DNA of 64,000 bases from Chloroflexota bacterium (GTDB taxonomy: Bacteria > Chloroflexota > UBA11872): positions 1-64,000 of the forward strand of contig JAPOVQ010000026.1 of the NCBI GenBank assembly GCA_026708035.1. The letters are read 5' to 3'. How positions within the stretch are numbered: position 1 is the first letter of the stretch; every line of letters begins with the position of its first letter. Below the pieces are notes generated by a model. That model was not told where the DNA came from, ran no database searches, and was given only the letters and a program-made list of their open reading frames with translations. The position numbers and the translations under genes are program-made. Below, piece after piece: positions 1 to 64,000 of this stretch.

Positions 1-1736
1 GACCACATCGCCCAGCCTTCTCTTGATGGCCCTGCGACACTGCGATCATCGATTGGAAAACGCCGGATGTCTGCGACTGCTTGCTCGGTCAGTTTTGTGG
101 CTTCTTCATCACGACCAGCTTCGTCGAGTAATGCCGCCTTACGCAGCGTCCACATCGGATCGCAATTCTCTGTCTTCCAGTCTGCAAGTAGCTCAGCCAG
201 AGCCTCAAAGTCCAGGGACCAGGCTGACCACAAGCATCGCTCGTGGTGAATGCGATGACTCACATCGGCGTTGTCATCGAGAAAGTGCATCGCAGTCTCG
301 ATCCGCCTAGTAAACGTATCTTCGTCAAATCGGAGTCGTGCGACTGTCACAAGTGTCAGCAGGATCTCGCGACAAGCCTCTCTGATATCCGGCGACACCT
401 GATGCAATTCAACCGAGGTATCGTTCGTCTGAACATCGATCATGTGCGCCATAGCATCCTGCGCGGCTGACTCTAGCTCTGAGGATATTGGCTCTAGCGT
501 GATTTCATGTCGCCACGCCAGTTCTCGGATTGCGTAAACCCGCTCGGCCAAAGACAGATTGTCTAGGGCTCGGAGGATGCTGGACTCCCACGCGCGAGTC
601 CTGCTGATCAGTGAACCTCTCACTTCAAGCGGCGCCACAAGCCAACCTGGGTATAGGCTTCGATTCGTTGGCCAAATGGTCGTCAGTAGTTCGTGGGTCG
701 GGTCCTCGTCGCCCTGAGAGCCAACCGAAGTGTGAGGGGACCATGGCTCTTCTAGGGGACTATCTGACGTGACCACCTCCACCGGTTTGAGATGGGGTGG
801 GGGATCTCGATGGCTTTGGGTAGCGGGCGCTGGCCAATCCGCAACGTCGTAGGGTTGGCCTCCCTCCAACGAACGTAGAATCCAATCCGTGGCGTACTGA
901 TGACCCAGATGGTCTGGCCAGCGACCAGCTTCCGGATGATGTGCAAGATCAATGGCGATCACGTTACGGGTTTGAAAGCGATCTCGCTCATTGGCGGTGA
1001 AGTTGAGCCAACCGGCGACGTATATCCTCGGAGCAGATTCGCCAAGATTGTTCTGCACCCATGTGGACCACTCAAGAAAGTTCGGGTCGTTCCCTGAGAA
1101 CCCGATCAAACAGAACACTGTCTCCATCATCGCCTGCTGAACCGTGTTGACGAATGGAGCATGACGCTGCGGATACGTGCAATAGTCTTCTTCAGCAACG
1201 ATCAGCGGATAGTGGCCGTCGAGAGAACCGTGTAGCTTGATTATTCGCGGTTGCGCTGAAAGTGGGATCTCATCTTTGTTGTGCACAACACTGTAGGGAC
1301 GTTCCGGGACTGAAAGACAAGTGCGTTCTAGCAATGTGTCCCAATTTGTGGTAAACACGTCACGCCAAGGAAGCTTCAACATTCGCCTGTGGAACTCTCC
1401 CGGGTTGAAGTCTCCATCCCGAATCTGTTGCTGAAGGAATAAGTGCAAGCTCCTACGTCCAAAGCAATCCTTGTACTCTTGAGCTAACCCTAGAGCGCCA
1501 CGGGGATCCGACGAGTTGATCGGCGCGCTCTGCTGGCAGCCGCTCGAGGTTTGAGGATGGATCTTGCGGAACATTGCGCTGGCCAACTCATTCCACAGGG
1601 GGAGTTCCCCGGCATCGGGTCGAGCCGGCTGCGCGTACTTGCTGAATCCGCTGCCGATCATTACAGATGCATGCCCCGCGCGTGACCACAACGCATCGCG
1701 GACATGGTTCATATATTTCTGATCAGGAAAGGACAT
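1..1736 (-). CDS. SIR2-domain (NADase-type) defence-like protein, C-terminus cut by window edge
   Basis: Read leftward from the ATG at 1736; about 578 codons are open with no stop before the edge. The SIR2 fold spans roughly residues 20-225: glycine loop IGSGFSKY (27-34), VFTTNWDTLLER (127-138), catalytic-type His in IKLHGS (166-171), and IGFSGNDPNF (211-220). Family knowledge: stand-alone SIR2_2-like proteins with long C-termini are usually NAD+-consuming anti-phage effectors rather than deacetylases. After about residue 260 the chain is charged and probably helical with no motif I recognise; a sensor role is inference. A second in-frame ATG (residue 9, at 1712) is possible; I chose 1736 because a GAAG sits just upstream. 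Codon use is AT-richer than the core genes, in keeping with horizontal origin. Confidence 0.85.
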   Translation of the reverse strand, partial: MSFPDQKYMNHVRDALWSRAGHASVMIGSGFSKYAQPARPDAGELPLWNELASAMFRKIHPQTSSGCQQSAPINSSDPRGALGLAQEYKDCFGRRSLHLFLQQQIRDGDFNPGEFHRRMLKLPWRDVFTTNWDTLLERTCLSVPERPYSVVHNKDEIPLSAQPRIIKLHGSLDGHYPLIVAEEDYCTYPQRHAPFVNTVQQAMMETVFCLIGFSGNDPNFLEWSTWVQNNLGESAPRIYVAGWLNFTANERDRFQTRNVIAIDLAHHPEAGRWPDHLGHQYATDWILRSLEGGQPYDVADWPAPATQSHRDPPPHLKPVEVVTSDSPLEEPWSPHTSVGSQGDEDPTHELLTTIWPTNRSLYPGWLVAPLEVRGSLISRTRAWESSILRALDNLSLAERVYAIRELAWRHEITLEPISSELESAAQDAMAHMIDVQTNDTSVELHQVSPDIREACREILLTLVTVARLRFDEDTFTRRIETAMHFLDDNADVSHRIHHERCLWSAWSLDFEALAELLADWKTENCDPMWTLRKAALLDEAGRDEEATKLTEQAVADIRRFPIDDRSVAGPSREGWAMW

Positions 1737-2213
1737 TATTGTCTTCGACAAGGAATTGGTGTTTCTGCAAGACTAAGAATCCTCGACTTGGTTCATTCTG
1801 TCAACGATGCCAGCTGGAGACTTAGCAAATGTAAGCGTCGACCAAAGGACAGTTGTAAGTGTAGGTCATCGCTGTATGAAAGACGAGTTGACCGACGACT
1901 GCGGACGATTGACATACCACAAATATAGCAAGGTCTTTGCAAATGGCAAAAGGAGGTAGCGATGCCAACAATCAAACTTCGCGTGCTGCTTCGCCAAGCT
2001 ACGGGAACGGCGGAATCCCCAGCCCTCAACCAGTCAACGTCGTCACGATGAGGCTGGTCTCAACTTGCCTGTTTGGGATGGCGAGATTCGACACTCGTCC
2101 TAGCTGTCAGGGCACCAGAGCCACCAACTCCAGCAACGCAGGTGCGGGCGGCGGCTACCGAAGCGGCCGGCTCTAGAATCCCTTTCGAATGGGTTCGCAG
2201 CCTCGAACCACAC
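1737..2213. other. Gap between the SIR2 gene and the NYN pseudogene
   Basis: No protein family is recognisable on either strand. The only notable signal is a strong ribosome binding site AAAGGAGGT at about 1948-1956 followed by ATG at 1962, described separately. Both flanking genes point left, so this stretch should hold the promoter of the SIR2 gene, but I see no convincing -35/-10 pair. Confidence 0.4.
1962..2051 (+). CDS. Short ORF behind a strong Shine-Dalgarno, possibly a gene remnant
   Basis: ATG at 1962 lies a few bases after AAAGGAGGTAGCG, one of the best ribosome binding sites in the accessory region. The reading frame is only 29 codons (begins MPTIKLRVLLRQ) and ends TGA at 2049-2051. 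Nothing is recognisable in the peptide. It could be the stub of a decayed gene or a leader peptide; with no homologue to compare, function is unknown. Confidence 0.25.
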   Translation: MPTIKLRVLLRQATGTAESPALNQSTSSR

Positions 2214-2825
2214 TCATTTGGCGTAGTCGGTCGGATCGGCAACTGCCACGTTGTCGAGTTGATCCGGAGAGTGGCACCACACGTTGCGCTGGGCCCGCAC
2301 CGGGATCGGCCGGGTGCTGGTTGGACTGCTCCATGACGCGAGTTCAAGGCGAGGAAGCTGCACGAAGCGGTTGACCACGAGCTCGATCGCCGGTCGAATG
2401 TCGGAGTCCCTGGAGAACACGATGCCAACGTCATAGGTTCGATCAATGGCGCCGGCCACCACGTCGATGCTCAGTTCAACATCGATGCCCTTCTCTTGGG
2501 CCAGGAGGTGCAGATAGTTCAGCGGGTATCGCAACGGCCGCTGTATGACTGTGCAGCCATTGGCCGTCCAGCTCGCGCACCGCTTCATATGGGCCGCCTA
2601 GGACTTGGAGTCTTTCGCCGAGTCCGGGCAGCCGGTGTAGATGCGGACCTCGTACAGATTGCGGACGAAGCCTTGCGCCTTGCGTGACGCCAGCAACCGA
2701 CCAAGCGCCATGGAGTCGAATTGGCCGTCGGTGAAGTGGCGCGCCTAGACCAATTGAAAGAACGCCATCCGTGCGCAGTTGTATGCGTTTTGCCCGTCGA
2801 CAAATAGCGTGACTCGATCGGCCAT
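2214..2825 (-). pseudogene. NYN/LabA-like RNase, open frame interrupted by two TAG codons
   Basis: From ATG 2825 a single frame of 204 codons runs to the stop at 2214 with TAG at codon 27 (2745-2747) and codon 76 (2598-2600) and no frameshift. NYN (DUF88) features are retained: the N-terminal FVDGQNAYN with the first catalytic-type Asp, DVELSIDVV, DVGIVFSRDSDIRPAIE with the acidic DSD motif, and a C-terminal RNVWCHSPDQ...TDY segment typical of the family. Length fits an intact NYN protein of about 200 aa. Family members are metal-dependent ribonucleases. As written it would give only a 26-aa peptide unless amber codons are read through, so I call it a pseudogene. Confidence 0.7.
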
Positions 2826-2864
2826 GGCTCAGTGGTGACAAGACCCCGCCAGTTCACCGCCTAC

Positions 2865-2919
2865 GGCGGTGGACGGCGGTGGACGGCGGTGGACGGCGGT
2901 GGACGGCGGTGGACGGCGG
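2865..2919. repeat. 10-bp tandem repeat, 5.5 copies
   Basis: The unit GGACGGCGGT is repeated perfectly from about 2865 to 2919, just upstream of the start of the NYN pseudogene, where its promoter would lie. The 10-bp period does not preserve a reading frame. From 2920 to about 3084 I see no recognisable gene. Confidence 0.9.
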
Positions 2920-3084
2920 GGAGTATCGGCACACTAGTGGCCGGTGTCAACGGCGATCGCGCTCGATCACGGCACGCGGCCCGCACATTCATGGCTACGA
3001 CCGCGGCTCCAAGCTGCGTCGATCTGCCGGCCGGCAGGATTTCGCGAGCCTGCGACGCCACCAAGCACGGCTGTTCACACCGCC

Positions 3085-3325
3085 CTAGGTGTTCTTCCCA
3101 CTTAGGTTATTGACAGCGAGCCGCTGAGTTCGGATACGTCCTTTGAGCCCGGTGGGGGGACGCGAGTGATTGTAGGCCGCGAGCCACGCGGGAAGGGTGG
3201 TGATCCGATCCGCGTTGCTGAAGTAGGACCGCACCTAGGCCCATTCGTGCAGCAAGGTGCGGATGAACGCCTCGGCTTTCCCGTTGGTCTGGGGCCGGTA
3301 GGGCCGCGTGCGCTTGGGCCGCACG
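3085..3325 (-). pseudogene. IS481-family transposase, C-terminal fragment
   Basis: Reading leftward from about 3325 the translation gives RPKRTRPYRPQTNGKAEAF, then an EWA-stop-VR stretch, NADRITTLPAWLAAYNHSRP and a short tail. This is the C-terminal part of the DDE (rve) domain of IS481 transposases, including the P-x-TNGKAE region that carries the last catalytic Glu. An in-frame TAG (3235-3237) sits where the family has a Tyr codon. The N-terminal two thirds are missing, and the fragment abuts a piece of tyrosine recombinase at about 3316-3325, so the junction is a deletion or rearrangement scar. Confidence 0.7.
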
Positions 3326-3417
3326 CCAGCCGCGAGATGGTGGAGCACTACATGCACCTCGCGGACACGGACGTGACCCAGTTGCACCGGCGGCATAGCC
3401 CACTGGATCACCTCTAG
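3316..3417 (+). pseudogene. Tyrosine recombinase, 3' fragment
   Basis: Encodes ASREMVEHYMHLADTDVTQL and the tail HRRHSPLDHL, almost identical to the last 30-odd residues of the intact recombinase ending at 11389. It retains the catalytic Tyr (EHYMHL) but nothing upstream. The 5' side is joined directly to the oppositely oriented IS481 fragment. From 3418 to 3530 nothing is recognisable. Confidence 0.85.
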
Positions 3418-3530
3418 TAAGACCTGACTACACAGTCTCGCTCTAGACCCGCGACCCAAGATTGCCCGTGGCGTGCTCGTACGCATGATTTAGTGACTGT
3501 TCAACGCCCTATCCCGCTCCGATGTACCGA

Positions 3531-4862
3531 TCATCGAGAGCCTCGTTCCAGCATCTTATCGATCTCTTTGAGCAATTCCTCATATTCCCAGGGACGATGG
3601 TATTCGACCCATTCCTTGAGCCTATGAAGCACCTGAGTATCCTCGATCCCATCCAATAATCTGCTGTGCTTGCGTATGTTTGCATCTCCGTTTGCAACGT
3701 AAACATAGTTCTTTAGTGCCTCGGTAGCGAGCGAGAACGTTTGGTGAAAGTGCGTCTCCTCCGCAGTAGTACGGGCTCCGTGAACCAATTGCGATCGAAG
3801 ATAGTAAAGCGAAAAAGCAATCTCAGGGTTGATGAAATGCCCTTCAACTGCAATAGATAGCAATGCGTTCCTAACAGCTAGGAGGGCTCCCTTCCTCGGC
3901 TCGGACTCTCCCTTTATCAGCAACGACTCTAGACCGGAAAACAGGGCGACAACCCTCATTGCCCACGGCGTCCCCGCATTCCAGGACATGCCGAACCAAC
4001 GGATAGCCAAGTCGACTCGCTGCTGAATGCTGGTACGCACCGTGGCTCGCAGGTCGTACACAGGTAATAGGAATTCGATTGCAGAATCAAAGGTCTGATC
4101 CCAGCGAACAGGCTTCCCGTGACGCAGACTCGGCTGATACAGCGTTGAACCATTACCGCGAAGAGCGTTCCATCCAGTCTTGAAGGCCACGTCTTCGTCT
4201 GCAATTCGCGCGCGAATGATTGCGGGAAAGGAGATTCGCAGCTCGTCGCAAATCATTGAAATACGATCAAGCGCGTAGCACCTTGCAGCGTCAATGGTTC
4301 CCGCGGACACGGTCACTCGAGCAACAGTCTGGCCACGCCAAGGTGGACGCAATGGTCCGCACCAGCGATCCCATTCTCGCAAGAGGGTCGGTGAACCTCG
4401 TACCAATTCGACATCTCCCAATAGGGTTCGGCGTGGTATCGATATCCCCTGTAACTGAACGATGGCTTCGTATTCCCTGTCCGGAAGACGCACAGAATCC
4501 ATGAAGGCCTTGATTCTGGAGTTTTGGGTTGCGGTTGACCTGTAGCTGTCGTCTAGGGCTAGCTCGCAGCAAAGTGACCAGAATTGATCCTCAAGCTCTC
4601 GGTCATCCTTTAGGTTCGAAAGATACCTATTTCGTCTGTGAGTCAACAGAAGCTCAAGTGCTTTCCGATAGCTCCAATAGGTTTGTCCAGAAAGACTCAG
4701 CGAGAGAGAATCGCAGTTACGAAGATCGTCCGGGACCATGCTGTGCAAGTGGGTCGGAATCATCTTGTCCATGAATGACGATTCGGGATCGGCGGGCTCT
4801 CGTAAACGTAGGTCGCCAGCCAGTGTTCTGAGAGTCTTTCGGATCTGATACTCAGTGACCAT
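3531..4862 (-). CDS. ApeA-like HEPN-domain protein (probable defence RNase)
   Basis: Intact 443-aa protein. The C-terminal third resembles the Apea_HEPN domain: helix ALFSGLESLLIKGE (306-319), then YYLRSQLVHGA (353-363), which holds the R-x4-H motif (R356, H361) of catalytic HEPN RNases. The N-terminal 280 residues are a family-specific helical region without a motif I know. Known relatives act as toxins or abortive-infection ribonucleases that cut RNA after phage sensing; that role here is inference. No partner gene is adjacent (decayed elements lie on both sides), so it would act alone. The gene is AT-richer than the neighbouring IS elements. Confidence 0.75.
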   Translation of the reverse strand: MVTEYQIRKTLRTLAGDLRLREPADPESSFMDKMIPTHLHSMVPDDLRNCDSLSLSLSGQTYWSYRKALELLLTHRRNRYLSNLKDDRELEDQFWSLCCELALDDSYRSTATQNSRIKAFMDSVRLPDREYEAIVQLQGISIPRRTLLGDVELVRGSPTLLREWDRWCGPLRPPWRGQTVARVTVSAGTIDAARCYALDRISMICDELRISFPAIIRARIADEDVAFKTGWNALRGNGSTLYQPSLRHGKPVRWDQTFDSAIEFLLPVYDLRATVRTSIQQRVDLAIRWFGMSWNAGTPWAMRVVALFSGLESLLIKGESEPRKGALLAVRNALLSIAVEGHFINPEIAFSLYYLRSQLVHGARTTAEETHFHQTFSLATEALKNYVYVANGDANIRKHSRLLDGIEDTQVLHRLKEWVEYHRPWEYEELLKEIDKMLERGSR

Positions 4863-5138
4863 TTGGGCTCACTAGCCTTCCGTAGCCTACGAGGCTAACG
4901 CCAGCATTCCGGCCCGAGGCTTAGGGCTCAACTCCGAGGATACCTGTGACGAATCCCACGCTGCGAGATCGAGAGCGATATGGAGGATGGCGAACGATTC
5001 CAGGCCGAAGCTGCATTGCCTGGTGAAAGTCTCATTCCCTGACCGTGCACTGGCGTTCGAGGCAACCGGCAAGGGTTGCGCTGTCATGCAAGCAAGCGTC
5101 GCATCCCACTTGTTGGCGGGCTGAACGTGAGGGCACTT
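4863..5138. other. Gap between the HEPN gene and IS5 copy 1
   Basis: No family is recognisable on either strand. The left end of the IS5 copy is placed at 5139, where AGGAATGCCTTGA resembles the ends of the other copy. Confidence 0.4.
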
Positions 5139-6299
5139 AGGAATGCCTTGAAAAAGACCGGTAGTGACTGCGAGGCCCATGCTCACAGGTGAGCGAGGTC
5201 GGGTGCAAACCACGGTGCATCCGCAGCGCTGAATTGCCGACACGGAGTATGACGGACGGCCGTGCCAGATGCGGTGAGAGCGCTTGCTGCGGCGAATGGT
5301 TGCGCTGATGCCGTGGGCGAGGCTCGAAGCACGCATCCGGTCGGTCGACCTTACCGGCGAGTGCGGCCGCCCGCGCTCTTCGCTGGCACTGCTGACGCAG
5401 ATTCACTGCGTACAGCTGTTCTCCAACCTCGGCGACCTGGTGAAGAAAGACGGGCTCTATGGCAGCGTTGCAGTTCAGCGCTTGGTCCGGCTGACCGCGT
5501 GGGACCTACGGCCCGACGAGACGATGATCCTCCACTTTCGGTACCTACTGGAATTGAATGCCTTCGGGGAGGACCTGCTGGCCGAGAATAACCGGCACCT
5601 GGCGACGCGGGGCCTGCGGCTGCGCGAAGGGACGATCCTCGACGCGCCAGCGTCGACGAAGAACCGCGCCCAGGCGCGGGACCCCGAGATGCATCAGGTG
5701 AAGAAGGGCAAGTAGTGGTATTTCGGCATGAAGGCGCACATCGGGGTGGACGCCGTCACGGGACTGGTGCATAGCGTGGCCACCACGCCCGCCAACGTGG
5801 CGGATATCACGCAAGTACCCCAGCTCCTGCACGGCGCCGAGACGCGCGTGTGTGGCAATGCGGGGTCCGCGGGCGTGGTCCCGCGCCCGGAACATCGGCG
5901 GCGGGCTATCGATTGGCAGGTGGCGTTACGCCGGGGGCAGCGGCGGCGCTTGCCGCCGGGTAGCGCCGCTGCCCAGGCGGAGCAGTACAAGGCCTGCATC
6001 CCGACGAAGGTGGAGCATCCGTTCCTGCATTTGGCGCGGCACTTCAGCTACGGGCAGGTGCGGTATCGCGGGCTGGCCAAGAACCGCATCCGACTGTGCC
6101 TGCTGTTCGGGTTCGCCAATCTGCTGCTGGCGACACGCGCCGCACCGGCGTAAGGGGTCGATCTGCGCTTGGCGCGGGGTCAATCACGGCCCCGGGCGGG
6201 GTCTGCACTGCGGATCGAGCCGACGCGTTGCCGTCGGCAGCGATCCCGCCCGCCCAATCGCCCTGGTGCTCAGGCATCCCAGTTGTTCAGAGGCTTCCT
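5139..6299 (+). mobile_element. IS5-family insertion sequence, copy 1 (inactive)
   Basis: Left end AGGAATGCCTTGA at 5139, right end ...TTCAGAGGCTTCCT closing at 6299; the right end is the near reverse complement of the left end of copy 2 (AGGAAACCTCTGA at 25358). Total about 1.16 kb, normal for IS5. The right end directly abuts the terminal repeat of an IS481 element, so the two elements sit end to end. Confidence 0.7.
5179..6153 (+). pseudogene. IS5 transposase (DDE_Tnp_1), three in-frame nonsense codons
   Basis: Frame of 325 codons, the same length as copy 2 (25405-26379) and alignable to it throughout with no indel. Stops: TGA at 5230 (copy 2 has TCA), TGA at 5275 (copy 2 CGG) and TAG at 5713-5715 (copy 2 CAG). 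Recognisable core: LPWARLEARI-like start, GRPPYPLALLLRIH-like region, then STKNRAQARDPEMHQV and GMKAHIGVDA with the catalytic Asp, and KVEHPFLHLARHF near the C-terminus. It cannot make transposase without readthrough; copy 2 carries its own single stop. Confidence 0.85.
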
Positions 6300-6994
6300 A
6301 GGTGTACTGACCACAGAGGTGTGAGACACGGCTGATGGGTGGGAGACCGCCCAACGCGCCGTGGGGCCGGCGCCGGTTATACCACCGCAGCCAGCCGAGG
6401 GGCGCCCGCGTGCGGTGGGCGCTGGTGGGGTAGGCGAAGGCGTAGGCCAGCCGGGAGTGGTCGTCGTTGGCGACGTGCACCTGCTGCCAGCCGGCGCGGG
6501 GACTGCGCCGGATGCCGTCCTGCCGAATGCGCTTGCCGACGTGCCAGCAGCGGGCCAGCTTCTTGGTGTCCAGGTGAAGCAGCTCCCCGGGCTGGGCCCG
6601 CCCATAGCGCACGACCGGGGGGCGCGGGGGGCGCGGGAGGCAGGGGAGGCGCGAGTGCCCCCACCGCCGCAGCACCTTGCCCACCGTCGAGGCGGGGCGG
6701 CCCAGCAGCACCCCGAGGGTGACCGGCCCCGCCCCACTGCGCTGGCGCGCCGCCAGTATCTCCGCCTCGGCGTCCGGGCTCAGGCGCCGCGGCTGTCGCT
6801 TCGGTGTGGACGGGCGCTCCTGGAGCCCCGTCCGCCTGGTAGCGGCCCACCAGCGATAGCTCGTCGCGCGGGCGGCACCGCCCGCCAGGGCCGCGCCCCC
6901 CCGGCCTCAGGCCGGTCAGCATGGCCGTGCCCGCCCGGCAGCGGGTTTCGAACGAGTAGCGCATGCGTCGGGACCGTCCAGTAGCATCAGCCAT
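6298..6994 (-). pseudogene. IS481 transposase, frameshifted and internally deleted
   Basis: N-terminal MRYSFETRCRAG, a one-base shift in a C/G homopolymer near 6895-6902, then RRLSPDAEAEILAARQRSGA, VVRYGRAQPGELLHLDTKKL and HVGKRIRQDGI, all standard for the family. LLHLDTKK holds the first catalytic Asp. After DDHSRLAYA the frame jumps directly to FAYPTSAHRTRA and the C-terminal WYNRRRPHGALGG. In full-length members these two points are separated by roughly 90 residues carrying the remaining catalytic acidic residues. The short CCTACGCC-like homology at the join suggests a slip or recombination deletion. The stop codon overlaps the element end. Confidence 0.85.
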
Positions 6995-7090
6995 CGAAAC
7001 CTCAGTCGAGGTCTGGTTTGTTTGGTAGCCCAGTCTCGATGGAGGTTCCGCTACTGTCAGGTGTCTCGCAGGTGCGTAACCAGTACACCT
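6300..7090 (-). mobile_element. IS481-family element with internal deletion, bounded by 30-bp inverted repeats
   Basis: Left terminal repeat 6300-6329 (AGGTGTACTGACCACAGAGG then TGTGAGACAC) matches the reverse complement of 7061-7090 at 22 of 30 positions, including the first ten. At 791 bp the element is shorter than a normal IS481 because the transposase lacks an internal block. No clear target duplication is visible; the left flank is the end of an IS5. From 7091 to 7252 I see nothing. Confidence 0.75.
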
Positions 7091-7252
7091 ACGCGGCCAA
7101 TCCAGCTTGCCAGTTCACCGGTGGGACTGACACGGCCCCTACCCTGCCTCGCGTCTCGCGCGGCACAAACCATCCCGTCGCTCCTCGAAAATCTGACACA
7201 GCACCCACGAACGCCGCGCCTCAGGTTCGCCAATAGACCAATCCAATACGCC

Positions 7253-9388
7253 TTAACCTACAGCGCGTTCAGCCCTACGCCTGCTTTTCGGCCGCCGCCC
7301 TGATGCATATTGCACAGCAAGCTTGATCGTGTCTTGGTCCCCCTCCGCTAGGTCTCGGTACGATGACGATTGAGCGAGCCGCGCAACGGCATCGAGAAAC
7401 TCTTGACCGAACACTTCTAGCAATTCATCCCAAAATATTTGCTTCACCGCTTTGCCGTTAGAATACGCATAGTTAACAGCCGTGCGCAGTAAGGCAATAA
7501 CGAATCGGTCGTCGGCAAGATGCCCACGCAACCTGAAAGCAATTACCGATCTTTCATACTCACCGATCCAGTGTATTATATGGAATGAAAGACCAAATAG
7601 ATTCCATTCATCAACTAGCTGACTTGTTGTCGCCGATTTCAATCCGTTCAGGAACTGGCCTTCCAATTCTTCGGCTTGGGCCTCGCGGACCAGCTTGTGC
7701 CCTACCGCCTTGCGATGCCCAACCATCTCGACAACCTCAAACCAGCCAGACAACGAATCAGTCTTCTCAACGATCTCTGGCATTATAGCCATAAGTTTCT
7801 CTGGGTTACCGATACTCTTAAGGAGCCTATAGACTACCCGAGTCACCTTGAACCGGGGCGAAATGCCAAACACGCCGCTGTGGTGCGGACTGAGCCGACC
7901 CATGCGATTCAAAAGGGTCGGAATGGCTATTGGTGCTGCCGTCGCCGGGAAGTCTGCCTCGAAGTCTTCGATTCGCTCGAGTGCAGTCTCAAGCCTTTTG
8001 TCGTCGAGAGAGTCCAGCAATGTGTTGAGACGCGTCTCATTCGTCAAGGCATCAATCAAATCTTGTACCTCCCGAGACGGGATCATTCCTTCATCAAGCC
8101 CGGCTTGCAGATATATGCGCAGCACTTCTTCACAAGCCACGCGTCTTTCCCGCCGCCATACTCCATTCCACTCTGAGCCATACGTGGTGTTCCCAAGGAA
8201 TTGTTGCGTTACCGGGAATAAATGTTCAAAGATGGAACTCAATACCGACCGTTCGGGCTCTGCATGGTCAAGCATCGCCGAAAGATTCTTCTCGGCTTCC
8301 CTGTTTCGGATATCTTCGGCCACAAGCTCTAGTGATCCCGATCTAGGGTGTGTCAAGTGTTTCGAGTTGCTCTTCAAATCAGAGAAAATCGAAGGTCGTA
8401 AGATACGCAGCGCTTCTAGCCCGAGAAGATCCGCCAAAGCCACCTCTTGGCCAATCGTGTCAAGAGCTACAGTGACTGAGTAGAGATAGCGCTTCACATC
8501 ACGAAGGCTGCCCAGAAGTGGCTTTATCACATCGTAAAAGACACGCGCCCACATCTCTCTATCAAGCTCGGCGAGCTCGCGACCCCGAATCACCTCGTCT
8601 AACCATGGCAAGAACATCTCATATACAAATGCTTCTCGGGCGTTCGGCAAGTCGTAGTTCACCTGAACGATCTTGTCCAAGTACCGTCCGCCCTCTGTTG
8701 CGTTCTCGCCTAAGCTCTCTCCTAAGCTCAGGGCTACACGGTGTCTGTCATAGGCAAGCAAATAGACGATTCTGGGCAAATCAGATGTTAGCCGGACCAG
8801 CCGCATTAGCTCGCGGGTCTCCCGGGCTTCGAGCCGATCAATGTCATCAATCACAACCAGTAATCTACAATCCGATTCGGACAGCGCCTGTTTGAGGCGA
8901 TCACGCGTATCGTGCAGGCTCGTAGGCTTGGCACAAAAATCCGTTAGCTTGCCAAGTAAACCGAATGCCGAGGCCGTGCCGACAACGGGACTCAAGGGCG
9001 CCAACGACTGCCCTAGACTGGCAAGCGCCTTCGCCACATTCTTCAACCTCTCAGAACCGTTCTCACCGAGCTGAGAGCTCAATTCTCGGAAGAACCGGGT
9101 TACCAAATCTTCTGCACTACCGAAGAGCCATGGGTTAAAGTGCAAATGAGCTATGCTTTCGGAATCATCCTGAAGAGTCTCTGCGACCATATTGAGTACT
9201 GAAGTCTTGCCCGTTCCCCACTCGCCCACCACCGCAATCGTGACACCACTTTCACCGGGGAAAGTTCGAATTTGACAAGCTATGGCCTCCGCAAAGAATC
9301 GCCTGCCAAGACGGTCTTGCTGGCGACACGCAATTGGTCGGTCAGAGTCTAAGTATTTGCTATAGGTAATTTCCGTATTGCTGCTCAC
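7253..9388 (-). CDS. KAP-family P-loop NTPase
   Basis: Intact 711-aa protein from a GTG at 9388. Walker A GEWGTGKTS at residues 55-63, the FNPW segment (84-87) and Walker B LLVVIDDIDRLE at 176-187 define a KAP NTPase, followed by LLAYDRH and the region around SLRDVKRYLY typical of the C-terminal part of that domain. No transmembrane insert is obvious, unlike animal KAP proteins. The last 300 residues are helical and unassigned. Bacterial KAP NTPases occur in plasmid exclusion (PifA) and defence islands; a defence role here is inference from family and context. It is AT-richer than the IS elements next to it. Confidence 0.8.
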   Translation of the reverse strand: MSSNTEITYSKYLDSDRPIACRQQDRLGRRFFAEAIACQIRTFPGESGVTIAVVGEWGTGKTSVLNMVAETLQDDSESIAHLHFNPWLFGSAEDLVTRFFRELSSQLGENGSERLKNVAKALASLGQSLAPLSPVVGTASAFGLLGKLTDFCAKPTSLHDTRDRLKQALSESDCRLLVVIDDIDRLEARETRELMRLVRLTSDLPRIVYLLAYDRHRVALSLGESLGENATEGGRYLDKIVQVNYDLPNAREAFVYEMFLPWLDEVIRGRELAELDREMWARVFYDVIKPLLGSLRDVKRYLYSVTVALDTIGQEVALADLLGLEALRILRPSIFSDLKSNSKHLTHPRSGSLELVAEDIRNREAEKNLSAMLDHAEPERSVLSSIFEHLFPVTQQFLGNTTYGSEWNGVWRRERRVACEEVLRIYLQAGLDEGMIPSREVQDLIDALTNETRLNTLLDSLDDKRLETALERIEDFEADFPATAAPIAIPTLLNRMGRLSPHHSGVFGISPRFKVTRVVYRLLKSIGNPEKLMAIMPEIVEKTDSLSGWFEVVEMVGHRKAVGHKLVREAQAEELEGQFLNGLKSATTSQLVDEWNLFGLSFHIIHWIGEYERSVIAFRLRGHLADDRFVIALLRTAVNYAYSNGKAVKQIFWDELLEVFGQEFLDAVARLAQSSSYRDLAEGDQDTIKLAVQYASGRRPKSRRRAERAVG

Positions 9389-10414
9389 TCTAGCCTCTCC
9401 ATGATCTTTGCATGACCAAACTAGACACTTCCAATGTCCTTTGGGTTAGGTTCGGGCTCGAATTGTGCAAAATTGGCTGCGGCAACGACATCCGGCTGCG
9501 GACCGCAGCGTGCTGGCATTCCTGGTTGGATCGTAGTTGGCGGTGCGGATGCAGGCGGTCGTCGTGGCGCGCGTGCGCTGAAGACGAGCGGATTGACTCG
9601 CTCACGTTCTAGTCTTGCCTTCGAGGCAGTTAGCTTGCGCCGCTTGCGCCAGAACAACCTGCTGTCCCGTCCTGTGCCAAGGGTGGGTAGCGTCTAAAGG
9701 TAGGCGCTCCAAACGCGCGCGCCAAGGCCCAGCTAACCGATAAACCTCGGCGTGCCACGCGATTAGACTTTGACTCTATTGAGCCGCCTCGATCCGTGGC
9801 ATACCGTTGGGGGAATCTGACGGAAAGTGCAGTCTCGTCTAAATCTGATGGCCCGCATCTCCATTGCGACGCCGACAACATGCGTCCCACGGGCCATAGC
9901 CTCAGTCCAGGTAGGAACCTCCGTGTCGAATCGCTGGCCAAAGTGCGTGGCGTGATCGAGACGATGCGACACAGCCGAATTGACACCGTGCTGAGCATTC
10001 TCAAGTCCAACGTCCGCCAGTCATGTGAGCCCAAGAGGCGCCGGGGAGTTGAGATCCACCTTGCCTGTGCGATGGAGGACCGCCCACGTTATTCTGCTCT
10101 GATGACACGCGACAGATTGTATCGTCGGAGATGGCCGGACTCGCACGGAGGCAGGTGCGGAAGCTGCTGATCGACAGCCGAATCCATTTGGTCAGCAAAC
10201 GGGTGCCTCCAAAGGGCAACGTAGACGGCCCAAGTCTGGGGCCTGGGCCGGTCGACTCCGCGCCGCCGAACTAACAGGTTCGGCGGTCGGGACGACCGGA
10301 AAAGCTCCTGGCGGAGGCCCCTAGCCCTGAAGGCGATAGGCAGGTCACGGGCGGGCACACCGAGCGCCCACCGCGCCCACGGTCGCTTGACCGCGGGCGA
10401 GAGGAGGCCCTCCG
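9389..10414. other. Kilobase gap with no recognisable gene
   Basis: Several short frames exist, including a proline-rich 78-codon frame on the minus strand (9421-9657, TTG start) that would sit just upstream of the KAP gene in the same direction, but none resembles a known family and I cannot tell it from chance. The stretch may be decayed sequence between the KAP gene and the recombinase. Confidence 0.4.
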
Positions 10415-11389
10415 ATGTTGAGCATGACCGATGTCCACGACCTGCCGCTGCATACGGCCGTCGACCACTACCTGGTGGCGCTGCGCGTTGAAGGCGCGGC
10501 CCCGACGACCATCGAGACTTATCGCTCGGTCCTGGCGTCATACTTGCGCTGGGCGGCCGCGGACGCGGCGCCCACCCTGGCCGACTTCACCCTGCTCCAG
10601 GTCCGCGCCTACGTGGCGCACTTGCTGGGCGAGCACGTGCGCTTCGCCCATCACCACAACGTCCGCGCCGGCGGACAGCTGAGCGACTACACCATCAACC
10701 TGCACGGCCGCGTGCTGCGGGCCTTCGCCGCGTGGCTGGACCGGGAGGAGCACACCGAGGAGCACGTGCTGGCGCGGTTCAGGCCCCTGCACCCCAAGAC
10801 CAAGCCCATCGAGCCCCTCACTCCCGAGGAGTTCAAGAGGCTGGTGGCCGCGTTGACGGGACCGGCCAGTTTGCGGGCGCGCGGACGGGCGATGCTCTAT
10901 CTGCTGTTTGACACCGGCATCCGGGCGTCGGAGCTGGCCGACATTCGGCTGGGCGATCTCGATCTTGAGGCGGGGATCCTGCGGGTGCGCGGCAAGGGCA
11001 GCCAGCGCCAGCGGGTGAAGTGGCGCACCGTCGGCATGGGCGTGCGCGCCCAGCGCGCGGTTCAGCAGTACGCCTTCCGCCACCGGCCGCCCGCGATCCC
11101 CGTGGGCGAGGACCGGGTGTTCCTGACCCGCCACGGCCGGCGCATGACGCGCAATACGGTGCACCGGTTCGTGAAGCGTCTGGGGCGGCTGGCCGGCGTC
11201 GAGCGGGCGCACCCACACCTGTTCCGGCACTCAACGGGCGTGGCGTTCCTGCGCAGCGGCGGCTCGGAGAGCGTGCTGCAGCGCATCCTGGGGCACGCCA
11301 GCCGCGAGATGGTGGAGCACTACATGCACCTCGCGGACACGGACGTGACCCAGCTGCACCGCCGCCAAAGCCCACTGGATCACCTGTGA
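10415..11389 (+). CDS. Tyrosine recombinase/integrase (XerC/D-like), intact copy
   Basis: 324 aa. N-terminal SAM-like core-binding domain (about residues 10-115) followed by the catalytic domain with all expected residues: Arg in DTGIRASELADI, Lys in VRGKGSQRQR, H-x-x-R in HLFRHSTG, His in LGHASREM and the nucleophile Tyr in VEHYMHL. Preceded by GAGAGGAGG about 9 bases before the ATG. Parts of the same gene occur at 3316-3417 (3' end) and 14688-15092 (5' end), in the same orientation, so this family has been copied or rearranged repeatedly here. Probable role is integration or excision of a local element; no attachment site could be identified. Confidence 0.9.
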   Translation: MLSMTDVHDLPLHTAVDHYLVALRVEGAAPTTIETYRSVLASYLRWAAADAAPTLADFTLLQVRAYVAHLLGEHVRFAHHHNVRAGGQLSDYTINLHGRVLRAFAAWLDREEHTEEHVLARFRPLHPKTKPIEPLTPEEFKRLVAALTGPASLRARGRAMLYLLFDTGIRASELADIRLGDLDLEAGILRVRGKGSQRQRVKWRTVGMGVRAQRAVQQYAFRHRPPAIPVGEDRVFLTRHGRRMTRNTVHRFVKRLGRLAGVERAHPHLFRHSTGVAFLRSGGSESVLQRILGHASREMVEHYMHLADTDVTQLHRRQSPLDHL

Positions 11390-11880
11390 GGGCCTGGGGG
11401 CGCAGTCACGCCACACCGGACGCTAGCAAACCCTTTGGGTTCACGTCGCGCCGTCTCGCCGCGGCAGCGAATCCTCTCGGCTGCAGGCAAGCCGCACAGA
11501 TGCGAGCACTTCTCGATCAGCCGAGCGAGCTCGTCGCCCGGCTCTGAGAGGTCGGCGCTGATGGCCGCGATGTCTTAGTCCAAGCAGAAGGTGGATCACG
11601 GAGAGTCATCGAGGTCGGTGTAGGCCCGGTACGCCAGGCAGCCGCCGACTTGCCGAATGTGAATTAGGCTCTCGCTCAAATCTCTCGAGTGCCCGTCATC
11701 CTTCCATGGTCACCAACGGGAGTTCTGCGTCTCCTTCAGGATTGCGTCCAGGTCGAACTGCTGGTCGATGGCAATTGGCTGGGAGATGATCTCCTCGCTT
11801 TTCGTTGGCGAAGTGGCCGCCTTAGTCCTCTATTGGCCCCAAGTCGCTCCTAGTCGCCCCAAGTCGCCCCCAAGTCGCCG
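11390..11880. other. Decayed stretch downstream of the recombinase
   Basis: A minus-strand frame around 11400-11700 looks protein-like (for example LIHIRQVGGCLAYRAYTDLD) but carries stops and matches nothing I recognise. Near 11835-11880 a short motif related to CCCCAAGTCGC is repeated three to four times, just downstream of the AlbA gene stop. Confidence 0.4.
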
Positions 11881-13305
11881 TCAGGCGTCCCGCCTCCACC
11901 GCCCCCATCTCCCACGACCCGGAGGCACAACCAGTCCTTCGTCCCTCAACTCCTCCAGCGCTCGACGTACTTGCCGTTCGCTGACGGCGGGTCCCAGCCT
12001 GGAGTGGATGACACGCAGTGTCAGGCCGGCCTCGGCCTGGTCCAGCAAGGTCAGGATCAAATCTCGGCGCTCAGCGGGCGATGTGCCGGCATTGATAGGT
12101 GCCAGCGCGGGCTGGCCATGGCGAAAACGCACGGTCACCGCCACACCGCTATCCTCGATTTCAGGGACGGGGAGCCCCGCGCCGGTTGCCAGATCCACCA
12201 TCTTGAGCGTTCCGCTTCCCCACTCTTCAATGATCCCGCGCCGGTAAAACGTGCGGGCGATCAACGGATTCCATGGCCGGGACTCGTGCGGAGCGAAGAG
12301 CTGCTCGGGCGTCAAGCCGAAATGAAGCGAGCCGGAGGATGTCACCTCCAGGCGGTCGTCGTAGATCGCCAATCCAACCGAGCCGCTGCCACTGGAGTAG
12401 TCGCGATGGCACAGCGCGTTCGCGACCGCTTCACGCGTGGCAAGCGGCGGGTAGAGCGGTTCGTCGACGCGCTCGAAGCGGTCCCGCTCAAACCGGCTCG
12501 CGATGGGTAGCGAGTCTCGCAGGAAGTGTTCGGCGCTCGCCAGGAGCGTGAGTGCGTTGCCGTTGAACTGACGGTTGTCAAGGAACTCCGTCCGGTCGAG
12601 CCCCCGAAACCGGGCAACACGTAGCAAGCATTGCGGCATCTCGACCTCGAGCCGCTCTGCCTTGCCGAACAGCACTGAGGCCGCCCGCAACAGCACCCCC
12701 TCGCGCAGGAGGCCGAGTCCGCGCAGGAGGTCGGCTGGCTCTCTGCTTGGCGGCTCCGCGATCCGGCCTCGCCCGACTGCCTCCGCGACCGTCCGACGAA
12801 CCTCCGCCACGTCCAGGTCGTCAATCGACCAGCCGTCGGCGGGCTGGTTCTCCCAGCGCTGCTCGCTGTGTATTCGCTCGAAGAGCATCCGGTTGTACTC
12901 GTCAGCGGACATTGCCACCGTGGTGCTGCCAACGCGACAGTAGGCGGCGCCGCGGTAGGTGTAGGGTCTCGATGTCCCCCGAGTCGCGCTGACCACGATC
13001 ACGTCTCGGCCGCAATCCAGGTGGACCCGTTCGATCCCCGGAAACGCGGGAGGGTCGATGCGCTGAAGCTCAGCGCTCAAGTCCTCGATGGTGCTCTCGC
13101 CGACTTGCAGACCAACGATGGCGCCTGTTTGCGTCACGCCGAAGAGGACCCGCCCGCCGTCCTGGTTCAGGAAGGCGCAAACCGTCTGGGTCGCTTCGCG
13201 GCGCGTCCCCGTGGTCTCTTTGCACTCCAGAGCCTCAGACTCGCCGGACGCGACAAGGGCTGCGATCTGCTCAGGCGTCACGATGCTAATCCTACCGATG
13301 CTCAC
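11881..13305 (-). CDS. AlbA_2 (Schlafen-like) DNA-binding protein with ATPase-fold and winged-helix parts
   Basis: 474 aa from a GTG at 13305 (a second GTG lies in frame a few codons on). Residues about 10-125 form the AlbA_2/Schlafen N-terminal domain (ALECKETT, FLNQDGGRVLFGV). The middle carries the REAVANALCHRDYS motif and a GSGTLKMV-type glycine loop seen in the HATPase_c_4 half of RecG-like putative transcriptional regulators, and the last 70 residues look like a winged helix. This architecture is common in bacterial genomes; roles range from regulation to phage defence, and neither can be chosen from sequence. It stands alone between the recombinase and a lipoprotein gene. Confidence 0.8.
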   Translation of the reverse strand: MSIGRISIVTPEQIAALVASGESEALECKETTGTRREATQTVCAFLNQDGGRVLFGVTQTGAIVGLQVGESTIEDLSAELQRIDPPAFPGIERVHLDCGRDVIVVSATRGTSRPYTYRGAAYCRVGSTTVAMSADEYNRMLFERIHSEQRWENQPADGWSIDDLDVAEVRRTVAEAVGRGRIAEPPSREPADLLRGLGLLREGVLLRAASVLFGKAERLEVEMPQCLLRVARFRGLDRTEFLDNRQFNGNALTLLASAEHFLRDSLPIASRFERDRFERVDEPLYPPLATREAVANALCHRDYSSGSGSVGLAIYDDRLEVTSSGSLHFGLTPEQLFAPHESRPWNPLIARTFYRRGIIEEWGSGTLKMVDLATGAGLPVPEIEDSGVAVTVRFRHGQPALAPINAGTSPAERRDLILTLLDQAEAGLTLRVIHSRLGPAVSERQVRRALEELRDEGLVVPPGRGRWGRWRRDA

Positions 13306-13466
13306 ACTCGCGAGGGCGACGAGCGTCGTTTACCAGGTACCTCAAGACTTGGCGTAGGCCCACATGCGCCGAGCATAGGCCGTGGAATCGCATCCGAAGA
13401 CCTGGCGCGGAGTCATAACCGATGAGTCCAACCGCCGGCACGCGTGGGGCGTTTCATCGGCGTCTC

Positions 13467-14390
13467 CTACCGATCATTTGGAGCCGGAGGGGGTGACCGT
13501 GTTTTGCTCCGGATTGCCGCTGCGCCCGATGGCGTTCGGGGGACCTCGCATGGCTCCACCGTTTCAGCTGGCACGCTGACCAGGCGCTCGCCGAACTTGG
13601 ACGCGGTGGTCTCGGGCAGAGGTGGGGACTGGGGGCCCGTGTCGTCACCGCCGCTGACCGGGACCTCAACCACCACCTTGCTGACTATGATGTTGCCGCA
13701 GGGGTCGGTATCCGCGGGCTCTACGGGTATTTCGCCCGCGACGGCCGGTACCAAGGCCGGTCCCGTGTAGCGGATGTCGCGAAAGTCATCAATCGACTCC
13801 CACCCCTTGTGCTGCCGCATGCTCTCCCGTTCTGCCGGAGAGAAGCGTTCCCAGGTATAGACGATGAGTTCGTCGTGGAAGACATCCCCCAAGCGCACGG
13901 TCGTACCCGACGGAATGTGCAGGGCTGGTACGCGCGCGTTGATGACGGCCTCGGTGGCCCGCCGACGCATGTCATCCAACGGGTACGCCGCGCGTGCATC
14001 GGTCAACCGCCGCTTGACCTCAACGGGATCCGTGATGATCCGCACGGCCTCGGAGTTCTCGGCGGGCGAATTAGACGTGTAGTACGGCATCACAGCCGGT
14101 CCCGTCACCTGAAAGTCGGACAGCGCGTCGAGTGACGGAACCTCCAGACGCTCTCGCTCCGCTGTCGACATTTCTTCCCGGTAGTAGGCAATCACGTCGT
14201 CCGGGACGACATCCCCGAGGCGGACCGTCGTCCCCTCCAGCACGATGAGTGCTGGTGCCTCGGCAGCGGGCACCGCGCTCCCACACGCCGCTAGCGCGAT
14301 GACGAGCGCCCCGACGACGAGCACGACCACGGCAATCGTGCAGATCCCTGTGATGCTGATGGCCAGCGTCGGGCGCGGCGTGCGCGGCAT
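13467..14390 (-). CDS. Predicted lipoprotein with a duplicated about 50-residue module
   Basis: Start placed at 14390 (MPRTPRPTL...) because a hydrophobic helix and the lipobox LAACGS follow at the right distance; longer frames to 14648 add only low-complexity sequence. After the lipidated Cys, two copies of one module occur: TTVRLGDVVPDDVIAYYREE and TTVRLGDVFHDELIVYTWER, each followed by S-x-AERE, a linker with SxDDF/SDFQ and a TGPA-[LV]-[MV]-P end, separated by about 90 residues. The C-terminus is proline-rich. I do not recognise the family. An outer-surface lipoprotein is unexpected among recombinase copies and may be cargo of the element. The gap 13306-13466 shows nothing. Confidence 0.6.
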   Translation of the reverse strand: MPRTPRPTLAISITGICTIAVVVLVVGALVIALAACGSAVPAAEAPALIVLEGTTVRLGDVVPDDVIAYYREEMSTAERERLEVPSLDALSDFQVTGPAVMPYYTSNSPAENSEAVRIITDPVEVKRRLTDARAAYPLDDMRRRATEAVINARVPALHIPSGTTVRLGDVFHDELIVYTWERFSPAERESMRQHKGWESIDDFRDIRYTGPALVPAVAGEIPVEPADTDPCGNIIVSKVVVEVPVSGGDDTGPQSPPLPETTASKFGERLVSVPAETVEPCEVPRTPSGAAAIRSKTRSPPPAPNDR

Positions 14391-14687
14391 CGGCGCCCCC
14401 GTCCACCCGGTGGGCCTCGCCGCCCACCTAGCGGCAACGTAGCTCGCGGTGGCCCACGCGACAAGCGGAATCGCTTCGCCAGCGCGTGCCACGTAGCGAT
14501 CGGAGGCGGCCATGGAAATGACGAATGGGGATATTGCAGGTCTGCTGGAAGGCGTTTGGACAGCGCCGCGCTCATGGCGTGCCTGGCGGTGACCGTTGGG
14601 CTGTGCCGGCATGCTTTTATCCGCCCGCTGCGGTGCGGCGCCGGGCATTTCACAGATGCTTGACTACTGGCAGGCGTAGGCACCCCG

Positions 14688-15092
14688 ATGTTGGGCATGA
14701 CCCACGTTCACGACCTGCCGCTGCAGATGGCCGTCGACCACTACCTGGTGGCGCTGCGCGTCGAAGGCGCGGCCCGGACGACCATCGAAACCTATCGCTC
14801 GGTCCCGGCGTCCTACCTGCGTTGGACGACCACGGATGTGTCGCCCACCTTGGCCGACTTCACCCTGCTCCAGGTGCACGGCTACTTGGCGCACCTGATG
14901 GGCGAGCACGTGCGCTTCGCCCATCACCACAACGTCCGCGCCGGCGGACGGCTGAGCGACTACACCATCAACCTACACGGCCGCGTGCTCCGGGCTTTCG
15001 CTGTGTAGCCGGTTCGAGAGGCGGACACGGAGGGGCATGTGCTCGCGCACTTCAAGCCACCGCGCCCAAGATCCAAGCCCATAGTGCCCCTC
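14688..15092 (+). pseudogene. Tyrosine recombinase, 5' fragment
   Basis: The first about 135 codons match the intact copy at 10415 closely (TDVHDLPLH versus THVHDLPLQ start, VDHYLVALRVEGAA, FAHHHNVRAGG). TAG at 15006-15008 replaces a TGG (Trp) of the intact copy, and similarity stops at KPIVPL near 15092, where unrelated sequence begins. The whole catalytic domain is absent. Confidence 0.85.
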
Positions 15093-15155
15093 TCCGTCGT
15101 TCCGAGCGCAGTGAGGATTCGAAGGCATCAAGGCCCCGCTCCAGCAGGGCCGTCT

Positions 15156-15427
15156 CTAGCTGGTAGCTGGGTCATAGCCATGGGCGTTCAGTCGATCTTG
15201 CGCGACCTGGCGTTGCTCGTTGCTGAAGAGTGGTTTCAACCGATCTTGCACCGCCAGCGCCTCCATGGCGACGTCCAGCCAATCAAGCTCCCACAGCGTG
15301 GTCAAGCTGGACTGTGCCACGGGCCCCCTCAGCAACCGCTTCGCCGCTCCGACTCCGCCATGCTTGTGGACCATTCACCGGAAACGGTTCGGATGATACC
15401 CGAGCTCGGGAGCGGGCCCATGGATGT
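15156..15427 (-). pseudogene. Fragment of a conserved hypothetical protein
   Basis: Reading leftward: ELGYHPNRFR, an in-frame TGA, then MVHKHGGVGAAKRLLRGP, SSLTTLWELDWLDVAMEAL and a tail ending GYDPATS. This looks like the C-terminal piece of a conserved bacterial protein of unknown function, joined to the truncated recombinase. It could be expressed from the internal ATG as a 72-aa protein. From 15428 to 15589 I see nothing. Confidence 0.45.
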
Positions 15428-15589
15428 TGAGCATCGCCCTGTGGGATTTGCCTTCGAAGCTCGCGGTCATCCTTAGCTCCCTTGTACCGTCGCCCTACTC
15501 AAGTACCGCGCGCCGCGCGCCGTACCGCTGCCTGACCCTAAACTGCCTCGGGTGCCTGCGCGGACCGACATCCAAAGCCGGACCGTGGT

Positions 15590-16456
15590 TCAACCGCCCG
15601 CGTCAATCCCGCCGAAACTATCCAAACCGTCAGGCTGGATGACGTATCGAAAGCGTAGTTCATCGCAGTCATCGTCCCGGATGTCGCCCTTGATTGCCAA
15701 AACCTGTACGGCAGCATAGAAGCCGTGGGTGTTTCGGAACAGCACAATCTGCCCGACGCGTGGCGTCTGCCAATCGGACGTGTAGTCCAGCAACTCGGCA
15801 CCAGTCACCTGCGAAATCGATTGTAATTTACGAGGTGCAAGTGCAATGCCGTTGATCGATGGGGAATGATTGTAAACATGAATACTTGTATCACTTGCTT
15901 TAGTCCATACAGTTTCGAATTCTAGCGTGTCACGGCCAATTACATATCGGCCATTATGGCTACTATAGTCAAATACTACTTCGCCGGTCAAAGATGTCAT
16001 TCTCGGAGGCGGCACCTGAGAGGCTTTGCCCTCGAACCGTCCAACGCCGAGTTTTTCAAGAGCCATCGCTGCGATCTCAGCAGGCAAGAATTCTTCGGCA
16101 CGCAAGTAGAATATGTCTCCAGGCAAACCTGGAACTTCCGTATCATCGAATTGTACTGGCAATATGAACTCACGTGATTCTTGGACCGCACGGCTGAGAA
16201 TCGAACGCCGCTCATGTCGAGGCCAAGCTTTATCAACATAGTGTCTCGATATGAACATTACGACTACATTAGCCCTACGTTCATACACCTGCTGGAACTC
16301 TTCCGCGGCATGCTTTCCCCAGAGTTCAACCTTCTCGAACTCATCGTAGAATACGCTGACCCCTCGACTCTGTATCGATTGGGCAACTTGCTTGACATAG
16401 CAGCGTTGCTCGCCAGCAAATGACAGTGCTATTTCATATTCATTCATGGAAATCAT
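15590..16456 (-). CDS. TIR-domain protein with an unassigned C-terminal beta-rich domain
   Basis: Intact 288 aa. Residues 5-135 form a bacterial TIR_2-type domain: EIALSFAGEQRCYVKQVAQ, VFYDEFEKVELWGKH, VVVMFISRHY and KAWPRHERRS, the last with the S-x7-W-x3-E spacing (S70, W78, E82) that holds the catalytic Glu of NADase TIRs. Residues 150-288 are beta-rich with no motif I can name (FDYSSHNGRYVIG, YTSDWQTPRVG) and may be a sensor or ligand-binding module; that is inference. The type IIG gene ends 62 bp upstream in the same direction (stop at 16518), so the two could be co-transcribed. Confidence 0.8.
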   Translation of the reverse strand: MISMNEYEIALSFAGEQRCYVKQVAQSIQSRGVSVFYDEFEKVELWGKHAAEEFQQVYERRANVVVMFISRHYVDKAWPRHERRSILSRAVQESREFILPVQFDDTEVPGLPGDIFYLRAEEFLPAEIAAMALEKLGVGRFEGKASQVPPPRMTSLTGEVVFDYSSHNGRYVIGRDTLEFETVWTKASDTSIHVYNHSPSINGIALAPRKLQSISQVTGAELLDYTSDWQTPRVGQIVLFRNTHGFYAAVQVLAIKGDIRDDDCDELRFRYVIQPDGLDSFGGIDAGG

Positions 16457-16517
16457 CTCGATCTTAGACTGGAGAATTGTAGGCGCTCTTGGCTGTTACT
16501 CCTAGCCATTTCTCATG

Positions 16518-19500
16518 CTACACCGCCACAACGGTCTCGGTATCCCCTGCCCCCAGGGCGTTCATGTAGGCGAGGATGAGTTCTTTGGTGCGGTAGTGGC
16601 CTTCAAAGTGGGCTTCGTTTTCGCGGCGGACGATGGGGAAGGTGTCGAGGACGTAGGCGGCGTCGGCGCGGTCGAGGCCGTAGAGGTGGAAGTAGAGGGC
16701 GTCTAGGCGGGCGCGGAGGTGGCGGCGGTCTTCCTCGTCCCAGATGAACGGGTCGCCGCCGTAGCCGAGGTCGCGGGCGAAGGGCTCCATGTCGTGCGCG
16801 GTGTAGGTGAGCCGCAGCACATGGTCCCGCACCAGCTCGGCGGCAGTGACGTCGCCGAAGCGGCGGTCGTAGGCGTCGGGGGCGATCACGGGGAGCTGTT
16901 CGAGGATGAATAGGTTCAAGGTTGTCCCTTGAACCTTCTGCCGGGCGACGAAGTCGAGGCATATGGCATTCAGGTTCGCCGTGAGCGTGGCCGCGCTCGC
17001 GGCATCGGAGGCGTATTGGGCGTCTGATTCCTCATGACCTTTGGAAGATGAGGCGTGCTGCGTGAACATCAACGGCACCTTGTTCCCGTAGCCGGCCCAC
17101 GGGACTATGCAAGCGATCACCGTTCTCACGTCGGTCGGGCGCGCGATGTCCCGGAATCCCAGTGTGTAGCCGGTGGTTTCGGGAAGGTTTAGCTCAACTT
17201 CCTTTGCCGGAACCCAGTACTGCGACTGGGGCAGGAATGCGGGGTCGGCGTGCTGCGCCTCGGTGACCTCTTCGCTGAGATAGGGGTTGTGAGTGCTCTC
17301 GGGGTTGACCCTGACCGAGTTGGCTCGGTGGTCGAACTGGTGAATCATCCGACCCTGGTAAAGCGGCAGATAAAGCTCCGCGCCCTTCTTCCAGCGATTG
17401 CCCTGGATTGGGTAGCACCCCTCGTCCTCGAGCTGCGCTGCGGTGCGGAAGAGGTGCGAGTCGTTGGTCATGTCGAACATGCGGACGTATCTGACCGGCC
17501 AGACGCGGCGCTCCTCACCGCTGGAGCGGTCCACCAGTACGGGGTGGTTGGCGTAAATGCGGCGGGTGATCTCGGCGTCGCGGCGGGTGCGGAAGACGGG
17601 CGCGGTACCGGTGTTCGGGTTTACGCGCGCGAAGTCTTCCGGCGCGAGCGCGAAGCAGCGGTCGGGGTCGTCGATGGCCGCCACGTCGTGCAGGAAAAAG
17701 GCGCAGGCGGACTCAGTGAACGTGCGTTTGGCGCCGCCGAAGATGAGGGCGCAGAACTTGAAACGGGAGTCGATATCGGGGAAGAAGGGCGGCAGGTCGG
17801 TATTCAGTCGGCGGTTCTCGAAGTCGAACAGTCCGCCGACGCGCCCGCCGGTAGAGACGGTTTGGAAGAACCGGGCGGCGGTCTTGTCGGCGTAGATGCC
17901 GGACGGCGTGAGCAGGCCGACGAAGCCGTCGGGCTTGACGAGGCCCATGGCCCGCTCGACGAAGAGGGAGTAGAGGTTGATGTCGCCGCCGCCGAGCAAG
18001 GGGTATTCGCCGGAGGCGCGGATCAACTTGCCCAGGGTGTCGGCGCGGTCCTTGGCGGCGTCGTAGGCGGCGACCAGGGTGGCGGGCGGATGCCCCTCAC
18101 CCCGGCCCTCTCCCCCAGGAGAGGGAGCCGGAGGACCCCCTCCCCAGCCCTCCCCCTTCCAGGTGGAGGGGGCCGGACCGGCCTGGTCTCGGAGCTGCTG
18201 GATGGCGGCTTTGCGGGCGGCGGCGGTTGGGGCGCGGGCGATGGCGGGGTCGCGGGTGGCGAACCACTCGACCTCTTGCAGCTTGATGCGGTCCCAGGGC
18301 GGATTGCCGATCACGGCGTCGAAGCCGCCCTCGGGCTGGCGGCTCTGCCAGTGATGCCAGACCCCGGGGAAGGCGACCTCCCAGTGCAGGAACTCCTCGC
18401 GGTCGGCGATGGCCCGGGACTGCGTCCAGCGGTCCGTGAACTCGCGCCAGATGTCGTCCCGGGCGATTTCGCCGTCGGCGGCGTCCGGGCCGCGGGCCAG
18501 CAGGTCGAAGGCGATGCTCGACTCGCGTCCCAGCGCCTCAACCACCGAGCCTTCGACGGTGGCCAGCGCGCGTTTCTTCAGCCCTGCCGTCTGCCAGCGC
18601 AGGCCGGCGAGGAAGTCCAGCACGCCGCGCAGGTCGGCCGTGGCCTGCTCGACGCCCTCGAACAGCCCGGCTGATTCCTTCACCTCGGCCACGTCGGCAT
18701 CGGAGAGCCGCTCGATACGCTGCATGCCGGCCGTGGCGGCCTCGGCCCCGGCGATGGCGCTGCTGGCGCTGAGGCCGCCGAGCCGGTCGAAGTCCTGGCG
18801 CGCGTCCAGCACCCGCAGGCCCAGCAGCGAGTCGCCGCAGCGCAGGTGGTGATCCAGGAACGACAGCGGCGCGCCCACGGTGAAGCTGTGCAGCCACAGC
18901 GACACCTTGGCCAGCTCGACGGTCAGCGGATTCTTGTCCACCCCGTAGATGCAGCGCTTGAGCACCATGCGCCGGATGATGGTCTGGTCGCTCAGCTGCG
19001 CCGCGTCCATGACCCAGTTGGCGTCCCGCGCGCGCTGCAGGATGTCGCGCCGAATGGCCGCCACGCGCCCCAGCAGCGGCGACTCGTAGGCGTCGTCCCC
19101 GTCCAGCCACTCCGGCACCGCCGGGACGTACTCGATCAGGTCGGCGACGTAGTCGGCCAGGAAGTCGACGGCGGTGACGAGGAAGTGGCCGCTGCCCATG
19201 GCCGGGTCCAGCACCTTCAACTCCAGCACCGCTTCGGCCGGGTCCAGCCGCTCCAATTCCGCTTTGCGATCGGCCTTGGGTCGGCGGTCGCTGGCAAGCT
19301 CGCGCGCCTTGTCCTCGAACGCCGCCAGCCGCTCTTCCGCCAGCGGCTTGAGCGTCTGGTCCAGGATTAGGTCCACCAGCTCCTGCGGGGTGTAAAAGCT
19401 GCCGCTGTCCTTGCGCGCGTAGGGATTGAGGCGGGTTTCGATTTCGCCCCGGCTGTTGCGCACCGGCTCCCGCTCCAGCAGCCGCTCGTAGATCGAGCCC

Positions 19501-20771
19501 AGCTGCTGCACCGACATGTCGCGGTAGTTGACGAACTGCCGCCGGCCGTCGATCTCGGCGTGGCTCAAGTCGTAGACGATGGGGGCGAAGGCGGCGTCCG
19601 GCAGGCGGACGGAGTTCAGCAGCAGCGCGACGTCGGCCGCGAACAGACCGCCGTTGTAGGGCGGCAGGCCGATGGAGTCGTCGCCGGCGTCGATGAGACC
19701 GGCCAGTGTCGTCACGCGGTCGTAGTAGTTCCCGGCACGGGACGAGAAGGTGTCGCCGGCGTCCATCCGCCGCGCGATGTCGTCGCGTACCCGCTTGCGC
19801 AGCCCGTAGTCGTCGTATCGGGAGTCGTTGACTGGCAGCAAGCCGCGGTCCTCGGCGTAGAGCACGAAGAGCAAGCGGTAGAGCAGGATCAGCGCCGCCT
19901 GGCGGACCTCGGCAAGGTCGGCGCCGCCCGCGTCCAGCAGCGCCTTGATGAGATCGGGAAAGGCGCGCTCGAACACCATGCTCGACAGGTCCTGCGCGAC
20001 CTGCTGCTCGTAGCGCCGTCCCTCGGCCAGCGCGGTCTCGAGGAAGGTAGCCGTGGCGCCGGGCCGGAGCACAAACGACCGCCGCCGGAACAGCAGGAAG
20101 AAGGCGCGCAGAGCGTCGCCGTCGTCGGCGATGTGCTCCGCCAGGTCGGCCTCGAAGTAGCCGGTGGCTCGGGGGCGGGCTCGCTGGTCGTAGAGCCGCC
20201 ACACGCCGCCGTCGGTGAGAACGCCCCAGCGCAGCCGACCGTCGGTGGCGCTGTCTGCCGTGCTCAGGTAGCGCAGGATCTGCCCATGGGGAGAGAGTCC
20301 ACGGCGGCGGCTGGCGGGCCTTTCGGCCGGAACGTCGAGCATTGCAGGCTGGTTGGCGGCTGCCGCAGGACTTTCCGGATCGCCACGAGCATCGAGCGGT
20401 CGGCCAAAGCGCTTGCTCTCGGCGACCACCGTGGCGTCGTGGAAGCGGTCGTCAGGGTGTGTGCGAGCCGCGGCGCGGGCCTTGGACTCCGCGTCACTGA
20501 ACAGCAAGAGGTCGGGTATGTCCTCGTTGCGCGCCGCGCCCTGCTGCGGCAGGTAGTCGGCCCAGCCGAGCAGGTCCAGGAGGGGACGGATCAGCTCCTG
20601 CTCGGTCGTGGCCTCGTTGGGGTCCTGGAAGTGGATGAAGCTCGCCAAGAGACAGCGCGCGCCGTCCCGGAATCTATTGAAGGCGTCCGGATGGGCGAAC
20701 GTGGCATTCCAATCCTCGGTGGACTTGATGCCGTCCGTGAGGAAGTACTGGGTGAAGAGTTGTCCGGCCAC
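16518..20771 (-). CDS. Type IIG restriction-modification enzyme (Eco57I/PglX-like N6-adenine methyltransferase)
   Basis: 1417 aa from a GTG at 20771. A nuclease-like N-terminus contains DATVVAESKRF (about 111-121), fitting a PD-(D/E)xK site. SAM-binding motif I is LDPAMGSGHFLV (about 519-530); catalytic motif IV is GNPPWD near residue 822; a target-recognition region fills the C-terminal part. Such enzymes methylate and cut DNA as one chain, giving self versus non-self discrimination; some are the methyltransferase of BREX, but no other brx gene is present. Residues about 863-894 are a glycine/proline-rich insert made by a palindromic DNA repeat (see the 18089 entry). Otherwise undamaged. The TIR gene follows downstream. 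Confidence 0.9.
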   Translation of the reverse strand: MAGQLFTQYFLTDGIKSTEDWNATFAHPDAFNRFRDGARCLLASFIHFQDPNEATTEQELIRPLLDLLGWADYLPQQGAARNEDIPDLLLFSDAESKARAAARTHPDDRFHDATVVAESKRFGRPLDARGDPESPAAAANQPAMLDVPAERPASRRRGLSPHGQILRYLSTADSATDGRLRWGVLTDGGVWRLYDQRARPRATGYFEADLAEHIADDGDALRAFFLLFRRRSFVLRPGATATFLETALAEGRRYEQQVAQDLSSMVFERAFPDLIKALLDAGGADLAEVRQAALILLYRLLFVLYAEDRGLLPVNDSRYDDYGLRKRVRDDIARRMDAGDTFSSRAGNYYDRVTTLAGLIDAGDDSIGLPPYNGGLFAADVALLLNSVRLPDAAFAPIVYDLSHAEIDGRRQFVNYRDMSVQQLGSIYERLLEREPVRNSRGEIETRLNPYARKDSGSFYTPQELVDLILDQTLKPLAEERLAAFEDKARELASDRRPKADRKAELERLDPAEAVLELKVLDPAMGSGHFLVTAVDFLADYVADLIEYVPAVPEWLDGDDAYESPLLGRVAAIRRDILQRARDANWVMDAAQLSDQTIIRRMVLKRCIYGVDKNPLTVELAKVSLWLHSFTVGAPLSFLDHHLRCGDSLLGLRVLDARQDFDRLGGLSASSAIAGAEAATAGMQRIERLSDADVAEVKESAGLFEGVEQATADLRGVLDFLAGLRWQTAGLKKRALATVEGSVVEALGRESSIAFDLLARGPDAADGEIARDDIWREFTDRWTQSRAIADREEFLHWEVAFPGVWHHWQSRQPEGGFDAVIGNPPWDRIKLQEVEWFATRDPAIARAPTAAARKAAIQQLRDQAGPAPSTWKGEGWGGGPPAPSPGGEGRGEGHPPATLVAAYDAAKDRADTLGKLIRASGEYPLLGGGDINLYSLFVERAMGLVKPDGFVGLLTPSGIYADKTAARFFQTVSTGGRVGGLFDFENRRLNTDLPPFFPDIDSRFKFCALIFGGAKRTFTESACAFFLHDVAAIDDPDRCFALAPEDFARVNPNTGTAPVFRTRRDAEITRRIYANHPVLVDRSSGEERRVWPVRYVRMFDMTNDSHLFRTAAQLEDEGCYPIQGNRWKKGAELYLPLYQGRMIHQFDHRANSVRVNPESTHNPYLSEEVTEAQHADPAFLPQSQYWVPAKEVELNLPETTGYTLGFRDIARPTDVRTVIACIVPWAGYGNKVPLMFTQHASSSKGHEESDAQYASDAASAATLTANLNAICLDFVARQKVQGTTLNLFILEQLPVIAPDAYDRRFGDVTAAELVRDHVLRLTYTAHDMEPFARDLGYGGDPFIWDEEDRRHLRARLDALYFHLYGLDRADAAYVLDTFPIVRRENEAHFEGHYRTKELILAYMNALGAGDTETVVAV
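18089..18182. repeat. Palindromic repeat (CCCTCACCC/CTCTCCC family) inserted in frame in the IIG gene
   Basis: Two imperfect palindromes in tandem: CCCTCACCCCGGCCCTCTCC...GGAGAGGGAGCCGG, then CCCCCTCCCCAGCCCTCCCC...GTGGAGGGGGCCGG. The same family occurs in core intergenic gaps at 42074-42119 and 52331-52378. Here its translation, on the minus strand, gives APSTWKGEGWGGG and PAPSPGGEGRGEG, splitting a region that otherwise reads straight from QLRDQA to LVAAYDAAKDRAD. The insertion leaves the frame open. Confidence 0.85.
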
Positions 20772-21402
20772 GGTGTCAGGCAGAGAATCTACTGAGTGTC
20801 ATTCGGATGCGACGGACGCCTGCGAAGCCTCGCATGGTGCCTTCGGTCAGCAACCAATCGTTCCTTGTCGACGCATGGCACATGGTGAACTGTATCTGGC
20901 ACCGGACCACTTTTGGACGGATGGCAAAGCGGGCCCGTCCTTCTTCCCTGTAGCTCCAAGCTGACCCGGTCTCTGCGACGCCAACTGACCCTCAGAATGC
21001 TGTGCCGATTTACGGAAATCTGGATTTCGGCGAAGCCGGGCTCCAGACATGATTGCCTTGCACCGAGCGAACGGACTGCTCAATGTCCCCGGCGTCTGTG
21101 GCCACCGGCGACGCTCGACGAGATTCTCAAGGGAACGCGAGCCCTGACTCAAATCTGACGGGACCTACGCCGCGGATCAGCAAGGCCCGGCCGGTGGTAC
21201 CAGACAGTGGATCGGTGTTCCTCGACCGTCGTCGTCTACGTCGTGAGCTCTACCGTCTCGTCGCCCCACACCGTCGTATCGCTGGACCGACATTCCTCAA
21301 GTTATCGAATGGGGAGAGCTGCGACAGCCTCCTACATATCCCGACAAAACGACCGTTGTCGCGTCGTGGACCTCTTATAGTGATTCCTCTTTCGTCATCC
21401 CT
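20772..21402. other. Divergent gap between the IIG gene and the replication-relaxation gene
   Basis: About 630 bp with the two neighbours pointing away from it, so promoters of both should lie here. No convincing promoter pair or coding family was found; a plus-strand frame around 20990-21150 (LRMLCRFTEIWISAKPGS) is protein-like but short and unassigned. Confidence 0.4.
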
Positions 21403-22281
21403 ATGACGTGGGCCCCCCGCCAGGCCCAGGTCCTGCGCCTGCTGCGCGCGCACCGCTTCATGGACGCCGTCCAGGTCCATCGGGTGATCTACGAGCCCGT
21501 CAGCCTGCGCTCCTGCCAGCGCTGCCTGACCCTGCTCCACCACCAGGGCCTCCTCGTTCGGGTGCAACCGTCGCGCGGAGGCCTGGGTGGCGGCAGCAGC
21601 GGCTACGTCTATGGCCTATCGGCAAAGGGTGCCGACGTGCTGGAAGCGATCGACGACGCACCACGCAGACAGATTCCCTACGTGAAGGATCCCGAGACGT
21701 TCACGCCCGAGCGGGTCTGGCATCAGCTGGATGTCAACCGCTGCTTCATTGCCCTCTGGCGCGCCCTGGAGGCCGTCGACGGCCACGAGCTCGTGCGCTG
21801 GAACTCCGACCCGCATCTACGGATGCGGTACCAGTTGGCTGGGCGCTACCAGGTCATCCATCCCGACGGCCTGGCGCAAGTGCGCAGCCCGATCGGCGAC
21901 GACTGGCTGTTCTTCGAGATTGACCGCGGCACGAACGAGCTGCGCCGCTACCGGACCAAGGTGGGCCGCTACGCTCGCTTCTGGGACTCCGGCGCCTGGC
22001 GCTCGGAGTTCCCGGTGTTTCCCGAACTGCGCATCGTCACGAGCCGGCAGTCCCGGGTGCCTCGGCTCGTTCACGCGGCGGAGGCTGGAATCCGCGGGCT
22101 CTACCACCTGGATAGTCGAGCGGTGAGCCAGGCATTGCGGGTTGCGGTGGCGTGGGCGCCGGCCTTCCTGGCCGATCCGCTCGGACCAGTCTGGGAGCCG
22201 ACGTTCAGTGAGGTCCCAATCCGCCAGAACCTATGGCGCGATCCACAGAGGGAGAAGCGGGTCGAAAGTGGCGTCTGGTAG
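21403..22281 (+). CDS. Replication-relaxation family protein, intact copy
   Basis: 292 aa. N-terminal winged helix (RQAQVLRLLRAHRFMDAVQV...RCLTLLHHQGLL), glycine hinge GGLGGGSSGYVYGLSAKG, then VWHQLDVNRCF and the acidic core LFFEIDRGTNELRRYRTKV, all hallmarks of the replication-relaxation family found on plasmids and integrative elements. The central core resembles a restriction-like nuclease fold (E-x-D...E). A role in replication or mobilisation is family knowledge. A frameshifted paralogue lies at 23192-24101 with an 83-bp repeat array between them. From 22282 to 22648 nothing is recognisable. Confidence 0.75.
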   Translation: MTWAPRQAQVLRLLRAHRFMDAVQVHRVIYEPVSLRSCQRCLTLLHHQGLLVRVQPSRGGLGGGSSGYVYGLSAKGADVLEAIDDAPRRQIPYVKDPETFTPERVWHQLDVNRCFIALWRALEAVDGHELVRWNSDPHLRMRYQLAGRYQVIHPDGLAQVRSPIGDDWLFFEIDRGTNELRRYRTKVGRYARFWDSGAWRSEFPVFPELRIVTSRQSRVPRLVHAAEAGIRGLYHLDSRAVSQALRVAVAWAPAFLADPLGPVWEPTFSEVPIRQNLWRDPQREKRVESGVW

Positions 22282-22648
22282 GAGGCGGAGCGCTGTGGCG
22301 AGCCGCCCGGGGACTCCAACCGCGAGAGTAGGGAAGCCACGCCCACGCCCCAGGAACCGTCCCGAGCGACCACCACGACCGGCGTCAAGGTGGGCACTTC
22401 GGAGCCGCTGGACGGACTGGATCCCAACCCGCGAGGGGGTGCATGACCGCGGCGCCAGCCATTCGGATGACCCATCGGATGACGTTGCGATCAGTGGCTC
22501 GATAGCGTGCTCGAAAGGCGTTTCGGTAGGCGAACGCGCTCGACGCGAACGTCTTGGCCGTGCACCGGCCTCCCGCCAAACCTGATGGGCGAGGCCGAAC
22601 GTTTCGCATTCGTCATGCATTGGTGACCTTTCGCTTCGTGGAACTGTT

Positions 22649-22702
22649 AACCCGTACCCCCACTCCTCGTCCTCTTCGATCCTCGTCCTGGGGGTACGGG
22701 TT
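22649..22702. other. 14-bp perfect inverted repeat (hairpin) at the head of the repeat array
   Basis: AACCCGTACCCCCA at 22649-22662 pairs perfectly with TGGGGGTACGGGTT at 22689-22702, leaving a 26-base loop. No T-run follows, so a simple terminator is unlikely. Its position immediately before the 83-bp direct repeats suggests an origin, nick or recombination site, which is inference. Confidence 0.7.
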
Positions 22703-22708
22703 CTTGCC

Positions 22709-23206
22709 CGATCCGAGCCCTTGCAGCTCCAGCGGCTGCCCCATACCCACGACCCCTGGGATCACCAAGCCTCAAGCTCCCGATTCCCGTCGGGTCCGAG
22801 CCCTCGCAGTTCCAGCGACTGCGCCACGCCCACGACCCCTTGCATCCCCAATCCTGAAGTTGCCTATTCCCGTAGGGTCCAAGCCCTCGCAGCTCCGGCG
22901 ACTGCCCCATACCCACGACCCCTGGGATCACCAAGCCTCAAGCTCCCGATTCCCGTCGGGTCCGAGCCCTCGCAGTTCCAGCGACTGCGCCACGCCCACG
23001 ACCCCTTGCATCCCCAATCCTGAAGTTGCCTATTCCCGTAGGGTCCAAGCCCTCGCAGCTCCGGCGACTGCCCCTTGCCCACGCCCCCTGGCGTCCCCAA
23101 GCCTCACGTTGTCGACTCCCGCGGGTTCTAAGCCCCGGCAAATCCGGCGTCTGCGCAATTCCCAACGCCCTCGGCAGGATCGGATCTCGTGATGCGCGTC
23201 CGCGTG
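22709..23206. repeat. 83-bp tandem direct-repeat array, about six units
   Basis: Units begin at 22709, 22792, 22875, 22958, 23041 and about 23124, each opening with GGGTCC(G/A)AGCCC or a near variant. Units 2 and 4 are identical; units 1 and 3 are close, giving a 166-bp super-period; units 5 and 6 diverge. Each unit carries an imperfect inverted repeat of the form GCAG(T/C)TCC(A/G)GCGACTGC. The 83-bp period is not a multiple of 3, so this is DNA-level structure, not a coding repeat. The last unit runs into the start codon of the second replication-relaxation gene. Confidence 0.9.
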
Positions 23207-24101
23207 GGATCCCGGCAGCTCCAGGTCGTGCGCTTGCTCTACACCCATCGCCTGCTGACGGCCGCTCAGGTCCAGGCCCTGGCCTTTGAGACCGCCACGC
23301 GGCGCACCTGCGAGATCTGCCTGCAGCGGTTGCATCGGAAAGAGTGGGTGGTGCGGGCCGAGCCCCTCCATGGGGGCGCTGGGGGCGGCCGCAGCGGCTA
23401 CGTCTATGGTCTCCCCGCCGCGGGGGCCGAGGTGCTCGTGGCGTTAGCCGGGATCCCGCTGGCCGACATCCCGACGGTCGCCGGGCCCGAGGCCCTGGAG
23501 CCCCGCTACGTGAATCACCAACTGGCCGTCAACCGCTGCATGCTGGCGATCCGGCAGGCCTGTCGGGCCGATCCCGGGGCTACCCTGCGCGAGTGGAGGG
23601 CCGACCCGCACGCGCGGGTGCAGTATCGGGTCGGACGGAGTTCGCGGACGGTGCATCCCGACGCCATCGCAGAGATTGACCTGGATGGCTGGCGCCGCTG
23701 CCTGTGCCTGGAGGTCGATCGGGGCACGGCGGAGTTGCGCCGCTACGGGCTGGAGCTGCGGCGCTACGCGCGCTTCTATCTTTCGGGCAGCTGGCGGCGG
23801 GAGTTACGCGACGTTCCCCGAGGTGCGAATCGTGACCGCGCATCGGCCACGGATAGAGCGGATGGTGGCAGAGCTTGAGGACGCGGTGCAGAGCTTCGAC
23901 CGGGCCGACTATGACTTGCTGATGGCCGGGCTTGTGGTAGCCGTGACCTTGGAAGCAGCGTTCCTGGCGGATCCGAGCGCCGCGGTATGGACACCAATGT
24001 TCGCCCCCGACCGGGAGGAGTCGCTGCTGCCGGCTGAGACCGTCAGTGTCCGGCCATCGGGAGATACTGATTCTGGCCTCACGACGTCAACGCACACCTG
24101 A
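23192..24101 (+). pseudogene. Replication-relaxation family protein, frameshifted paralogue
   Basis: Starts MRVRVGSRQLQVVRLLYTHR and parallels the gene at 21403: GGAGGGRSGYVYGLPAAG, VNHQLAVNRCM, CLEVDRGTAELRRYGLELR. Near 23805 the frame shifts by one base: SWRREL is followed out of frame by ATFPEVRIVTAHRPRIERM, which continues to a stop at 24099-24101. The reading frame of the two parts together gives a normal family length (about 300 aa). The single indel is recent-looking, since both halves are otherwise clean. Confidence 0.8.
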
Positions 24102-24479
24102 AATGAAGTGACCGGCTGTCAAATGCCACCACTCGCATCGGGGGCGGCCGCGGCAACCGTGTTCGAGGGCGAGAGGAGATGAATGAACGGGAGCGCTGCG
24201 GCAGCGATGTGTCACTCTGATATCCGCGGGTTGCCAAAGCCTAGCCGCATGACTGTGCTTCGTCGGGAGGGTTCGCCGCATAGGCTCGCGGGTTGACGGC
24301 GCCAAGCACCGCTGCCGCATAGGTGTAGCACGCGGCCTCCTGAACCTGGCCTCGCTCATTCATCTGCTCCTGCCCTGAAGCAGCACATCGCCGCCTCCGG
24401 CCACGGCCACGAGATCCGCGCGCGCCGCCAGGTGCCGCTCAATGCCTCACGCACGGGCATGACGGCGGCATAGGTGACC
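24102..24479. other. Gap with only doubtful short frames
   Basis: A minus-strand frame from the ATG near 24361 follows a good GGAG site (MNERGQVQEAACYTYAAA...) but meets TAG after about 40 codons and matches nothing I know. No other feature is supported. Confidence 0.35.
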
Positions 24480-24635
24480 ATGCTGGACCAAGCACGCACC
24501 GACGCCCGCCACGTCTTTGACGTCCCCGTCTCGCAAGAGATCAGCGTCTGGGCGCACGGCTGGGGTCCATCGTCCGCGGGTCACATCGAATTGACGGCGG
24601 GCCTGTGGATCGTGGACGTGCGCTTCGACGACTAA
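24480..24635 (+). CDS. Short hypothetical protein
   Basis: ATG at 24480 behind GGTGACC; 51 aa (MLDQARTDARHVFDVPVSQE..., WIVDVRFDD end) with stop TAA at 24633-24635. The next frame begins at once in the same register, so this and the following ORF could be one gene interrupted by TAA. Unrecognised. Confidence 0.35.
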   Translation: MLDQARTDARHVFDVPVSQEISVWAHGWGPSSAGHIELTAGLWIVDVRFDD

Positions 24636-24920
24636 ATGCCGCCGACCCACGGACCACCTCCAGGCGTGACAGTCAACGCGGTCGGATGCTGCGGCGGGAT
24701 GGGCTGGATGGGCGACACGTGGGCCGCCATTCACGTGGGCAATTGGCAACACCCCGAGTTGGTGACCTTCACGCCGGGGCCGGTGGTCGTAGAGGTCCAC
24801 GCCATCCCCGCGGACGTGATGTGGTGGGTGACGTTCGAGCGCCTCGAGGAGCTGAAGCCGTCGCAGGGTGTGCGCGCCTGTCAAGAGAGTCTTGACGGTG
24901 GTAGCATCGGCGTCGAATGA
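24636..24920 (+). CDS. Short hypothetical protein
   Basis: 94 aa beginning MPPTHGPPPGVTVNAVGCCG, with a hydrophobic, Trp-rich middle (MGWMGDTWAAIHVGNWQHPE). It starts directly after, and in frame with, the stop of the upstream ORF. No family recognised; possibly phage or element cargo, or the C-terminal half of a gene broken by one stop. Confidence 0.4.
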   Translation: MPPTHGPPPGVTVNAVGCCGGMGWMGDTWAAIHVGNWQHPELVTFTPGPVVVEVHAIPADVMWWVTFERLEELKPSQGVRACQESLDGGSIGVE

Positions 24921-24959
24921 CGCGGCTGGTAGCCGTTGGTGCGGATTGCTGAGACGAGA

Positions 24960-25304
24960 ATGGCTAGGCTACAGGTCGCGATTGTGCTGCCTTCCGCATG
25001 GCATCTCGGTATTCGCGGCCTTGTTGATCCAATCTGGCCTGAGGAATTAGCTTGTGTACTCGACGAGATTGAGGACGCGTACCCTCAATTCGAAATATAT
25101 CGCATGTTTGAGGGAACGTTCGCCTATCAGTCGTGCCGAATCAAGCTAAGGCTATATGTTGCAGAATCAGGCGACATTATTCCCTTGTCCGATGCCAGCA
25201 TACCGATGGGCGTGGATGTTGACAGAGCACGGGATAGCGGACTTTGGAAGACTTTAGAAGAGGCCATGAGAGCGTATAGCAGGAAGTATCATCAGACGGA
25301 CTAG
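24960..25304 (+). CDS. Hypothetical protein (114 aa) upstream of the methyltransferase
   Basis: ATG at 24960 after GAGACGAGA; an upstream TTG at 24936 is the alternative. Sequence MARLQVAIVLPSAWHLGIRG...DEIEDAYPQFEIYRMFEG is compact and looks like a real folded protein, AT-richer than its neighbours. Its stop TAG overlaps the GTG start of the methyltransferase by one base, so the two were translationally coupled; a role linked to that modification gene is plausible but unproven. Confidence 0.55.
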   Translation: MARLQVAIVLPSAWHLGIRGLVDPIWPEELACVLDEIEDAYPQFEIYRMFEGTFAYQSCRIKLRLYVAESGDIIPLSDASIPMGVDVDRARDSGLWKTLEEAMRAYSRKYHQTD

Positions 25305-25357
25305 TGGACGCCGCCCCCAACTTCGCCAACCGCACGCTCTACCACGGCGATAACCTT

Positions 25358-26395
25358 AGGAAACCTCTGATTTAGTCGCGGTCCGCGGCCGGTTGGCAGG
25401 GCCTATGCTCAAGGGTGACCGATCGCCGGTGAGGGGCTTAAGGCATCCCCAGCGCTCATTTGCCGACGTGGAGTATGACGGGCAGCCGCGCCAGACGCGG
25501 CGGGAGCGCTTTCTGCAGCGTATGGACGCGCTGCTGCCGTGGGCGCGGCTCGAAGCGCGCATCGGTCCGGTCGACCCCACCGGCGAGCGCGGTCGACCGC
25601 CCTACCCGCTGGCGCTGCTGCTGCGGATTCACGGCGTGCAACTGTTCGACAACCTCAGTGATCCGGCGATGGAAGACCCGCTCTATGACAGCGTGGCGGT
25701 GCAGCGGTTCGTGGGGCTGACGGCGCGGGATCCGCGGCCCGATGAGACCACGATCCTGCATTTCCGGCTCCTGCTGGAACGGCACGATCTGGGCGAAGGC
25801 CTGCTGGCCGAGATCACCCAGCACCTGGCGACGCAGGGCCTGTGGCTGCGGGAGGGGACGATCCTCGACGCGCCGGCGTCGACGAAGAACCGCGCGCAGG
25901 CGCGGGACCCGGAGATGCATCAGGTGCGGAAGGGGAGACAGTGGTACTTCGGGATGAAGGCGCACATCGGGGTGGATGCCGACACGGGGCTGGTGCACAG
26001 CGTGGCGACGACGGCCGCCAACGTGGCGGATATCACCCAAGTGCCGCAGCTCCTCCACGGGACCGAGACGCGCGTGTGGGGCGATGCCGGGTGTGTCGGC
26101 ATGGCGCGACGCCCAGAGCATCGGGGGCGGGCGATCGACTGGCAGGTGGCGTTGCGCCTCGGCCAGCGGCGGCGCTTGCCGCCGGGCAGCGCCGCCGCCC
26201 AGGCGTAGCAGCGCAAGGCCTCCATCCGGGCGAAGGTGGAGCACCCGTTCCTGTATGTGAAGCGGCACTTTGGCTACGGGCGGGTACGGTACCGAGGATT
26301 GGTCAAGAACCGGACCCGGCTGTGCCTGTTGTTCGGCTTCGCCAATCTGCTGCTGGCGGAACGGGCCGCACCGGCCTAAGCGGGCGCACTGCCTA
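25358..26395 (+). mobile_element. IS5-family insertion sequence, copy 2, right end lost
   Basis: Left end AGGAAACCTCTGATT at 25358 interrupts the methyltransferase right after its HGDNL motif. The right end expected from copy 1 (CAGAGGCTTCCT) is missing; IS30 sequence begins at about 26396 instead, so the IS30 insertion or a later deletion removed it. Confidence 0.75.
25405..26379 (+). pseudogene. IS5 transposase, single in-frame TAG
   Basis: 325-codon frame, nearly complete: EYDGQPRQTRRERFLQRMDA, GRPPYPLALLLRIHGVQL, GTILDAPASTKNRAQARD, GMKAHIGVDADTGLVHSVAT, then TAG at 26206-26208 where copy 1 has GAG, and the C-terminal KVEHPFLYVKRHFGYGR to TAA at 26377. If that one codon were sense, the protein would be intact; this copy is the less damaged of the two. 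Confidence 0.85.
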
Positions 26396-26785
26396 GATTC
26401 ACAAACGAAGTGCAACACCTTGCAAAGGTGCTGCCATGGGACGGTGCTACGCACAGCTCACCATTGAAGACCGGTGTGAAGTGGCCCGACGCCACGCCGC
26501 CGGCGCCTCGAGCCGCCAAATCGCGGCAGCTCTGGATCGCGCGCCATCGACGATTACTCGGGAGTTGAAACGCAATGCCTCCCGCACCCAGGGCTACCAG
26601 CCGCGCCATGCCGACCAGCAGGCCCACTCCCGCCGCTGGCGCGGGCCCCGCCTCGACCGCGACCCCACCTTGCGCGCCAAGGCCAAACGCGGCCGCCGCG
26701 GGCGCAAGCGGGGCAGTCCCGCCTCCTTTATTCAGCACCGCCGCCCCCTTGCCGACCGCCACGCCGGACTCACTGGCGAGCGGCG
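26396..26785 (+). mobile_element. IS30-family element, left part only; transposase from 26436
   Basis: The left end begins near ATTCACAAACGAAGTGCAAC. From ATG 26436 the frame encodes the IS30 helix-turn-helix region: YAQLTIEDRCEVARRHAAGA, SRQIAAALDRAPSTITREL and RGRKRGSPASFIQHRRPLA. At about 26785 IS30 similarity ends and the methyltransferase resumes, so the catalytic DDE domain and right end are deleted. The resulting chimeric frame continues to 26855. Confidence 0.75.
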
Positions 26786-28086
26786 CCAACTTCCAGGACC
26801 GCTGGTCGTGGGCGACGACGTGGAGGGCGAGAGGGTCGACCAGATCCAGGACTAATGGCCGGTGGTGTGGCAGGTCATCGGCGCGGCGCGGGCGGCGTGG
26901 GCGACGACATGGCCGCGTTTCTGTGCTTCATGGGCATTTGGCTCATCGAGATGCGGCGGGTGCTGCGGGACGACGGGAGCCTGTACCTGCACTGCGACCC
27001 GACCGCGAGCCACTACCTCAAGGCGCTGCTGGATGCCGTGTTTGGGTGGCGGAATTTCAGGAGCGACATCATCCGGAGACGTGCTCTGGCCAAGGGCCTA
27101 GCGTTCAAGGGATTTCCGAACAACGCCGATCATCTGCTCTATTACAGCGGGTCGGACAGCTTTTCATGGAATCGGCCCTTTCTGCCGCATGACCCCGAAT
27201 ATGTGAAGAGGTCGTATCGCCATGTGGAAGCGAAAACGGGCAGGCGGTATCGGCTTGACAATCTGGCGAATCCAAACAAGGACTGACCGAACCTGAAGTA
27301 TGAGTTCCTTGGTGTGACGCGGGTTTGGCGGTGGACTCGTGAGCGGATGCAAGCCGCTCACGATGCGGGCCTTGTCGTGCAGACCAAATCCGGCGGTGTC
27401 CCTTTCCTCAAGAGGTACCTGGACGAACAGAAAAGCACCCCAGTCGACACGATCTGGGAGGACATTAGACCGGTTCAGCCACAGTCGAAGGAGCGCACCG
27501 GCTACCCCACCCAGAAGCCCCTCGCCCTGTACGAGCGAATCATCGAGGCGTCCAGCAACCCCGGCGATATCGTGTGTGTGACCCATTCGCCGGCTGCGCC
27601 ACGACGCCCATCGCCGCCGAACGCCTGGGCCGCCAGTGGGTCGCGATGGACATCTGGGTGGGCGCAGTCGATATCGTGCGCCAGCGCATTGCCGACAACC
27701 GCCAGCTGCTGACCGACGCCGACCCGCAGATTCACTACGTCACCGAGCCGCCGGAGCGCACCGACGACCGAGCCGAAGCCGTGCCGTTCCTGCAAGTCAC
27801 CGAGCGCTACGCCGAGCCCGAAGGCCCGCGCATGAGCCGCGCCGCGATGTACGACCACCTGCTGCGGCAGTTCGGCCACGCTGCCAGGGCTGCGACCGCA
27901 CCTTCGATGACCCGCGCTATCTCGAGCTGGACCACAACACGCCGCACTCGGACAGCTGTCTCAACCACATCACCAACCGCATCCTGCTCTGCGGCCCCTG
28001 CAACCGGCTCAAGAGCAACACCTACACGCTGTCAGGCCTGCGCCGCGAGAACCGGCGGCATGGGTACATGGCGGCGAGTTAGTGCG

Positions 28087-28659
28087 TCAAACGCCTTGTC
28101 GCTTGATGCGCTCGGCCTCCTCAATCGTGTACACAATGACAGCGCTGATGTCGTCGATCTGGTCAGATGACGGGGACCAATAGTCGCGTGTAAACGCAGA
28201 GAGAAATCGGTGAGCCCGAGCCGGACCGTCGCTACCTGTGGGTCGGAATGCGAGCCGTTGAATCTCGCGCGTCGCCATAAGCGGGTGCGCCAACAGGTCG
28301 TTTCGGATCCTGCGTACCCGCTTGATTCGCTCTCGCATTGTTTCATCTTCGACACCCGCGACAATGAATGTCGGTTTCGGTCCAGCAACCATCTTCGTAA
28401 ACTGCCGCGACCTTTGCTTGCCCCAACACGCCACGATCTTCCACACACAGGCCTCGCACAAATGGCTGTGCAATTGGCTCAAGTGATGGCGCAAGCGGAC
28501 GTGTTTCGTGTCACCGGCATCCAACTGGTCATCGAGTTCATTCACTTGTCCGGCGAGATTCGCGACCTCGCGCCATATGAACTGGGCGTCCTGCGCACGC
28601 CATAAGATGTCCTGCGCGCTCAAGGCGATCTCATCTGGAATCGTGTTGGCCGTTGACAT
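28087..28659 (-). CDS. HEPN-like small protein (190 aa)
   Basis: Begins MSTANTIPDEIALSAQDILW after a good GGGGAG site 8 bases upstream. Mostly helical; the segment RIKRVRRIRNDLLAHPL contains R-N-D-x3-H, the R-(4-6)-H pattern of HEPN nucleases. That assignment rests on the motif and helical character only. It is convergent with the methyltransferase-HNH remnant (4 bp apart) and has no obvious nucleotidyltransferase partner. It could be a toxin or abortive-infection RNase; a plain structural helical protein is the alternative. Confidence 0.6.
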   Translation of the reverse strand: MSTANTIPDEIALSAQDILWRAQDAQFIWREVANLAGQVNELDDQLDAGDTKHVRLRHHLSQLHSHLCEACVWKIVACWGKQRSRQFTKMVAGPKPTFIVAGVEDETMRERIKRVRRIRNDLLAHPLMATREIQRLAFRPTGSDGPARAHRFLSAFTRDYWSPSSDQIDDISAVIVYTIEEAERIKRQGV

Positions 28660-28720
28660 TGCACGTCTCCCCGCGGCTATTCGGTCCGACGCCGCTCCGC
28701 GAACGACCGGAGACTACATT

Positions 28721-28795
28721 TGGTTCCGGGGGTCGGATTCGAACCGACGACCTGGTGGTTATGAGCTACCCGAGCTGCCTCTGCTCCACCCCGCA
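28721..28795 (-). tRNA. tRNA-Met (CAU), with encoded CCA
   Basis: Read on the minus strand it begins TGCGGGGTGGAGCAGAGG; the anticodon loop is CTCATAA (anticodon CAT), the T arm GTCGG-TTCGAAT-CCGAC is perfect, and CCA is encoded at the 3' end. The acceptor stem has one mismatch (G2-G71) and the anticodon stem one A-C mismatch; the stem lacks the three G-C pairs of initiator tRNA. It sits among prophage remnants rather than in the core, so it may be phage-derived, an integration target or partly degenerate. Confidence 0.8.
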
Positions 28796-28848
28796 AGGTC
28801 GGATCTCAGCTTAGCAGCGACGGGGTATTCCAGCTACGCGTCCGCGCG

Positions 28849-29010
28849 TCACTCCGAGCGTTCGGCCAGTTGCAAGAGCATCTCCTCTTGCCACCGATAT
28901 CGGTCGATCTGGTAGCGCCACCAGTAAATGCCACCCCACGATCCAAACGTGACGACGGTAAGCAAGATGTGCATGACGTGCGAGCCCAACTTGAAGTGCC
29001 GGGTTCTCAT
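28849..29010 (-). CDS. Small single-span membrane protein (53 aa)
   Basis: ATG at 29010 follows GGGAGG at 8-base spacing. MRTRHFKLGSHVMHIL starts a membrane helix running through TFGSWGGIYWW, then a charged tail (RYQIDRYRWQEEMLLQLAE). The pattern of short basic lead, helix and charged tail resembles small phage or prophage membrane proteins such as superinfection-immunity types; that is a resemblance, not an assignment. Confidence 0.55.
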   Translation of the reverse strand: MRTRHFKLGSHVMHILLTVVTFGSWGGIYWWRYQIDRYRWQEEMLLQLAERSE

Positions 29011-29095
29011 CGCAAAACCCTCCCCGATTCCTGCAGCGCCGAATGATGCCGCAGCGGGGGGCGTCAAGTAACACTTGACCGCGACGGTCTGCGGC

Positions 29096-29239
29096 CTACG
29101 CCGCGCTCGCGTTCTTCGCCTTGCAGCGGGAGCAGCGCACCACCCACGGGCGCGTCACTTCGTCGGCCAGCACGCGCCGGCAGCGCCAGCAGCGCGGCTT
29201 CTTGTCGGTGATGGGCGCCGGGCGCGTCTCGACGGTCAC
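29096..29239 (-). CDS. Com-like zinc-ribbon protein (47 aa)
   Basis: GTG at 29239 overlaps the stop of the upstream small gene (GTGA), indicating translational coupling. RCWRCRRVLADEV...VVRCSRCKAKN supplies two C-x2-C knuckles spaced as in the Com zinc-ribbon proteins of Mu-like phages, which regulate translation of the phage DNA-modification gene. No mom-like gene is nearby. It belongs with the prophage remnants on this strand. Confidence 0.6.
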   Translation of the reverse strand: MTVETRPAPITDKKPRCWRCRRVLADEVTRPWVVRCSRCKAKNASAA

Positions 29240-29430
29240 GCGTCGGATGCCGTCGTCGACTCTGTGGGCAGGATGCCCAGCTCGACCAAGCCCGTCCGAT
29301 CCCCCGTCGCGTGCAGGCGGTCCCAGGCGTCACGCGCCGCCTGTAGGCGCTCCTGCTGATCCTCCGGCAGCGTCTCCAGGTCGACGAACGGCCACTCGCT
29401 CCAACGTGGGTCATTGGCGTCTGCGGCCAT
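29236..29430 (-). CDS. Small acidic hypothetical protein (64 aa)
   Basis: ATG at 29430 with a near-perfect AGGAGGTAACTG site. The chain MAADANDPRWSEWPFVDLET...LPEDQQERLQAARDAW is acidic and helical. It is the first gene of a coupled pair with the zinc-ribbon gene (4-bp overlap). Position among phage genes suggests a phage accessory protein; function unknown. Confidence 0.6.
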   Translation of the reverse strand: MAADANDPRWSEWPFVDLETLPEDQQERLQAARDAWDRLHATGDRTGLVELGILPTESTTASDA

Positions 29431-29461
29431 CAGTTACCTCCTGCCGGAAGCATCCGCACCG

Positions 29462-30540
29462 TCATGAGTCGGAAGGAGCCACCGAACGAGCGGGGGCACC
29501 GCCGTAAGCGTCGATGCCTTCCAAGTCTCTGAGCTCGTCGATCCAGTCTTCGCCCCAACGGCGACTCCGAATCTGCAGATCGTTGAAGTCACGAACGTCC
29601 ACCAGCTGCATGCGTGCCCCGGGCATCATCGTAAACTCTGACTCCGCACGATTGATCGCCATCACCCGCTGGCCCTAGGCATCGTGAATCTCCATCAGGA
29701 CGCGATGCCGCGCCTCGGGAGGGGCGAAGAACAGAGCCCACTCTGGATCCCCCGACGTTGCGGTCGGTGCGTCCAATCTGGACGTCTTGCCGACGACAAA
29801 GTCTTGGACGTCCGCTTCGTCGCCCCAATTCATGCCCCGATAGAGTGACGCGTAGTCGCTACGCCTACGTGAGGCGGCCCACATCCGATCTATGTCCGCC
29901 TGCTGCTCGGGGCTTAGGGCCTTTCCCGCCCGTAGGTTCTAGACGATGTCGGAGTAGTTGTCGATCCAATCGCCGAGCAGCGCCTCGTCGTCGACGTACT
30001 CGTCCAGATCCTGGGAGCTCCGATCGGATGCGCTTTGCCGTCAGCCCCTCCGATTGAGTAGATGCCGATTGTTGGCTCTTGCCTCCCGCAACGCCGGCCG
30101 CGTCGCCCCGCGTGCTGCCAAGCTATTGGCCGGCAGGGGCGGTGGCTCTGGCTCTGCTTCTGTGGCAGGCGGCTTAGTTACGCCAGCTTTCGGGATCACC
30201 GGCTCGGCGACGCAGCGGCACTGGATTGGCTCGCCCGGGTGACCGATGGCTGGCGCCTGGTCCCAGCGCTGCGTTGTGCCCTCGAGGTCGGCGTGGTCGG
30301 CAAGCACGCGCTCGTCCTGGACGGTGCGCCAGACGTACTCCTCGTTGCCAAGCTGCAGATGCCTTGCCTGGGTCAGGTTCGAGATCGCCTTGTTGGTTTG
30401 ATCCCGCGTGATGCGCCGCAAGTTCCAGTTCGCCACCTGGCCCTTCTCCCGCACCACCTGCGAGAGCGCCTGCTGATCGAACGGCTTGTCGGCGAACGCC
30501 TGGCTGATGCCTGTGTGAAGATCGTCCATGAGGCGCGTCG
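29462..30540 (-). pseudogene. Phage head-morphogenesis protein (Mu gpF-like) fused to an ADP-ribosyltransferase domain
   Basis: One uninterrupted frame of about 360 codons with three nonsense codons: TGA 30041-30043, TAG 29939-29941, TAG 29675-29677. The N-terminal half has the gpF signature: NLRRITRDQTNKAISNLTQ, YVWRTVQDERVLADH, RWDQAPAIGHPGEPIQCRC. The C-terminal half is an ADP-ribosyltransferase exoenzyme fold: Arg in SLYRGMNWGDEA, a S/T-rich strand TATSGDPEWALFFA, and the E-x-E loop in NRAESEFTMMPGARM. Minor head proteins with ART tails are known in tailed phages. The N-terminus is truncated at the join with a terminase fragment. Confidence 0.8.
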
Positions 30541-30966
30541 GTACTTCACGGAGTCGCGGGTGCTCAAGCTTTGGGCGTAGCTGGCGCTCCTAGACTTGTC
30601 CTGCAGTCCAGCCAGAGGCCTGTCGTCGCGTCGCTGCTGGATTCAGGTCCACGCGGGCCACATGACGGCGACCGTGACGCTCTTGCTGTGGCGCGGCGGG
30701 ATGCCGGTCAGCAGGCGGCGAATCTCGCCCCGAGTGACAGCTTCCAGGTGCTCACAGATGACGCGGATGTGCCAGTTGTCGCGGAAAGGCGCGGGGTCCA
30801 CGTAGGGCCACATCTGCCGGACGAACTAGTACAGGTTCGCTTTGGCGCGCTCGGCATCCTCATGGTGCAGCCAGGCGGCGAGCAGCGCTTCCTGGGCTGG
30901 CGAAAGGCTGTCCGCCAGCGCACAGGCTTCGGGGGACACGTGGGATCTGTCGAGGTCGGTGACAAG
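30535..30966 (-). pseudogene. Phage terminase large subunit, N-terminal fragment
   Basis: Frame encodes SPAQEALLAAWLHHEDAERA, then TAG (30826-30828) where family sequence suggests Gln, then FVRQMWPYVDPAPFRDNWHI, ICEHLEAVTRGEIRRLLTGI, PPRHSKSVTVAVMWPAWT (Walker-A-like region of the packaging ATPase), TGA (30643-30645) in place of Trp, and SASYAQSLSTRDSVKYRR. The nuclease half is gone; the frame runs into the head-protein gene at about 30537, so the terminase C-terminus, portal and head N-terminus have been deleted. Confidence 0.8.
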
Positions 30967-31003
30967 GCCCTATGCTAGCGGGCCAATAGCTCGGGGGGAG
31001 ATC

Positions 31004-31243
31004 GTGAAAGGGAGCAAGAGCTTTAGGCGTGAGCGTGCTGCAAGGATTCGTGGGCTGCTGCGTCAGTTGCGGTGCACAGAGTCCGGATACTCCCAGAGGC
31101 GCATCCGTGACGAATTGCGCGATGACTGCGACTTCTATATCACCGACTGGCACCACATCTTCGGACCGAGCCCGGATGGCTTCACCGTTGCCGAATTTGA
31201 TTGGCTCGTCGATCACGGACACATCAGAATCATTGACGACTGA
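31004..31243 (+). CDS. Hypothetical protein (79 aa)
   Basis: GTG start at 31004 behind GGGGGGAG. VKGSKSFRRERAARIRGLLR has a basic helical start, followed by DFYITDWHHIFGPSPDGFTV and a short acidic end. The frame is clean with good codon use. It is divergent from the terminase fragment. Family unknown; the basic N-terminus could bind nucleic acid. Confidence 0.5.
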   Translation: MKGSKSFRRERAARIRGLLRQLRCTESGYSQRRIRDELRDDCDFYITDWHHIFGPSPDGFTVAEFDWLVDHGHIRIIDD

Positions 31244-31269
31244 ACGCATGCGGCTCGCCAGCCAGGGGG

Positions 31270-31456
31270 AGGCGCACCGATTGAGCGGAGGCGGCTACTC
31301 AAGGCGGTCTGGACCGGAGACTGCCTCCACATCATGCGAGGCCTCAATAGCGAGTCCGTGGACCTGATCTATCTGAATCCGCCCTTCAACCGCGATCAGG
31401 ACTACGCGGCGCCCATCGGCAGCTCCGCGGAGGTGCCGATTTCAAGGACAAGTTGC
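31270..31456 (+). pseudogene. DNA methyltransferase, N-terminal fragment
   Basis: Translation TGDCLHIMRGLNSESVDLIY and LNPPFNRDQDYAAPI shows the DPPF-type catalytic motif IV (here NPPF) and the upstream GD...IMRGL signature of beta-class N4/N6 methyltransferases. After GSSAE the frame slips (GADFKD continues in another frame) and similarity ends by about 31456. It is a different gene from the IS-split methyltransferase at 25304. Confidence 0.65.
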
Positions 31457-31459
31457 AGC

Positions 31460-31769
31460 TGCGGTAGACCGCCAGCACGCCAGCCGTCCAAGCCCCGGCG
31501 TGCCCACCGCCCAGAGGCCAGCGCAAAGCATGGCTCATGAGCACCGCCGGGGTGAGCGCGATGAGCGTCAGCACACCCGCGATGACTGCTAGCAGCGCTG
31601 GCCAGCGCCAGTCCGATGTCACCAGCCACTAGAGCGCCTGTAACTTGATTCGCGTAGCGTCGGGCGCGCTGTAGGCCACGAAGTCGAGGTCCCGATTTCC
31701 ATCGACCAGGGCATCCGCCACCAGTAGAACATGTCGAACGGGCGACTGGCCTTGGCCATCCTGACAAGT
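31460..31769 (-). pseudogene. Fragment of a membrane protein
   Basis: Minus-strand frame with LLVADALVDGNRDLDFVAYS, an in-frame TAG (31629-31631), then WLVTSDWRWPALLAVIAGVL and TLIALTPAVLMSHAL, which contains one clear hydrophobic membrane segment. Both parts share the frame, as in other decayed genes here. Family not recognised; it could also be two unrelated chance frames. Confidence 0.35.
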
Positions 31770-31879
31770 ACCGCGTGGCCGCGCATTTCACGGCGAACGG
31801 AGGCCATCCAAACCGCCCTGGAAGGCATCCGTCCCGGGGAGGTGCGGAAAGTCCCGATCTAAAGATAGATATGGGATTG

Positions 31880-32260
31880 CGTGACCACCGACACCAGCGA
31901 GGACTCGCTGCGCCTGGGCGAGGATGGCCCGACGCGGCGCCGGTTCCTGGCGCGCTTGCAGAGGGAAATCACCAAGAGGGGCGCGATCGACGTGCTGCGC
32001 AGGGACATCAAGCGCGGGCCGCACCAGGTCGACCTGGTTTGCGGCAGACCGTCGCCCGGAATCGAGCGGGCCAGGCTCCTCAACCGGAAGAATCGGCTCA
32101 GCGTCGACGGCAGCTGCGCTACAGGCGCGACGAGCCCGAGCGTTCGCTGGACGTGAGCCCGTTCATCAACGGCCTGCCCGTCGCCGCCTTCAAGCTGAAG
32201 AATAGCCTGACCAAGCAGACGGTGGACGACGCGGTGGAGTATCGTCAGTTCGCACAACGA
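31880..32260 (+). pseudogene. Type I restriction endonuclease HsdR, N-terminal fragment
   Basis: RRRFLARLQREITKRGAIDV, LRRDIKRGPHQVDL and IERARLLNRKNRLSV, then a one-base shift near 32107 to RQLRYRRDEPERSLDVSPFI, NGLPVAAFKLKNSLTKQTVD. This is the HsdR N-terminal nuclease region; the ELK-type catalytic motif appears as KLKN, with the acidic residue replaced by Lys. Helicase domains and hsdM/hsdS are absent. From 32261 to 32439 the sequence is unassigned. Confidence 0.75.
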
Positions 32261-32439
32261 AGGCTGCGGCCTGAACCCCAGCGACACTTCCACTCGTGCC
32301 CGCGGCCAAGCACCAGGACGGTCCGCCGTCTCGCGGCGGGCTGGAACACGCCCGCCAGCGGAAAGGCGGAGCGTGCGGCTAGCGCAAACGGACCCGCAGC
32401 CGTGGCTCACTCCGACGGCCGAACGCCGCCGATGTAAGT

Positions 32440-32700
32440 CTACGCCTTCTGTACGCCCAAGTCGCCCGCTCGCATCTCAAACGTCACTTTGAGTCCCAAC
32501 TGTGCGGCCGCCGACGTGATCTGGCCGCGAATCGTCGGCTGACGCTTCTTCTCCTGCTCGGTGAGACCGATGACTACCCATTCGCCATGCGACGTCTTGT
32601 CTAGGCGGCTGATAATCTCGCGAATCTCAGGACTTATGCGCCGTGACCGCTGCGGTCGCTGCTTCCAGTCACTCGTCGATACCACCTCTTTGAGCTTCAT
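32440..32700 (-). CDS. Small conserved-looking hypothetical protein (86 aa)
   Basis: MKLKEVVSTSDWKQRPQRSR...PEIREIISRLDKTSHGEWVV...TIRGQITSAAAQLGLKVTF is intact with balanced composition. It reads like a small nucleic-acid-associated protein often found near phage genes, but I cannot name a family. Flanked by the HsdR fragment and unassigned sequence. Confidence 0.5.
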   Translation of the reverse strand: MKLKEVVSTSDWKQRPQRSRRISPEIREIISRLDKTSHGEWVVIGLTEQEKKRQPTIRGQITSAAAQLGLKVTFEMRAGDLGVQKA

Positions 32701-33305
32701 GCGTTTCCCGACTCCCGTCGAACAACCTGCGTTGGATCGCGGAATGGTGGCACAGCCGGCTTGTCGCAGGCAAGTCGTGGCCCAAGAGTCGAACTTATCC
32801 GAGACTTAATCGTGCAAATGCTGGCGGATCTCCGCTTATCTCGTGCAGGATGGACGGTTGCGACTAATTTCGGGCAATCCTGCATGACACGGGGTACATA
32901 GTCGATTGGCGCCTAGAGTGTTCACCTCCCGAAGGGATCCCTGGTGTGAAGTTTCTTTGGGAAGTGGACAGACTGAGATGGAAGGACCAGTCAACGTGAT
33001 GGCCGAGGAAAGTCCCTGAGGTGATGTCGCCAGGAGAGCGCGGCCCGCAGCGCAGCGGCGGTACCGGCAGCGCCGGCTGTGAGTCAGACTAATACTCGCG
33101 GGTTGGGGCCGTAACCCGGACCGCATGCCAGAGGATCGTCGGGAGCTGCCTCGGTCGACGATTGCATGTTGGGGCGGGGCCCTTGGCACACGCCGTCCGG
33201 CGCGGGAACTCCAGACCGCTGACCAGCCCCACCGCGGCGCGATGGATCAGTCACCAGCGGTCGCAGCGCGCGCCCACCGGCGGGCAGTGAAGCTAGCGCC
33301 GGGGT
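32701..33305. other. Gap with no supported gene
   Basis: Roughly 600 bp without a recognisable frame on either strand; the right end may include the extreme C-terminal remains of the IS110 transposase. Confidence 0.4.
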
Positions 33306-34010
33306 GGCGCAGACCATAGCCCATCGAGAGCCCAGGAGTCCGCGGGCGACTGAAACGGCGGCCTTCTGGAACGCTGGCCGCGCCGCCGCCTGCTGATGCC
33401 GCAGGCTCGGACCTATCCGTGGCGCGTGCCGGTAGCACCACGCGGCTTGCTCTAGAACGTGGCGTAGGGCGTTGTTACCGCTCGTTCTGATCCGCCCGCG
33501 ACGCTAGCGTGTCCCGCTGGAGTGCTCGCTGGGGACCGGACCCACGTAGGCCATCACCTCGCGCGGATGGCAGAAGTGCTACAGCTCGCCGAACTCCGCG
33601 ATCGGCATGGCCGCCAGCACCTGGCCGATCTCGCGCCACTCGTACAGTGGCTCGATCAGCGGCTGGTGCGGACTAGCCGCGGCGGCCAGGACTAATTTCG
33701 CCTCCAGCTACGCCAGCCGTTCCTCCGTCTCGACCGGGCTCTCTTGAAATCCCAGCAGCACGACCTGGGACGCTGGGCGCGGCTGTCGCCAGGGGCAAAC
33801 CCCCGCGGGGGGACGCCCAGACAGGCGCAACAGGAACTGCCTCAGCCGTTGCAGCCGCCGGTCGGTCCGCGCGACCGCAGGAGCGCACACTAGATCCCGC
33901 AATGCCTCATCGGCCTCATCCGGCACACCGGCTCCGTCCGTTGTCGCTTGGCACAGGCGCCTAACCCAACCTGCGCAACCGACGGCTTTGCGACTGCGGG
34001 CAGTCTCGTC
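33306..34010 (-). pseudogene. IS110-family transposase, decayed
   Basis: Reading leftward: VPDEADEALRDLV, QFLLRLSGRPPAGV, SPVETEERLA, then TAG at 33708-33710, LEAKLVLAAAASPHQPLIEP, AMPIAEFGEL, TAG at 33579-33581, HFCHPREVMAYVGPVPSEHS, TAG at 33504-33506, RRGRIRTSGNNALRHVLEQA and AARGLLGSRWA-like tail after a shift. The three TAG codons are mutually in frame; the second and third replace residues that are usually Gln or Arg in the family. The N-terminal DEDD half is missing or scrambled. The Transposase_20 helix-hairpin region is the best preserved part. Confidence 0.75.
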
Positions 34011-34019
34011 ATCTTGTCT

Positions 34020-34700
34020 AGGGCGGCGTAGCTTGGCCAAGAACGTCATCGCCCCGGCATTCGACCGTGCCGTCGGGCCTTACCCCGCAGGTCTGGCCTC
34101 CGCCGGCACTGACGGAGTCGAACTCCGCGGTCGGCGGCGTGACTGGGTCTTGACCGTCATCGCCTCAGCGTTCGACCGTTCCGTCAATCCGCACCCCACA
34201 CGTGTGCCAGAGCCCGGCGCTGACTTCGCGCCGCCCACTCCACGGCGCAGCCTCCTCACCGCGCGCGGACTCCAATAGGGTGATGACCATTCCAACGACG
34301 ACTAGAGCGATAGTTCCACGCTTCAGATTTCACTCTGTGTTCCTAAAGGATCCTTCTAGTCCGCGAAACGCGTGCGTCATGTGAAGGCAATTGCCAAGAA
34401 TCAATCTCGCTCTATTCCACACTTGAGTGCGTGGCACCGAACCGCTGGACTGGGAAGTGTCCGTCGAGGTCGGGGGGGGCCAGGGTTCGCGATTCCTCTG
34501 ACGCAGGTCTTGAGGAGTGCACCTGCGGCCTACGTCTACTTCCAGATGCGGATGCTCTAGTGCGTTGATGTCGATGCTTTCGGGAAGGCGAGCAAGAACT
34601 GCCTGGCCTTCGGTGGCATCACCCCAGCACTCGACCGTGCCGTCCGGCCGCACGTGTGGAACGGACCGGCGTCGACGGGCTCAGGTGGCTGGGTGATTCC
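34020..34700 (-). pseudogene. RCC1/BNR-repeat protein, degenerate
   Basis: At least three copies of the RCC1-type repeat in bacterial form can be read on the minus strand: FHTCGRTARSS in one frame with RPDGTVECWGDATEGQA in another (34610-34680), HTCGVRIDGTVE (about 34170-34203) and TCGVRPDGTVECRGDDVLGQ (about 34035-34094). Frames are broken by shifts and a TGA. The array joins the serine recombinase fragment on its 5' side and the IS110 remnant on its 3' side. Seven-bladed RCC1 propellers are common as surface or binding proteins; this one is dead. Confidence 0.6.
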
Positions 34701-34784
34701 GCGAACGTCGGCGAAGTGAACGCGCTCACGAGGGTGCCGGGCGCACACTCGAATTCCCACAGTGGTACGCCGTCGGCGCCGGTG

Positions 34785-34930
34785 CTGGCAGCCTCGTCGA
34801 TCGCCTTGCGACATTCCGGGCAGTCGGAGATGCGTCCGCTCTCGGCTTCGTCCACAAAGACGCGGACGACCAGGTAGTCATTCTTCTCTGCGTAGTCTCA
34901 TAACGCCCCTCGCGGCTTGGCATATGTGCC
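34785..34930 (-). pseudogene. Serine recombinase (resolvase domain), small fragment
   Basis: DYAEKNDYLVVRVFVDEAES and GRISDCPECRKAIDEA match the beta-strand/helix segment after the catalytic Ser in large serine recombinases (family: DEAESGR..DRPEF). TGA precedes DYAEK where CGA (Arg) is expected. The catalytic Ser and everything C-terminal are missing. Confidence 0.65.
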
Positions 34931-34953
34931 ATTAGCCGATAGGGCATCCGGTG

Positions 34954-37053
34954 TCATCGCCGACCGAGTAGCCTGCCCACCATTCCGTTCCGCCGCCTGT
35001 TGAGGTTTCTGCCGAGAAACTCTTCCAATTCGGGACGGTTAAGAACAGTTCGTGCGCCGACGCTGGCATTGTCGTCAATCAGAGTGGAGGGAACGTTTTC
35101 CCAATCGAACTCGCGACGTCCGAAGGTGTCGGTCTGCTCAATCACGATGACTTTGTCTTTCTCAAGTATCCAGCCGCTGGACTGATTGCCCTCCTTCTTC
35201 ATCCTCGTGGCCCGCCTGAGCAGGTGGTCCACTTGGGCCTTAACCCGCTCATGCCGTTTCTCGGCGTAGTCGTTCCACCTGATTGGGACGCACCACTTGG
35301 GCGGGCTTTCCGCCAGCAGGTCGGCAACGAGACCTGAGAGGATGGTGGAGGAGAACTCCAGCCAGTCGTCGGGCACTGGCGTTACGTCGAGCCGGGCCAG
35401 CGTCCTCCTGAGGTACTCCCGGTACAGGTTGGAAGAAAGGCCCCGGCGCACCTCCTGAATCTTCAGGTGCAGCTCGTGCCGCAGGCTCTCCTTGTAGGAA
35501 GGGAGGGCGGTGGTGGTGTAGATCATCAGGCTGCGCTTAACGATCTGGTCGGTGAAGGCCTTTAACTCCTGATTCATGGAGAGGACGAAGCAGGGGTACT
35601 CGGAGACCAGCGGTGGCACCTCGTCCTTGATTACGTCCTCGCCGTGGTTGCGAATGGCGGGCCTGCCGATATCGTCGAAGACGGCGGGGAACCGCCGGTA
35701 GGCGTGCTGAATGTCCCAGAGCCTGCGCTTGGTGAACTCCCGCTTGTCCACGTTGTAGGCCCTTCCGAACATGGAGGTCATCAGCGTCTCTATGAGGCTG
35801 GACTTCCCGCAGGAGGGCTTTCCGTAAACGATGGCAACGGACGGGTACCTGAAAATGTCGCCCTCGTGGCCGGCCAGGGTCCGCATGTCGCACATGAAAG
35901 GTGAGAAGTAAAGCCACGACCAGAGGATGAAGTAGTCCCGCTGGAGCCTCTCCACCCCCATGCCGCCCTCAAAGGTGCCCTCGTAGTTGCCGAAGAATTC
36001 CACCAACAGCTTCGCGTCGTTCCTGGCGGAGTCGAGGTCAGCTTCCAGTGAGAACGGCTCGCGGAAGAATGTGACGGTCTTCGCGTCTCTGTCGATCGAC
36101 AGCTCCCGGTGGTCGGCCTCCTCCTCCGTCTGGACGACGCGGATGCGGCTGTACTCCTTGACGATCCGGCGCCTGATATCGCGTGGTATCTGCTGCCTTC
36201 CGTTGCGGGGCGCCGGGATGAGGTTGGCCACCACCGGGGGTACGGCAGCCTTCATCCTCTCTATCCGCTCAATCTGGTGGGGGACGCTCATGTGGACGGC
36301 ATTGCCGTTCGGTCCCTCCTCGTCGCCTGAGTCGATCACCAGGGTGGCATGGTCGTCAAGGGCCAGAACGGGGACTTCAGTAAGGCTTATCTCAGCGTGC
36401 TCAATCCGCTCCGGTGGCAGGGGCATCTCGTCGGAGGCCTGGTCCCTGATGGACTGGTACATGCCCACATAGTGGCCCCAGGCGGCTTCGTCATCATCGA
36501 AACAGACCAGGGTCTCGGACTGTCGCCCGCCGAAGGCGGTCTCCGACAGGTTGGCCGATCCGATGAGGACGCGAGTGCTGCCGGACTCCGTGTTGTCCAA
36601 GAGGTACAGCTTGGCGTGGGCTATCTGCTTGCGCAGCACCCGGAACCGGGCCTGTCCCTTCCTGACCCGCCTCAGGATCGAGGCGTGGCGCTCACTGGGC
36701 AGGTTTCTGATGGCCGCCCGGGCGTCGCCGATGGCGACCTGTTGGAAGGCCAAGACGTCCCTCAGGGTGTGCAGGATGTTCTCGCACCCGAAGACGCACT
36801 CGAAGTCGCTAAAGCTGTGCTCGTCCAGGAGTCGGACGATGGCGCTTGTCCCTGCCGAGTAGGTGAGGATGCGGATGCGGTCGTAGCCGTCAAAGATCGA
36901 CCAAGAGAACTTAGTCTCGGACTGGAACCGGGCGCGGGCCACACGCAAGCCCGTGCCGTCGTCTAGGTCGAAGCTCAGAGTCTGTTCGGGTCCGGGGCCG
37001 CTATGCTTCAAGCCATTCTCCTCAGATTCCGCCGCGACTCGGCCAATCGGCAT
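34954..37053 (-). CDS. Single-chain phospholipase-D-like nuclease plus AAA-type ATPase, candidate defence protein
   Basis: Intact 699 aa. N-terminal PLD domain (about 40-215) with one complete HKD motif: H146-x-K148-x4-D153 (IAHAKLYLLDN) and the following GSANLSETAF (165-174). One motif implies a dimeric active site, as in Nuc-like and restriction PLD nucleases. A 180-residue linker leads to a P-loop ATPase (about 395-520): Walker A GKPSCGKSS (411-419), Walker B AVFDD (457-461), sensor-like FVLSMNQE (489-496). This core resembles SF3-helicase-like or phage-type AAA proteins. I know no named defence system with exactly this order. The gene is undamaged amid heavy decay, stands alone and points away from the core. 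Confidence 0.75.
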   Translation of the reverse strand: MPIGRVAAESEENGLKHSGPGPEQTLSFDLDDGTGLRVARARFQSETKFSWSIFDGYDRIRILTYSAGTSAIVRLLDEHSFSDFECVFGCENILHTLRDVLAFQQVAIGDARAAIRNLPSERHASILRRVRKGQARFRVLRKQIAHAKLYLLDNTESGSTRVLIGSANLSETAFGGRQSETLVCFDDDEAAWGHYVGMYQSIRDQASDEMPLPPERIEHAEISLTEVPVLALDDHATLVIDSGDEEGPNGNAVHMSVPHQIERIERMKAAVPPVVANLIPAPRNGRQQIPRDIRRRIVKEYSRIRVVQTEEEADHRELSIDRDAKTVTFFREPFSLEADLDSARNDAKLLVEFFGNYEGTFEGGMGVERLQRDYFILWSWLYFSPFMCDMRTLAGHEGDIFRYPSVAIVYGKPSCGKSSLIETLMTSMFGRAYNVDKREFTKRRLWDIQHAYRRFPAVFDDIGRPAIRNHGEDVIKDEVPPLVSEYPCFVLSMNQELKAFTDQIVKRSLMIYTTTALPSYKESLRHELHLKIQEVRRGLSSNLYREYLRRTLARLDVTPVPDDWLEFSSTILSGLVADLLAESPPKWCVPIRWNDYAEKRHERVKAQVDHLLRRATRMKKEGNQSSGWILEKDKVIVIEQTDTFGRREFDWENVPSTLIDDNASVGARTVLNRPELEEFLGRNLNRRRNGMVGRLLGRR

Positions 37054-37362
37054 GGGCTCGGCGGGTGCTGACTCTCACCACCATTGCGCAGCCGGCGCAA
37101 GCTGGGCGACGACTCGGACAACCCCCACGAAACAAGTTACACCCGGTCTTCGGACCGGGGAAGGATCGGAACGCCTACGAGTGGCGAATCGCCCGGGACG
37201 TGACGCACGTCTACGCTATCGACTGATCGCAAAGTCCCGACTTGCCGTCCACCGACCAGTGCGGGAGCCCGGCTGGCAACGGCAACCAAACCAGGGGATC
37301 GTCGCCGGTTTGGCGGAAACCTGGGTAGCCGCCCGCGCAATCGAGCCCCATGATGGACCACC
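37054..37362. other. Divergent gap between the PLD-ATPase gene and the HTH gene
   Basis: About 310 bp with the two neighbours pointing away, so both promoters should lie here. No convincing -35/-10 pair, operator palindrome or coding frame was found. Confidence 0.4.
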
Positions 37363-38007
37363 ATGACCCGATCACTGCCGACCCGCGATTGCAACGTCGT
37401 GACCCGCGGGAATTCGCGTCAACCGAAGAGTGACCGGCCGCTGGCCACCCGCCGCGGCCGCCATTCCCGCGAGTCGCGTCTGCGGACGCTGCAGGCGGCT
37501 CTCCGCAAGATCAACTCGGCCTGGGAGCTCTCGCAGTCGCCGCTCGCCAAGTACCGGGATCTCCAGGCGCTGGGCCAGACCCAGTTCGCCGACCGGGCAT
37601 TCCCCGAGGGCTGGGCGGTCCAGGCGGTGCTTCGCCTCGCCTGCGCCCGAGTGGCCGGCGCCCTCGATCCCCGCAAAGGCGAGTTCCTGCAGCGCTGGGT
37701 GGCCGGCGAGTCGATCGCCCGCATCGCCGCGTCAACGGGTATGAGTCGCAGCCACCTTTCGCGACGCTGGCGACCGCAGGTGCTGGCGGCCATCGATGCC
37801 GAGGTTGCCAATTTGCTGCGCGAACTGCGCGCCACTGGCGGGCGACTGGAGCACGAGGCGCCCGAGAGCAGCCAGGGTTCTCCGCCGGCCGATGGTGCCG
37901 TCACCGCGGTCGTTCGTGGATCGAGGCGCGGCGCGCGTGCTCGGAGAGCTCGTACCCGTGCTGGATGGCGACAGGCGGACCCACAAACCGCGACCCATCC
38001 GAATTAG
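37363..38007 (+). CDS. Helix-turn-helix protein (214 aa), element-borne
   Basis: Helical core AALRKINSAWELSQSPLAKY, then FLQRWVAGESIARIAASTGM followed by SRSHLSRRW, a clear sigma-4-like helix-turn-helix (about 113-137). Both termini are basic and low-complexity, so the exact start and end are less certain. It could be a DNA-binding regulator of the island; the divergent PLD-ATPase gene would be the obvious target, but nothing in the sequence proves it. It is the last accessory gene before tRNA-Leu. Confidence 0.55.
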   Translation: MTRSLPTRDCNVVTRGNSRQPKSDRPLATRRGRHSRESRLRTLQAALRKINSAWELSQSPLAKYRDLQALGQTQFADRAFPEGWAVQAVLRLACARVAGALDPRKGEFLQRWVAGESIARIAASTGMSRSHLSRRWRPQVLAAIDAEVANLLRELRATGGRLEHEAPESSQGSPPADGAVTAVVRGSRRGARARRARTRAGWRQADPQTATHPN

Positions 38008-38113
38008 CTAGAATTAGCCGGATTTCACGGCGCGACGTGTGCCACGAACGCCCCTAGCCTGGCTGGTTTGCCCCCCAGGGACGCGGGGACCGGATCCGGT
38101 CCGCCACTTCGAG

Positions 38114-38200
38114 TGGTGCCGAGGGCGGGACTCGAACCCGCACAGCCCGGAGGCCACTAGCCCCTCAAGCTAGCGCGTCTACCAATTCCGCCACCTCGGC
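38114..38200 (-). tRNA. tRNA-Leu (GAG), with encoded CCA
   Basis: Minus strand: GCCGAGGTGGCGGAATTGG, anticodon stem CTAGC/GCTAG with loop TTGAGGG (anticodon GAG), a long class II variable arm (GGCCTCCGGGCTGT), T arm GCGGG-TTCGAGT-CCCGC, acceptor closing GCCGAGG/CCTCGGC, CCA encoded. All stems pair. It marks the boundary between decayed accessory DNA and intact core, the classical position for integration, though no second copy of its 3' end was found in the window. Confidence 0.95.
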
Positions 38201-38305
38201 CGGGCGCCCGATTATAGGCGTGAACGCCCGTCACTGTCCGACCGGACGTTTGGTGCTCGCGGATGGCGTACGCTGGGCGCAATCAGACCATCGCAGAGGA
38301 AATTT

Positions 38306-38746
38306 ATGTCAAGCTCACCGCACGTCGCATGGCTGCGCCTCTCGCCGACCTCCGGGCAGAACGTGGGTGTCAGCAGCCTCAGCTTCGTGGCCGACCTGGG
38401 CATCGAAGGCGACCGCCACGCCAATCCAGAGTCGCGCAACCAAGTGCTGCTCATGGACACCGAAACCCTGGACGTGCTGGAGCTTGGACCCGGCGATATC
38501 CGCGAGAACGTCGCCACCACCGGTATCGATCTCGCATCGTTGAACGAGGGCGATCGGCTGCGCATCGGGGCGGAAGTCGAGGTGGTGATCTCACACCCCT
38601 GCGACCCGTGCTACAAGATGGACATCCTGCGTCCGGGGCTCCAGGAGGAGATCAGAGGACGCCGGGGGATGCTGGCCACCGTCAGCACCGGCGGCGTGGC
38701 CGTTGCAGGCGACCCCATCACCCTCACCGCCGCCACGGAGGCCTGA
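38306..38746 (+). CDS. MOSC-domain protein
   Basis: 146 aa. Characteristic pattern LGIEGDRHA, RNQVLLMDTETLDVLELGPG, DIRENVATTGIDLASL and the Cys-bearing HPCDPCYKMD that in MOSC proteins carries sulfur for molybdenum-cofactor enzymes, then GRRGMLATVSTGGVAVAGD. Stand-alone MOSC proteins are linked to Moco sulfuration or metal-sulfur transfer; substrate unknown. The CinA-like gene downstream (52447) is another molybdopterin-fold protein but is not linked. Confidence 0.85.
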   Translation: MSSSPHVAWLRLSPTSGQNVGVSSLSFVADLGIEGDRHANPESRNQVLLMDTETLDVLELGPGDIRENVATTGIDLASLNEGDRLRIGAEVEVVISHPCDPCYKMDILRPGLQEEIRGRRGMLATVSTGGVAVAGDPITLTAATEA

Positions 38747-38793
38747 GAGCCCCAACTCGTCCCCGCGCCGAACCCGCGCATCCCGGAGGTCGC

Positions 38794-39324
38794 ATGAATC
38801 TCTACATCCTGCGCCACGGCAAGGCTGAGCCATTTGGGCCGACCTATCCCCGGGACGATCTTCGACCGCTCAGCCTGATGGGAATGCGGCGTACCGAACG
38901 GTCCGCCAGGGGCATGGCCGCGGCCAACGTGGTCGTCGACACGATCATCTCCAGCCCGCTGCTGCGCGCGCGTCAGACCGCCGAGATCGTGCACGAGGGC
39001 CTCGGCGTCGCGGCCGATATTGAATACTCCGACGCGCTCGCCACTGGCGATCTCAACGGCATCGTCGATGCCGTGCGCGGCCATGAGCGCAACAAGGGCG
39101 TCATGCTGGTCGGGCATGAACCGACGCTCAGCCAGTTGATCTCGATTCTGGCATTCGGCGCGCCCGGCGGGTCGTTCGGCCTGAAGCCGGGCGGACTCTG
39201 CAAGCTCCAGACCTACGCCATCGGTCTGGGCCAGTGCGCCGTGGTGCGGTGGTTTCTGACGCCGAAACAGCTCGTGGGACTGGGCAGGGGCTCGCGTGGA
39301 GGCAATCGCGGCGCAGCGGCATAG
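38794..39324 (+). CDS. sixA: SixA-like phosphohistidine phosphatase (histidine phosphatase family)
   Basis: Start at ATG 38794 behind CCGGAGG, chosen over longer in-frame extensions because [16 protein letters not shown] is the exact family start. RHGKAE holds the nucleophile His, [13 protein letters not shown] the second Arg, and VGHEPTLS the second catalytic His. SixA removes phosphate from histidine phosphotransfer domains or the PTS-Ntr. 176 aa, slightly longer than usual with a short Gly-rich tail. Confidence 0.8.
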
Positions 39325-39378
39325 GTGGGCAGAACGCCTAGGAGACCTTTGCAGAATGCAGGTCAGAAGGTGTGTATG

Positions 39379-39458
39379 CGCCCCGATCCGTTCTACAGCT
39401 CCTTCGACAAGCTCAGAGCCTGCCCCGTACTTGATACGGGGACGAACGGATCGGGGCG
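39379..39458. repeat. Interspersed palindrome, family A (CCTTCGACAAGCTCAG type)
   Basis: CGCCCCGATCCGTTC (39379-39393) and GAACGGATCGGGGCG (39444-39458) form a perfect 15-bp stem; inside are CCTTCGACAAGCTCAG and a second nested palindrome CCCCGTA-CTTGA-TACGGGG. A sister copy is at 61116-61172. Located between the SixA and PD40 genes; could form a strong transcript hairpin. Confidence 0.85.
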
Positions 39459-39547
39459 CGGCGTGGGGGATTGTTCAGTATTTCCCTGAGGCGGCGCACC
39501 GACTCCGGCGAATGCGGCGCTGCCAGTTCCCACGAGCCGCGCCTTGG

Positions 39548-40759
39548 ATGGCCAGCGGCCTGACCTGGAGCTTGGCCACAGCCCTGGCGAGTGCGGCGCT
39601 GATTCTGCTGAGCGCCTGCAACGGCGGCTCGTCGGGTGTGATTCGCGTGCCGATCGAGCGCGTCACGGTGGTCGCCACCACGCCGGCGCCGCTCCCTGCC
39701 GAGTTGCCGGTCGGTCGGCCCCGTCCCACGCCGACGGCTCCGGTGAACCTGCCACCTCCCACACCCACGGCCACCGCAACCCCCACACCCAGTCCAACGC
39801 CCGCCCCCACGGCCACGCCCAGCCCGACACCGTCTCCCACGCCGACTGCAACGCCAACGCCCACACCGAGCCCCACGCCAACGCCGACACCCGAGCCGAC
39901 GCCCACCCCAACCCCGACGCCGCCCCCTCCGAATACGCCGTTTCCGCTGCTTTGGGTCGCCTACCAGGCCGACATCGGCCGCAATCTCGAGATTTACGTC
40001 ATCGCCACGGACGGCACCGGCCAACGGCGCCTGACCATCAATCCCGCCGACGACGCGCAGCCCGCGTGGTCGCCGGACGGCTCGACTATCGCCTTCGCCA
40101 GCAACCGCGACGGCGAGTTCCGCATCTGGCTGATGGACTCCCTTGGCCGCAACATCCGCCCGCTCACGCAGGGGCCAGGCGACTCCCGACCCTCCTGGTC
40201 GCCCGACGGTTCGACCATCGCCTTCCAGTCCCAGCGCCGCGGCAGCCCGGACGTGTGGATCGTCGACGTCGAGACGGGCGAGGAGACGCTGGTCGTCGGC
40301 AGCGGCCGCGCGGAGAACTCGCCGTCGTTCTCGCCCGATGGCACTCGCATCGTGTACAGCGCCGACCGCTTCGGCCAGTTCGACCTCTTCACCATCGCGC
40401 TCGATGGGAGCGACGAGCAGCGGCTCACCGACGCCGCCGGCGCCGACCTAGAGCCGCGCTGGTCGCCGGACGGCACGCGCGTGGCCTACGCCACCATCCG
40501 CGAACGCCAACCGCACGTGGCCATCATCAACGCCGACGGCACGGGCGTCGTCGTGCTGCCGCTGTCAGAGTTCAGATACACCCTTGGCGACCGAGCCCCG
40601 GTCTGGACGCCGGACGGCGACGCGCTGGTCTACGTGACGGCTGATGGCGACTCGTCTAATCTGGCGGTGATGTGGGTGGATGGTTCGGGGCGGACATTGT
40701 TTGTATTCCGCTTTGGTGACGACTCGTCACCGTCGCTTGGCCCCGCGGTAGCGCCATGA
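39548..40759 (+). CDS. TolB-like PD40 beta-propeller lipoprotein 1
   Basis: Signal segment [20 protein letters not shown] followed by lipobox LLSACN, so the protein is probably exported and lipidated. A start at 39512 is an alternative. A proline/threonine spacer ([13 protein letters not shown] type, about 60 residues) spans to residue about 130, then six PD40 blades each with the WSPDG or FSPDG signature ([74 protein letters not shown]). Such propellers bind peptides or partner proteins outside the membrane. Stop overlaps the next gene (ATGA). Confidence 0.85.
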
Positions 40760-42048
40760 GCCGCGGCGCGGAGATTGCCCGCCGCTCCGCGTTCTTCCTC
40801 GTTCGCATCAGCCTCTTCTGGTTCGGCCTGTCGTTCCTGTGGGGCGGCATGAACATCCAGCTGCTGCCGACGCGGGTGCCGGAGCTGGTGGACGACGAGA
40901 TCAAGGGCACCGCCATCGGGGCCATCGTGGTGGTGGGCCTCATCGTGGCCATCCTGGTCCAGCCCATGGCCGGGGCCTTCAGCGACCGGGTGCGGATGCG
41001 CTGGGGTCGGCGGCGGCCGATCATGGCGGCGGGAATCGCCGCGGCCATGCCCTGTCTGCTGTTCGTGGCCTACGCGCCCAACTACGGGCTGCTGTTCGTG
41101 GCGATGGTGCTGCTGCAGATCGCCGCCAATATCGCCCACGGTCCCTACCAGGGCGTGATCCCCGACCAGGTGCCGACCGATTCGCGCGGTCGCGCGTCCG
41201 GGTTCTTCGGGCTGGCCAACCTGATGGGCACGCTGGTCGGCGCGGGCGTCGCCGGCGCGTGGCTCAGCATGGCCGCCGAGGGGCAGGACCCCAACCCCTT
41301 CTTCGCCCCCGCGCTCCTCACCATCATGGTCGTGCTGGCCGTGTTCTCCATCGCCGCGTGGTTCGCCGTCCGCGAGCAGCGGCCGCCTGAGCAGGCGCCG
41401 TTCGAAGGCGTCTTGCGCGAGGTCCGCGTGCGGCTGAGCGAGCTGAGCCAGCGTTCCGCTTTCGCGTGGCTGATGCTCTCGCGGCTGCTCTACTTCATGG
41501 GCCTGCAGGCCATGGACAACTTCATCCAGCTATTCCTCAAGGGCGACCAGGTGGACGGCGGCCTGGCCGAGAGCGACGCCGAGTTCAAGACCACCATCGT
41601 CCTGGCGGCGGTGCTGCTGACGGCGCTCATCACGACCGTTCCCGCCGGATGGCTGGCCGACCGCTACGGCAAGCTGCGGCTGGTGGCGACGGCCGCGGCG
41701 CTGGGACTCATTGCCGCCGCCGTGCTCATGACCTCGCAGTCGTTCGTGCAGGTCGTGATCTTCGCCGCGGTGCTGGGCGTCGGCGTCGGCCTCTTTACCG
41801 CCGCCGACTGGGCCGTGGCCATCGACCTGATTCCCGACCAGCGCGCGCCCGGCTTATACATGGGCCTCTCAAACGTCGCCACCGCCGGCGGCGACGGCCT
41901 GGCGACGCTGTCCGCCGGCATCGCGCTGGACCTGTTCGGCTACCGGGCGGTCTTCGCCATGATGGCGATCTTCTTCGGCCTGAGCCTGGTGGTGCTCCCG
42001 GTCGTCCGCGCCCGGCTGGCCGCCGCGCAGGCGCCGCCGCCTACGTGA
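40756..42048 (+). CDS. MFS transporter (sugar/H+ symporter-like)
   Basis: 430 aa with about 12 hydrophobic segments. MFS loop motif appears as [21 protein letters not shown] between TM2 and TM3, and [12 protein letters not shown] in the second half. The pattern, with a long first periplasmic region ([17 protein letters not shown]), resembles GPH/SLC45-type sugar carriers. ATG overlaps the stop of the preceding PD40 gene (40756-40759), so the two are translationally coupled. Substrate not predictable. Confidence 0.8.
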
Positions 42049-42073
42049 TGTAGCCCCCCCGCAAGCGCCCGCC

Positions 42074-42260
42074 GTCCGGCTCCCTCTCATGGGGAAAGGG
42101 CTGGGGTGAGGGGCTCCGGTGGCCGGTGGCCCAGGCGGCGTGGCGCCTGGGAGATTCGTCCTCGGCCCGTCCCACGCTGCACGCAGCGCGGGCCACCGAA
42201 GGTCGGCGGCCGCCAACAGGGAGCGCCATAACCGTCCGACATTCCGGCGAACGCCGGAAT
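42074..42260. repeat. Intergenic repeats: family D (42074-42119) and family C palindrome (42241-42260)
   Basis: GTCCGGCTCCCTCTCATGGG ... GGGTGAGGGG is a copy of the element found inside the IIG gene and at 52331. ATTCCGGCGAACGCCGGAAT is a perfect palindrome of the type seen again at 44033, 52245 and 57584. Both lie in the 346-bp gap before the second PD40 gene; no gene is present in that gap. Confidence 0.8.
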
Positions 42261-42394
42261 CCAGGCCCCGCTAAGCCCGCGCAACCCGCCTGCGCTCTTA
42301 GCCGCCCACCACAGGGAACGATTTCGCCACACCGCGCGTAGTATCCAATGGAGTACACGGCAGCCGACGCCGTGAACGCGGGCAAGGCGAAACT

Positions 42395-43951
42395 GTGAGA
42401 GCCCCTCGATCAGCATCCAGATTGGCGATAGTCCGTGCGACTCGGGCCGCAGCAACCGCTCTTGCTGTAGGGGCGTGCTTGAGTATGGCCGGCTGCGAAG
42501 CTTGGTCGGCAGCACCTGCGGAAGAGGTGATCATCGACCAGTCAGCGACCCCTCATTCGCCAACCGGGACGCCAAATGCCACTCAGACGGCGACCGTCGA
42601 GCGTCCCACGGCGACGCCAAGCCCGACCAAAGTTGTCGAAGTCGTGAAGGAGGTACCCGTTGACGCTCATCCTATGGCGCCATCGCCCTGTTACCCGCCT
42701 TCTCACAAGTCAGAAATACCGCCAGCGAGTTCGTTGCAATGGAGCCCGGACGGTGAGGAGGTTTTCTTCGCCACCGATGCCGCCGAAGTGTACGCGGTGC
42801 TGGCCGATGGAAGCCGCCTTCGGCGCCTCGTCGCGGCGTGTGGGGAATTGAGCCCAGGCTTCAAGGTGGGGCGAGAGACGCCATTCCAGGTCGCCCCGGA
42901 TGGCACTCGCCTGGTGTATGCCACGTGCGAGTACCCGCGGCCGGGGGCGGGACCGCAGCCGGACGGCTGGGACTATCGGCACGAACTGGTGGTTGCGGAC
43001 ATTGATGGCACCCAGCGTCAAAGGCTCACCACCAGCGCGGCTTTCGAGAGCTACCCAACCTGGTCCCCCGACGGCTCCCACATTGCTTATGTTTCCAGCG
43101 AGTGGGTCTCGGTCGACAGACCAGTGCCCTCACGCCACCGGACAACCCGCCTGTACATCATGCGGGCCGACGGCACCAAGCCGCAAAGGCTTGGTACCGG
43201 CTTCGACTTCGTGATCACACAACCTCCCTCGTGGTCACCGGACGGGCGCTGGCTGGCCGTCACGGGGTTCGCGAACGAGCAGGAGGATCGCAGCCAATCG
43301 GGAAACAGGCGGTGGGCGCTACACCTCATACCCACGCAGAGCGGCCGGGAGTTCCTTCGGCTGTCGGACGCCGCAAGCGGTGCATCGTGGTCGCCGGACG
43401 GCCAACACCTAGCGTTTGCCAGGCTGGATGACGCCGGACTGGCGCTTTACACCATCGCGGCGGATGCGACCGACCTCCAACGGGTGACGACGATCGGCGG
43501 GTGGGGCTCGTGGTGGAGTTCGCATCAGACTCCGAATCTCTCACATACCTGGGTCCCAATTGTGGCGTGGTCGCCAGACGGCTCGAAGATTCTTTATTCG
43601 TGCGGTGGAATATGCGTGGTCGACCTCAACGACGCTCCGGCGCGAGAGGTGCCGCCGTCCAAGGAGACGTCGTCGGCCGAGGGCGATGTCTTCCCTGCGC
43701 CGACCAGCAGGGCAGAGATACGTCCGACAGTGCTGGCCGGGGGCATGGCGGCCTGGTCGCCCGACGGCTCGCGCATCGCAATCCTCAGCAACGAGGACGG
43801 CCCGTTCGTGCAAACCCTGGCTCCCGACGGATCTGACGTGCGGATGCTGGTGGTGCAGGATAGGCAGGACCGTCTCCAGAGCGCGGACGACTTACGACAA
43901 GCCGAGATGGCCGCACGTCAGGCGGAGATCGCCTCGCGGCCGCCTACGTGA
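42395..43951 (+). CDS. PD40 beta-propeller lipoprotein 2
   Basis: GTG start. Signal ATRAAATALAVGACLSMAGC ends at the lipobox Cys (SMAGC). After a spacer, PD40 blades: SLQWSPDGEEVFFATD, QRLTTSAAFESYPTWSPDGS, PSWSPDGRWLAVTGF, ASWSPDGQHLAFARLDDAGL, VAWSPDGSKILYSCGGICVV, AAWSPDGSRIAILSNEDGPF. 518 aa. Close paralogue of the next gene (shared KILxSCGGGICVV-type blade), so the pair arose by duplication. Probable exported scaffold or binding protein. Confidence 0.85.
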   Translation: MRAPRSASRLAIVRATRAAATALAVGACLSMAGCEAWSAAPAEEVIIDQSATPHSPTGTPNATQTATVERPTATPSPTKVVEVVKEVPVDAHPMAPSPCYPPSHKSEIPPASSLQWSPDGEEVFFATDAAEVYAVLADGSRLRRLVAACGELSPGFKVGRETPFQVAPDGTRLVYATCEYPRPGAGPQPDGWDYRHELVVADIDGTQRQRLTTSAAFESYPTWSPDGSHIAYVSSEWVSVDRPVPSRHRTTRLYIMRADGTKPQRLGTGFDFVITQPPSWSPDGRWLAVTGFANEQEDRSQSGNRRWALHLIPTQSGREFLRLSDAASGASWSPDGQHLAFARLDDAGLALYTIAADATDLQRVTTIGGWGSWWSSHQTPNLSHTWVPIVAWSPDGSKILYSCGGICVVDLNDAPAREVPPSKETSSAEGDVFPAPTSRAEIRPTVLAGGMAAWSPDGSRIAILSNEDGPFVQTLAPDGSDVRMLVVQDRQDRLQSADDLRQAEMAARQAEIASRPPT

Positions 43952-44032
43952 TGTACGGCCGGTGGCCCGCGCTGCGTGCAGCGTGGGATCGGCCGTGGGT
44001 GAACAACCCAAACGCACCGCCCAGTGACCGTC

Positions 44033-44078
44033 ATTCCGGCGCACAGCCGGCCCCGGGCTCGATCCGGGGCCGGATTCC
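44033..44078. repeat. Interspersed palindrome, family C (long form)
   Basis: ATTCCGGC at 44033 pairs with GGCCGGATTCC-type sequence at 44068-44078, enclosing a second palindrome CCCCGGGCTCGATCCGGGG. It lies between PD40 genes 2 and 3. Confidence 0.75.
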
Positions 44079-44209
44079 AGATTCCGCTGAACCTTCTCAG
44101 CCGGCTGGCGGTATTCGCCGCGCCGCTCATGGAACGATTCCACCAACCCGCGCGTAGTATCTCTTGGAGCACTCGGCAGCCAACGCCAGCGCATGCGGGA
44201 GGCGGACCC

Positions 44210-46843
44210 GTGAGAAGCCAACTCAGGGCTCTGCGCGCCGCCTGCGCCCTCCTGGCCGCGCTGGTGGTTATGCTCGGCCTTGCCGGCTGCGGGCCAGACG
44301 CGCCTGACGCGTCAAGCACCGCGACATCGCCGCGCACGATGGCGGCGAATCGTACGCCGGTATTCGCACCGTCGCCTGCGGAGACTGCGCCGCCACCGTC
44401 ACCCACTCCCACCCCCCGGATCATTCGAGAAGAGATCGACCGGCACTTGGGAGTTCGAACGCCTTGTTTCGGCGGACTACCAGGAGCAAGCGATGCCTTT
44501 GTCCGGTGGAGCGGAGACGGGTCAGCAATTGTCTTCAACCGCGGTGGTGACGTCGTCTGGGTGACGCCGGATGGATCCGCTCTCAGGCAGCTTGAAGTAA
44601 CGGGCCCGATGACCGCAGTCGATGTGTCCCCAGATGGGACGCAGGTTGTCTACTCCACCTGCGCCTATCCCACAGATCCAGAATTCACCTACACACCGTC
44701 GACCCGGCACGAGACCGATGTCGAGGGCAATCCGATCATTCGCATCGTGTCGGTCGAGCCTAATCCCGAGCTGCTCAATTTCGACCACGAACTCGTCCGT
44801 GCCCGAATCGACGGCTCGGAGCCGCAGCGGCTGACAAATAACGCGCGCTTCGACAACTACCCGGCATGGTCGCCGGACGGCACGCGCATCGCGTATCTGT
44901 CAAACGACAATCGCGATGCGTCCGCCTCCAACCCGCACTCCACCAGTTTTCTTCGCCTCTACACCATGGCGCCTGATGGCTCGAACGTGGCGATGGTGCG
45001 GGACGGGTTTGTGAATCTGTTTCAGCCTCTCCAGTGGTCGCCCGACGGCAAGAGTCTCGCGTATGTCCGACAAGACCCTGAATCCGCAGTGTGGCTCTAC
45101 ACGGTTACTGTCGACGGAGGGGCGCCGCGACGGCTGACGAAAACGGACAGCTACCCATCGTGGTCCCCGAATGGGCAACGCCTGGCCTTTGCGAAGCCTG
45201 ACGGCGCCGAGGTCGCGCTCTACACAATCGCGTCGGACGGTTCGGACGCCCAGCGCGTGACGACAATCAGGGGCTGGCAGCCCCGCTATGGCGAGCCGGA
45301 CCCCTCCCGCGCGTGGATCGGGACTGTGGCCTGGTCGCCCGACGGCTCGAAGATCCTGTTTTCGTGCGGAGGTGGGATCTGCGTGGTCAGCTTGGATGGC
45401 GCTCCAGTGAACGAGGCGCCCCTCCTCGGGTACGCGGCGGCCTGGTCGCCGGACGGCTCGCGGATCGCCATCCTTAACACCGAGAACGGCCCAGTCGTGC
45501 AAACTGTGGCACCCGACGGCAGCGATGCACGGGTCCTGGTATTGGCAGGGATCGGCGGTCTGATCCCAGCGCAGTCCGGACATGAGGATGTGCAGGCGAG
45601 TCAGGCGGCATGCGCCACGGGGTTCATGATTGACGCGCCTGCGGAAAACTCAGGATTGGTGCGCGATTGCGAGGTGCTGCTGGAGCTGCGGGACACGTTG
45701 TTTGGCAGCGCGCTCGTGAACTGGGTGCCAGGGATCCCGATAACCCAGTGGCTGGGCGTGACGGTGGCAGGCACGCCACGGCGGGTAACGGGGCTTAGTC
45801 TCGGCGGGCTGGTGCCGACGGCGACGCTACCCCGTGCGCTGGGTGACATGTCGCAGTTGCGAGTGCTGGACCTCTCCTACGATCACTCCTACTACTCGCG
45901 GCCTGGAGCCCCAATTCCGCCGGAATTCGGCAAGCTCTCCCAGCTGCGGGTCCTCAAGATCGCCGGAGGTCTGAGAGGCCGAATCCCGGCGGAACTTGCT
46001 GAGCTCACCAACCTACGCACATTAAGCCTTTCGCGCAGCGAGCTGACCGGCGGGATTCCCCCCGAATTGGGCCGGCTGACAAATCTGCAGGAGCTGTTTC
46101 TCTACACGAGCAAACTGACTGGCACGATCCCGCCGGAACTGGGCCAACTGGCCAACCTCACCGGCCTGAGCCTCAACACCAACCAGTTGAATGGACCGAT
46201 TCCGTCGGAGCTGGGCCAGCTGGCGAACTTGACACTGCTCGACCTCGCCAGAAACCAATTGGCGGGACCCATTCCGCCAGCATTGGGCCAATTGGGCAAC
46301 CTGACCAGGTTGATCCTGTTCTATAACCAGTTGTCGGGGCCGATCCCAGCGGAGTTGGGCCAACTGGGTAGCCTGAGCGAGTTGATCCTCTATGGCAACC
46401 AGCTGGCGGGGCCGATTCCACCAGAACTAGGCCAGCTGACAAACCTCACCGACTTGAATCTCACCAAAAACCAGATCACGGGGCCGATTCCGCCGGAGTT
46501 GGGCCTTCTAGCGAACCTGAGGAGTTTGACCGTCACCAGCAACCAGTTGACAGGACCGATCCCGCCGGAGTTAGGCCAGCTGGCGAACCTGGATCTGCTC
46601 AGGCTCGACAACAACCAGTTGGTGGGAACGATCCCAGCGGAGTTCGGCCAACTCACCAATCTGGGGACGCTGGGGCTTTCCGGCAATGCCTTGACGGGCG
46701 AGGTTCCAGAGGCGCTTGGTCGCCTCAACGCGACCCTCGACTTGGCCGGCAACCAGTTGACCGGATGCATTCCACGGGGGATCCCCGAGTGGCGGCTCGG
46801 AGATCGCCGCGCCCTCGGCCTGCCAGCATGCAATCAGCGATAG
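44210..46843 (+). CDS. Lipoprotein fusing a PD40 propeller to plant-type leucine-rich repeats
   Basis: Start set at GTG 44210 (GGGAGG site upstream; frame upstream lacks a signal). MRSQLRALRAACALLAALVV ends at lipobox LAGC. Residues about 70-430: PD40 blades (VDVSPDGTQVVYSTCAY, PAWSPDGTRIAYLSNDN, PSWSPNGQRLAFAKPDG, VAWSPDGSKILFSCGGG). Residues about 470-560 are an LRR cap with CEVLLELRDTLFG. Then about 12 plant/bacterial LRRs of 24 residues (PIPPELGQLANLTGLSLNTN pattern, with L-x-G-x-IPxELG consensus) to the end. Two repeat-binding folds on one anchored chain suggests a surface receptor or adhesion role; that is inference. Confidence 0.85.
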   Translation: MRSQLRALRAACALLAALVVMLGLAGCGPDAPDASSTATSPRTMAANRTPVFAPSPAETAPPPSPTPTPRIIREEIDRHLGVRTPCFGGLPGASDAFVRWSGDGSAIVFNRGGDVVWVTPDGSALRQLEVTGPMTAVDVSPDGTQVVYSTCAYPTDPEFTYTPSTRHETDVEGNPIIRIVSVEPNPELLNFDHELVRARIDGSEPQRLTNNARFDNYPAWSPDGTRIAYLSNDNRDASASNPHSTSFLRLYTMAPDGSNVAMVRDGFVNLFQPLQWSPDGKSLAYVRQDPESAVWLYTVTVDGGAPRRLTKTDSYPSWSPNGQRLAFAKPDGAEVALYTIASDGSDAQRVTTIRGWQPRYGEPDPSRAWIGTVAWSPDGSKILFSCGGGICVVSLDGAPVNEAPLLGYAAAWSPDGSRIAILNTENGPVVQTVAPDGSDARVLVLAGIGGLIPAQSGHEDVQASQAACATGFMIDAPAENSGLVRDCEVLLELRDTLFGSALVNWVPGIPITQWLGVTVAGTPRRVTGLSLGGLVPTATLPRALGDMSQLRVLDLSYDHSYYSRPGAPIPPEFGKLSQLRVLKIAGGLRGRIPAELAELTNLRTLSLSRSELTGGIPPELGRLTNLQELFLYTSKLTGTIPPELGQLANLTGLSLNTNQLNGPIPSELGQLANLTLLDLARNQLAGPIPPALGQLGNLTRLILFYNQLSGPIPAELGQLGSLSELILYGNQLAGPIPPELGQLTNLTDLNLTKNQITGPIPPELGLLANLRSLTVTSNQLTGPIPPELGQLANLDLLRLDNNQLVGTIPAEFGQLTNLGTLGLSGNALTGEVPEALGRLNATLDLAGNQLTGCIPRGIPEWRLGDRRALGLPACNQR

Positions 46844-46987
46844 CGCATCGAGTGACCTGGTGATGTCATCGTCGAGCGTGAGAGTGGCGTGTCGCTTTGG
46901 GCGTCGCACTACGTGCGGTAGGTCTCGTTGCGAGAGACCCATTAGGGACGGCACTCACAGACCCTGGCCAGTCGGCCGAATCGACCG

Positions 46988-48004
46988 ATGACCGCCATCC
47001 CGCCCGTCTACAAGCTGAACCTGCCGCCGGTGCGGTACGTCTCGGTGCCGGCGGAGCGGTTGCGGGTCTTCGTGTGCGAGGCGGCGCTGGCCGTGGGTCT
47101 GCCGGACGCGCAGGCCGGTCTACTGGCCGAGTTGCTGACGGGCAACGACCTGCGCGGGGTGCACTCGCATGGGACGCGGATGCTCGCCCACTACGCGGAC
47201 GAGCTTCGCAGGGGTCGGCTCAATCCGGCGCCCGAGCCGCGCGTCACGCGCGAGACGCCGGTGAGCCTGGTCGTTGACGGCGACGGGGGGCTGGGGTATT
47301 TCGCCGCTCACCTGGCGACCGAGCGTGCCATCGCCAAGGCTCGCGAAGTCGGCGTCGCGGTGGCCGTCACCCGCAATCACGGGCACATCGGCGCCGCCGG
47401 CATCTACGCCCGCATGACGCTGCCGCACGACCTGCTGTGCCTGGTCACCGGCGGCGCGCGGCTTGACATCGAGCCGGGCATGCCGGTCTACAGCTCGGCG
47501 GTCGGGTCGCCCATGTGCTTCAGCGCTCCGGCGGGCGACGCCGACCCGCTGGTCGTGGACTTCTCGCCCGTGTACGACCTGCGCTCGTCGCCGCGCCGCG
47601 AGGAGCTCGAGGACTGGATCCCCGGCACGATCTTTCGCTGCATCGGCCTGGGCAACATCGCGCAGGCGTGGGGCGGCGTTCTGGCCGGCGTGCCGCAGGA
47701 GCGCGACGCGGCGCCGCCACGATTTTCCTCGGCGCACCAGGCCGCCGCGTTCATGATGTTCCGCATTGACCTGTTCCTGGACCCGGCGGAGTTCCGGCAG
47801 CAGATGGACGTGCTGGCGGAGCGCATTGCGGAGTTGGCGCCGCTGCCCGGGTTTCCGAAGGCCCAATTTGCCGGAGCGCCAGAGGCCGAGCGCGCGCGGC
47901 GGTATGCGGTTGAGGGCATTCCGGTTGGGGAGGAGCATCGGCGGGAGTTGGAGGCGTTGGCGGACGACCTGGGCATGGATACGCCGTGGGAGCGTGGCGG
48001 CTGA
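46988..48004 (+). CDS. Ldh/YlbC-type NAD(P)-dependent oxidoreductase (malate/L-lactate dehydrogenase family 2)
   Basis: 338 aa. Family blocks: LLTGNDLRGVHSHGTRMLAH, VVDGDGGLGYFAAHLATERA, VAVAVTRNHGHIGAAGIYAR, VYSSAVGSPMCFSAPAG and DFSPVYDL. These enzymes reduce or oxidise 2-oxo/2-hydroxy acids (lactate, malate, ureidoglycolate, sulfolactate) with a distinctive non-Rossmann fold; the substrate cannot be chosen. Adjacent PhyH and Gfo/Idh genes are on the opposite strand. Confidence 0.85.
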   Translation: MTAIPPVYKLNLPPVRYVSVPAERLRVFVCEAALAVGLPDAQAGLLAELLTGNDLRGVHSHGTRMLAHYADELRRGRLNPAPEPRVTRETPVSLVVDGDGGLGYFAAHLATERAIAKAREVGVAVAVTRNHGHIGAAGIYARMTLPHDLLCLVTGGARLDIEPGMPVYSSAVGSPMCFSAPAGDADPLVVDFSPVYDLRSSPRREELEDWIPGTIFRCIGLGNIAQAWGGVLAGVPQERDAAPPRFSSAHQAAAFMMFRIDLFLDPAEFRQQMDVLAERIAELAPLPGFPKAQFAGAPEAERARRYAVEGIPVGEEHRRELEALADDLGMDTPWERGG

Positions 48005-48064
48005 CACGGGCGCGTCCCACGCGTGGGACGACCGCGACCGGCAGGCTGGCCAGCGATCACCGAA

Positions 48065-48086
48065 GGGCAGCCACAAGGGCTGCCCC
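48065..48086. repeat. Interspersed palindrome, family B (GGGCxxCC-ACAAG type)
   Basis: GGGCAGCCACAAGGGCTGCC followed by CC-TACA. Sister copies at 55371-55392 (reverse), 55409-55430 and 57690-57711. Between convergent ldh-like and phyH-like genes, where it could act as a bidirectional hairpin. Confidence 0.8.
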
Positions 48087-48157
48087 TACACGGACTCCAA
48101 AAGCCGGGCCGGCGGCCCCTCAAGGGGAGGTCTGAATCCTGCCCTTACCCCGAATCC

Positions 48158-48907
48158 TCAGTCCGTGCACCCCAGCAACGCGCGTCGCACGGGATCGGTC
48201 TGGCGGGCGATGAACTCCGGCGAGTGATACCACTCGGGGCGGACCTCGTAGACCTGCGTGGACCACTTGTAGACCACCCACACCAGGCGGCGCGGGCGCG
48301 ACGAGCGGTTGGGCATGGCCGTGTGCCAGATGTTGGTGTCGTTGATGAGGCAAGTGCCCGCGGGCGCGGTGAGCGGCACCATGCCCGGGAGAGCCCGCGG
48401 CTGATTGTCGTGATTGGCCCAAGGGGGCGGGCGATTCGGGTCATTGTGGCTGCCGGGGACCACCGCCGTCGGGCCGACTTCCTCGGTCACGTCGTCCAAG
48501 TAGATCGTCAGCCGCATGTACGGCCCGCCGTCGCGGTGCCACAGCGTCGCGGCCGGAGAGTTGGGCGCCCGATAGTTGCCCATTCCACTCGACAAGAGGA
48601 CCACGTCGTGGTTCCGCGCCGCCTGCACGATCGGCAGCACGGCCGGTAGGTCCATGAAGTCCTCGAACAACGGATCGAGCTCGAAGAAGCGGTGCAGGTC
48701 GATCGACCCGACGCCCTTGACCGAAGTCGACGCGCCGTCCACCACGGCGCTGGGAACGTTCTCGTAATCGGCGATCAACTCGTCGAAGCGTTCCCGAATC
48801 GGCCCCAGGCGTTCGGGGCTGACGGCGTTGGGCACCGCCGTGTAACCGACGTGCTCGAGCCGCCACACGTGCATGAAGAGCTCGTGCACGCTGGGAATCG
48901 GTTGCAT
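48158..48907 (-). CDS. Phytanoyl-CoA dioxygenase (PhyH)-family protein
   Basis: 249 aa. Fe(II)/2-oxoglutarate dioxygenase signature: ATLWHRDGGPYMRLTIYLDD (H-x-D), VVPGSHNDP, GTCLINDTNIWHTAMPNRSS with the distal His and nearby Arg, all in the expected order. Hydroxylates an alkyl or amino-acid-like substrate; specificity unknown. The gene lies 26 bp downstream of the Gfo/Idh/MocA gene, same strand, probably co-transcribed. Confidence 0.85.
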   Translation of the reverse strand: MQPIPSVHELFMHVWRLEHVGYTAVPNAVSPERLGPIRERFDELIADYENVPSAVVDGASTSVKGVGSIDLHRFFELDPLFEDFMDLPAVLPIVQAARNHDVVLLSSGMGNYRAPNSPAATLWHRDGGPYMRLTIYLDDVTEEVGPTAVVPGSHNDPNRPPPWANHDNQPRALPGMVPLTAPAGTCLINDTNIWHTAMPNRSSRPRRLVWVVYKWSTQVYEVRPEWYHSPEFIARQTDPVRRALLGCTD

Positions 48908-48933
48908 CGCCGCTCCGTCGGGGTAGCCGCCCG

Positions 48934-49929
48934 TTAGGCTACCCGCTCCAGTTCCACCGCGCGGCCCAGGCGCATGGCCTCGTAGAGCCCGTCGGCCAAC
49001 TGGACGGCGCGCACGCCGTCGGCGCTGTCGGCAAGGGGCCGCCCAACGCCGCGCGCGGCGTCAAGGAATGCGTCCAGCATCGCGGTGGAGCCGTCTCTAC
49101 CAACCACCGGCTCCGGCGTCTCAGCCACTACTCGCTCGCCTTCGAACACGCGAGCTTGCGTCAAGTCGTTCCAAAGCTCGGCGCGGCGCGACCCGTCGTC
49201 CATCGCGCCCGAATAGGTTCCCCCGCGCTCGGAGCACCCGAATTCGCCAACCACCACCTGCCCCACGCCGCCGCCGGCAAACTTGATGGTCGCCGTCAGG
49301 GTGTCCGGCAGCCCCGAGCGGCGCACGTAGCGACCACCGGTTCCATAGACCCGCAGCGGACGCGAGCCGGACAGATGGGCAGCCATGTCCAACGCGTGGC
49401 TGCCGAATGTACCGAGCACGCCGCCGTGCTGGGCCTCGCCTTCCCAGCGTTCGGCCAACGAGTCGACCGTGGCGTGCATCACAACCGTCCGCGGTCCCGG
49501 CACCGCCGACCGGACCACCTCGACGCCCGGCGCCGCGCGCAACGCGAAGTCAACGCCGGCCACCACGCCCGCCCCGCGCACCGCCGCATGCGCTTGCAAC
49601 GCGTCGGGCAGCTTGGTCGCCAGCGGCGCCTCCACGAACACGTGATTCCGGGCGCGGGCCGCCGCCGCGACCAGTTGCGCGTGCGAGTCGGGTCGCGTAG
49701 CAATCAGCACCGCCTGGACCTGGGTCCGGTGAAGCACCCCGTCGATGTCGTCGTCGGCCTGCGCGCCATCAATGTCGGCGGCGATCCGCCGGGCGACCTC
49801 GAGATTGCGATCGACGCACCACACCAGGCGGCAGTCGGTGCGTCGCGCCACCGCTCGGGCCAGGCGGCCGCCCATTGCGCCACACCCAATAAGAGCCAAT
49901 TGCAAGGGACCCGCCACCGTCGTCACCAA
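48934..49929 (-). CDS. Gfo/Idh/MocA-family oxidoreductase
   Basis: 331 aa from a TTG at 49929 (GTG 3 bases on is the alternative). Rossmann loop LALIGCGAMGGRLARAVARR, then VLIATRPDSHAQLVAAAARA and HVFVEAPLATKLPDA. The usual EKP active-site motif is EAPLA, so the Lys of the canonical motif is absent; the family tolerates this but catalysis could differ. Acts on sugars or cyclitols with NAD(P). Upstream of PhyH in one transcription unit and divergent from the LCP gene. Confidence 0.8.
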   Translation of the reverse strand: MVTTVAGPLQLALIGCGAMGGRLARAVARRTDCRLVWCVDRNLEVARRIAADIDGAQADDDIDGVLHRTQVQAVLIATRPDSHAQLVAAAARARNHVFVEAPLATKLPDALQAHAAVRGAGVVAGVDFALRAAPGVEVVRSAVPGPRTVVMHATVDSLAERWEGEAQHGGVLGTFGSHALDMAAHLSGSRPLRVYGTGGRYVRRSGLPDTLTATIKFAGGGVGQVVVGEFGCSERGGTYSGAMDDGSRRAELWNDLTQARVFEGERVVAETPEPVVGRDGSTAMLDAFLDAARGVGRPLADSADGVRAVQLADGLYEAMRLGRAVELERVA

Positions 49930-50041
49930 TTCGGGCGAGTCGCGCGTAACGTCATGCCGGTCTATGGCGATCTATCGCGCGAGACAGTCCATGCTTTGCG
50001 AATTTCACGTCGTGCGCACCCACCGCGGCCAATTCCTGTCG

Positions 50042-50047
50042 TATAGT
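50042..50047 (+). promoter_or_regulatory. Possible -10 element of the LCP gene
   Basis: TATAGT lies 20 bases before the ATG at 50068 in a divergent intergenic gap otherwise rich in GC. No good -35 is visible at 17-bp spacing, so this is suggestive only. Confidence 0.25.
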
Positions 50048-50067
50048 GGGCGCCACAATTCGACATA

Positions 50068-51249
50068 ATGCCTGAATTGCGCATGCCCCACGGTTCCGAG
50101 CGGCTCGCCAAGCGGCTCCACCGCGCCGAGATCATCAGCCTCAGCGCCTCGTTGGCGGTCTTCGTGGTCATCGGCGTCATCGGGCTGTTCGTTTGGCGCA
50201 GCAACAGTGCCGAGCCTGCCACGGCCGCGCCTCAATCAACCCCCACCGTCGTGGCGCGACCGACAGTGGCCCCCGATCCTACCTCTGCAGTCACGGCGGC
50301 AACTTCCGCGCCGACCGAGGCGGTCAAGGTGGACATCGAGCCGCCCTCGCCCGCCGAACAGGTTGAGCAGCCCAATCCGCTCGACCTGATCCAGACCTGG
50401 CCCGGCGATCGGCCGTTCTCGCTGCTGCTGCTGGGACTGGACCAGCGGCCCGGAGAGGCCAGCGGTCGCACCGACGCCATGGTGCTGACCCGCATCGAAC
50501 CTGCGAACAACTCCGCGGCCCTGATCTCCATTCCGCGCGATCTGTGCATCGCCAACTGCCGCACGGACCCCTACCGCATCAACTCCGTCTACCAGGCCGA
50601 GGGTCCCGATGTCCTCCGACAGCGCGTGGGAGAGATCATGGGGATCAAGGTGGACTATGTGATGGTGTTTGACTTCTACGGCTTCCGGCGGCTGGTCGAC
50701 TTCTTTGGCGGCGTCGAGGTCGACGTGAGCACCACGATCTACGACGAAAGCTATCCCAACGCCACCGACACCGGCTTCGAGCCCTTGTACATCCCCGCCG
50801 GCGTCAACCACTTCGACGGCGACATGGCGCTGCGCTACGCGCGATCGCGCCATCAGGACGGAGCCATCGCCCGCGATCAGCGGCAACAGCAGATTCTCCT
50901 CGCGCTGCGGGATCAGCTATTGACGCCGCGCACGATTCTTCAGTGGCCCAACTTCCTGGAGCGACTGCGCGACACCTTCAAGACCGACGTGCCGTTTGAG
51001 CTGGTGCCCTCCATGCTCAAGCTTGCGTTGTCGATCGACTCCTCGCGCGTGGTTCAGGGCGCGGTCGGATTCGATCGCGGGCTGTCGCGCACGGTTATCG
51101 CCGAAAACGGCGCCTACGTGCTCGAACCCAACGTGCCCCTCATCCAGGCCTACGCCGCCGAGCTGATCCGCAACGGTGAGGCCCTGCCGGCGATGGAAGG
51201 CACTGCCGCCAGTCCCGAGTTCGCCGACCGGCAGCACCTGGAGCCCTAG
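50068..51249 (+). CDS. LytR-CpsA-Psr (LCP) family protein
   Basis: 393 aa. Cytoplasmic start, one membrane helix (about 22-45, EIISLSASLAVFVVIGVIGL), Thr/Pro-rich stalk, then the LCP catalytic domain: LLLGLDQRPGEASGRTDAMV, AALISIPRDLCI, DYVMVFDFYGFRRLVDFFGG and ALRYARSRHQDGAIARDQRQ, which hold the Asp/Arg residues that bind the lipid-linked pyrophosphate substrate. Members attach glycopolymers to peptidoglycan or act as pyrophosphatases. Converges on the methyltransferase gene with 4 bp between stops. Confidence 0.9.
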   Translation: MPELRMPHGSERLAKRLHRAEIISLSASLAVFVVIGVIGLFVWRSNSAEPATAAPQSTPTVVARPTVAPDPTSAVTAATSAPTEAVKVDIEPPSPAEQVEQPNPLDLIQTWPGDRPFSLLLLGLDQRPGEASGRTDAMVLTRIEPANNSAALISIPRDLCIANCRTDPYRINSVYQAEGPDVLRQRVGEIMGIKVDYVMVFDFYGFRRLVDFFGGVEVDVSTTIYDESYPNATDTGFEPLYIPAGVNHFDGDMALRYARSRHQDGAIARDQRQQQILLALRDQLLTPRTILQWPNFLERLRDTFKTDVPFELVPSMLKLALSIDSSRVVQGAVGFDRGLSRTVIAENGAYVLEPNVPLIQAYAAELIRNGEALPAMEGTAASPEFADRQHLEP

Positions 51250-51253
51250 CGGC

Positions 51254-52060
51254 TCACTCCTCGGGCCGGCGAGCCACGACATAGATTTCGGACGGCTCGT
51301 AGGCCACCTCGAGCGCCCGGCGCAGAATGGCGGCCACCCGCGTCAACTCGTCGCGCGTGTGTCGCAGCTCGGCGCTCACCGCATGCAGCGCCGCTTCGAG
51401 GTCCGCCGCATAGCGCGACCGCGCCACGCGCCCGCCCACCCAACGCGTCACGCGGTCTTCGTCGGGTTGCGCCTTGCGTTCCGGTGAAGAATCCTCCGTT
51501 ATGTCAAGATCGCCGAGCGTCACCGGCAGGCCCCGCGCGGACGTCGGGTTGACCCCGGACGCTTGCACCTCGAGTCCCGCGTCCCGGCACAGGAACTCGA
51601 GCAGCTCCACGTCGTAAGGCCGCACGTGCGTCGGGTCCTTCCAGAACTCGTGGGCAATCGTCGGCAGGCTGCCGGGATTCGGCGTAGCCACGATCAACGA
51701 TCCACCGGGGACGAGGCGGCTTCCGCCAAGCCGCACGAGCGCCGCGCCCTCCTCCACCGGAAAGTGCTCGATGACATGCAGCGCGCTCACCACGTCGAAC
51801 GTCTCTGGCGTCGCCTGGAGAAAGTCGAGCGCTTCGGCCTCGACGACATGGTGAGCCGCGGCGTGCGCCAGCATGGCTCCGTCCAGGTCGACGCCGTGCG
51901 TTTCCAATCCGGCGGCGGCCGCCACGTCCAGAAATTCGCCGCGCCCGCAGCCGATGTCGAGGATTCGTCCCTCGGAAGGCAGGAATTGGGCATACCAAGC
52001 TCGCGCGTCGCGGACCATCTCGGGGTCGAATCCGCGAAAGGCATACCAGTCGGACGCCAT
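51254..52060 (-). CDS. Class I SAM-dependent methyltransferase
   Basis: ATG at 52060 (MASDWYAFRGFDPEMV) preferred; longer frames add repeat-derived sequence. Motif I GRILDIGCGRGEFLDVA, acidic end of strand beta2 HGVDLD, motif FDVVSALHVIEHFP and the post-motif GGSLIVATPNPGSLP are textbook. The C-terminal third is helical. This type of Methyltransf_11/12 enzyme often sits with glycan genes; target unknown. Confidence 0.8.
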   Translation of the reverse strand: MASDWYAFRGFDPEMVRDARAWYAQFLPSEGRILDIGCGRGEFLDVAAAAGLETHGVDLDGAMLAHAAAHHVVEAEALDFLQATPETFDVVSALHVIEHFPVEEGAALVRLGGSRLVPGGSLIVATPNPGSLPTIAHEFWKDPTHVRPYDVELLEFLCRDAGLEVQASGVNPTSARGLPVTLGDLDITEDSSPERKAQPDEDRVTRWVGGRVARSRYAADLEAALHAVSAELRHTRDELTRVAAILRRALEVAYEPSEIYVVARRPEE

Positions 52061-52244
52061 CAGGGCGCGGTCCGGCAGCGACGGGTAACGAAAGCGGCAG
52101 CCACACGCGAATCCCAACAGTGACTCAGCTTGAGCCGCTTTGCGCGGAGTCCACTCCTTCGACCCTTGCAGAATTGGGTAGGGGCGGGGTTGAAGCCCGC
52201 TCGACGCCGAGCATTCAGCACGCGTCCAGGTTGGACCGGACTGG

Positions 52245-52378
52245 ATTCCGGCCTCCGCCGGAATGACCAAGGGTTACGCAACAGTCTCCTCCTCGGCTGA
52301 CCACTCGATGCACATTCGCCCCGTGGCCGATCCGGTTCCCTCTCCCTTGATGGGAGAGGGTTAGGGTGAGGGTGAAGG
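52245..52378. repeat. Intergenic repeats: family C (52245-52264) and family D (52331-52378)
   Basis: ATTCCGGCCTCCGCCGGAAT is a perfect palindrome except for its 4-base centre. TCCGGTTCCCTCTCCCTTGA then TGGGAGAGGGTTAGGGTGAG is the family D hairpin. They lie between divergent methyltransferase and CinA genes; no other feature in the 52061-52446 gap. Confidence 0.8.
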
Positions 52379-52446
52379 TCGCTGCCTCCGACCGCTCAAC
52401 CCTGGCGCGACCGTACAATACCGGGCCGTTTGTCAGATCACCGCAC

Positions 52447-53250
52447 GTGCGCAACGACGACGTTGAGATTTTTGCCATCGGCACAGAGCTCGTGACCGGG
52501 CTGATTCTGGACACCAACTCGCACTGGATCGCCGGCGAGGTGGCCGTGGCCGGGGGCGACGTGCGGCGCATCACCGCGCTGGCCGACGACTTTGACGCGC
52601 TCACGGGTGAGCTGCGGGCCGCGGTCGACCGCCGCGCTCGCGTCATCATCACCACGGGCGGCCTGGGTCCCACGCCCGACGACCTGACGGTCGAGGCCGT
52701 GTCAGCGCTGGCCGGCTGCGGCGTACACACGCCCCGTGAAGTGCTGGAGGACTACGCCCGGCGACGCGGCATCAGCTTGGAAGAGGCCTCAAGTCCGCCG
52801 CGACTGAAGATGGGCACCGTGCCGGCCGCCGCTCGCGTGCATCTCAATCCGGTGGGTTGGGCGCCCTGCTTCATGGTTCAGGTCGAAGACTCCAGCATCT
52901 GGTGCATGCCGGGACCGCCGCGCGAGGTCCAGGGCTGCTTCAGCGCCCACATCCAGCCCGTCGTCGAGCGCCTGTTCGCCGGCCAGTCGGCGCGGTTGCG
53001 CGTATTCATCGACGCCCACGAATCGGAAACGTCGCCGCTCATGCAGTCGGTCATGCGCCGGATTCCGTCCGCCTATCTCAAGGCCTACGTCGGCATGTCG
53101 AATCCAGAGGGGTTGCCGGTTGACATCGTCGTGCGCAGCACGGACGGCGCGGCGCCCAACGAGTTGCTGCAGCAGGCTTACGACGAGTTCTGCGCCGTCG
53201 CCGCCGCCTCCGGCAAGACGGTGACCCTGGAGGCGCCGGCCGCGTCGTAG
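52447..53250 (+). CDS. cinA: CinA-like molybdopterin-binding-fold protein
   Basis: Start set at GTG 52447 (VRNDDVEIFAIGTELVTG fits the family start; the upstream frame runs through a repeat). EIFAIGTELVTGLILDTNS, VIITTGGLGPTPDDLTVEAV and IWCMPGPPREVQGCF are the conserved MoCF-fold blocks of CinA. It lacks the C-terminal nicotinamide-nucleotide amidase domain of full CinA, ending at 267 residues. Likely an ADP-ribose/NAD-derivative pyrophosphatase-type activity in other members; here unproven. Confidence 0.8.
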   Translation: MRNDDVEIFAIGTELVTGLILDTNSHWIAGEVAVAGGDVRRITALADDFDALTGELRAAVDRRARVIITTGGLGPTPDDLTVEAVSALAGCGVHTPREVLEDYARRRGISLEEASSPPRLKMGTVPAAARVHLNPVGWAPCFMVQVEDSSIWCMPGPPREVQGCFSAHIQPVVERLFAGQSARLRVFIDAHESETSPLMQSVMRRIPSAYLKAYVGMSNPEGLPVDIVVRSTDGAAPNELLQQAYDEFCAVAAASGKTVTLEAPAAS

Positions 53251-53301
53251 TCGCCTCGCAGTAGACTGCCCGCGCCTGATCGAAACCCCGGTCGCGTTCA
53301 C

Positions 53302-55305
53302 ATGCAATCCCGCTGGTCCGACGACGACGCGCGAGGCCTCGATCCGATTGGTCTCAGGGTCTACACCTCGCGGCTGATCGGCGCGGAACCGGCGCTGGTG
53401 CTGCACGGCGGCGGCAACACGTCCGTGAAGCTCGACGACCACGACCACCGGGGACGCTCTTGCCGGTCCCTGGCGATCAAGGGCAGTGGGTCCGATTTGC
53501 GCACCATCGAGCCCGGCGACTTCGCGCGCCTGCACTTGGACGACCTTCACGCATTGCGCCCGCGGTGCGAGATGTCGGACGACGAGATGCTGGCCTACCT
53601 GGCGCGCAGCTCGCTCGATCCGGCTGCCCCCCGGCCGTCGATCGAGACGCTGCTCCATGCGTTCCTGCCCGATGCGTGGGTCGACCACTCGCACGCCGAC
53701 GCCGTGCTGGCCCTCACCAACCAGCCGGACGGCCACCGCCTCGTGCGCGAGGTTTACGGCGACCGGGTGGCGGTGGTGCCCTACATCCTGCCCGGTTTCA
53801 AGCTGGCGCAACTCACCGCCGACGTCTACGACGCGAATCCCGGCGTCGAGGGCCTGGTGCTTGACATGCATGGGCTGGTGACGTTCGGCGCGTCGGCGCG
53901 CGAGTCTTACGAGCGCCACATCGAGCTGGTAGCCCTGGCCGAGGACTCTGTGCGGCCGCACCTGCCGGCGCGCGGCAGCGCGCCCGGCGACGAGGCCGCC
54001 GCGGCAAAGCTGGCGCCAGCGCTGCGCGGCGCGCTCTCAGCCAAACGACGAGTCATCGTGCGCTACGACGGCTCGCCCCGCGTGCGCGCCTTCGTCGACC
54101 GGCCCGATCTCGAGCAGATTTCCCAGCAAGGCCCGGTCACGCCCGACCACGTGCTGCGCACCAAGCGGCTGCCGCTGGTGCTGCGCGCCACCGATTCCGA
54201 GGGCGTGCGCGACGCGGTGACTGGCTACCGCGCGGCCTACGAGCGCTACGCGCGAGAGCACGGCGGCGCCGAGGCATTCCAGCACGACTCCGCGCCGCGC
54301 GTGGTGCTCGTGCCCGGCGTCGGAATGTTCACCACCGGCGCTTCCTGGGACGAGGCCGGCATGGTGGCCGACATGTACCGCCACACCATGGAGGTCATCG
54401 AGGCCGCCAGCGCCATCGGGACCTATCACGCCCTGCCGGCGAACGATCTCTACGACATGGAGTATTGGCCGCTCGAGCTGTACAAGCTCACCCGCGCGCC
54501 GGCGGAGCGGGAGCTGGCCCGTCGCATGGCGCTGGTGACCGGGGCCGGAAGCGGCATCGGGCGGGCCATCGCGCAGGCGCTGGCGGCGGACGGTGCGTAT
54601 GTGTTCGTCACCGACGTCGACCTCGAAGCGGCGAACGCCGTCGCCGAGGCCATCACCGCCGAAGGCGATCGAGCCCGCGCGTTGCCGCTCGACGTCACGA
54701 GCGAGCGTGAGACGGCACAGGCCTTCGCCGCTGCAGCCACCCACGCGGGCGGCATGGACATCGTGATTTCCAATGCCGGGATCGCAGCCGCCGCGCCGCT
54801 GGACGACCTGGAGCTCGACACCTGGCAGCGCAGCCTGGACGTCAACGCGACCGGGCATTTCCTGGTCTGCCGCGCCGCGCTGCGCCAGATGCGAGCCCAG
54901 GGACTTGGCGGCAGCATCGTGTTGATTTGCACCAAGAACGCGCTCGACCCGGGCGCCGGGTTTGGCGCCTACAGCGCCGCCAAGGCGGCCCAGCTTCAGC
55001 TTGGACGCGTGCTCGCCGTGGAGGGCGGCCCGGACGGCATCCGCGTCAACATGGTCAATCCCGACGCCGTGTTCGAAGGCTCCGGGCTATGGGACGCCGA
55101 CCTGCGGGCGGGGAGGGCCGCCGCGCACGGCGTGGACGTCGAGGACCTCGAAGCGTTCTACGCGCAGCGGAACCTGCTGGGGCGGCGCGTGACGGGTCCG
55201 GACGTCGCGGAGGCCGTGTCTTTTCTCGCGTCGGATCGATCCGCCAAGACAACGGGGGCCGTCATCCCGGTGGACGGCGGGCTGCGTGGCGCGTTTCCTC
55301 GCTAG
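53302..55305 (+). CDS. Bifunctional class II aldolase / short-chain dehydrogenase (RhaD/YuxG-type)
   Basis: 667 aa. N-terminal aldolase II domain (about 1-330) with LVLHGGGNTSVK, DAWVDHSHADAVLALTN (zinc-binding H-x-H) and MHGLVTFG; C-terminal SDR (about 410-667) with MALVTGAGSGIGRAIAQALA, ISNAGIAA and the active-site YSAAKAAQ (Y-x3-K). Fused enzymes of this kind cleave rhamnulose-1-phosphate-like sugars and oxidise the resulting lactaldehyde. Suggests deoxysugar catabolism, consistent with sugar kinase and transporters nearby. Confidence 0.9.
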   Translation: MQSRWSDDDARGLDPIGLRVYTSRLIGAEPALVLHGGGNTSVKLDDHDHRGRSCRSLAIKGSGSDLRTIEPGDFARLHLDDLHALRPRCEMSDDEMLAYLARSSLDPAAPRPSIETLLHAFLPDAWVDHSHADAVLALTNQPDGHRLVREVYGDRVAVVPYILPGFKLAQLTADVYDANPGVEGLVLDMHGLVTFGASARESYERHIELVALAEDSVRPHLPARGSAPGDEAAAAKLAPALRGALSAKRRVIVRYDGSPRVRAFVDRPDLEQISQQGPVTPDHVLRTKRLPLVLRATDSEGVRDAVTGYRAAYERYAREHGGAEAFQHDSAPRVVLVPGVGMFTTGASWDEAGMVADMYRHTMEVIEAASAIGTYHALPANDLYDMEYWPLELYKLTRAPAERELARRMALVTGAGSGIGRAIAQALAADGAYVFVTDVDLEAANAVAEAITAEGDRARALPLDVTSERETAQAFAAAATHAGGMDIVISNAGIAAAAPLDDLELDTWQRSLDVNATGHFLVCRAALRQMRAQGLGGSIVLICTKNALDPGAGFGAYSAAKAAQLQLGRVLAVEGGPDGIRVNMVNPDAVFEGSGLWDADLRAGRAAAHGVDVEDLEAFYAQRNLLGRRVTGPDVAEAVSFLASDRSAKTTGAVIPVDGGLRGAFPR

Positions 55306-55370
55306 GGCGCCGTAGCCGATTCGGATCTCTCTACCTCTTGGGAATCTCGGCGTCACCGTCCGCCACTGTT

Positions 55371-55430
55371 GGGGCAGCCCTTGTGGCTGCCCTGGTCACC
55401 GGCGGAGCGGGCGCCCACAAGGGGCGCCCC
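55371..55430. repeat. Two family B palindromes in inverted orientation
   Basis: GGGGCAGCCCTTGTGGCTGC at 55371 and GGGCGCCCACAAGGGGCGCC at 55409, 16 bp apart, facing opposite ways. They separate the aldolase gene from the convergent Fe-S carrier gene. Confidence 0.8.
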
Positions 55431-55503
55431 TACATGGAAACGGAAAGGCCGCGTGACAGGCTATGTCGAGGGTGAGCCAGCCGACGCGCGCGCCCGACCG
55501 CCG

Positions 55504-55962
55504 CTACTTGCCGCAGGCCCCCGCGGTGACTCCGGCTCCGTCGGTGTTGAAGGAGCTGCCGCAGCCGCAGGTCGTCTGGGCGTTGGGGTTCCGCACCAAG
55601 AATCCGCGACCCATCATGCTGTCGATGAAGTCGATCTCGGCGCCGGCGATCAGGTGCGCCGTATGCCCGTCGATGTAGACCTCGACGCCGTTCGACTGGG
55701 CCGTGATGTCGGTCGGCTCCGGCTCGTGGGCCAGCGCCATGGCGTATTCATAGCCCGCGCAGCCGCCGCCGGTCACCGCGACCTTGAGCGCGCCTTGGGT
55801 GTGACCACGCTCCGAGAGGATCTCGCCGAACGCGCGCGCCGCGCGATCGGTCACCGCCACGGGCGAGGGCGGCGGCGGGACAGCCATCGGCAGCCCGATT
55901 GGTTCGTCAGCCGGGCCATCCATCGGCAGCGAGATGCGGCCGTCGGTCTGCACTGCGCTCAT
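55504..55962 (-). CDS. A-type iron-sulfur cluster carrier (HesB/IscA/ErpA family)
   Basis: 153 aa from the ATG at 55962. Conserved Cys in VTGGGCAGYEYAM and the C-terminal pair in TTCGCGSSF, plus AEIDFIDSMMGRGFLVRNPNA. The first 40 residues are a proline-rich extension not found in short IscA proteins. Transfers Fe-S clusters to target enzymes; an extra Cys (AGACGK) near the end is unusual but not in the motif. Confidence 0.85.
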   Translation of the reverse strand: MSAVQTDGRISLPMDGPADEPIGLPMAVPPPPSPVAVTDRAARAFGEILSERGHTQGALKVAVTGGGCAGYEYAMALAHEPEPTDITAQSNGVEVYIDGHTAHLIAGAEIDFIDSMMGRGFLVRNPNAQTTCGCGSSFNTDGAGVTAGACGK

Positions 55963-56186
55963 GGTGCGTCGTTCCTCAAATGCGGGGCGTTCGCAGCCTT
56001 CCCCCGAAGCTAGCACGAGGGACGCTTGGCGGCGAGCCGAGCCGGGGTGGCGCAGCCCGCTCAGAGCCAGGACAGCGTGCGCACAAGTCTCGGCGATGCG
56101 AATCCTGGGTGCAGGTCTTCTAGGATCACCTGTCACACACGAACGGCAACGTTGCGTTCCGTTTCACGCATGCAAAACCTCCCTCC

Positions 56187-57539
56187 ATGACCTATGACGA
56201 GGCGCTGCGCTGGATTTACAGCTTCGCCGACTTGGAGCGCGGAGTGGGCCACGCGGGCCGGGAGGCCTATGCGGCGGGACCGGCACGCACGCGCCGGCTG
56301 CTGGGCGCCCTCGGCGATCCGCACTGCGGTCTGACCTGCGTCCACGTCGGCGGCAGCAAGGGAAAAGGCAGCGTCTGCGCCCTGGTTGCGAGCGCGGCCG
56401 AGGCCGCCGGCCTGCGCACCGGCGCCTACACCCAGCCGCACCTGCATTCATTCCGCGAACGCTTCGCCATCGATGGTCGTGCCATCGAGCCGCAGGCCTT
56501 CGCCGACTTCTGCCAACGGCTCGCGCCCCACGTCGAGTCCTTGACGGCGGCCCATTCCCACGACGGTCCGTACTCAACCTTCGAGCTGGCCACCGTGCTC
56601 GCGCTGCTGTGGTTCGCTGAGCAGGAGGTTGAGCTGGCCGTAATCGAGGTCGGGCTTGGGGGACGGCTGGACGCGACGCGCGTGATCGACCCGGCCGTCG
56701 TGGGCCTGACGACGATCGTGCTGGAGCACACCCGCGTGCTGGGGGACTCGCTCGAAGCCATCGCGCGGGAAAAGGCCGGAATCATCAAGCCGGAAGTGCC
56801 GGTGGTCACCGCGTCTCAATCCGACGAGGCGCTGGGAGTGTTCCAGGCAGTTTGCGAGGCCCAAGCTGCTTCGCTAACCGTTGTCGAACCTCTGGATTGG
56901 GAGGGGGCAGCCTGGCACGACGCAAGACCGCTGATGATGGTTCGCGCACCCGACGGCGGCGGCAGGCTCCCGGTGGGGCTCGTCGGCCCACACCAGCGCC
57001 AGAACGCCGCCGTTGCGTGGCACATCTGCCGCGAGTTGGCGGATCACGGACTGTCGATCGATCGCGGCGCCATCCGCGCCGGATTCGGCGCCGCGGCGTG
57101 GCCCGGACGGCTGGAGGTCGTGGCCGGCGACCCGCTGACCATCGTCGATGGCGCTCACACCCCTGAGGCCATCGAAGCCATCGTGACGGGACTGCGAGAA
57201 GTCTTCGCCGTGGATCGCGGTCCCGTGATCTTCGGCGCACTGCGGGACAAGCGGGTGCCGTCGATGCTGGAGGCGCTGCGCGGGTATGCCGCGCCGTTGA
57301 TCCTGGTTCAGCCCGAACACCCGCGCGGCTGGACGCCCGAGCGCATGGTGCGGCGATACGGGCTCAGCGAGCCGGCATCAATCCCGGCGACCGTCGAGGA
57401 TGCTTTGCGGCAGGCGCGTGCGGCGTGCCGGCCCGGCGAGGCGGTGCTGGCCACGGGCAGCCTGGCGGTCGCGGCCGATGTGCGCGCAGCCGCCGGCGTG
57501 CCGCATGAGGTCGATCCCGAGCCGTGGGCCGGGCCGTAG
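56187..57539 (+). CDS. folC: Folylpolyglutamate synthase / dihydrofolate synthase
   Basis: 450 aa. Mur-ligase-like: start MTYDEALRWIYSFADLERGV, P-loop HVGGSKGKGSVCALV, YTQPHLHSFRERFAIDG, STFELATVLALLWFAE, VIEVGLGGRLDATRVI, KAGIIKPEVPVV, and VDGAHTPEAI in the C-domain. Adds glutamate to folates (and dihydropteroate in bifunctional members). All signature residues are present. Followed by a short repeat-containing gap and the DUF1992 gene. Confidence 0.95.
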   Translation: MTYDEALRWIYSFADLERGVGHAGREAYAAGPARTRRLLGALGDPHCGLTCVHVGGSKGKGSVCALVASAAEAAGLRTGAYTQPHLHSFRERFAIDGRAIEPQAFADFCQRLAPHVESLTAAHSHDGPYSTFELATVLALLWFAEQEVELAVIEVGLGGRLDATRVIDPAVVGLTTIVLEHTRVLGDSLEAIAREKAGIIKPEVPVVTASQSDEALGVFQAVCEAQAASLTVVEPLDWEGAAWHDARPLMMVRAPDGGGRLPVGLVGPHQRQNAAVAWHICRELADHGLSIDRGAIRAGFGAAAWPGRLEVVAGDPLTIVDGAHTPEAIEAIVTGLREVFAVDRGPVIFGALRDKRVPSMLEALRGYAAPLILVQPEHPRGWTPERMVRRYGLSEPASIPATVEDALRQARAACRPGEAVLATGSLAVAADVRAAAGVPHEVDPEPWAGP

Positions 57540-57583
57540 CATGGGGTTTGGATCCACCTTGCGCGTTGGAGACTTTAGGGTGG

Positions 57584-57711
57584 ATTCCCGCCTCCTCGGG
57601 AATGACGGAGCCAGATCGGCCGCGACCGGTTTTGTGCCGGGCCCACCAGACAGCCATGCTCAGCCACGATGACCACCCACAGAGAAGGCGGGCGCCCACA
57701 AGGGGCGCCCC
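57584..57711. repeat. Intergenic repeats: family C variant (57584-57603) and family B (57690-57711)
   Basis: ATTCCCGCCTCCTCGGGAAT and GGGCGCCCACAAGGGGCGCC. The pair lies in the 200-bp gap between folC and the DUF1992 gene, ending about 30 bp before that gene's start. Confidence 0.8.
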
Positions 57712-57739
57712 TACAGGACAGTCAGGCGTAAGTGGTGGC

Positions 57740-58255
57740 ATGACTAACGACGAGGTGCGCCCGATTCGCAAGCGCGTCGAGCAGGCCATCGAGCAGGCCG
57801 CCGCCGAGGGCGCGTTCGACAACTTGGCGGGAACGGGTCGTCCGCTCGAGTCGGAACCGGGGATCGTTCCAAACGAGCTGCGAGTGCCGTTCAAGGTGCT
57901 GAAAGATGCCGGCGTGGCTCCCGCCTGGGTGGAGATGGCGGCCGAAATCGAGCGCCGAATCGACGAGTTTCGCGCGGCCCGGCGCGAGCACGAGCGGCGG
58001 ATGCGCCTGGCCCGCGCGCACGCGCTGGCGGGGACGGCCGGCGATTTCGCCGCGCGCTTTCGAGCCGCGGGGAGAGCCCACGAGGATTTGCGCAACAGCC
58101 TGGCAAAGGACGTTCGAGGCATCGTGCGCCTGATCGATCGGTTCAACTCCATGGCGCCGGCCAGCGCGCCGCGATTTGGGTTTCTCGCGCGCGCGGAGCT
58201 GGACGCGATCGAGGCGATTTGGCCGTGGCCGGCACCCACTGACGATCCGACGTGA
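57740..58255 (+). CDS. DUF1992 (DnaJC28-like) protein
   Basis: 171 aa. GAFDNLAGTGRPLESEPG is the diagnostic DUF1992 stretch, after an amphipathic start (IRKRVEQAIEQAAAEG), followed by long helices (AAEIERRIDEFRAARREHER). The eukaryotic DNAJC28 C-terminal domain and small bacterial proteins share this domain; function is unknown. Start of a translationally coupled run: its TGA overlaps the GTG of the next gene. Confidence 0.85.
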   Translation: MTNDEVRPIRKRVEQAIEQAAAEGAFDNLAGTGRPLESEPGIVPNELRVPFKVLKDAGVAPAWVEMAAEIERRIDEFRAARREHERRMRLARAHALAGTAGDFAARFRAAGRAHEDLRNSLAKDVRGIVRLIDRFNSMAPASAPRFGFLARAELDAIEAIWPWPAPTDDPT

Positions 58256-59388
58256 AACGGCGAACGCGGGCCGTGCTCGGTCGGCTGATCACCGCGATCC
58301 TCATTCCGCTGCTCGGCGCAATCGGGCCTTGGCGAAGGGCCTTGGGAACCGGACGCGATCAGGGCGAGCCTCGGTCGGTGCTGCTGGTACGGCTCGACTT
58401 GATGGGTGACGCCGTCAACGGGCTGTCGGCCGCCCACGCGGCGCGGCGGCGGTGGCCACGGGCGCATATCGCCTTCATGGCGCCGCCGCAGTGGCGGGCG
58501 ATCGTGGATCGCTGCTCGGCGGTGGACGAGTCCATTCCCCTCGACCCGGCAGCCGTCACCCACTGGCCCGCCTGCCTCGATCCGCGACGTTGGGCACATC
58601 TCCTTCTGGCGCTCTTGCGGTTGCGCAAGCGGCGCTTCGACCTGGCGGTGAGCATCTACGGTCCGATTGCCGGCACTGTGGTGGCGCTCAGCGGCGCCCG
58701 CGAGCGCCGCGGCTATCGCCGCGAGGCCCCACCGTTCAGCTTCGACCGATCCTTCGAAGGTGAACGCCAAAACGGCGGCCCGCACGAAACCGAGCTGGCG
58801 ACGCGCCTCATTGGTGGCGACCGTCCACCCTGGCGCACCATCGACCGAACCGAGGACCTGCCCAACCCGGAAGCTCTGGCCGGCGTCCCCCGCCCATTGG
58901 TCGTGGCACACGCCGGCGCGGCCCATGGCGACGCCAAACGCTGGCGGGAGGAGCACTGGGAACGCACGCTGGCCGAACTAGCAGCTGGCGGCGCGTCGGT
59001 CGCGCTCGTGGGTCTGGCCGGCGACCGCGCGCTGGCTCGGCGGCTGCAGGGCTCGGTCCATAATCTGATCGACCTCACGGGCGAAACGTCGCTCGAATCG
59101 CTCATGGGCACCCTGCAAGCAGCGGACCTCGTGATCTCCACGGACAGCGGTCCGGGGCACCTGGCGCGGGCGCTAGGAACCAAAGTGATCGCGCTGCACG
59201 GGCCGACCGACACCGCCCTTCACGGTCCTGGCGATCCGACTTGCGCGGCCCTGCGCGTGGACATTCCTTGCGGGCCTTGCTACGACTTCCGCCGCGTGGC
59301 GACCTGCCAGTTCGGCGACACGCTCTGCATGGAATGGCTTCACCCCGAGCGCGTCGTCAGCGTCGCGCACTCGATGCTGGCCACATGA
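58252..59388 (+). CDS. Glycosyltransferase family 9 (ADP-heptose-type) protein
   Basis: 378 aa. SVLLVRLDLMGDAVNGLSAA, FDLAVSIYGPIAG, PLVVAHAGAAHGDAKRW and VISTDSGPGHLARALGTKVI, with LHGPTDTALHGP: the GT9 pattern of heptosyltransferases I/II. PCYDFRRVATCQFGDTLCM supplies Cys residues near the end as in relatives. An N-terminal basic/hydrophobic stretch may associate with the membrane. Couples to the next gene by an ATGA overlap (59385-59388). Confidence 0.9.
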   Translation: MKRRTRAVLGRLITAILIPLLGAIGPWRRALGTGRDQGEPRSVLLVRLDLMGDAVNGLSAAHAARRRWPRAHIAFMAPPQWRAIVDRCSAVDESIPLDPAAVTHWPACLDPRRWAHLLLALLRLRKRRFDLAVSIYGPIAGTVVALSGARERRGYRREAPPFSFDRSFEGERQNGGPHETELATRLIGGDRPPWRTIDRTEDLPNPEALAGVPRPLVVAHAGAAHGDAKRWREEHWERTLAELAAGGASVALVGLAGDRALARRLQGSVHNLIDLTGETSLESLMGTLQAADLVISTDSGPGHLARALGTKVIALHGPTDTALHGPGDPTCAALRVDIPCGPCYDFRRVATCQFGDTLCMEWLHPERVVSVAHSMLAT

Positions 59389-60173
59389 GCGGCGCAACCG
59401 CCACCGAGGCAGCGGCGCTGGAAGCGCTCGAGTTTCGCGTGCTCGGCACGCGCATTCACGGCATCGACCTGGGACAGGCCGCCGCGTGGATCGACGCCTG
59501 GGCGCAAGCCGGCGTGCGCGCTCACATCGCCACCGTGAATCCCGAGTTCGTGATGCAGGCGCGCCATGATTCCGAGTTTCACGACCTGCTGGAGCGCACC
59601 CGCCTCAACGTCCCGGACGGCGTCGGCGTCGTGGTCGCCGGACGCTTGGGGGGCAGACGCGTTCCGGGCCGCGTGACCGGCGTGGCGCTGATGCACGAGG
59701 CCATGCGGTTGGCCGCGGTCCGCGAGTGGCCCGTGGCGCTCGTCGGCGGCGCGCCGGGAGTGGCCGAGGCCGCGGCGGACCAACTGGTCCACGGGGTGCC
59801 GGGATTGCGTCCGCCGCACACCTTCGGCGGCGCGCGCGGGCCCGAGGGCGACAACGCGGCCCGGAAATTCCTGAGGGACGTGCGGCCGCGCATCCTCTGC
59901 GTCGGCTACGGCGCTCCGCACCAGGAGTTTTGGATCGATCGCAACGTCAGCTCGGACGCGGGATGCGTGGCCATGGGCGTGGGCGGAACGCTGGACTACC
60001 TCAGCGGCCGCGTGCCGCGCGCGCCCGCCGCGCTGCGATCGGCCGGCCTGGAATGGGCCTACCGGCTGTGGCGACAACCGTCACGCTGGCGCCGCATGCG
60101 GGTCCTGCCGGTATTTGCCGCGCTCGCGGCGCGCGAAATCCTCGGCCTCGAGACCAAAGACGCCGCCAAGTGA
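59385..60173 (+). CDS. WecG/TagA/CpsF-family glycosyltransferase
   Basis: Start ATG 59385 (MSGATATEAAALEALEFRVL) from the overlap with GT9. Domain blocks HIATVNPEFVMQARHDSEFH, LNVPDGVGVVVAGRLGGRR, WPVALVGGAPGVAEAAADQL, PRILCVGYGAPHQEFWIDRN and VGGTLDYLSGRVPRAP are the family pattern. Enzymes of this type transfer N-acetylmannosamine or similar sugars to a lipid-linked acceptor in teichoic acid or enterobacterial common antigen synthesis. Fits GT9 as a glycan pair. Confidence 0.9.
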   Translation: MSGATATEAAALEALEFRVLGTRIHGIDLGQAAAWIDAWAQAGVRAHIATVNPEFVMQARHDSEFHDLLERTRLNVPDGVGVVVAGRLGGRRVPGRVTGVALMHEAMRLAAVREWPVALVGGAPGVAEAAADQLVHGVPGLRPPHTFGGARGPEGDNAARKFLRDVRPRILCVGYGAPHQEFWIDRNVSSDAGCVAMGVGGTLDYLSGRVPRAPAALRSAGLEWAYRLWRQPSRWRRMRVLPVFAALAAREILGLETKDAAK

Positions 60174-61084
60174 GCCGCGTGGTCGTGGTCGGCAGCCTCA
60201 ACCTGGACATCGTCATGCGCCTGCCGCGCATTCCGCGTCCAGGCGAGACCGTGCACGGCGGGCGCATCGGCCGCTATCCCGGCGGGAAGGGCGCGAATCA
60301 GGCCGTCGCGGCCGCGCGCGCCGGGGCGGCGGTGGCCATGGTTGGCGCCGTGGGTCGAGACGATGCCGGCGACGCGTTGCTCGGGTCGCTCGCCGCGGCC
60401 GGCGTGGATCGGGCTGATGTGCGCCGGAACACCGACGCCGCCACCGGTACCGCGATGATCGTCGTCGACAGCGCCGGCGCCAACGCCATCGCCTTGGCGG
60501 AGGGGGCCAATTTGGCCGTGCGGCCGGAGGACGCGGCACACGCGGTGTCCGCACACAATCCCGCCGTCGTCGCGGTCCAGCGCGAAGTGCCGGAAGCGGC
60601 GGTTCGGGCCGCCCTGAGCCATGCGCCCGAGGGGGCCATCCGCGTGATGAATGCCGCGCCTCTTGAGCCGGACGCCGACCTGCCGCTCGACGTGATCGAC
60701 CTGCTGGTCGTGAACGAGATCGAGGCGACGGACCTGTTGGGCGCGCCGGTCACGAGCGACGGCGCGCCCGACGCCGCGCGACGCCTGGCGTACGACGTGA
60801 ACCGAGGGTGCGTCATCACACTCGGCGGCGACGGACTGGCGGCTTTCGTGGACGGTCATGCTCTCCGCCTGAGCGCCCACCCGGTCAACGTGGTGGACAC
60901 GACCGGCGCCGGTGACGCCTTTTGCGGCGCAATGGCGGCGGCGCTGGCGCTGGGCGAGCCGATGCCGACCGCGCTCGCCTGGGGCAACGCCGCCGGGGCG
61001 CTGGCGGCGAGCCGGCCCGGCGCACAGCCGTCGATGCCCACCGGCGCGGAGATCGCGGCGCGGCTCGGCACGGCCTTGGTCTAG
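60170..61084 (+). CDS. Ribokinase-like PfkB-family sugar kinase
   Basis: Start GTG 60170, overlapping the WecG stop by 4 bp. MSRVVVVGSLNLDIVMRLPR and IGRYPGGKGANQAVAAARAG give the PfkB N-terminal motif; VNEIEATDLLG and DTTGAGDAFCGAMAAALALG the C-terminal motif with the catalytic Asp. 304 aa. Ribokinase is the closest fit but the carbohydrate may differ. Last gene of the coupled DUF1992-GT9-WecG-kinase run. Confidence 0.85.
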   Translation: MSRVVVVGSLNLDIVMRLPRIPRPGETVHGGRIGRYPGGKGANQAVAAARAGAAVAMVGAVGRDDAGDALLGSLAAAGVDRADVRRNTDAATGTAMIVVDSAGANAIALAEGANLAVRPEDAAHAVSAHNPAVVAVQREVPEAAVRAALSHAPEGAIRVMNAAPLEPDADLPLDVIDLLVVNEIEATDLLGAPVTSDGAPDAARRLAYDVNRGCVITLGGDGLAAFVDGHALRLSAHPVNVVDTTGAGDAFCGAMAAALALGEPMPTALAWGNAAGALAASRPGAQPSMPTGAEIAARLGTALV

Positions 61085-61115
61085 CCCGAAACCAGAGATC
61101 CGCAAGACCCAAGCC

Positions 61116-61172
61116 GCGCCCCGACCCGTTCGAATACCCCTTCGACAAGCTCAGGGCGAACGGATCGGGCCC
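61116..61172. repeat. Interspersed palindrome, family A, second copy
   Basis: GCCCCGACCCGTTCG at the left pairs with CGAACGGATCGGGC at the right (one mismatch), with CCTTCGACAAGCTCAGGG between them, as at 39379. It separates the kinase gene from the convergent MFS gene and could serve as a bidirectional terminator-like hairpin. Confidence 0.8.
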
Positions 61173-61219
61173 TTGCACGCTATTTGCCCCATGTTGTTAT
61201 GAGGGACATAGGAGCGTCG

Positions 61220-62377
61220 TCAGGCTCCGGCGGATGCCGGCGAGGGCTTAGCCTGCTCGCGGCGCGGCATCCAGGGCAGCACTGCCAGCACCACTAACTG
61301 CGCCAGCGCCATACCGGCGAATGCGACGTTGAGGCCCGCGGCGTCGCCGATGATGCCGGTGACGTAGTTCCCTACGGCGCCCGCGCCGAAGGACAAGCCG
61401 AGCACGACGCCGCTGGCCGCGCCCATGTGACCCGGAAGCAGCCGCTGCACCATCACGACCGTGGGCGTGAATCCGGCGCCAAGGAACGCCCCCATCACCG
61501 CGCCGAGCGGAATGTGCCATGGGCCGAAAGGCAGGAGGCCGAAAGCCAGCATCGCCGGAATCATCACCAAGGACGACACGCCGAGAATCCGGCGCACGCC
61601 AAAGCGGTCGGTGGAGACGCCGCCGGCGAAGGCGCCTACCGCATGGCCAATCAGATAGGCCGAAAGCACGATGCCCGCGCGCACGGGGTCCGGCCGGTCG
61701 GGCGAGACGAATACGGGGACGAAGGTCACCAGCGCGGCGTAGGCCCAGCCGCGCACCACGGCCACCAGCAACAGACCGACGAGCGCCGCCGAAATTCCAC
61801 CGAACGCGGTCCGCCCCACGGCGACGCTGACGCTCGGCTGTTGCGGGGCCTGGAAGTTGCGCAACGACCAGGCCATGAACGCCGACACCACGAGCACCGG
61901 CGCGAGCACCACGGGCATCCAGTCGGTGCCGCCGGCCTCCAGCACCCCGCCCAGGATCAGGGGCGCGACGGCGAACGCGGCGTGTCCGCCCAGGAAGAAC
62001 AGCGCGACATTGGTGCCGGTGTTGCGGCCCTGCGCCTCGTTGGCAATGGCGGCGCCCTGGGGGTGGAACGCCGCGACGCCGACGGCGGCTACGACCAGGA
62101 ACAGCACCAGCAACGGATAGCTGGGCGCGAATGCGGCCACTGCCACCCAGACCGCAATCCAGGCCGGGCTGAGCGACGCGAGCCAGCGCCTTCCCGCGCG
62201 GTCGCCGATGTAGCCGAACAGCGGTTGAATCACCGAGGTCGTCAAGGCCCAGGCGAGCGCCGCCAGACCGATCATGCCGTAGGACATATCCAGCCGCACG
62301 GCCAGGATGGGGTAGAGCATGCTGGGCCCCAGGGCGGAGAAGTCCGACGCGAAGTGACCCAGCGCGACGGTGATCAC
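61220..62377 (-). CDS. MFS exporter, fosmidomycin-resistance (Fsr)-like
   Basis: 385 aa, about 12 membrane helices. LGHFASDFSALGPSMLYPIL at the start, QPLFGYIGDRAGRRWLAS for the MFS loop, and VGVAAFHPQGAAIANEA, the Fsr family marker between TM4 and TM5; VSTDRFGVRRILGV in the second half. Such carriers export small compounds including fosmidomycin. Divergent from ppdK. Confidence 0.8.
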   Translation of the reverse strand: MITVALGHFASDFSALGPSMLYPILAVRLDMSYGMIGLAALAWALTTSVIQPLFGYIGDRAGRRWLASLSPAWIAVWVAVAAFAPSYPLLVLFLVVAAVGVAAFHPQGAAIANEAQGRNTGTNVALFFLGGHAAFAVAPLILGGVLEAGGTDWMPVVLAPVLVVSAFMAWSLRNFQAPQQPSVSVAVGRTAFGGISAALVGLLLVAVVRGWAYAALVTFVPVFVSPDRPDPVRAGIVLSAYLIGHAVGAFAGGVSTDRFGVRRILGVSSLVMIPAMLAFGLLPFGPWHIPLGAVMGAFLGAGFTPTVVMVQRLLPGHMGAASGVVLGLSFGAGAVGNYVTGIIGDAAGLNVAFAGMALAQLVVLAVLPWMPRREQAKPSPASAGA

Positions 62378-62523
62378 GGCCTGCCTGCCGGCAAAGATTC
62401 GCGAGGCGATTCGACCCTTGGGGCGTCGGCGCTACAGCCGGGACGGCCCCGTGACGGTGGTACATTCGCAGGCCAAGCGTACGCACCGTCGGCGCACCTC
62501 GCATGCCACCCCCTGCCGCCGTG

Positions 62524-64000
62524 ATGTCCAAGTGGATCTATCCCTTCCGCGAGGGCGGCGAATCCATGCGCAACCTTCTCGGCGGCAAGGGCGCGGGCTC
62601 GGCCGAAATGACCAAGGCCGGCATGCCGGTGCCGCCCGGATTCACCATCACCACGGCCGCGTGCCTGGAGTACTACGCCAACGACAAGGATTTTCCGGCG
62701 GGGCTCAACGCCCAGGTGGAGATTGCGCTGGCCGAGGTCGAGTCAGCCGTCGGGCGGCGTTTCGGCGACCCCAAGAACCCACTGCTGGTGTCGGTGCGGT
62801 CCGGCGCGCGCGTGTCCATGCCGGGAATGATGGACACGGTGCTCAACCTGGGGTTGAACACGGCCACGCTCGAAGGCCTGATCGCCGCTACGGGAGACGC
62901 GCGTTTCGGCTGGGACGCCTACCGCCGCTTCATCCAAGGCTTCGGCTCGATTGTGCTGGGCGTGGAAAGCCACGCGTTCGAGGACTGCATCGACGCCCAC
63001 AAGGCGCGGCTCGGCGTGGACCAGGACACCGAACTCAGCGCGACGGACTGGCAGGCGGTGGCTGACGACTTTCGCCAGATCATTCGCGACGCCACCAACG
63101 CCGAGTTCCCGGACGACCCCCGGCAGCAGCTCGATCACGCCATCCGCGCGGTGTTCGACTCCTGGTTCGGGCGGCGCGCCGTGGACTATCGCCGGGTGCA
63201 CGGGCTGCCGGACGACTGGGGCACGGCGGTCAACGTCCAGACGATGGTCTTCGGCAACATGGGCGAGACCTCGGGCACCGGCGTGGCCTTCACGCGCAAC
63301 CCCAACACCGGCGAGCGCGAGCTCTTCGGCGAGTACCTGCTGAACGCGCAGGGCGAGGACGTGGTGGCCGGCGTGCGAACGCCGACGCCGATCGCCACGC
63401 TCGAAACCTCGATGCCGGAAGTCTTCGGCCAGTTCGAGGACTACGCCACGCGGCTGGAGCAGCACTACCGCGAGATGCAGGACCTCGAATTCACCATCGA
63501 GGCCGGCAAGCTCTACATGCTGCAAACGCGCGCGGGCAAGCGCAGCCCGGCGGCGGCCGTGAAGATCGCCGTCGACTTGGTGCGCGAGGGCGTCATCGAC
63601 AAGACCACCGCCGTGCAGCGGGTGGAGCCGGAGCAGGTGGGCGCGGTGCTGCATCCGCGCGTGGACCCGGCGCACTGGGACCATCCCATCGCCACCGGGC
63701 TCAACGCGTCGCCCGGCGCGGCGCACGGGCAAGTGGTGTTCACCGCCGACGAGGCCGCGGAGCTGGCCGATTCCAAGCACCCGGTGATCCTGGTGCGGCC
63801 CGAGACCTCGCCCGACGACTTTCACGGCATGGCCGTCTCGGCGGCCATTCTGACCGCGCGCGGCGGCGCGACCAGCCACGCGGCCATCGTGGCCCGCCAG
63901 CTCGGCATCCCGGCCGTCGTGGGCTGCGCCGACCTTGTGCTCGATCTCGAAGCCAGGCAGTTCACAGCCCATGGCGTCACGGTGAAGGCGGGCGACGTGA
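62524..64000 (+). CDS. ppdK: Pyruvate, phosphate dikinase, C-terminus cut by window edge
   Basis: ATG 62524 (a GTG one codon upstream is the alternative), open to the window edge, about 492 residues. N-terminal ATP-grasp region: MRNLLGGKGAGSAEMTKAGM, VPPGFTITTAACLEYY, VSVRSGARVSMPGMMDTVLN, TGVAFTRNPNTGERELFGEY. The phospho-histidine domain is reached: TARGGATSHAAIVARQLGIP with the catalytic His. The PEP-binding barrel lies beyond the edge. Interconverts pyruvate + ATP + Pi and PEP + AMP + PPi, feeding either glycolysis or gluconeogenesis. Confidence 0.95.
   Translation, partial: MSKWIYPFREGGESMRNLLGGKGAGSAEMTKAGMPVPPGFTITTAACLEYYANDKDFPAGLNAQVEIALAEVESAVGRRFGDPKNPLLVSVRSGARVSMPGMMDTVLNLGLNTATLEGLIAATGDARFGWDAYRRFIQGFGSIVLGVESHAFEDCIDAHKARLGVDQDTELSATDWQAVADDFRQIIRDATNAEFPDDPRQQLDHAIRAVFDSWFGRRAVDYRRVHGLPDDWGTAVNVQTMVFGNMGETSGTGVAFTRNPNTGERELFGEYLLNAQGEDVVAGVRTPTPIATLETSMPEVFGQFEDYATRLEQHYREMQDLEFTIEAGKLYMLQTRAGKRSPAAAVKIAVDLVREGVIDKTTAVQRVEPEQVGAVLHPRVDPAHWDHPIATGLNASPGAAHGQVVFTADEAAELADSKHPVILVRPETSPDDFHGMAVSAAILTARGGATSHAAIVARQLGIPAVVGCADLVLDLEARQFTAHGVTVKAGDV

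Follow-up and report, generated by a model that had tools for sequence, protein, structure and literature searches.

A bacterial PLD nuclease–AAA+ ATPase gene homologous to the archaeal Argonaute partner AgaP, and its probable role in defence

Described systems that pair PLD nucleases with ATPases

AgaP is the Argonaute-associated PLD protein of haloarchaeal APAP systems, described from Natrinema pellirubrum (Cheng et al. 2024, PMC11442185). Plasmid restriction by this system needs the PLD residues of AgaP, immunity to an ssDNA virus is enhanced by the protein, and AgaP alone is strongly toxic, again through its PLD residues. Together with Argonaute (Ago), it is reported to clear the DNA of viruses and plasmids with no noticeable abortive infection. 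Soluble AgaP was not obtained by its authors, and the main text of that paper uses none of the terms ‘ATPase’, ‘P-loop’ and ‘Walker’.

Two further kinds of restriction system join a PLD nuclease to an ATP-driven motor. SauUSI is a type IV ATP-dependent restriction enzyme whose single chain begins with a PLD nuclease and continues with an SF2 ATPase (PMC7913695). In NgoAVII and CglI, the nuclease and a DEAD-family ATPase are separate subunits, accompanied by a B3 recognition domain and a methyltransferase (PMC4267653, PMC5737866).

We analysed a 64,000-nucleotide stretch of Chloroflexota DNA (hereafter the window) that encodes a protein with a PLD nuclease half followed by an AAA+ ATPase half. 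This protein resembles SauUSI in being a single chain with an N-terminal PLD domain and then an ATP motor (Foldseek E = 8e-4 to the window model), but SauUSI has an SF2 helicase motor, a coupler and a target-recognition domain, whereas the window motor is AAA+/SF3-like, matching AAA+ proteins and Cch rather than SF2, and no such recognition domain was detected. NgoAVII and CglI likewise use a PLD nuclease working with an ATPase, and the NgoAVII R protein is the best fold for the PLD half, although their separate subunits, B3 domain and methyltransferase set them apart from the one-chain window protein. Because the motor class differs, the window protein lies outside the SauUSI and NgoAVII families. 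Among solved structures, the ATPase half is nearest in fold to Cch (SCCmec, PDB 5dgk), a replicative helicase that lacks a PLD nuclease. DISARM DrmC and Azaca ZacB give weak matches confined to the PLD motif region (PADLOC, NCBIfam), with no full-length match (the DrmC model scores 13.4 bits against a cut-off of 133) and no DISARM or Azaca partner gene identified alongside. An earlier note on this DNA, made from the letters alone, had held that known systems keep such nucleases and ATPases in separate or differently ordered proteins; this was wrong, as SauUSI is a single-chain PLD-then-ATPase protein (PMC7913695) and AgaP has exactly the window layout.

Organization of the gene and its relation to AgaP

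The gene and its parts are positioned in the window as follows.

34954–37053, minus strand: gene for the PLD nuclease and AAA+ ATPase fusion; listed with 699 codons, probable product 685 aa
37009–37023, minus strand: probable true start TTG (37009–37011) with Shine-Dalgarno GAGGAG (37018–37023), as suggested by the sequence
36439–36906, minus strand: PLD nuclease domain, approximately residues 50–205 (Pfam; model; Foldseek to NgoAVII R protein, E = 1.8e-4)
36550–36618, minus strand: catalytic H146-x-K148 ... G165-S166-A-N168, invariant in 69 homologues
34957–36120, minus strand: C-terminal AAA+ (SF3/MCM/Cch-like) ATPase half, residues 312–699 (model pLDDT 87.3, pTM 0.82; Cch 5dgk, E = 2.4e-6)
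35800–35823, minus strand: Walker A GKPSCGKS, residues 411–418 (sequence and alignment of 69)
35671–35685, minus strand: Walker B AVFDD, residues 457–461 (sequence and alignment of 69)
35572–35589, minus strand: motif C/sensor 1 FVLSMN, residues 489–494 (sequence and alignment of 69)
35533–35538, minus strand: invariant K506-R507, candidate arginine finger (alignment of 69)

The open reading frame is unbroken over its 699 codons and is present in one copy in its own genome (3.46 Mb). Translation likely starts from the TTG at 37011, behind the GAGGAG sequence, which would give a protein of 685 aa; the codon aligned with this TTG is GTG in relative L046 and ATG in L034, and 685 aa is also the length of several relatives. 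Pairwise dN/dS values against nine relatives are 0.08–0.16 and low in both halves, which indicates strong purifying selection. The neighbouring 26.4–34.9 kb of the window consists of gene remnants, including an N6_N4_Mtase in two frames, HNH, HSDR_N (type I R protein), Mu-F and IS30-type HTH pieces, with the graveyard of these remnants at 26397–32434. Thus, the early impressions that the protein is intact and that it survives amid decay, hinting at selection, both hold, given the unbroken frame, the invariant catalytic residues, the broken genes alongside and the low dN/dS.

Two Pfam PLD nuclease domains exceed their curated cut-offs in the window protein, RE_NgoFVII (27.5 bits, cut-off 23.8) and PLDc_2 (27.5 bits, cut-off 27), and together span residues 117–191; each of the 69 homologues matches both families at E≤0.1. 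In the alignment of these homologues, H146, K148, G165, S166, N168 and E180 are invariant. A complete HKD motif had been claimed for this half, and its HxK and GSxN elements stand, but the Asp of H-x-K-x4-D is not conserved: position 153 is E in 31, S in 25 and D in 7 of the 69. Single-HKD nucleases act as dimers.

A PDB sequence search returned spurious or very weak matches only. For the ATPase half, P-loop Pfam matches are weak (approximately residues 404–500). The alignment of 69 holds G411, G416, K417, F459, D460, D461, M493, N494, K506 and R507 invariant, so that the SF3/AAA+ hallmarks K417, D460-D461, N494 and R507 are all present. An SF3/MCM-like AAA+ ATPase is consistent with the Walker A, the two-acid Walker B, the conserved Arg and a motif C whose last residue is N. 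When the half was searched alone, the best PDB fold was the Cch helicase, followed by many AAA+ proteins including SF3 T-antigens, with modest TM-scores to Cch of about 0.4; viral fold matches are phage primase-helicases, which fits the same motor class. A small beta-rich tip is seen at the C-terminal end of this model, with no Pfam match to a target-recognition domain. The full-length model is of moderate quality (pLDDT 78, pTM 0.53) and does not fix how the two halves are placed relative to each other; the best solved folds for this model are NgoAVII R protein (1.8e-4), SauUSI and Cch (2e-3). The P-loop ATPase with Walker A, Walker B and a sensor-like motif, and the guess that it is SF3-like, are supported by invariant residues, motifs and fold.

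On N. pellirubrum plasmid pNATPE02 (NC_019963.1, L131:5007–7160), the reading frame after the Piwi gene is AgaP (717 aa), and its H105, K107, E112, G157, S158 and N160 are exactly the residues mutated in AgaP (PMC11442185). The same frame contains the ATPase motifs GESNGGKG (Walker A, 447), VVVDD (Walker B, 495) and FISND (motif C, 529). Comparison of the bacterial family with seven AgaP-group proteins gives an hhalign E value of 8.6e-30 over 563 columns, and the ATPase halves alone give 3e-14, at a sequence identity between the window protein and AgaP of about 17%. Residues H146, K148, G165, S166 and N168 align with AgaP H105, K107, G157, S158 and N160, and the two proteins share the two-domain layout over their full length, with HxK and GSxN, Walker A, Walker B, motif C and the Arg. 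By these alignments, the window protein is a full-length homologue of AgaP, and AgaP carries the same C-terminal ATPase as the bacterial branch. The two differ in spacing, with HxK(x)49GSxN in AgaP (about 50 residues) and 16 residues separating K148 and G165 in the window protein; among the aligned sequences, N. pellirubrum and Haloplanus GX21 alone have the long spacing. In the plasmid record NC_019963.1, the AgaP frame is covered by annotations of small hypothetical proteins, two of which lie on the wrong strand.

The bacterial branch also differs from AgaP in having no Argonaute in the neighbourhood or genome. In plasmid searches, the Natrinema zhouii homologue lies after a Piwi gene, and a Piwi gene adjoins the homologue in 7 of the 19 haloarchaeal plasmid records that carry one. 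By contrast with this archaeal arrangement, a profile search (PF02171) found no Piwi in the window genome (G000), and none of 20 further carrier genomes of the bacterial branch has one over the family cut-off. Because Argonaute is absent, the window encodes an AgaP-family protein but not an APAP system.

These comparisons bear on the initial proposal of an undescribed defence effector. The haloarchaeal branch has already been described as AgaP, although that description leaves out the ATPase half. Homology to AgaP along the whole length is the main reason why a defence role is well supported, given that plasmid restriction depends on the PLD residues of AgaP. We propose, with a rough probability of 0.62, that the product of the window gene is a defence nuclease of the AgaP family that acts alone and degrades DNA in an ATP-dependent manner; its occurrence without Argonaute here and in many unrelated bacteria is what makes it probably stand-alone.

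Distribution, neighbours and the tRNA-Leu island

A genome-wide scan confirmed 110 relatives, mostly from sponge, marine and groundwater MAGs as read from record titles. Matches occur in 22 of 400 genomes of the phylum and 2 of 6 of the genus, and homologues are found in at least eight bacterial phyla (Chloroflexota, Latescibacterota, Pseudomonadota, Acidobacteriota, Myxococcota, Gemmatimonadota, Actinomycetota and Ignavibacteriota) as well as in haloarchaea. As far as the sequence tree tells, the gene moves between phyla: the tree forces cross-phylum changes, with at least three for Latescibacterota and at least seven for Chloroflexota, and L101 and L103 form a close pair whose record titles name different phyla. 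Homologues are plasmid-borne in many hosts. The tested libraries (Pfam, NCBIfam, PADLOC, PHROGs) hold no full-length model for the bacterial family.

No homologue was found in 50,697 phage records and none was confirmed in 2.9 million viral contigs; PHROGs gave no match for the window protein and scattered weak matches among relatives. On these grounds, a reading as a phage helicase was rejected. A transposon reading was also rejected: closely related copies share just the reading frame and tens of flanking bases, yet no inverted repeats were found at the ends of four SAR202-type copies and 18 of 20 genomes carry a single copy. The housekeeping, transposon-replication and phage-helicase contexts that the earlier note had named as counting against defence thus did not appear. 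Three copies (L102, L105 and L108) that are about 93% identical occur in one MAG (SAR202 bin87); their common part is the promoter region and the reading frame only, similarity stops right at the stop codon, and no inverted repeats were found.

Neighbour genes, called by a simple longest-ORF method, are mostly metabolic, and in other genera the contexts are unrelated and the neighbours generic. No conserved operon partner was found among the loci of relatives. Co-occurrence with known defence genes, a check proposed at the outset, was counted and is not enriched, with 158 PADLOC models matched among near neighbours (≤2.2 kb) versus 150 among far ones (>6 kb, 6–10 kb). Without such enrichment, the link to defence rests on AgaP homology, fold and mobility.

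Striking neighbours do occur, namely a Piwi gene in L031, a type IIG gene in L045, a Mokosh-like helicase in L065 and an HKD plus SNF2 gene in L071, but single cases of this kind outside haloarchaea are anecdotes. The L045 relative is 77% identical to the window protein. In L042 (7076–9982), a 968-aa gene ends 10 bp ahead of the nuclease gene start, and its C-terminal part matches the MADS mad3 (5e-91) and mad8 (1e-37) models. Among the Latescibacterota loci L055, L057, L061, L062, L064 and L070, an AlbA/Schlafen-like gene overlaps the nuclease 5′ end in five, and an HsdM-like gene lies downstream in four.

The window gene lies at the right end of a region integrated at a tRNA-Leu gene, where two further features are found.

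38115–38169, strand not assigned: 55-bp att-like repeat, the 3′ part of tRNA-Leu(GAG) and end of the gene-carrying island, which recurs elsewhere
38114–38200, minus strand: tRNA-Leu(GAG), integration site

The repeat begins in the anticodon loop of the tRNA, extends to its 3′ end and occurs without a full tRNA at G051:C28, G000:C30 and G141:C31; in G051 it adjoins that genome's copy of the gene, on a different contig from its own tRNA-Leu. The examined congeners share an orthologous flank at 38109–42076, and the nuclease gene is missing from some of them. A tyrosine integrase at 10415–11389 is homologous to the integrase abutting the att repeat in G141. Another tyrosine integrase lies about 0.6 kb from the repeat at G000:C30 (188334–188843), and in G141 an integrase is directly beside the repeat. 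The left end of the window integrase joins different sequence ending in CAAG. Within the genus, islands at tRNA-Leu(GAG) are seen as tRNA 3′ repeats on several contigs (L127, L128, L129, L130). Across homologue loci, tRNA adjacency (about 6 of 60) is not clearly above rough expectation.

A divergent HTH gene had been noted next to the nuclease gene, and it exists at 37363–38007 on the plus strand (214 aa, no Pfam match above cut-off), but it belongs to the att end of the island. Because copies sit at the 55-bp repeat without the nuclease gene, as in G141, it is not a nuclease partner; its product is possibly a recombination directionality factor or an island regulator. The HTH gene recurs beside the repeat in L130 and L122, with distant relatives (36%) in L124, L128 and L129.

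This setting bears on an alternative that we consider unlikely, in which the protein serves the tRNA-Leu island itself, as a nuclease-helicase for its replication, maintenance or recombination, and does not act against invaders. Its position at the att end of an island from a family with tyrosine integrases, the nearness of the ATPase fold to the SCCmec replicative helicase Cch, the restriction of shared sequence between close copies to little more than the reading frame, and the three copies in one MAG would all suit such a role. Against it stand the unrelated contexts in other genera, the prevailing single copy per genome, the HTH gene and att repeat found without the nuclease gene, the failure to find inverted repeats at the SAR202-type ends, and the AgaP experiments, in which plasmid DNA is restricted.

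Proposed function

For a stand-alone defence nuclease of the AgaP family, we envisage that PLD domains would pair to form an active site, and that the AAA+ part, related to the ring replicative helicases of the Cch/SF3/MCM type, would assemble on or around DNA. ATP could then drive translocation or gate the nuclease, with cutting of invading extrachromosomal DNA as the outcome. In the haloarchaeal systems, Argonaute would give target recognition and restrain toxicity. Because the bacterial branch has no Argonaute, control there may be provided by the AAA+ ring itself or by a DNA structure that the ring senses; no separate target-recognition domain was recognised in the window protein. The toxicity of AgaP without Ago makes a free-standing version puzzling.

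That toxicity, exerted through the PLD residues (PMC11442185), is also what favours another unlikely alternative, a toxin-like suicide nuclease whose AAA+ part holds the PLD half off until infection, after which host DNA is degraded in abortive infection. Also in its favour, the bacterial branch has no methyltransferase or target-recognition partner that would spare self DNA. However, AgaP and Ago are reported to remove viral and plasmid DNA with no noticeable abortive infection, and a conserved antitoxin-like partner is lacking. A housekeeping enzyme of DNA repair or DNA-end processing with no defence role would suit the mostly metabolic neighbours but is very improbable, as the gene is missing from most close relatives, a patchiness that argues strongly against it, moves between phyla and is plasmid-borne in many hosts.

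We suggest tentatively, at slightly under even odds, a class of single-gene ATP-dependent restriction nucleases across bacterial phyla that would combine PLD with a ring-forming AAA+ (SF3/MCM-like) motor and work without Argonaute, methyltransferase or recognised target domain; the haloarchaeal Argonaute systems would then be derived, with Ago added to an older enzyme.

The homology connects a large bacterial family with an Argonaute effector demonstrated in archaea, and indicates that this effector carries an AAA+ motor unmentioned in the main text of its paper. The Walker A lysine K453 and the Walker B acids of AgaP offer a handle on how it restricts double-stranded plasmids, and the bacterial family offers non-halophilic proteins for biochemistry. 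In Thermus oshimai plasmid pTHEOS02, the two halves lie in separate reading frames (L029:7935–8744 and 9881–10993) separated by a transposase-family gene, in what appears to be an interrupted copy.
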